Source of the DNA: a virus
Virus record (IMG/VR): IMGVR_UViG_3300009702_000001
Span: 64,001-87,621 of that record
Reading direction: 5' to 3' (one strand)
DNA length: 23,621 nucleotides
Position 1 is the first letter of the stretch; the number at the start of each line of letters is the position of its first letter. Shown piece after piece: positions 1 through 23,621 of the stretch. The notes under the pieces are model-generated. The model made no database searches and was not told the DNA's origin. It saw only the letters and a program-made list of their open reading frames with translations. Position numbers and translations under genes: made by a program.

Positions 1-240
1 AACGCCCGACCCCGCCCCGTATGCCATTGCATGACCCCGAACCCATAATCCCCCCGCGCCGGCTTTCAGTGTCCAAACAGAACCATTCCATTCCCAGGTT
101 TCATCCGTCCGAGAATCCCCACCTTCGGAAGTGTTCCCGCCTTGAATCACCCCAAGGTTGCGACCGGCATCAAAGACCCCAGGGACTTCATACCGTGCCG
201 ATGGTTTCGGGCTCGGGGATAATTGCGTCCAATTCGGCAT
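1..240 (-). CDS. Kelch-repeat protein, N-terminal part (runs off the left edge)
   Basis: The first 80 codons of a gene read open to the window edge. The start ATG shares its A with the TAA of the baseplate J gene (TAATG), so translation is probably coupled; I see no clear Shine-Dalgarno. The peptide starts MPNWTQLSPSPKPSARYEV and contains a kelch-type blade: a GVFDAGRNLGVIQGG strand pair followed by DETWEWNGSVWT. That is the same blade signature found in the 780-residue protein at 12867-15209 (…VVLFGG…NETWEYDGVDW…). In myophages, genes just downstream of gpJ usually encode gpI, tail fibres or receptor-binding proteins, so a host-recognition role is a reasonable inference but is not shown. The C-terminus and total blade number are unknown. 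Confidence 0.75.
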   Translation of the reverse strand, partial: MPNWTQLSPSPKPSARYEVPGVFDAGRNLGVIQGGNTSEGGDSRTDETWEWNGSVWTLKAGAGGLWVRGHAMAYGAGSGV

Positions 241-2639
241 TATTCAGACTCTTGAACGGCAACGGTAATGATGCCGGGGTTAGGTAACTGCCGGGGTCCA
301 AGTCCAACGTCCGAAGTCGGAAGGCTTCTATGGACATTTGTAATTGACGTTGATACGTCTTTAACCGCGCAATCCATCATTACCACGGCAACCAATCCCC
401 CAAATTCATGGGCATAGGAACCGTCTTCTTTTTTCGCCAACGGTTGCAGATACGCGGACAAAGCGTTGATGATTTGTTGGGGAGCAACCCCCTTGCCAAT
501 GACAAGGTAAGTTGCGTCAATGACCTTTGGATCATAATTCACGGGGGTCAATTCGCTATTCAAAAGCAAGACCCCCTCAACGGGGGGAACAGCATACTTG
601 TCCCCGTTATAGAACGTTGCAAGGTCCGCAAGTTGTTCCGTTGTAAGAAACTCCCCGCCGATTCCAACAACAACCAATTCAACGGTCTTGGGTCCGTATG
701 CTTCTTCAATAGCAAACGCCCGAGCAACCAACGCGGAACCATCTTCGGTTCTGTATTCGTCAATTGCAACTCGGGGAATGTCCGAAGGGGAAACCGCTTT
801 GCCGTTGTTGCGGATTGAAGCCGGCCCGGATTCCTTTGCCCGTTCAAGGTCTGTTTCGTCCCCGCCTTCCTTGATAGTCCAACCGGAAGCCGGCATTGGG
901 TTTGCTACACTTGAAACGTATTGCGCCCCGTCATCATTGCCGGTAATCTGCCCGGAACCAACATTGCCGTCTTCATCCCCCCCAACGCGGTAACTAATTC
1001 GGATATTGTCTGTTCCGAGGGGCGGAATACTCCCGTTGATTCCGTTGCCGAAGATGACAACCAAACGGTCATCAATGTCCGTTTCGGTTTTGAAATGCCG
1101 GTCCGTATTCCCTGAAACAAGGAAGTTGTTTACTTCAATCCAGGTAATCCAAGACCCCCCGCCCGTTTCATCAACTTCAACCGTATATGAATCATCAAAA
1201 ACCGGACGTTGAAGCGTTGTAAATTTTTGGTTCCGTTGCCCATTGGAAGAACCCATTACTTCATTTGATATACTGTTCCCTTGGGTTACTTGAAACGGGA
1301 AGAACAATTCCCCTTCCGTGATTTTCAGATTGTTGATAATCGGCCGGTTGGAATCCGTCCCGCCGAAAACCACAAGCATCCAATACCCTTCAATCCCGTT
1401 AAAGGTAGATTTTGCCCAACGCCTATTTGTATCCATCGGGAGCGTATAGGTTTGGTTTCCGTCCGCGTTCCAAACCGGAGCCGTTTGATTTGGGCAAGCA
1501 TTCCAATCCCCAAAAACGCTATAATTGCGAGGGTCCGTATCAACAACGCTTTGACCAAACAGTCCCCGCGTTTCAATATAGTTACCCTTCAAAGCATCAT
1601 ATTGCGTAAGCGTTTGTTCTGTTCTTCCCGTTGGATTGTAACGGACCTTGACCGGGAAAAAATCCCGTTGTGAATAGGGAGGGGCAACTTCATCCGGAAG
1701 AACAAAAGAGTTGACAACAATTTCAAGAGTCCCCCCCAAGTCCGTTACCGAATTGGGAAAAACCTTGCTATGGTCCGGGTCATAGTATGTAAAGAATGCT
1801 TGGTTATCCGTTGTTAGGTTTGAAACAATAAAGTCAACCCTATTCCATTGAATATTTTGATGACAAATGAACAACCCGAATTTGTCCGCAAAATCAACCG
1901 GGGTAATTGTGTCATTCAAATCGGCCGCAATGTCTGTTCCGTAATCGAACAATTGCCAAGACAAACCCGTTTCCGAAATGAAGGTTGCTCCGGCAACTTC
2001 AATGGTATTGGGGTCAACTATATTGGTAATTAGATACCAACCGTCATTGTTGTTTTCGGTCAAATTAACCGAAAGCGTCCGGCCGATATCTGCAACCGTA
2101 AAGGTTGCGCCCGGGGAATAGAAGCGTTGGGGGAAAGCGGTATCAACTTCCCCGTCAATCCCTTGGACGGTAACTTCCACGGCAAACGCGGAAGTGATTT
2201 GGTCCGCTCGGGTCAAGTTATAATCTTCGGTATTCTCATAAACAATTGATTCCCCATCTTCCTGTTCCGTTCCCCAATTGGAATCTTTGGGAAGATAGGG
2301 GGTAATATCATTCAATGGAACGCTTGACAACTTGATAAGCAATTCGGCCGTTGCCGGGGTTGCGCTTTTAAGCCGATAATCAATCAGTTTGAAAAGACGT
2401 TTTAGGCTTTCCCGGAGCAACAACGAATCAATCAACAATTCATTGGCAACAACGTCAACCCGAGTATTGTTCAAATGACCAACAAGGGAAAACGCCCGAA
2501 GCATTTGGATATGGGGTTCATACTCTGATTCCGAAGTCAACTCTTTTGCGTTGATTCGGGTATAAGCCAACAACGATTCAAGAATTTCCGGATAGTAGAA
2601 TCCGGTAAACATGAAATCGGGAACAGTAACCGTTGCCAT
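240..2639 (-). CDS. Baseplate wedge protein, gpJ-like
   Basis: A 799-residue protein, placed between a gp25-like wedge and a kelch/fibre-type gene, which is where baseplate J sits in P2/Mu-type tails. J-like features are the C-terminal stretch ERAKESGPASIRNNGKAVSP followed by IPRVAIDEY, then a repeated alpha/beta region (VELVVVGIGGEFLTTEQLAD) and a Pro-rich C-terminus. The middle (about residues 150-480) is unusually long for J and rich in beta-strand and Thr/Asn/Gly segments, suggesting inserted domains. The start is ATG with AGGGG about 8 nt upstream, overlapping the TAG of the preceding gene. In the known family, J forms the wedge linking hub to fibres and drives baseplate opening. The family call is good; the inserted modules are not recognised. 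Confidence 0.8.
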   Translation of the reverse strand: MATVTVPDFMFTGFYYPEILESLLAYTRINAKELTSESEYEPHIQMLRAFSLVGHLNNTRVDVVANELLIDSLLLRESLKRLFKLIDYRLKSATPATAELLIKLSSVPLNDITPYLPKDSNWGTEQEDGESIVYENTEDYNLTRADQITSAFAVEVTVQGIDGEVDTAFPQRFYSPGATFTVADIGRTLSVNLTENNNDGWYLITNIVDPNTIEVAGATFISETGLSWQLFDYGTDIAADLNDTITPVDFADKFGLFICHQNIQWNRVDFIVSNLTTDNQAFFTYYDPDHSKVFPNSVTDLGGTLEIVVNSFVLPDEVAPPYSQRDFFPVKVRYNPTGRTEQTLTQYDALKGNYIETRGLFGQSVVDTDPRNYSVFGDWNACPNQTAPVWNADGNQTYTLPMDTNRRWAKSTFNGIEGYWMLVVFGGTDSNRPIINNLKITEGELFFPFQVTQGNSISNEVMGSSNGQRNQKFTTLQRPVFDDSYTVEVDETGGGSWITWIEVNNFLVSGNTDRHFKTETDIDDRLVVIFGNGINGSIPPLGTDNIRISYRVGGDEDGNVGSGQITGNDDGAQYVSSVANPMPASGWTIKEGGDETDLERAKESGPASIRNNGKAVSPSDIPRVAIDEYRTEDGSALVARAFAIEEAYGPKTVELVVVGIGGEFLTTEQLADLATFYNGDKYAVPPVEGVLLLNSELTPVNYDPKVIDATYLVIGKGVAPQQIINALSAYLQPLAKKEDGSYAHEFGGLVAVVMMDCAVKDVSTSITNVHRSLPTSDVGLGPRQLPNPGIITVAVQESE

Positions 2640-2648
2640 TGTAAACCC

Positions 2649-3050
2649 CTATCCGAGCAATGTCACAACAAGACCGTTTGACGTTCCTGTTACTTGCGCC
2701 GCAAAATCGGTTCCAGATTGAAGGTCAACCGCGAAAATCAAAATTGCCGCTTGCGCTTCATCCGTTTCAATTACCTTCAAGTTGTCCGGGCGTTCCTGCA
2801 AAGACGCCAATTCATTTTCGGTAAAGTCTTCAAAGATTTCCCGGATACGGTCCTTTACCGGGGCAAAGGTTTCAAGGTTCAATGGGTCAAAAATCATGCT
2901 TTCCCCGAGTCCAAGATTTTGAAACGGGTTAGATGAATCACCGGAACCCAACGCGGTTTGAAGCAATCCGGAAACATGAACCCCGGCCGTTACCATACGG
3001 AACCCCCCCCGCTTGTTTGCTCCGATTACCGTGTCAATACCTTGTCCCAT
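2649..3050 (-). CDS. Baseplate wedge protein, T4 gp25 / P2 gpW-like
   Basis: A 133-residue protein with the size and layout of gp25-like proteins. It has a glycine-rich N-terminus, then NPFQNLGLGESMIFDPLN and an acidic helix (VKDRIREIFEDFTENELASL) leading to a beta-rich C-terminus. It lies directly before gpJ and after the spike gene, the canonical V-W-J order. The ATG overlaps the spike gene stop (TAATG); a second ATG at 2996, preceded by a run of Gs, is a possible alternative start. The stop is TAG, whose AGGGG also serves as Shine-Dalgarno for gpJ. gp25 is the core wedge subunit that contacts the end of the sheath. Sequence similarity in this family is loose, so context carries much of the call. 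Confidence 0.72.
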   Translation of the reverse strand: MGQGIDTVIGANKRGGFRMVTAGVHVSGLLQTALGSGDSSNPFQNLGLGESMIFDPLNLETFAPVKDRIREIFEDFTENELASLQERPDNLKVIETDEAQAAILIFAVDLQSGTDFAAQVTGTSNGLVVTLLG

Positions 3051-3790
3051 TATGCGTCAACCTTGTGTTTTGTGCTATTCAAGTCCGTTGGGACTGTATC
3101 CATTGTTGGGCTCGGGGGGCCGGTTGAAACAACCCCGGCAATATGGACAGGGTTGTTGTAAGTATGGGTATGGGTTGACCCGAATCCCGATTGTACGGCT
3201 TCAAGAAAAGTTTTCAAGATATCACCTTTGGTAATCGGATGGGATGCGCCGGCCGCGCCCATTTCAGTATCATCAACAACAGTGATTATTTTCCCGCCTT
3301 TCATTTGCCAAGAATTTTGGTCTTGTTGGATAAAGACTTCATTTTCCTTCAACCGAATAAGGGTCTTCTTATCCGTCAAGGCAATGGTCATTTCTTTTGC
3401 ATTTTTCGTTGAATCATAATAGATGATTGTTCCGTCTTTATGCCAGAACAACCCGGCGCGTTTCGGGTAATTAGTTTGAAGGTCTTGGGGGACCGTCCCT
3501 TCATTTACGTCAAAAACCTTGCCAGTATAAAAGCAATAGTCCGAGAATTCAACCGTTCCAAGGTCCCCGTCTTCACTCGGGTCATTTTCATCAAAATCCC
3601 CTATGACTATGACTTCAACAACTTCCCCAACTTCCGGGACCTTCAACATATTCGGGGGGAAAACCGGGAAGAACAAATCAGGATATTCAAAATCCGCAAG
3701 CAATGTATCAACTCGGACTTGGATTCCCCCCCGCTTTTCCGTGTCCGTATCGTTGGCCATTACAACGCCCAAATGTTGTTCCATAATCAT
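3050..3790 (-). CDS. Baseplate central spike, gpV/gp5-like
   Basis: A 246-residue protein from ATG 3790, which has GGGAG 9 nt upstream and starts 5 nt after the hub gene stop. A longer in-frame start at 3847 has no ribosome site. The N-terminus has the OB-fold pattern of phage spikes: HLGVVMANDTDTEKRGGIQV, then FPPNMLKVPEVGEVVEVI. The middle resembles a beta-helix shaft (DGTIIYYDSTKNAKEMTIAL…TLIRLKENEVFI). Near the C-terminus STHTHTYNNPVH gives an HxH pair (H207, H209) and a further His; HxH motifs coordinate an iron ion in the tips of P2 gpV-type spikes. The position between the gpD-like hub and the gp25-like wedge fits. The role is puncturing the outer membrane; trimerisation is inferred from the family. 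Confidence 0.8.
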   Translation of the reverse strand: MIMEQHLGVVMANDTDTEKRGGIQVRVDTLLADFEYPDLFFPVFPPNMLKVPEVGEVVEVIVIGDFDENDPSEDGDLGTVEFSDYCFYTGKVFDVNEGTVPQDLQTNYPKRAGLFWHKDGTIIYYDSTKNAKEMTIALTDKKTLIRLKENEVFIQQDQNSWQMKGGKIITVVDDTEMGAAGASHPITKGDILKTFLEAVQSGFGSTHTHTYNNPVHIAGVVSTGPPSPTMDTVPTDLNSTKHKVDA

Positions 3791-3795
3791 AGGCG

Positions 3796-5256
3796 TCAAC
3801 TCCCGGGGTAAATGATGCCTTGCGGGGTAATCAACGGGACGGCCCAACGTTGGGTAATCTGTCCGCGCCGAATCAACCCCGGCAACGTTTCGTCAAGCAA
3901 CCGATAGGCAACAAATTCCGTTTCGTAGAAACCATCCGATTTGTAATGGTGCGTTACTTGGGTTGTGTAATAGTCCCCCGAGTAACGCCCAATGCCGGTC
4001 AACCTATGGACTTGGCGCGGCCGAATATCAGGGGTCCCAATAATGGTTCCCCGGGCCGTCATAAAATCGGCTTGAAATTTGTTGACCAAATTGAAAGCGT
4101 ATTCTTTAGCCTGTTTCTTATTCTTGAAAGGACGGTTTGACCATGTTTGAATGACCCTTCCGCCAACCTTGAATTTTAGTAATGCCCCGTATGCTTGGGT
4201 TCCCGAGTAGTCATAGGAGTCCGGGTCTGGGGGAGGGGGGGGCAGGGATTTATCTTGGTATGACAACCATTCATTATCAAGGTATCTTTCCCGTCTATCA
4301 AAATGGATTACTTCAATATCAGTAATCATTTTTGTAGTGTCAAGCGTAGGATGAAATTCAAGCAACGTTCCAACCGGACCGTTCCGGTTTTCGGTTGTCC
4401 TTTCAATTTGCTTCATATCCTTTGGGGTTGGGGTTCCATAATGGAAAACATACCCCCGGTCAAACTTGCCCGGCTTTTCCCTGTAATGGATGCAATACGT
4501 TTGATTGAAATCATCCCAATCAACCCAAGCCGTATATTGCCTTTTTTCGGCAATCTTCCGGATGAATTCCCAATCAGAAGTTTTCTTTTTCTTTACTCGG
4601 GTCCGAGCCCCGGCAACCCTATCAACGTCAATTGAAAATCCATAATGGTAGGCAATCCGGTCAATGATTTGGTCATCCCGTTGATTCTTGTAAACGCTCG
4701 GGGCTTGCCCCAATCCCTTCCGGCGCCCCCGTGCAATTGCGCCCCCGGTCAATTGCCTTGACCGCTTGGTTGTCAACCAGTCGGAACCAATCATTGCAAA
4801 CCGGCCGTCATAGCCGATGAATTGAATTGTTGGGATTCCGTCCCTTGTGAAATGGGGATGGGACCGGACGAAAACAAAACGCCCGTTCCGGTTCCATGTT
4901 TGTGTCCCATATCCCAGGTCAACAAAACAAGCGTCCCCCTCAGTAACCGCTTGACTTTGGGAAAGAACATAATTGACGTTTTGCATTGTCAATGTCAACT
5001 TGGTTGTCATTGATTCATCTTCTTCAACGTCAATAGAAGAAATGAATGCTTTTATCTTGTCTCCTAATTCCCTACCCTTAACAATGTCATCGGCCTTTTC
5101 GCTTCTTCCCCCGCCTTTGAATAGACTGAAAACCAATTTTGCGTTTGCGGTTACTCCGATACTGTTATTGATATCGGCGCCCGGTCCGGAATTAGTGTCC
5201 CTTTTCCAATAAAAGGAACCTAATTCACGTCTATCCCAAATAGGGGAACGGGGCAT
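3796..5256 (-). CDS. Baseplate hub protein, gpD/gp27-like
   Basis: A 486-residue protein from ATG 5256, which follows the previous gene's TAA by one base (TAAAATG). A TTG at 5289 would add 11 residues; neither start has a strong ribosome site. Features match the P2 gpD / Mu gp44 / T4 gp27 hub group: an N-terminal beta-barrel region with a conserved GFDGRFAM-like segment (here IGYDGRFAMIGSDWLTTK), a middle section DDQIIDRIAYHYGFSIDV, and a segment typical of the family, KKTSDWEFIRKIAEKRQYTAWVDW in two pieces. A proline run (about residues 345-350) forms a linker. Genes on both sides are baseplate hub or spike genes. The trimeric hub would join the tail tube to the spike. Confidence 0.78.
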   Translation of the reverse strand: MPRSPIWDRRELGSFYWKRDTNSGPGADINNSIGVTANAKLVFSLFKGGGRSEKADDIVKGRELGDKIKAFISSIDVEEDESMTTKLTLTMQNVNYVLSQSQAVTEGDACFVDLGYGTQTWNRNGRFVFVRSHPHFTRDGIPTIQFIGYDGRFAMIGSDWLTTKRSRQLTGGAIARGRRKGLGQAPSVYKNQRDDQIIDRIAYHYGFSIDVDRVAGARTRVKKKKTSDWEFIRKIAEKRQYTAWVDWDDFNQTYCIHYREKPGKFDRGYVFHYGTPTPKDMKQIERTTENRNGPVGTLLEFHPTLDTTKMITDIEVIHFDRRERYLDNEWLSYQDKSLPPPPPDPDSYDYSGTQAYGALLKFKVGGRVIQTWSNRPFKNKKQAKEYAFNLVNKFQADFMTARGTIIGTPDIRPRQVHRLTGIGRYSGDYYTTQVTHHYKSDGFYETEFVAYRLLDETLPGLIRRGQITQRWAVPLITPQGIIYPGS

Positions 5257-5257
5257 T

Positions 5258-6154
5258 TTACAAAACCAAGAAACGGTTATTTCGGGCAACCGCTCGGGCT
5301 AAGAACATATTAGAAACATCTTCCCGCCCAATTTGGAAACCGTAATAGGTTGGGGAAATGCGACCAACAACAACTTTGTCCGCTCGGGGAATTTGGACCT
5401 TTTCCCCGTCTTGCGCGGCAAAGGGATATCTTCGGTTTTCTAATTCCCTTCGGAGCCGGACCCCATAAATAGCCTGTTCAAAACCGTAAACCCTTCGGGC
5501 AATGGTTTCATACATTCTATCATCCCCGCCAACAATCCGACGCATTGAACGCCGGACAGGGGCCGAAGGGTCTTGACTCGGAACCTTGAACGGTTGAAAC
5601 CGTTTCAGGGTCATAGTGAATTCAATTTTTCGGGCTTTGCCGTCCGACTTCGGACGGGCAATCTTCACTTCCCCGAAACCTTCAACCATACACTTGACGG
5701 ATAAAACGTTTGCATAAGTGAAACGGCAAACGGGAATCCGTCCCAACTCGGCAACGAAACCTTGAAGCCGCGCCATTTCGTTGAACATGGAAAGGATATC
5801 TTCATCCTTATCCCGACTAAAAAGCATTACGTCAAACGTAATGACTTGGACTTGCCCCCGAACCCATTGAATGAAGGGGTAAGGCATATTATAGGTCCCG
5901 GCATCCGGAAGAACCTGATTCATCCGAATTGAAACCCCGTCTTCTTTTACGGGGAGTTGACCGCTAACGGTAAAATTCTTAAATGATAGTCCGGTCGGTT
6001 CAATGGTTTGAAGTTTCCAATGAACGTCCCCTTGGGGTCCCTGCCGATTCGGGTCAACAAACCCGAAGAACGGCCGGTCTTGTGGAATTGTTGACCCGGT
6101 TGCTCCCGGGGTCCAATCGGGAAGTCCAACGGGATTATCATCAAAAATGCCCAT
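5258..6154 (-). CDS. LysM/gp53-like baseplate hub adaptor (CIS tube-initiator type)
   Basis: A 298-residue protein. The N-terminal half has the alternating pattern of tube-initiator proteins in contractile systems (ISVRMNQV-like segment, then YPFIQWVRGQVQVITFDVML and an acidic stretch DKDEDILSMFNEM). The C-terminal part looks like a degenerate LysM module: MYETIARRVYGFEQAIYGVR then DGEKVQIPRADKVV. It has the gene order of P2/PVC-type clusters, after the tape measure gene and before the hub. The ATG has a TAGGGG ribosome site made from the upstream gene's stop, 7 nt away. It would help join the tube to the hub. The LysM assignment rests on pattern only. Confidence 0.6.
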   Translation of the reverse strand: MGIFDDNPVGLPDWTPGATGSTIPQDRPFFGFVDPNRQGPQGDVHWKLQTIEPTGLSFKNFTVSGQLPVKEDGVSIRMNQVLPDAGTYNMPYPFIQWVRGQVQVITFDVMLFSRDKDEDILSMFNEMARLQGFVAELGRIPVCRFTYANVLSVKCMVEGFGEVKIARPKSDGKARKIEFTMTLKRFQPFKVPSQDPSAPVRRSMRRIVGGDDRMYETIARRVYGFEQAIYGVRLRRELENRRYPFAAQDGEKVQIPRADKVVVGRISPTYYGFQIGREDVSNMFLARAVARNNRFLVL

Positions 6155-6163
6155 TGCTTGCCC

Positions 6164-6634
6164 CTAGTCTGTTCCTCGGGTCAAAGCCCGGCGCCTTGCT
6201 CCCCCGGTTGGGATTCTTCCGGCGCGTTCCTTTGATTCGTTGCGATACGTTGCCGTTGCAACGGCAATGTTCTTCCCGTCAAGTTGGACATAAACGGTTT
6301 GACCCCTTTGTTGGGTTGCTAGTTGTTGCTCGGCAATCTTCCCCATGTTCCGAAGGATTCTGATTTGTTCATCATTGAACCCTTCCCGGCGCATCATTGC
6401 GCGGCCGGCTTCCGTTCCCCACATTTGTTTTTTGAGCATTCCCAACATGCCGGTTTTGTAAATCTGTTGATGCGCCCAAGCCCCACGTCCAGCTTGCGTT
6501 ACACTTACCATTTGTTTTAGGAATGGGAATATTTTTGAACGCGCATATTCCCAACCTTGCCCCTTGTTATACGCTTCTTTGTATCCCCCTTCCCCTTCCA
6601 TCCAAACGTTTAAGTTGTCAACTCCCCGCCCCAT
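6164..6634 (-). CDS. Unknown tail protein following the tape measure gene
   Basis: A 156-residue basic protein that I do not recognise. The start is uncertain: ATG 6634 lies inside the tape measure gene (25-nt overlap, different frame), TTG 6661 and ATG 6601 are alternatives. The N-terminal half is helical with many Met, Arg and Gln. The C-terminal part contains VYVQLDGKNIAVATATY and ends Arg/Thr-rich; the 'V.LDG..IA' strand is often seen at the extreme C-terminus of tape measure proteins. It may be a tape-measure C-terminal module now encoded separately, or a tail-tip protein. It is followed after 9 nt by the LysM/gp53-like gene, in the same frame across a TAG. Confidence 0.6.
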   Translation of the reverse strand: MGRGVDNLNVWMEGEGGYKEAYNKGQGWEYARSKIFPFLKQMVSVTQAGRGAWAHQQIYKTGMLGMLKKQMWGTEAGRAMMRREGFNDEQIRILRNMGKIAEQQLATQQRGQTVYVQLDGKNIAVATATYRNESKERAGRIPTGGARRRALTRGTD

Positions 6635-8874
6635 TTTTTCATCCGTTGGATTTTCTGCCAACGCTTGTCATAAACGTATTGCATATCTTTCCGGTATCCG
6701 AATTCATCCCGGATACCATTTTTGATTTCAACTTTTAACTCCCGGTCCCGCTTTGCATAATGTTCCTTCATCAACTTACTACGCAACGCCTTTTGATATT
6801 TCGGGTCATAAGCCTTGCCCATTTCATACAAGCCGGCAACGGCCGGAGCAAGGGCCGCTGCAAAGCCCCCCAGGGCCATCCCTGCCGTTGACAGTCCCGA
6901 CCCCAGGATTGCCCAATTAGAACCCCCCAGGGCCGCTGTCATGGCCGAAGAAGACCCCCCCATGGCCAACCCTGCCCGGGCAAGCCAAGACGCGCCCCCG
7001 GCCGCTGCCCCGGGTCCCCCTGGCATTCCGCCCCCCCCGAAGCCCCCGGCCGGCATGTTGGTAACGTAAACGGGCATTCCCGTTGCCGAGCCAGTAACGC
7101 CCCCGAGCATACGGGCAAGCGGGTTCCGGGACATTGACAGGGCAGACCCGGCCCGAGCCAATAACCCTTTACCTACCTTATAAGTCATAATTCCCGCCAT
7201 AAGGGCCGGGATTGTCCCAAGGTGCTTTGCAAGCATCTTGAAGGGCCAAAGCAACTTGTTGGCAAGGGAAATCATGTTCTTCAAACCACGGGTCATGGTT
7301 ACAAAGAATGATTCACCTTTTTTCTGTCCCCCCGAGAAAACATAGGTTATAGCCATAAATGCAAGCCCCCATTTGCTTGTTAAAGCGGAAAGGACTTTCA
7401 TTCCCCCAACAACGATATTGAACATTCCTCCGAAAGCCAAACCCAACACGCCAACGCCGGCAATCACGGGAGCAAGGGCCGCTGCAAATAGAATGAATTT
7501 TGTGACAAGTTTTGTAATGTCCTTTGCGGACATTTTGCTATTCCCGGAAATCTTTGCCATGACTCCAAAGATAGTCTTGCCGATTGACTTTAACGTCTTG
7601 CCTACTTCAACAAATGCTTCCTTGATTCCGAAAGCAACCCCGGCAATTGTCTTTCCCCATTTTTTAGCAACTTTCGCTTCCGACGCTCCGGAAGTCATCA
7701 TTTTGAAAGCCGCTGCTAAGTCGGAAAGCGTCCCCGATGCCATTTTAACGGCCGAAATAACGGACGGTTTGATAATGTCATAAAGGGCAAGGGCAACCCC
7801 GTCAAGGGCAGACTTAAACAACAACCATTGCCCATGCAAAGACTGTTGTTTAATCCGTGCCATTTCATCGGCCGTCCCCTTGGATTGTTTCCTAATGTTG
7901 GTAATCAGGTTTGCAAAGTCTTGTGTCCCGGCTTCATTGAACGCGCTAAAAGTAGAAATACCCCGGAGCCCAAACAACTTGAACGCGAGCCCGGCCCGTT
8001 CCGCTTCATTCTTTATACCGGATAGCTTCTTCATAGTAAGAAGCATGATTTTAGAAAACGATTTCCATTTACCCGTTTTCTTGTCCGTTACCGCGTTCAA
8101 AAACGCTTGTTTCCCCCCAAAGATTTTGTTTGCAGTTGCGCCCCCCTTAGCAAGTTTGGTTACAGCGTTTTTGTATGCCGTTCCCGCAAGACTTCCCCGG
8201 ATGTTTGCTTGCGCCAACAAACCAAGGGTTCCCATCAATTCATAGAAGTCTTGCTTTGCTAATCTTGCGGCCGGACCGGCATACTTGAATGCGTCCCCCA
8301 ATTCCGTTGTATTGGTCATGGAATTGCGGGAAACGTATGCAAACATATCCGTTACCTGGGTTGCATCCGTAATTTGGTCCTTAAACTGATTCATTGCGCC
8401 GGCAACGATTTTTGCCGATTGCGCTAATTCAACGTTGTCCGCAACGGATAGTTTCAAGACCGGCCGAATTGCCACGGCAACCCGTCTTGCGTCAAGTCCG
8501 GCTCGGGCTAATTCTTCCATCCCTTGCGCGGCTTGACTTGCCGTGTAAAGGGTTGTTGCCCCGAGTTGTTTAGCCCGTGCCCGAAGGGCATCAATGTCCT
8601 TTGGGGCTCCCCGCAAAACTGCCCTTGCATCGGACCAAGCCTTGCCGAATTCCATACCCCTTTTAACAACCCCGCCCAAGACGGCAATTGCCCCCATCCC
8701 GAACATACCGAGTTGACGGAATCCGGTTCCGATTTGCCGAACCCCTTGTTGGGCCATTTTAGCGTTTTTATACAACCCCTGAAAGGCGCCCCCCGTTGCC
8801 TTCATTTGGGACAAACCCGGTTGGTTCTTAAAATGGAACCGGGTATATAAGTTGTATTCTACACTATCCGGCAT
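6610..8874 (-). CDS. Tail tape measure protein (TP901-type core)
   Basis: A 754-residue protein. The first ~330 residues carry the TP901-type tape-measure pattern: a helical N-terminus, then LGATTLYTASQAAQGMEELA, GAMNQFKDQITDATQVTDMF and NIRGSLAGTAYKNAVTKLAK. Two or three hydrophobic segments follow (FILFAAALAPVIAGVGVLGL; a stretch near residues 500-520; LGGFAAALAPAVAGLYEMGK), with a Gly/Ala/Met-rich linker between them. The ATG has AAAGG about 10 nt upstream. By the usual rule of about 1.5 Å per residue, the tail would be roughly 110 nm. The protein sets tail length inside the tube and may form a pore at DNA injection. The preceding genes are the tail-assembly chaperones, as in other tailed phages. 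Confidence 0.88.
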   Translation of the reverse strand: MPDSVEYNLYTRFHFKNQPGLSQMKATGGAFQGLYKNAKMAQQGVRQIGTGFRQLGMFGMGAIAVLGGVVKRGMEFGKAWSDARAVLRGAPKDIDALRARAKQLGATTLYTASQAAQGMEELARAGLDARRVAVAIRPVLKLSVADNVELAQSAKIVAGAMNQFKDQITDATQVTDMFAYVSRNSMTNTTELGDAFKYAGPAARLAKQDFYELMGTLGLLAQANIRGSLAGTAYKNAVTKLAKGGATANKIFGGKQAFLNAVTDKKTGKWKSFSKIMLLTMKKLSGIKNEAERAGLAFKLFGLRGISTFSAFNEAGTQDFANLITNIRKQSKGTADEMARIKQQSLHGQWLLFKSALDGVALALYDIIKPSVISAVKMASGTLSDLAAAFKMMTSGASEAKVAKKWGKTIAGVAFGIKEAFVEVGKTLKSIGKTIFGVMAKISGNSKMSAKDITKLVTKFILFAAALAPVIAGVGVLGLAFGGMFNIVVGGMKVLSALTSKWGLAFMAITYVFSGGQKKGESFFVTMTRGLKNMISLANKLLWPFKMLAKHLGTIPALMAGIMTYKVGKGLLARAGSALSMSRNPLARMLGGVTGSATGMPVYVTNMPAGGFGGGGMPGGPGAAAGGASWLARAGLAMGGSSSAMTAALGGSNWAILGSGLSTAGMALGGFAAALAPAVAGLYEMGKAYDPKYQKALRSKLMKEHYAKRDRELKVEIKNGIRDEFGYRKDMQYVYDKRWQKIQRMKKWGGELTT

Positions 8875-8887
8875 AGGGGTTGACCTT

Positions 8888-9067
8888 TCAAGGTTGCTTC
8901 ATTGCCTTTTTGTATTCCCGTTCTTCCCTCACAAGTTGCTTTCGCAACCAAGCGGTATAAAAGAACCGGCGCCGGTAAGACAATGTTTCAATCCATTGCG
9001 GATTGAAACGGCCCTTTGAATAATAGGCTAACGTAGCAACTGAATCATCAATTTCTTCTTCCCTCAT
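8888..9067 (-). CDS. Small tail-assembly protein, probable -1 frameshift extension of the chaperone gene
   Basis: A 59-residue ORF in the 192-nt space before the tape measure gene. It begins ATG AGG GAA GAA (MREEEIDDSVATLAYYSKGR) and is basic and aromatic at its C-terminus (SYRRRFFYTAWLRKQLV). Its ATG overlaps the chaperone stop (TGATG), no Shine-Dalgarno precedes it, and its reading frame is the -1 frame of the upstream gene. That frame has no stop between the slippery site at 9085-9091 and this ATG. It may be made as a separate protein by coupling, or as the C-terminal part of a ~340-residue fusion. Small proteins in this position occur in contractile-tail clusters. Stop TGA at 8888-8890. 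Confidence 0.75.
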   Translation of the reverse strand: MREEEIDDSVATLAYYSKGRFNPQWIETLSYRRRFFYTAWLRKQLVREEREYKKAMKQP

Positions 9068-9091
9068 CAGGGGGAAGCAATGGTAAAAAAA
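9058..9091 (-). promoter_or_regulatory. Candidate programmed -1 ribosomal frameshift signal
   Basis: On the minus strand, T_TTT_TTT lies at 9091-9085 in the chaperone frame (GCT TTT TTT ACC). A 7-nt spacer (ACCATTG) follows, then a stem-loop CTTCCC-CCTGATGA-GGGAAG (arms 9072-9077 and 9058-9063). The loop contains both the 0-frame TGA stop and the ATG of the small ORF. After a -1 slip the reading is TAC CAT TGC TTC CCC CTG ATG AGG, in frame with the 59-residue ORF. Slippery site, spacing and stem match known -1 signals, and tail-assembly chaperone genes upstream of tape measure genes often use one. Seen directly: heptamer, spacer, hairpin, frame. Inferred: that slippage occurs. Confidence 0.65.
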
Positions 9092-9909
9092 GCGTCATAG
9101 TCCCAATCAATAGGCCACATAAAAGGCGCCTTGCAATCATCAACCGGGCAATTCCCTTCAGCAATCAGGGAAGGTCCGATATTGACGGCATTGATTTCAT
9201 GGGCAATACGTTCAATGTCAATCTTCCGGAGCGTATCCAATTCGGATTCGTCAAGGTGGATTGCTTCTTCAACCCCTTCAACCCCAACAACGCAATGCCG
9301 AATAAAGTGAAGTTTCATTAACAGGGAATCCCCGCCGGCTTCCTTCACTTCATTTGTAACCATGTTTGCCCAAAGCATAGGCTGAATATAAATCTTTTTC
9401 TTGATAGTCCCGTCCCGGTATTTCAGTCCTTTCAACAACGGGACTTCCCGACGCAAAACGGACGGGTCTTGAACACAACTTACTTTCATTGTGTTCAAAT
9501 CGGTTGTCATCTTGCCCGAAAATCCGCAATGCTGGCAAGCGAACCCAACGTCATATTCCGGCCCCAATTCCGCAATCCGAACCATGACATAAATATAGTA
9601 AACGTCCGCAAAGAACATTTGCCCGATTTTGATTAGGGCTTCCGCTTCTTTTTGGGGGTCATCTTCCGGGGAGTAGTCAAGGGGCTCCCCGGCAAGGTTG
9701 GAAGTCATTAGGCTTACCAACTTTGAAACAATCGCGGTATTGGGCATTGATTCATTCAAGCGTTTGAAACGCCCAATTGAACGTTCAATTGGGAACCCCA
9801 TTTCCCTAATTGAAAAATCCCGTTTCAGGGTCCGACCGTCAAAGATGCCAATTGGAAGAACGTTTCCGCGTTCTTTAGGATTGGTTAGCTTGATTCGTTT
9901 GTCTTGCAT
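9067..9909 (-). CDS. Tail assembly chaperone, T4 gp26-like with CxxC zinc-finger motif
   Basis: A 280-residue protein between the tail tube and the tape measure. It carries four cysteines in a zinc-ribbon-like arrangement: C125-x2-C128 (FACQHCGFSG) and C254-x4-C259 (NCPVDDC). The N-terminus is RDFSIREMGFPIERSIGRFK, and a helical middle contains QMFFADVYYIYVMVRIAELG. This resembles the T4 baseplate-hub chaperone group found at this place in contractile clusters; the role inferred is binding the tape measure during tail assembly. The ATG has GGAG 7 nt upstream. The gene ends GCT TTT TTT ACC… TGA, with a canonical slippery heptamer and a downstream hairpin (see the 9058-9091 entry). Family certainty is moderate; the position is strong. 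Confidence 0.68.
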   Translation of the reverse strand: MQDKRIKLTNPKERGNVLPIGIFDGRTLKRDFSIREMGFPIERSIGRFKRLNESMPNTAIVSKLVSLMTSNLAGEPLDYSPEDDPQKEAEALIKIGQMFFADVYYIYVMVRIAELGPEYDVGFACQHCGFSGKMTTDLNTMKVSCVQDPSVLRREVPLLKGLKYRDGTIKKKIYIQPMLWANMVTNEVKEAGGDSLLMKLHFIRHCVVGVEGVEEAIHLDESELDTLRKIDIERIAHEINAVNIGPSLIAEGNCPVDDCKAPFMWPIDWDYDAFFTIASP

Positions 9910-9959
9910 GGGTTCGCTCCAAATGCCGGTTTCCTGCCGGCTTGTGAGGGTTCAAGCAA

Positions 9960-10002
9960 CGGTTGGGCTTGTGAATCCCGAGGAACCCCAAACGCCCAAC
10001 CG
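9960..10002. repeat. Inverted repeat in the tube-chaperone intergenic space
   Basis: Perfect 9-bp arms CGGTTGGGC (9960-9968) and GCCCAACCG (9994-10002) are separated by 25 nt, in the 107-nt gap after the tail tube gene. No U-run follows in the minus-strand transcript, so it is not a typical intrinsic terminator. A second small hairpin (GCCGG/CCGGC) lies between it and the chaperone start. It may shape mRNA stability or attenuate expression after the abundant tube protein. Confidence 0.45.
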
Positions 10003-10016
10003 AGCCCTAAAAAAAC

Positions 10017-10463
10017 CTATCCCAAACCGAGGATATCATCCCATTTCAAGGAATAGGTCATAACGGCCATTTCGCCGTCATCATTCATTTCCAAATCAGG
10101 GGTTCCACCCTTGGAAACGTAAGCCCCAATCAAGGTCAAAACCTTGTTTACAAGCCGAGTCCCGGAAGTCATGGTCAAGGTCCCAACTTTTTTATAGGTT
10201 GGGGAAATGGGGTCTTTCCCCTCGGTAAACCATGTTTCCATTTGTTGCACTTCAACCAAATGATGCGCGGGGACCTTGACTTCCGTTTCTCCCGGTTTGG
10301 TTCGGCCCGTTGAAGCCGTTGTCCGGTCGGGAAGGTCAACGGTATCCAATTCCTTTTCCAATGCCCCAATTGAGACAAAGGTAATCGGGGCAAGCCCGTT
10401 GATGATAAGCCGGTAATTGTTTACCGGGATATGGTCCGGTTGGATTGCGAATTTCAAACCCAT
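10017..10463 (-). CDS. Tail tube protein
   Basis: A 148-residue protein directly after the sheath gene, with the size and order of T4 gp19 / contractile-system tube proteins. The N-terminus is PVNNYRLIINGLAPITFVSI; then an acidic strand (ELDTVDLPDRT) and VKVPAHHLVEVQQMETWF. The C-terminal half KVGTLTMTSGTRLVNKVLTL then MAVMTYSLKWDDI matches the tube pattern of a beta-barrel with a helix. The ATG has GAAAGGA about 9 nt upstream. It would form the inner tube through which DNA passes. The stop is TAG; reading on would give 47 codons without a stop, but they do not look like tube sequence. Confidence 0.8.
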   Translation of the reverse strand: MGLKFAIQPDHIPVNNYRLIINGLAPITFVSIGALEKELDTVDLPDRTTASTGRTKPGETEVKVPAHHLVEVQQMETWFTEGKDPISPTYKKVGTLTMTSGTRLVNKVLTLIGAYVSKGGTPDLEMNDDGEMAVMTYSLKWDDILGLG

Positions 10464-10508
10464 GATACTTTTCCTTTCGTGTTTTTCTGTTGAACGTCCG
10501 TTACCCTA

Positions 10509-12842
10509 TTAGGCCAACTTCTCAAAAATGCCGGCCGGGGAAATGGTGATATTGAAGCGTTCAACAGTGTCCGCAAGCCGGACCTTGATTTCCGCGTTCA
10601 AGTCCCCTTCCGCCCGGGTAACGTCCGTATTGATTTCGTTGTCAACCTTGATTGACACGGCTTCCGGGAATGTTGCCCCTCGCAATGCGCGTTTCGGGCG
10701 CCATTCCGGCAGGAAATACGCTTGCAACGCGGCAAGCGCAATCGGTTGGGTTTCGTCATCATTGATTGCAAAAATAATCCAATCAAAGTTTTCAAACAAA
10801 ACCCGTTCATAGTGAGAAAGTTGTTCCCGCTTATGCTTGAATTTCAAACCCGTTGCAGTTGCCGGGCAACGGTCCCCCCAAATGACCCAATTGCCTTCCT
10901 TTTTCAGAATGACTTGAATGCCCTTTGGGTTGGTAATTTCATCATCCAAGACCTTTTCCCCGCTCGGAACCTTGACGCATTTTTCCAAGACTGCTTTTGT
11001 TCCGGCCGCCGCTTTGTGATAGCCTTGCCAGGAATAAGCCGTCAAGGCTTCAACGCCTTGAACCGCGCCGGTTACGGGAATCAAAATATTCCCCGTCCGG
11101 TCCGGGTCTTGAATGTAATACCAAGACGGAAGGATTGCCTGGGCAAAATCATTCCGTCCCATCGTATCTTCAACCCAAGTAACGGCTTCATTTTCCGTAA
11201 CAATGGATTGCGGGATTTCTTCCCGAAACGTGGAGTTGTTTGCTTCCGCGTATGCGCGGCAAGACTTTTGAACGGCCGTTGACGCAACCCCAGGAACGGC
11301 AAACTTGATAAGTCCAAGTTGCTTGTTTTTGTGTTGATTGAACAGGGAAGAATCAGGGTCAAAGACTTGGATGTAATCGTTGTCAATGACCCCCGAATGA
11401 CCGTCATATCCCTTTTTCAAACCCTGCCGGTATTGCAAGCGATAGGGTTGCCCAACGGCAGTCAACCCGGTCAAATCGTTTCCGGCTCGGACGGAAACGG
11501 TTGAAACCGTAGCGTCAACAATTTCCAAGTTGTCAAGGGGCGCCGCGTCCGTATCATAGAACAAACGCCCCCCAATCACTTCTTCCGGCCGAACGGTATT
11601 GACAAAGATATAAATCTTGTCCCCAACGGCCCAAGCCGTCCCGCCAGCATTGACAGTAAAGTCAATGAAGAAGTCATTGGGTCCGATATAGGCAACGGCC
11701 GTTGTTGCGTCCGGGAAACTTCGGTCCTGTTCCTGGGAAGTAACAGTCCAAGTTTCCGACCCCGGAACGGCAATGCTATTGCATTCCAGGGTAATGAAGT
11801 CCGGTTGGGTTGAAGCCTTGACGGCAATACCTGAAACAGTCCCGTCCCCCGTGTTCCCCGAGTCATAGGTTTCTTGGAACCATTCAAGGGTAAGGGTCAA
11901 CGCGGAAAGATAACCCGTCTTGATTTCCCCGGCTTGGTTTGCCGGCCGCGCATACGGGGCAATAGTCCCGGTAAACAAATCCGTCAAACGGATTTCTTCA
12001 TTCCGGGTATCATCGTTGATGACCGTTTCATAGTAACGGTCCGAATCCGGGTCAAGGGACAGGTCCGGATAATCCAAGACTTTGGTTCCGTTCCAATACA
12101 CTTCCAACCCGAATTCATTTACCGGGTCCCTTGCCCCGTCTTTCCAAAGCAAGGCAACCTTTTTCAGATTCCCAAGGGAATCATAGTCATCTTTGTAAAG
12201 GGTAAATTCCGCGTTGACAATCGCGGCCCCATACTTGGTTGCTAGTTGGGAATCGGGCTTGACGGTAACAACCCCAGCAACCGTATTCCCGAGGATTTGG
12301 AATGTTTCCCCCGCGATTTGAGCCATACTCAAAACGCCCCCGGCAAATTCATCTTCCTTCAACGCCAACCCCGTGTCAATCGTGGTTTCCGTCAAGTCCC
12401 CAACAAGGGCAATTTCCCCGATGCGCCGGTTTTCTCCCCCGGCCCAACGTCCAACGGATTTCCCGTCAATGTCGCAAACGTTCCGCCATACCCCGGGGCC
12501 GGGAACCATTCCGGAGTATTCCCGAGATAGGGCGGTCAAAGCCGACTTGCGGCCGGTTCCGTCCGTTACTCGGACAAGCAATTGCCGTCCGGCTCCCTTG
12601 GACGAATCCCAAAAATCTTCCGCACAAATCGGAAGGAAGGAATCAGGAATCCGACCCCCAATCTTCCGTTGCATATCAGACTTGGAATTCGCAACAATCA
12701 ATTCATCCGTTGCGCCTTTTTCCATGATGCCGGCCCAAGCGATAACCCCCAATGGGCTCGGGGTAATCGTTGCTTCCGCCAACTTTTCGGTAATGGTTGT
12801 TCCGGCGCCCAAGACCGGACCGTAACGCTTGATTGCTACCAT
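10509..12842 (-). CDS. Contractile tail sheath protein, enlarged
   Basis: A 777-residue protein preceding the tube gene. The N-terminus LGVIAWAGIMEKGATDELIV fits the sheath pattern (phage tail sheath handshake region and first domain). The conserved C-terminal domain has KREQLSHYERVLFENFDWII, PIALAALQAYFLPEWRP and a final beta-strand segment LNAEIKVRLADTVERFNITI. Typical simple sheaths are about 400-500 residues. Here residues ~330-470 (GIAVKASTQPDF… GGTAWAVGDKIYIF) look like an extra beta-rich domain, probably exposed on the tail surface. The ATG has AAGGA just upstream; the gene ends in tandem stops TAA TAG. It would form the contracting outer layer of the tail. Confidence 0.85.
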   Translation of the reverse strand: MVAIKRYGPVLGAGTTITEKLAEATITPSPLGVIAWAGIMEKGATDELIVANSKSDMQRKIGGRIPDSFLPICAEDFWDSSKGAGRQLLVRVTDGTGRKSALTALSREYSGMVPGPGVWRNVCDIDGKSVGRWAGGENRRIGEIALVGDLTETTIDTGLALKEDEFAGGVLSMAQIAGETFQILGNTVAGVVTVKPDSQLATKYGAAIVNAEFTLYKDDYDSLGNLKKVALLWKDGARDPVNEFGLEVYWNGTKVLDYPDLSLDPDSDRYYETVINDDTRNEEIRLTDLFTGTIAPYARPANQAGEIKTGYLSALTLTLEWFQETYDSGNTGDGTVSGIAVKASTQPDFITLECNSIAVPGSETWTVTSQEQDRSFPDATTAVAYIGPNDFFIDFTVNAGGTAWAVGDKIYIFVNTVRPEEVIGGRLFYDTDAAPLDNLEIVDATVSTVSVRAGNDLTGLTAVGQPYRLQYRQGLKKGYDGHSGVIDNDYIQVFDPDSSLFNQHKNKQLGLIKFAVPGVASTAVQKSCRAYAEANNSTFREEIPQSIVTENEAVTWVEDTMGRNDFAQAILPSWYYIQDPDRTGNILIPVTGAVQGVEALTAYSWQGYHKAAAGTKAVLEKCVKVPSGEKVLDDEITNPKGIQVILKKEGNWVIWGDRCPATATGLKFKHKREQLSHYERVLFENFDWIIFAINDDETQPIALAALQAYFLPEWRPKRALRGATFPEAVSIKVDNEINTDVTRAEGDLNAEIKVRLADTVERFNITISPAGIFEKLA

Positions 12843-12866
12843 GTTCCTTTTCCTTTTCCCTTTCAG

Positions 12867-15209
12867 TTAGACTTCTTCAACTTCCGGGGTCCGATACAAA
12901 CTCGGAATTGCGCCGGCCGGAAGCGGTTGCTTTTTATCCGGGTTGCCGGTCCCGGCTTTTGCCATATCTTCAACGCTCGGATTGAACCGAGTTACCAACG
13001 CGGTTTGTTCCATATCGCGCAACCAAGCGTAAAAATCGCAAACGTAAATTTCAAAAGTCGCTTCCTTCAAATCAGAGAATTGCGGCTTTGGATTGTAGCG
13101 TGATACGGGAACAATTTTCAACGTATGTTCTAGGTCCAACGCTTTTGTTTTCAGGATGCCCCCCGGCTTATGTCCCGGTTGTTGGGTTGCTCCCCGAACA
13201 ACAAAAGAATATGCCTTTGTCATCAATCGAAGTGAATTAACAATCTTGCCGGTCAACAAGACACAATTGCAAACCATCCGTTCGACCCAAAGGGGAGCCG
13301 TAAATTTGGCGCCTTGTAACCTGTCCTTTAATGCCATATCATTGAAGGCTTCAACTTGCCTTCCCTGAAATGAAATTTGGTCAATGATGACAACGGGAGT
13401 TTTCCCAATTTCGTCATAATCCGTATTGGTAAAATTAACCGCAACTTCCGGAGCAACGTTCAAGCGGTAGAAAAGCCGCGTTCCTGCCGGAAGTGTTCCG
13501 GTCAAAATCGCTTCCCCCGTTACCGGGTCAAACGATTGCAACAAGTTTGTTTCATAATTGGGGTCCGTTGTTTCGTCATAAACTGATTCAATCCCAATGA
13601 CGTTCAAATCTTCTTCGGGAGTAAAGGGGTAATCCGTCTTGATATTGAATCGGTCCGAATCAGCTTCCAAGACACCCGACCAATCCATCAAAAAGGTAAA
13701 GTCTTCTTCAATCCTCGGGACCAAAGAACGCAAGACCAAATCTTCAAACCAATCAAAGGAAGCCGTCATCAACAACCGAGTCCCGAGCATAACCGGAGTT
13801 TTCCAACGGGAAGCGGAAATCAAGCGGCAAATAAATTGAATCTTCTTTTGCGTATGTGGGAACGCTTGGATATTCGCGGAAACTTCAAGGTCCGTATTCC
13901 AATCAGAAATCTTGGAAGCAATAACCCAAACCGAGCCGTCAAACCAGTAATCATCCGTTCCATCCGAAACGCGCCATTGAACAATCAAGCCCGGCTTGCG
14001 CTCGGACGCTTCTTCAAAACCGTCCCATCCCTTGACCGCTTGGGGAGACCAAAGGGGAAGCCGGCAAGTAATATCAACATTGGAAAGGCCAACGTTGACC
14101 GTTTCGGCATACAATTCCGTTCCTGAATAGTTGTCCCCGCCATAATAAAAAGCCCTTCCGGTTTGCGAATTGTAAACTATATTGGCAATCAGGTCCCGCC
14201 TTTTGCCGGAAGTAATTACAGTAAACCAACCAACCCCATCAAAGCCCCAAACGTCTTTTGCATGTTCAACCGTGTTATAGTCAACCGGATTCTTGTAATC
14301 ATAAACCCCCCCAACAATGACAACGGACTTCAAGTTTTCGTCATAGAAGCCGGAACAATACCAACGCGCCTTTGGGTTTTGTTCACTATATAACTTGACC
14401 CAATCAGACCCGTCATATTCCCAAGTATCATTCAACGCTGTTTCATTCGGATAAACGTTTTCCATTCCCCCGAACAAAACAACCCGCTTCCGATTTTTAT
14501 CATAGGCAAACGCGGCAAATCTTCGGGCAACCGGAGATTCAGCGGTTACAACTTGCGACCAATCAACCCCGTCATATTCCCAGGTTTCATTACTCGGGTT
14601 CTGCAATCCGCCTTTTGAACCCCCAAACAAAACAACCCGGCTCCGGGATTCATCAAAGACTATATGAGTTACATAGTGCGGCCCGGGGTTAGTTGCGGGG
14701 GTAGCAAGGGACCAATCAACCCCGTCATATTCCCAGGTTTCATTCAAAATACTTCCGTCATACCCCCCGAACATAACAACAACGTTTCGGACAGAATCAA
14801 AAACCATTGCCGAGTTGACCCGGGCAGTTGGGACGGTTGCGGTTGTTACCTGATTCCAAGCAACCCCGTCAAACTCCCAAGTTTCATTTTGATAGGTATA
14901 AGCCGGGGGTCCGTTTGTCCCCCCGAAAAGAACAACAACATTTCTTGCCGAGTCATATGCAATAGAAAAAGAATTGACCGCATTTGGCTTGACTGGTAAC
15001 GGGGCAACAACTTCAAACCCGAAAACGGAATTTGGAAATTCAACCTTCCGGGCCGATTGGTTATACCGAAACGGCTTCAAACGAATCCCAAGCCTTTCAT
15101 TATCCGAATACATACGGATTCGCTCGGGGTCCGAGAATTCCAATTCATCCCGTAACTGTTCTTTCAGGTCAAGGGAATGAATATAATATTTGGAAAGCGT
15201 ATCGGTCAT
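12867..15209 (-). CDS. Structural (neck/tail) protein with a six-blade kelch propeller
   Basis: A 780-residue protein between the tail-completion gene and the sheath. Residues 1-72 form a short N-terminal part (ends FPNSVFGFEVVAP). Residues 80-372 are six kelch-type repeats, each with a D..R..VV.FGG strand pair and an ETWEYDGVDW strand. Residues ~378-780 look structural and beta-rich, with VDITCRLPLWSPQAVKGW, QISFQGRQVEAFN, and a C-terminal ATFEIYVCDFYAWLRDMEQT. The propeller thus looks inserted into, or attached onto, a virion protein. Its ATG overlaps the previous gene stop (ATGA). I do not recognise the host protein; a neck or tail-terminator-associated role follows from position. Kelch propellers bind proteins or glycans, so surface binding is plausible. 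Confidence 0.75.
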   Translation of the reverse strand: MTDTLSKYYIHSLDLKEQLRDELEFSDPERIRMYSDNERLGIRLKPFRYNQSARKVEFPNSVFGFEVVAPLPVKPNAVNSFSIAYDSARNVVVLFGGTNGPPAYTYQNETWEFDGVAWNQVTTATVPTARVNSAMVFDSVRNVVVMFGGYDGSILNETWEYDGVDWSLATPATNPGPHYVTHIVFDESRSRVVLFGGSKGGLQNPSNETWEYDGVDWSQVVTAESPVARRFAAFAYDKNRKRVVLFGGMENVYPNETALNDTWEYDGSDWVKLYSEQNPKARWYCSGFYDENLKSVVIVGGVYDYKNPVDYNTVEHAKDVWGFDGVGWFTVITSGKRRDLIANIVYNSQTGRAFYYGGDNYSGTELYAETVNVGLSNVDITCRLPLWSPQAVKGWDGFEEASERKPGLIVQWRVSDGTDDYWFDGSVWVIASKISDWNTDLEVSANIQAFPHTQKKIQFICRLISASRWKTPVMLGTRLLMTASFDWFEDLVLRSLVPRIEEDFTFLMDWSGVLEADSDRFNIKTDYPFTPEEDLNVIGIESVYDETTDPNYETNLLQSFDPVTGEAILTGTLPAGTRLFYRLNVAPEVAVNFTNTDYDEIGKTPVVIIDQISFQGRQVEAFNDMALKDRLQGAKFTAPLWVERMVCNCVLLTGKIVNSLRLMTKAYSFVVRGATQQPGHKPGGILKTKALDLEHTLKIVPVSRYNPKPQFSDLKEATFEIYVCDFYAWLRDMEQTALVTRFNPSVEDMAKAGTGNPDKKQPLPAGAIPSLYRTPEVEEV
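14094..14972 (-). repeat. Kelch repeat block (six blades), with DNA-level similarity
   Basis: Six repeats of about 48-58 residues code for the propeller at residues 80-372 of the 780-residue protein. The repeats are visible in the DNA: on the plus strand, aaccccgtcatattcccagg and close variants recur near 14410, 14568, 14718 and 14867. Blades 1-4 keep the FGG and ETWE(Y/F)DG motifs. Blades 5 and 6 are diverged (IVGG…DVWGFDG; FYYGG). The same attcccaggtttcat stretch occurs near 91 in the left-edge gene. Confidence 0.75.
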
Positions 15210-15811
15210 TTCATTTGCTCCGATTTCGCTTTATCCGAAAAATGCTTAAACGTTTCATGGACCGCTTGTTTCCAATGTTCTTGAACAACAAGTTGGAAAG
15301 CCTTATCTTCAAAAAACGCTTGCTTCATAAAGGGACGTGGGGGGACACGAATATGCGTTGTTGATGCCTTCAACCCCTTAAAGCGTCCCCCGGATTCCCG
15401 AGCCCATGCCCAAAACAACTTCCGCATTTTCGGGGTTACCTTGATAGTAAATCCCGTTTCAAGCATATGGGCAAGGTTCTTCCCGCTTGGGGTCCTACGC
15501 TTTACCCCAACAGTAAACGAATACAAGTTTGACCCAACCTTGCCGGCAACTGAATTTAACAAATCAGCATGGTTCACAAGGGGTCTTGAAGATTTTTTCA
15601 GGTAAACGGTCAAAGGTGAATTGGGGGCAAACTGCCCCCCGTTTATTTCTTGCCGCAACCGAGCAACACCCATGACGGCAAGCCGCTTGTTAATGCGCCG
15701 CAACTTCATCCGGAAGATTCGGTTGTAATCGCCTTTTTTAAGCATTTGCAAAAACGTTTCATAACCTTGTAAGTCAAGGTCAAACGATTTGCTTGGATAT
15801 GAAAATGCCAT
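15206..15811 (-). CDS. Tail completion / virion morphogenesis protein (Mu gpG, P2 gpS, HK97 gp10-like)
   Basis: A 201-residue basic protein. It shows the pattern of the phage virion morphogenesis family: an N-terminal helix rich in Arg/Lys (RIFRMKLRRINKRLAVMGVA), QFAPNSPLTVYLKKSSRPL, NHADLLNSVAGKV, a LETGFTIKVTPKMRK segment, and near the C-terminus IRVPPRPFMKQAFFEDKA. The signature 'ADLL.S' and 'PPRPF' motifs are seen directly. The ATG follows the head-closure gene stop by 3 nt, and its own TGA overlaps the kelch protein's ATG. It would act at the head-tail interface during tail completion. Confidence 0.75.
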   Translation of the reverse strand: MAFSYPSKSFDLDLQGYETFLQMLKKGDYNRIFRMKLRRINKRLAVMGVARLRQEINGGQFAPNSPLTVYLKKSSRPLVNHADLLNSVAGKVGSNLYSFTVGVKRRTPSGKNLAHMLETGFTIKVTPKMRKLFWAWARESGGRFKGLKASTTHIRVPPRPFMKQAFFEDKAFQLVVQEHWKQAVHETFKHFSDKAKSEQMK

Positions 15812-15814
15812 TGG

Positions 15815-16234
15815 TCAACTATGCCTTACGGGCGCCTTGTCGGAAAACCAAGCCTTGACCAAAGTATGTCCCCCATAATTGGGGTTGTGTCCCCGATACT
15901 GTATCATTTCAACATAAAGGTTGACGGGACGGATTGCCGCGCCCCTTCCCATTTCAATAATTTGGTCATTGTAATCAACGTCAATACCGAGCCGCTCAAG
16001 GTCCGTTCTTAGAAACAAAAGGTATCCGTCAACAACAACGCTTTCCCCTTCCCGTTCAACCGTAAATTTTGCCCCCTTCCAACATACTTGGGCATCAATC
16101 GGAACAACCGCGCCCCGAGCAACCTTCCCAACGGCTTCCCTTGCTTGACGGTCAAACTTGGTTCCTGCCGGATTCGCCTTGCGAATCTTTACGGGGGTCG
16201 GATGCAACAACCGGGGCAACGGAAGATTGGACAT
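15815..16234 (-). CDS. Head closure / connector protein
   Basis: A 139-residue protein from ATG 16234, which overlaps the adaptor gene stop (TAATG); an in-frame TTG at 16258 is less likely. It has a basic N-terminus (KIRKANPAGTKFDRQAREAV) and a beta-rich core (VERE GESVVVDGYLL; RTDLERLGIDVDYNDQI; PVNLYVEMIQYRGHN). The LERLGIDVDYND…YVE pattern with adaptor and tail-completion neighbours suits a stopper-type connector (SPP1 gp16-like) under the portal. The call is mostly from order and size; I cannot confirm the family. Confidence 0.6.
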   Translation of the reverse strand: MSNLPLPRLLHPTPVKIRKANPAGTKFDRQAREAVGKVARGAVVPIDAQVCWKGAKFTVEREGESVVVDGYLLFLRTDLERLGIDVDYNDQIIEMGRGAAIRPVNLYVEMIQYRGHNPNYGGHTLVKAWFSDKAPVRHS

Positions 16235-16977
16235 TATGAACCGCTCCCGTATTCCCAACGGAAGGAAGTAACGCGCATTACCGGGGGGCTCCGATACAAC
16301 TTCAACCGACCATGAATATATTGCGGAACAACCAACCCCTGTTCAACGTTTCCCGTGTCCCCTTGCCACCATTCAACTTCATGGTCATCCGTTTTTTCCC
16401 GCTTCAAGGGACCCCCCATCGGGCCGGGTCCCCCCCCGCCCCCGTCATAGACTCCGAAGCGTTCAAACAGGGACTTCCAAGTTGTCATTACAATTGCAAT
16501 GACACATTCATTGATAACGGCCGGGGTTCCTCCGTCCGATTCAAGGAATCCGAAACGACCAATTATCGTTTGGTCATACCCCTTCAAAAACTTCCGCGTT
16601 TGAAATCCAGTAAAGATTGAAGGTTGCGCGTTCCGGCGTAATTCAATCTTTGGGTTGTAACGGTCATCTTGGGGGGCTTGCGTTCCCGTGTATGCGCGGA
16701 AATCTGCCGAGCCCAACGCGGTTGTTTCATTGTTGATAGTAAGGCTTTCAACGTCAATGATTGCCAAGGGCAAATGAAGAAGATAGGAATTATTCCCGTC
16801 AAAAATGAAGGTCCCTTGGGTTTCATAAAACAGGTTACGGGTAAGCCGTTCAACCAACTCGGAAGCCCGGGACAACAAGGTCAAGGCTTGCGCGTCCGTT
16901 ACTTCGGTTGAAGCGTCCCCTGGCAACCCTTCATTTCGCAACTGTTGAAGCGTTGCGTATCGCTCGGGATTCGGCAT
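16234..16977 (-). CDS. Head-tail adaptor (YqbG/gp6-like)
   Basis: A 247-residue protein. The N-terminus has helices with a conserved start-of-connector layout (DAQALTLLSRASELVERLTR), then the beta-turn stretch FDGNNSYLLHLPLAIIDVES with LTINNE. This matches PBSX/YqbG-type head-tail connectors. A glycine-rich loop (YDGGGGGPGPMGGP) lies near residues 177-190, followed by a basic C-terminus. The ATG has GGAAG/GGG upstream and comes 3 nt after the preceding gene stop. It would assemble as a ring below the portal. Confidence 0.68.
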   Translation of the reverse strand: MPNPERYATLQQLRNEGLPGDASTEVTDAQALTLLSRASELVERLTRNLFYETQGTFIFDGNNSYLLHLPLAIIDVESLTINNETTALGSADFRAYTGTQAPQDDRYNPKIELRRNAQPSIFTGFQTRKFLKGYDQTIIGRFGFLESDGGTPAVINECVIAIVMTTWKSLFERFGVYDGGGGGPGPMGGPLKREKTDDHEVEWWQGDTGNVEQGLVVPQYIHGRLKLYRSPPVMRVTSFRWEYGSGS

Positions 16978-16980
16978 TGA

Positions 16981-17271
16981 TTAACCCGCTTCCGGGAAAC
17001 ACATAATTTTGACAACTTCATTGCCGGCCGCAACGGCAGACCTTACCCAAACCCGATTGAAGGAACCGTTGAAATCAACAAGTTGACTCGGGGATGTCCC
17101 AAGGTAAATATGGTCATCTTTCCCATTGAAAGAAAGGTAAACGGGTTGACCGCCTGAAAGCCAAAGGGCAATTATACGATGCGCGGTAAAACCGATTTCA
17201 TACATTTCGGAATCATCGTAAACCGTATTCGCCAATCCGTTGATTTCGATTAGTTTTGCCGGTAAGCTCAT
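16981..17271 (-). CDS. Unknown small virion-region protein, paralogue B
   Basis: A 96-residue protein from ATG 17271, which overlaps the upstream stop (ATGA) and has GGAG 9 nt before it. It is clearly related to its neighbour at 17268-17597: both have LIEI near the start, FTA.R, P(V)YLSFNGKDD / PYFSLNGQDD, N(R/E)(V/I)WVR and a final CFP/AFP. The predicted fold is all-beta. No function is recognised. The position between capsid and adaptor genes suggests a head decoration, head fibre or connector accessory. The tandem pair points to gene duplication and divergence. Confidence 0.65.
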   Translation of the reverse strand: MSLPAKLIEINGLANTVYDDSEMYEIGFTAHRIIALWLSGGQPVYLSFNGKDDHIYLGTSPSQLVDFNGSFNRVWVRSAVAAGNEVVKIMCFPEAG

Positions 17272-17597
17272 TTCCTTTGACTCCGTTTGTTGTTCATGGC
17301 GGAACCGAAAGGAAACGCCATTATCGCAATTTTTTGTGATTGGGGAATGGTTGCCCTTACCCAAATTTCATTTGTTCTAATTGGAAGGTCAATCCGCCAA
17401 GCGGGAAAAGCCGCAACAAGGGCCAAATCATCTTGACCGTTCAACGAAAAGTAAGGGGCATTCTGAATGGTAACGACAAAAACCCCAACAATGTAAACTC
17501 GGCTTGCCGTGAATCCAAATTGGAAACGGAAAGCGTTTTCATACTGCAACGGCAACGGGGTAACCGCACTATCAATTTCAATCAATTTAGGGAGCAT
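17268..17597 (-). CDS. Unknown small virion-region protein, paralogue A
   Basis: A 109-residue protein from ATG 17597 (AAGGA 5-6 nt upstream); a TTG at 17612 is a weaker alternative. Residues 1-95 align with the next gene by eye (LIEID, FGFTASRV, PYFSLNGQDD, NEIWVRATI, IMAFP). It carries an extra basic tail, SAMNNKRSQRK, at its C-terminus. It overlaps the upstream gene by 11 nt and the downstream one by 4 nt. The function is unknown; a small beta-sandwich virion protein is the best description. Confidence 0.65.
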   Translation of the reverse strand: MLPKLIEIDSAVTPLPLQYENAFRFQFGFTASRVYIVGVFVVTIQNAPYFSLNGQDDLALVAAFPAWRIDLPIRTNEIWVRATIPQSQKIAIMAFPFGSAMNNKRSQRK

Positions 17598-17931
17598 AAC
17601 ATTCCTTTTCAACGCATACTTTCATTACACGTTGATTTGTATTATAAACTTGCATTTCAATCCGCAACCCTTTTATACAAAACCAAACCGATTCACCTAA
17701 TATATTCCGCTTGGGTTTTCCAGTTATCAAGCCGGCCCCGAATCCGTATGCTTTCAAGCCCGAATTCGGGACCGGCAAAGAATGAAGCGTTTTCCGGCAA
17801 TGGACCCCCATTGCCGTAATGGACTCGGACCAACCTTCCCCGGAACAAAAACGTTCCCAGGAAAGCCGGTCCGCTTCCCGGTTCAAATCAAAGGACAGGG
17901 TTTGCCCGTCCCTGAATTGCACCTTGACCAA
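17587..17931 (-). CDS. Unknown protein in the head gene block
   Basis: The most likely start is TTG 17931 (GGGAAG 7 nt upstream, spanning the end of the previous frame), giving 114 residues; GTG 17922 is possible. The protein begins VKVQFRDGQTLSFDLNREAD, then WERFCSGEGWSESITAMGV, and ends with a Cys-containing tail KVCVEKECYAP. A longer in-frame reading starting at ATG 18108 exists, but its first 59 codons are an Arg/Pro/Ser-rich shadow of the frame that continues the upstream gene (see 17936-18109). It is followed by the paralogue pair. No function is recognised. Confidence 0.6.
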   Translation of the reverse strand: MVKVQFRDGQTLSFDLNREADRLSWERFCSGEGWSESITAMGVHCRKTLHSLPVPNSGLKAYGFGAGLITGKPKRNILGESVWFCIKGLRIEMQVYNTNQRVMKVCVEKECYAP

Positions 17932-17935
17932 AGGG

Positions 17936-18109
17936 TTACTTCCCTTTGCCCTTGCCCTTTTTGCCCTTGCCGGAAACCATGATTTCCGGGGTAGGGCTCC
18001 GGGGCTCCGGTTGGGTCCCCTCGCCTTCCCGGGGCTCGGGTTGGGGCTCGGGGGTCGGCTCGGGCGCCGCGTCCCCCTGGGGGGCTTTCCGGGGCTTGTA
18101 TTCCCCATG
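17936..18109 (-). other. In-frame coding extension after TAA of the small head-region protein
   Basis: Immediately after the TAA at 18110-18112 the same frame stays open for 57 codons, to TAA 17936-17938. It reads HGEYKPRKAPQGDAAPEPTP, then QPEPREGEGTQPEPR, ending in a Lys/Gly tail (SGKGKKGKGKGK). The Ala-Pro-Glu segment uses nearly the same DAAPE codons as the acidic repeat of the scaffold-like protein at 20531-20650, which argues that this frame was or is translated. The competing frame in this stretch is a low-complexity Arg/Pro/Ser sequence. Confidence 0.55.
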
Positions 18110-18358
18110 TTAGACAACGTAACGGGCAAAGGTTCGGTCCCCGAGTGTTTCCTTGACGGCTTCCAACTCGGATTCAGAAACAACGGCCGTTGTGTTTTGC
18201 CGAAGGGAAAGGGTCCCCGAGCGGACAACGGCAAGGCGTTGGAACGCGGATTCCCGCTTTTCCTTTTTCGCCTTGACGGCTTCCCGCTTGACTGCCCCCG
18301 TCAAATCGACTTCAACCGGCGTTTTGCCGGTATAGGAAATCAACAGTTGCTTGGGCAT
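18110..18358 (-). CDS. Unknown small protein, probably truncated by an in-frame TAA
   Basis: An 82-residue protein from ATG 18358 (AAGGGG 7 nt upstream); ATG 18361 directly before it is possible and overlaps the upstream TGA. The sequence starts MPKQLLISYTGKTPVEVDLT, has a Lys-rich helix (VKREAVKAKKEKRE) and ends RTFARYVV at a TAA. Downstream, the same frame continues as a plausible Pro/Glu and Lys/Gly-rich tail (17936-18109), so the original product was probably about 140 residues. Its role is unknown; it belongs to the block of small head genes after the capsid gene. Confidence 0.6.
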   Translation of the reverse strand: MPKQLLISYTGKTPVEVDLTGAVKREAVKAKKEKRESAFQRLAVVRSGTLSLRQNTTAVVSESELEAVKETLGDRTFARYVV

Positions 18359-18624
18359 CATTCATCCCCTTCCGTCTTTTTGACCTTTTTGACCTTTTTG
18401 ACCGTCTTTTTTCTCTTGACGGTCTTGACAACCGGAGCCGGTTTCAGGTCTTGCTTTTCAACGTCCCGAAGAAGAAACCCCTTGACCCCTTCCAACTTGC
18501 GCCGGACGGCAACGGAAGTAACCCGCTTTGGAACGTTGCGATTGAAGCGAACCCCGGCAACCGTGTAAGACGCTCCGGCATGGAACGTTGCTTCACAGTA
18601 TGCCCAATTCTCAAAATCTGTCAT
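18358..18624 (-). CDS. Small head-region protein with Lys-rich tail
   Basis: An 88-residue protein from ATG 18624, with AAAGGGG 8 nt upstream (TTG 18654 is an alternative). The N-terminal ~55 residues are a small domain: FHAGASYTVAGVRFNRNVPK, then SVAVRRKLEGVKGFLLRDV. This resembles short phage head proteins that carry an 'F..GV.F..G.P..V' pattern. The C-terminal ~35 residues are strongly basic (KTVKRKKTVKKVKKVKKTEG), encoded in part by a 9-bp repeat. It may bind DNA or the capsid interior, which is inference. The stop TGA overlaps the next start. Confidence 0.6.
   Translation of the reverse strand: MTDFENWAYCEATFHAGASYTVAGVRFNRNVPKRVTSVAVRRKLEGVKGFLLRDVEKQDLKPAPVVKTVKRKKTVKKVKKVKKTEGDE
18376..18402 (-). 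repeat. Three tandem 9-bp units in the Lys-rich tail
   Basis: The plus strand has three exact copies of ctttttgac, coding for the K-V-K periodicity of the basic tail in the 88-residue protein. It is a short in-frame repeat prone to copy-number change. Confidence 0.8.
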
Positions 18625-18683
18625 CTTGTTACCCCTTTCGTTGTTAGGGTCCAAATGATGACTTCGGACCCAACAAGGAATCC

Positions 18684-18711
18684 GACCCCCGGGGGACTAA
18701 CCCCGGGGGTC
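18684..18711 (-). terminator. Strong GC hairpin after the major capsid gene
   Basis: Perfect 11-bp arms GACCCCCGGGG and CCCCGGGGGTC surround a 6-nt loop, 11 nt after the capsid gene's TAA. No long U-run follows (GGATTCCTTGTTG), so it may be a weak terminator, an attenuator reducing downstream head-gene expression, or a 3' end stabiliser of the capsid message. The structure is seen directly; the function is inferred. Confidence 0.6.
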
Positions 18712-18721
18712 AAGTCCCATG

Positions 18722-19324
18722 TTACAGGGTCGGGTCTTCAAGGTTCTTAACCAAGACAACCGCGTCCGTATTTTCAAACTTGCAATCCACGGAAACCGTG
18801 ATTGCGTATTCGTTGACACCCTTGAAGATGTTTCGGTCCCGTTCAATCCGAACGTCAAGCCCAATGGCAAGAATCAGATTGCTCGGGTTGGTCAACATCA
18901 ACTTGCCCCCCGTCCGGTAAGAAACGCGGACGGTTTGCCCGGTCGTAATGCCGGCCCCCAAAGAAGTCCAAGTCCCGTTGGTATAGTCAACGGTGTAATC
19001 GGTTCCTTCAATGTAGGGAACAATTCCCGTTCCCGGGTAAATGGGAAGGTTGGTCGGAGTGATAACCACGTCCGAAATTGGCTTATGCGCCAACGCAACG
19101 GCAGTCAACGCGGCAACCGAATCTTCCGCGTAAAGCGGGGAACGTTCCATCAACGGAACGGGCATCAATTCAACCCCAAAGGGGGTCAAGTTGTTGACGG
19201 ACTGCAAAGCGTTGTCCCCGAGGGGGGTTGCCCGTTGGGATTGCGCTTCCCGGTATGCCTGTTCATGGTCGGGGCTCGACAGATACTTAATCAAATTCCG
19301 ATTGCGCCGGAATTTGGTAGGCAT
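18722..19324 (-). CDS. Major capsid protein, C-terminal part (after in-frame TAA)
   Basis: An ORF of 200 residues from ATG 19324. The same frame is open upstream from 19393, right after the TAA that ends the N-terminal part. It reads MPTKFRRNRNLIKYL, then SPDHEQAYREAQSQRATPLG, TPFGVELMPVPLM and a C-terminal strand set (ITVSVDCKFENTDAVVLVKN). These are HK97-fold capsid elements: a 'MP.K(F/Y)R' strand, 'Y....R.T.LGD' and 'G(V/I)...P.P.M'. Residues ~78-142 (VVITPTNLPIYPG… TVRVSYRTGG) look like an inserted beta-sandwich. A weak AAGG 11 nt upstream gives little support for independent translation. With readthrough the whole protein is 398 residues. Confidence 0.78.
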   Translation of the reverse strand: MPTKFRRNRNLIKYLSSPDHEQAYREAQSQRATPLGDNALQSVNNLTPFGVELMPVPLMERSPLYAEDSVAALTAVALAHKPISDVVITPTNLPIYPGTGIVPYIEGTDYTVDYTNGTWTSLGAGITTGQTVRVSYRTGGKLMLTNPSNLILAIGLDVRIERDRNIFKGVNEYAITVSVDCKFENTDAVVLVKNLEDPTL

Positions 19325-19393
19325 TGCAAGAATTGCCTTGTTGAAGATGGGACCCCCGATTGCCGCGTTTTCCGCGTCAACAACGTGTCCCGC

Positions 19394-19918
19394 TTACGCT
19401 TGCTTCAAGAAACCTTCAAAGGCGGAAAGGTAATCGTCCCCAATGTAATTGGTAGAAGAAGCGTCAAGGAAGATATCGGACTCGGGACGGGCAACCATCG
19501 GCAACATGCCCCCAATCCAAACTTCATCCAAGTTGTTGGCAAGCGTTGTTGCCATTTCTTGAATGATGGTATCTTCAACTTGGTCTTCTTCAATGTTGTG
19601 TCGCATGAAAAGGTCCCCGATTTCAAAGGGAACCATCATATCCACGGGTTGCAGGGTAACCCGGGAAGTTGACACAAGGCGCCGAATCATCGGGTCAACG
19701 GCTTCCGCCTTGCGGACGGCAACTCGGTTGCCAACCCCGATTTTTTCGATATACTTTTGTTCCGGGGTAAACCGTTCAATCCGCCCAACGTTCTTCAAGA
19801 CGCTTTCGTCAACAACGTAGGAAACGAATTTGTTGGCTTGTTCGGGATTCAGTTTCCCCGCGTCAATCAGTTGGGCCGTAGTGATTGCGGCCCGTTCCAT
19901 CAATTCCTTGTTGGTCAT
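19394..19918 (-). CDS. Major capsid protein, N-terminal part (ends at in-frame TAA)
   Basis: Starting at ATG 19918 (GGAAG upstream) it gives 174 residues ending FEGFLKQA-TAA. The sequence has the N-arm and E-loop/spine features of HK97-fold capsid proteins (VAVRKAEAVDPMIRRLVSTS; VPFEIGDLFMRHNIEEDQVE; DTIIQEMATTLANNLDEVWI; IGDDYLSAFEGFLKQA). The next 23 in-frame codons read AGHVVDAENAAIGGPIFNKA and so on. That is the expected continuation of such proteins ('G.L....VDA…') and runs straight into the C-terminal ORF at 19324. A capsid ending here could not fold, so the stop is a nonsense mutation, sequence error, or is read through. Confidence 0.8.
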   Translation of the reverse strand: MTNKELMERAAITTAQLIDAGKLNPEQANKFVSYVVDESVLKNVGRIERFTPEQKYIEKIGVGNRVAVRKAEAVDPMIRRLVSTSRVTLQPVDMMVPFEIGDLFMRHNIEEDQVEDTIIQEMATTLANNLDEVWIGGMLPMVARPESDIFLDASSTNYIGDDYLSAFEGFLKQA

Positions 19919-19972
19919 GGGTCTTCTTCCTTCCTTGGTAGCGTTGATTCGCTTGCTATGGTATGGGCCGCG

Positions 19973-20131
19973 TTAGCCCTTGGTTACGGTGTTACTGGCA
20001 ACGGAAATACTTGTAACGTAATTCCCCGCAAGGGTTCCTTCGGTGTCAAGTTTGGTCAACAAGGCAACCAACCCGCCTTTTTCGGCAACGGCCTTTTGAC
20101 CTTCATATTGCCGTTGTTTTTGTTCGGACAT
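19973..20131 (-). CDS. Small 52-residue protein upstream of the capsid gene
   Basis: ATG 20131 has a strong AAGGAAAAGGAA ribosome site. The product starts MSEQKQRQYEGQKAVAEKGG, then LVALLTKLDTEGTLAGNYVT, and ends at TAA 19973. It has an N-terminal polar helix and a beta-prone C-terminus rich in Thr/Ser/Val. It is not a shadow: the surrounding frames lack ribosome sites. The position just before the major capsid gene suggests a minor capsid, decoration or head-fibre-type protein, or a scaffold helper. I do not recognise its family. Confidence 0.62.
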   Translation of the reverse strand: MSEQKQRQYEGQKAVAEKGGLVALLTKLDTEGTLAGNYVTSISVASNTVTKG

Positions 20132-20176
20132 TTCCTTTTCCTTTCGGTTTTAGTTTTCGGTCCCGGGCCGGTTTCT

Positions 20177-20302
20177 TTAGCGCAAGACTCCGGCCCATAG
20201 ACCCTTGCCCGAACCGTTACCGTCCGACCGTTCAACCGGCCCTTCGGTTCCATCTTCTTCAGCATTACCGCCCGAGCGGACGGAACGTTCAACCTTGTTG
20301 AC
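20177..20302 (-). other. In-frame coding extension after TAG of the scaffold-like protein
   Basis: After the TAG at 20303-20305 the frame stays open for 41 codons to TAA 20177. It reads VNKVERSVRSGG, then an acidic Asn/Glu/Gly linker and a C-terminal GSGKGLWAGVL. The heptad pattern of the preceding coiled coil (V..M…F…L..I…V..L) continues across the stop as V..V…V. A 'W.G(V/L)(L/F)' terminus is common in XkdF-type prohead proteins. It therefore appears to be the true C-terminus of the protein. Confidence 0.62.
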
Positions 20303-21511
20303 CTACCCCGCCAACCCTTCAACGGTCTTGGAAATGGAAGTCAAACCCGCTTCAAAGGTTTGTCCCATACGTTCAACAACGGCCGTCAAGCCGGCAACTG
20401 ATTCCCCAAGGGCTTCAATTTGCCCGTCAACGGCCGTAGCCGGGGCTTCTTCGGCCGTTTCGGGCTCGGAAGGGGTAGGGGTCCCCGGTTCGGCTTCCGC
20501 GTCCCCAGGGGCTTCCTGGGGACTTCCATCGGGGGCCGCGTCTTGCTCGGGTTCGGGGGTCGCTTCCGGTTCCGGGGCCGGTTTCCCCTCGGGGGCCGCG
20601 TCTTGCTCGGGTTCGGGGGTCGCTTCCGGTTCCGGGGCCGGTTTCCCCTCGGGGTCTTGGTTTTCCCCGGATGCAACCGGGGCAGTTGCCGTAAGCCCCA
20701 GGGCTCCGGTGAAAACGCCTTCCATCCGTTCGACCAACTTTTCAAGCCGGCCGATACCTTCATCTAGGTTCTTCATTCGCGTTTTCTCCTCGGAATTGGT
20801 TTCGGGTTCATCTTCTTCGGTCCGTTCAACCGATTGTTGTAATTTGTCCCGGACTTCCTTTGGTAAAAGCCGGTCAAGTTTGTCATCGGGGTTGTAAGAC
20901 GGATTCGCGCCCCCCTTCAATTGGGCTTCAACAATCCGCGTATGAATGACGCGCCGGCTTTCGGTCTTGCTATAGACCTTGAAGGCTTGCTTGAACCGGG
21001 CTCGGGCGTTGTTCGCTCGGGCAACGTCAATCTTGTTATCTTCCTGTCCCAACGGATACTTCAAGTTTACGGGGTCCCCATAAAGATTTTCCGTGGTAGG
21101 GTCCCCCGAGGGATAGGACAGATTTTCCCCCTTGTCTTCAAGGGCTTCAATCCCATATTTTTCGGACCGCTTTTCTTGCGCCTTGCGCTTGCGTTCCGTT
21201 GTTGAATCTGCCCGGGGGACTTGCCGGACAACCGCGCCGGTAATGGCCGTTCCGTCAATGGCAACTTCAACGGCTTCCTGCCGGGCGACAACAGGAACAG
21301 ATTTCCCGTCCGCGTTACTCCGGCGCAACGCTTCAACCGCGTCTTTTGTCATTGCGCGTCTTGTGCGTTTCGGCATTTCTTCTTCCCCTTCCGAACGGAC
21401 AACCATAAATTTATCCCCGGTTGCCGGGCGCCCAACAATGTCAACCTTGAAGACTTCAACGTCTTCAAGTTTATGGGTCGGATTCCGTTCTTCATCGGCT
21501 TGCGTTGTCAT
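20303..21511 (-). CDS. Scaffold-like prohead protein (XkdF C-terminal region-like)
   Basis: A 402-residue acidic protein; ATG 21511 has AAGGGG 7 nt upstream. The N-terminus HKLEDVEVFKVDIVGRPATG then KFMVVR matches the segment after the protease domain in XkdF-type proteins ('…V.EVSLVD.PAN…F.V.K'). The middle is basic/helical. Residues ~305-375 are a disordered Pro/Glu/Ala stretch with a perfect 20-residue repeat. The C-terminus is a coiled coil (ALGESVAGLTAVVERM…) that runs into a TAG. It would act as an internal scaffold during prohead assembly, cut by the protease encoded upstream. The gene is in frame with that protease across a TAA and GGGGATATT. Confidence 0.68.
   Translation of the reverse strand: MTTQADEERNPTHKLEDVEVFKVDIVGRPATGDKFMVVRSEGEEEMPKRTRRAMTKDAVEALRRSNADGKSVPVVARQEAVEVAIDGTAITGAVVRQVPRADSTTERKRKAQEKRSEKYGIEALEDKGENLSYPSGDPTTENLYGDPVNLKYPLGQEDNKIDVARANNARARFKQAFKVYSKTESRRVIHTRIVEAQLKGGANPSYNPDDKLDRLLPKEVRDKLQQSVERTEEDEPETNSEEKTRMKNLDEGIGRLEKLVERMEGVFTGALGLTATAPVASGENQDPEGKPAPEPEATPEPEQDAAPEGKPAPEPEATPEPEQDAAPDGSPQEAPGDAEAEPGTPTPSEPETAEEAPATAVDGQIEALGESVAGLTAVVERMGQTFEAGLTSISKTVEGLAG
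20531..20650 (-). repeat. Perfect 60-bp tandem duplication in the scaffold-like gene
   Basis: Two identical 60-bp copies (20531-20590, 20591-20650) encode a 20-residue Pro/Glu/Ala unit, PAPEPEATPEPEQDAAPEGK in phase. The lack of any mismatch suggests a recent duplication by slippage or recombination, in a disordered linker that tolerates length change. Confidence 0.9.
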
Positions 21512-21520
21512 AATATCCCC

Positions 21521-21958
21521 TTATGCCGCAACCGGGATTCGCTTTGCAAATGCTTCCAAGGAAAACCCGGTATATGTTCCGTTCAAGATGCCTTCCCAAA
21601 TATCGTCATCCAAGACCCGGACGGTCATAACCCAAGCCCCCTTCGGAACGCGGACCCCATTGATTACGTCTTCATTCCGCGTTTGCCAACATTCAACAAT
21701 ACGAATAACATCATTGAAAAGGACCGGGTTATCTGCCGAGTCTTTAATATGATTGACTCCGGTATTCTGGAAAACTTCCATGAACCGAAGCATTGCCGTT
21801 CTGATTTCTTCTTCCGAAATTGTGTTACCGTATGAATCAACGTTTTCAGGGTCTGCAACAACGCCGGTAACAAGACGTTCCCAACCGCTTCCGTCAACGG
21901 CTTCCGTTTCATCCCTTGCGATAAAATCACAAGTTTGTTTGTAGGCAACAACGGTCAT
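21521..21958 (-). CDS. Prohead protease, XkdF/S78_2-like
   Basis: A 145-residue protein from ATG 21958 (overlaps the upstream TGA; AAGG 7 nt before it). The pattern fits XkdF-type prohead proteases: RLVTGVVADPENVDSYGNTI, SEEEIRTAMLRFME with an NTGVNHIKDS segment (His near residue 70), and VPKGAWVMTVRVLDDDIWEG then TGFSLEAFAKR (candidate active-site Ser). A TAA follows; after GGGGATATT the same frame restarts as the scaffold-like gene, whose first residues match the next part of XkdF. The usual single protein may therefore be split here. It cleaves scaffold and capsid arms during head maturation. Confidence 0.72.
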   Translation of the reverse strand: MTVVAYKQTCDFIARDETEAVDGSGWERLVTGVVADPENVDSYGNTISEEEIRTAMLRFMEVFQNTGVNHIKDSADNPVLFNDVIRIVECWQTRNEDVINGVRVPKGAWVMTVRVLDDDIWEGILNGTYTGFSLEAFAKRIPVAA

Positions 21959-22383
21959 TTTGCAACCTTCGGGTAACCCCCGGTTGCCGGGCGCCCATGG
22001 AAACGGCTTTCATGCCCTTGGACTGAAAGAATAGAAGCGTTTTCAATTTCGGTTGGCATGTTGTCAACTTTTGCTTCAAGTTTAGTTACGGCAGTTGTTA
22101 GGGCTTGAAGGCTATCGGTTGTCTTGCCCAAGACAACTTCCATTTTTTCCGAAGTCTTGACAAATGAATCCGTCAATTCTTTTCGGGTTTCACGGCATTC
22201 CGTTTCCGTTACAATATCTAATGCCGCAACTTGCCCCGTGTTCACAACTCCCGGGTTGGTTACTCCGGCCGGGACCGCTTCACCTTGGGCGCCCCTCGGA
22301 AGAAGATAGCGTCCGGCCCCTGCCCCTACCCCCAATGCCGCAAGAATTCCGCCAATGACTAAGCCGATAGTATGTGCGTCCAT
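21955..22383 (-). CDS. Unknown membrane-anchored coiled-coil protein
   Basis: A 142-residue protein. Residues ~5-27 form one hydrophobic, Gly/Ala-rich segment (IGLVIGGILAALGVGAGAGR); residues ~55-115 are a polar helix likely to be a coiled coil (TKLEAKVDNMPTEIENA). The ATG has AAAGGG about 7 nt upstream and lies 30 nt after the minor head gene. Holin-like size and one membrane segment are seen, but the place between minor head protein and protease is unusual for a holin. A portal-associated or membrane-related assembly factor is equally possible. No family is recognised. Confidence 0.55.
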   Translation of the reverse strand: MDAHTIGLVIGGILAALGVGAGAGRYLLPRGAQGEAVPAGVTNPGVVNTGQVAALDIVTETECRETRKELTDSFVKTSEKMEVVLGKTTDSLQALTTAVTKLEAKVDNMPTEIENASILSVQGHESRFHGRPATGGYPKVAK

Positions 22384-22413
22384 TTACTTTCCCTTTGGGC
22401 ATTGGTAACAATC

Positions 22414-23373
22414 CTAGTCAATCGCTTCAACCGAGGAACGGCAAAAACCATGTAAGGGGGGAAGTGCAATTCCCGCTTCTTCCAAGTTTTTGTTTTGTTC
22501 CGAAAAAGAACCCGTCCCCGCAATCACTCGGACGGATTCCACGTTTTTAGGCCATGGATGCGCTTGCTTGAAATCCTCGGGGGATTCGGAAAGGGAAACG
22601 TCTTGCAACGTTTGAACCCCACTAGCAACCGTAAAAACCCGGCCGTTCATTTCCTGGCAAACTTCCGAAGTCCTTTCATCCATTACGGCCGTAAATTGGT
22701 AACGGGCAAATCCCGCGTCATCCATCGCAGAAACGGACGAATAAACCCGGGAGCGTTGCGCCACATTTGCCGCAACGATTCGGGTATAGTTATCAACGTT
22801 CCCAGCAAACCGGGCCGGAATAGTGGATTCAAATGAAGACGCGCCCCCGGACAATGCAAATTCCCGGCGCAAAACATCCTTCATTGTGCGCCCGGCCGCT
22901 TCCCGCCCAAAGCCCCCTTCAACCGTTACATTGTATCCAACTTCCGCAATACGTTGTGATAAATGGTCCCCGTAAAAATTACCAATCCAATACGGGCCGT
23001 CATTGGCCAATGCCCGGACAATGCCTTTGTCAAGTTTGGTCATCTTGAAAGCAGTATTTACCTTTGCGGCTTCCGCTTCTTTGACAACCCGGTAAAGACC
23101 GTCCGTTAAAATGGTCAAACGCTTTACGTCTTTGGGTTTGGTAATTCCCTTCAACTTGACCGCTAGAACGGCAATCATCGCACGGTAACCCGTGGTATTG
23201 TCCGGCGCGTCATTGAAGGCTTTTATACTTTCGTTTATCGCTTCATCCGATTCCCGAGCCCAAGCCCCGGTCAAGGTCTTATCATAGTCCCGGACCATAT
23301 CGGCAACAACTTTGTTGATGCCGTCTTCATCCAATTCACGTTGAATCAGACTATGGGCGCAAGCAAAACACAT
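22414..23373 (-). CDS. Minor head protein, Mu gpF-like head morphogenesis protein
   Basis: A 319-residue protein. Its C-terminal domain has the Mu-F signature YQFTAVMDERTSEVCQEMNG then VFTV (residues 225-247) and the terminal ALPPLHGFCRSSV (residues 303-315). The N-terminal 210 residues are helical and include a leading CFAC (CxxC). The ATG overlaps the portal-like gene stop (TAATG). A TAG follows EAID; reading on gives DCYQCPKGK before a second stop. This protein family sits beside the portal and helps initiate head assembly. The order portal, F-like, protease, scaffold, capsid is canonical. Confidence 0.78.
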   Translation of the reverse strand: MCFACAHSLIQRELDEDGINKVVADMVRDYDKTLTGAWARESDEAINESIKAFNDAPDNTTGYRAMIAVLAVKLKGITKPKDVKRLTILTDGLYRVVKEAEAAKVNTAFKMTKLDKGIVRALANDGPYWIGNFYGDHLSQRIAEVGYNVTVEGGFGREAAGRTMKDVLRREFALSGGASSFESTIPARFAGNVDNYTRIVAANVAQRSRVYSSVSAMDDAGFARYQFTAVMDERTSEVCQEMNGRVFTVASGVQTLQDVSLSESPEDFKQAHPWPKNVESVRVIAGTGSFSEQNKNLEEAGIALPPLHGFCRSSVEAID

Positions 23374-23621
23374 TACCGAAGAAACCTATTGAAGTGTTCT
23401 TCCGGGTTCAATTCCCGGTCAATTCCCGTCAAGACTTCATCAACGTATTTTGAAACCCAATCTTCATTCCGTTCAACCGTCCCAACTTGACCGTCCCCCA
23501 TTTCGGTAGGAGCAACAACTTGGGCATTTTGCGCCAACGCAAACGTAAGGGAATAAGGTTGGTCAAGGTTGATATTTTCGGGAAGTGGTCCCAATTCCCC
23601 TTCAAAAATATCTTCCATTAA
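23373..23621 (-). CDS. Probable portal protein, C-terminal fragment (runs off the right edge)
   Basis: The frame is open to the window end (the last codon is TTA, Leu), so this is likely the 3' end of a longer gene. An ATG at 23618 could make an independent 81-residue protein. The residues seen are EDIFEGELGPLPENINLDQP, then a C-terminal acidic helix VERNEDWVSKYVDEVLTGID and EEHFNRFLR. No domain is visible in the fragment. The portal call rests on the gpF-like gene directly downstream (TAATG overlap), which follows the portal gene in PBSX/Mu-type operons. Confidence 0.5.
   Translation of the reverse strand, partial: LMEDIFEGELGPLPENINLDQPYSLTFALAQNAQVVAPTEMGDGQVGTVERNEDWVSKYVDEVLTGIDRELNPEEHFNRFLR

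Follow-up and report, generated by a model that had tools for sequence, protein, structure and literature searches.

An in-frame ochre codon in the HK97-fold major capsid gene of a contractile-tailed phage, probably a nonsense lesion or a consensus error

The major capsid protein gene described here lies on the minus strand at positions 18722-19918 of the window, the whole stretch of 23621 nucleotides that was analysed, which spans positions 64001-87621 of a virus record with a total length of 87621 bases (G000). It has 398 codons plus a terminal stop and a single interruption. At 19394-19396 the plus strand reads TTA and the minus strand therefore TAA, so that the frame, which also terminates with TAA, contains a second, internal TAA at codon 175. 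The part before this stop (19397-19918, minus strand) encodes residues 1-174, including a long helix at residues 114-136 of the structure model, and is preceded by the ribosome-binding site region at 19919-19938, where a strong site, AAGGAAGG, shows a duplex energy of -8.1 kcal/mol. Behind the stop, 23 codons (19325-19393) lead to an internal ATG, residue 199 of the gene and Met or Leu in nearly all relatives, from which a downstream part of 200 residues (18722-19324) is open on the same strand. The earlier note had described the two open reading frames, 19394-19918 (174 aa) and 18722-19324 (200 aa), as sharing one frame with capsid sequence between them, and this was borne out: the intervening 23 codons are conserved as capsid, 17 of 23 being identical to the nearest relative, L011.

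Residues 1-394 of the read-through product matched phrog_1623, a family of virion structural proteins of the head and packaging category, over positions 3-304 of 305 (E=5e-64), and all 398 residues could be aligned end to end to uninterrupted genes with 51-64% identity. A structure model computed from 25 sequences, namely the window protein and 24 uninterrupted relatives, reached a mean pLDDT of 81 and a pTM of 0.78. Its best matches among solved structures were the HK97-fold capsids of P4/P2, cyanophage A4, SPO1, P22 and phi812, as well as encapsulins, with E down to 2e-8 and a query TM of 0.30-0.48. A codon-bias scan revealed genome-typical coding bias on either side of the stop. Due to the full-length profile match, the end-to-end relatives, the continuing codon bias and the HK97-fold model, the stop lies inside a genuine capsid gene and not at a chance junction of two open reading frames.

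The surroundings are those of a major capsid gene, which is found between head protease and tail genes. Upstream are an XkdF-like head protease (PF14550; 21521-21958) and a Mu-F-like head protein, and downstream are contractile tail genes including sheath and tape measure. The record holds only this one capsid gene, with neither a second nor an intact copy. This is the phage's one gene for an HK97-fold major capsid protein, and the phage itself has a contractile tail. The earlier note was right on the gene identity, the reading frame and the single TAA in an otherwise intact gene of 398 residues.

Among known phages, capsids related at 26-28% identity occur, for example, in the Streptomyces phages TunaTartare and Yaboi. 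Capsid residues 268-337 (18908-19117) match phrog_807 (E=1e-6), a family of major tail proteins that contain an Ig-like domain, and since relatives in the group with 28-31% identity align with the capsid only over about residues 1-257, this stretch may be an inserted domain. Two other relatives, L079 and L080 (45-47% identity), come from a 100 kb contig of an Emcibacteraceae MAG and from one with the label archaeon MAG; the labels are possibly hints to the host, or binning noise. Adjoining the tail sheath gene, positions 12867-15209 encode a protein of 780 residues with kelch repeats (PF24681, PF13415), which is unusual among phage tail genes.

In-frame reading of 46 capsid relatives taken from viral contigs revealed no internal stop in any of them, whether at the site of codon 175 or elsewhere in the gene. 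Residue 175 is Glu in the four nearest relatives (51-64% identical) and Asp, Arg, Gln or Gly in those farther away; the earlier note had named CAA or another sense codon as what might refute the stop, and CAA is not what the nearest relatives indicate. As none of the 46 relatives shares the stop and the nearest ones have Glu codons, it is specific to this record. A search with two exact patterns found no near-identical sister record in the viral collection, from which very close records may be hidden. Identity to L011 amounts to 108 of 174 residues before the stop and 143 of 220 after it, and the terminal branch of the window capsid has a length of 0.44 before and 0.24 after. By these measures, residues 176-398 are as well conserved as residues 1-174, with no sign of relaxed selection past the stop, which indicates that the stop codon is either recent or decoded.

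The genome map in the record is complete and closes as a circle, because its first and last 123 bases are identical (G000:1-123 and 87499-87621, the latter at 23499-23621 of the window) and a portal-like gene spans the joined ends. The exact end repeat presumably represents a k-mer overlap from a short-read assembler. The 89 called genes of the record end in TAA (37), TGA (33) and TAG (19). TAA is not reassigned, since it terminates 37 of them, sheath and tape measure included, and a genome-wide reassignment of TAA or TAG was rejected, as each ends dozens of genes. Internal stops were absent from the terminase, portal, sheath, tape measure, DNA polymerase, helicase, primase, SbcC/SbcD and UvsX-like genes. 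Long-read indel damage was also rejected; no frameshifted gene was noticed in gene calling along the record.

A cluster of three tRNAs, Glu(UUC), Gln(UUG) and Leu(CAA), is located at G000:26774-27160 (L008:6774-7160) and matches the favoured codons of the genome, GAA, CAA and TTG, of which GAA is the commonest sense codon of all and one base off TAA. No ochre suppressor is among these tRNAs of the record, so that a phage-encoded suppressor tRNA was rejected, and a search of the record for a release-factor gene or domain found none.

A scan for stops with coding-like DNA on both flanks surfaced one more position, G000:39380-39382, where an in-frame TAG cuts a DNA-metabolism gene outside the window. 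This gene (G000:39170-40765, minus strand) runs from 40765 down to a TGA at 39170-39172 and sits between the DNA polymerase region and the UvsX-like gene. Its 69 codons past the TAG include a zinc ribbon (PF13248) above the cut-off, and its product ends in DEDEVPF, which is reminiscent of the acidic tip that single-stranded DNA-binding proteins carry. A weak profile match to phrog_12167 (26 bits) crosses the TAG without a net gap. Searches found relatives neither of this gene nor of its neighbour. For this reason the interruption, although likely to be real, is not as certain as in the capsid gene; the evidence for it comes from codon bias, the zinc ribbon and a single weak profile hit. The in-frame stops found in the record are, hence, one TAA in the capsid gene and this one TAG. 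Two further same-frame runs of open reading frames (G000:19102-20643 and 4138-4773) were considered as interrupted genes and read as separate neighbouring genes, and a serine recombinase at G000:16320-17027, ending in TAG, was considered as truncated and rejected as such, since it looks like a complete small resolvase.

We consider it probable that the capsid TAA is a one-base nonsense lesion in an otherwise normal gene. The most economical account is a single-base change to TAA at the variable position of residue 175, which is Glu in the nearest relatives; in this genome, no other codon contributes as much to the substitutions that yield TAA as the Glu codon GAA. As written, translation would end after 174 residues; neither piece would hold the whole fold, and the product would be unable to build a shell. 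We infer that the change either belongs to a defective allele within the DNA sampled or is a mistake of the assembled consensus sequence. Such amber or ochre lesions and consensus errors in phage structural genes likewise show one stop in an otherwise intact gene, intact relatives and a code unchanged elsewhere. The present record differs from this ordinary case in holding a second stop-interrupted gene, cut before its zinc ribbon and acidic tip, which speaks against a lesion, as does the expectation that a lytic phage with a capsid-less majority genome would not persist. We computed that, in this genome, about 4% of random substitutions in coding DNA create a stop. If all changes were random errors, two nonsense codons would point to about 63 substitutions across the record (Poisson range about 8 to 230). 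As 63 substitutions are high for a consensus, two errors would imply a low-coverage consensus or a damaged population.

The earlier note had called the gene dead, mis-sequenced or decoded. As a list of live options this stands, and the evidence favours the plain lesion or consensus error over decoding. According to the latter reading, the TAA would be decoded in a fraction of passages by a host suppressor tRNA or by a near-cognate, abundant Gln or Glu tRNA, giving full-length capsid late in infection, and the TAG of the second gene would be read likewise. We regard this as unlikely; it stays alive as a minority reading because two stop-interrupted genes occur within one otherwise intact, complete genome. 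Also in keeping with it are the constraint on the capsid sequence past the stop, the tolerance of Glu, Asp, Gln, Arg and Gly at residue 175 in relatives, and the phage's own tRNA-Gln(UUG) and tRNA-Glu(UUC), which are candidates for near-cognate reading. However, TAA, TAG and TGA all end genes normally, neither a suppressor tRNA nor a release factor is present in the record, just one hallmark gene is hit, and the stop codons of the two genes differ. The tRNAs are explained without suppression by their match to favoured codons, and capsid protein is required in bulk, for which inefficient reading would fall short.

Predicted RNA stem-loops at 19290-19391 (minus strand), starting 2 bases past the stop, would also suit a decoding event. 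They are stable, with a z of about -3.4, and none of 150 random coding stretches was as stable. On the other hand, the folds at the same site differ in seven relatives, which lack the stop and do not share the stem-loop, and stretches that overlap it are ordinary; a conserved recoding structure is, therefore, not evident.

A stop within the coat reading frame is also seen in programmed readthrough of virus coat genes, as in the A1 protein of Q-beta or the coat extension of luteoviruses, where the functional coat is the short product and the extension makes up a minor part. Here, in contrast, the stop splits the fold itself, and instead of a stop conserved at the same site, the relatives have none.

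Stop-reassigning phages (genetic code 15 with TAG=Gln, or TGA=Trp), for example crAss-like phages, resemble the present case in showing in-frame stops in structural genes of metagenomic phages (PMC9523058, PMC7886860), and late structural proteins made via reassigned stops have been confirmed by mass spectrometry (PMC9523058). Yet those phages carry many in-frame stops of one kind, often together with a suppressor tRNA, and their genes are fragmented under the standard code, whereas here the in-frame stops were a single TAA and a single TAG, all three codons terminate genes as usual, and no suppressor was found. The features that mark reassigned-stop phages, i.e., a codon rarely ending genes, many in-frame copies of it in conserved genes and an encoded suppressor tRNA, were all missing. 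Yutin and co-workers described the beginnings of such changes, namely a Gln tRNA whose anticodon had changed from TTG to TTA, and a genome that had begun to collect TAG in conserved genes, with first codons of this kind in the terminase (PMC7886860). Such early-stage code-change phages, and the report that suppressors may be host-encoded (Yutin et al. 2021, PMC7886860), lend the decoding reading some plausibility: our phage likewise has its own tRNA-Gln and one stop in a hallmark gene, but its tRNA-Gln keeps the TTG anticodon, and by this analogy the record would correspond to no more than the initial step of such a code change. That both stops mark a first step toward stop tolerance, with the capsid TAA and the TAG of the DNA-metabolism gene read by a host suppressor or by over-supplied near-cognate Gln and Glu tRNAs while all three stops still terminate elsewhere, seems to us slightly less likely again than decoding in general.

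Still more improbable is a defective element, that is, a provirus or phage-like plasmid no longer needing a capsid, in which the nonsense codon has been fixed. Such an element would be in line with two genes elsewhere in the record, which encode a winged-helix regulator and a small serine recombinase (PF00239), and with the closure of the map as a circle. No match to ParA/ParB was found, though, the remaining genes identified for head, tail and packaging have open frames, the capsid gene shows no decay beyond one codon, and the recombinase resembles a complete small resolvase rather than a phage integrase with a long C-terminal part. Finally, the earlier note had also raised two separate capsid chains, which would measure 174 aa and, starting from the internal ATG at 19322-19324, about 200 aa. 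This is highly improbable. An in-frame ATG does follow 23 codons past the stop, but the intervening codons are conserved capsid sequence, the capsid is split in no relative, the ATG corresponds to a Met/Leu position conserved in the uninterrupted gene and lacks a useful ribosome-binding site (-2.8 versus -8.1 kcal/mol at the true start), and the structure model puts the cut mid-fold.

Stops in the capsid gene have been used as markers of alternative codes (PMC7886860), and if the present one is a plain lesion, it calls for caution with automated recoding calls, one stop in one record being insufficient for them. If it were decoded instead, the capsid gene would offer an unusual example of a translated ochre codon and would capture a code change in its earliest phase.
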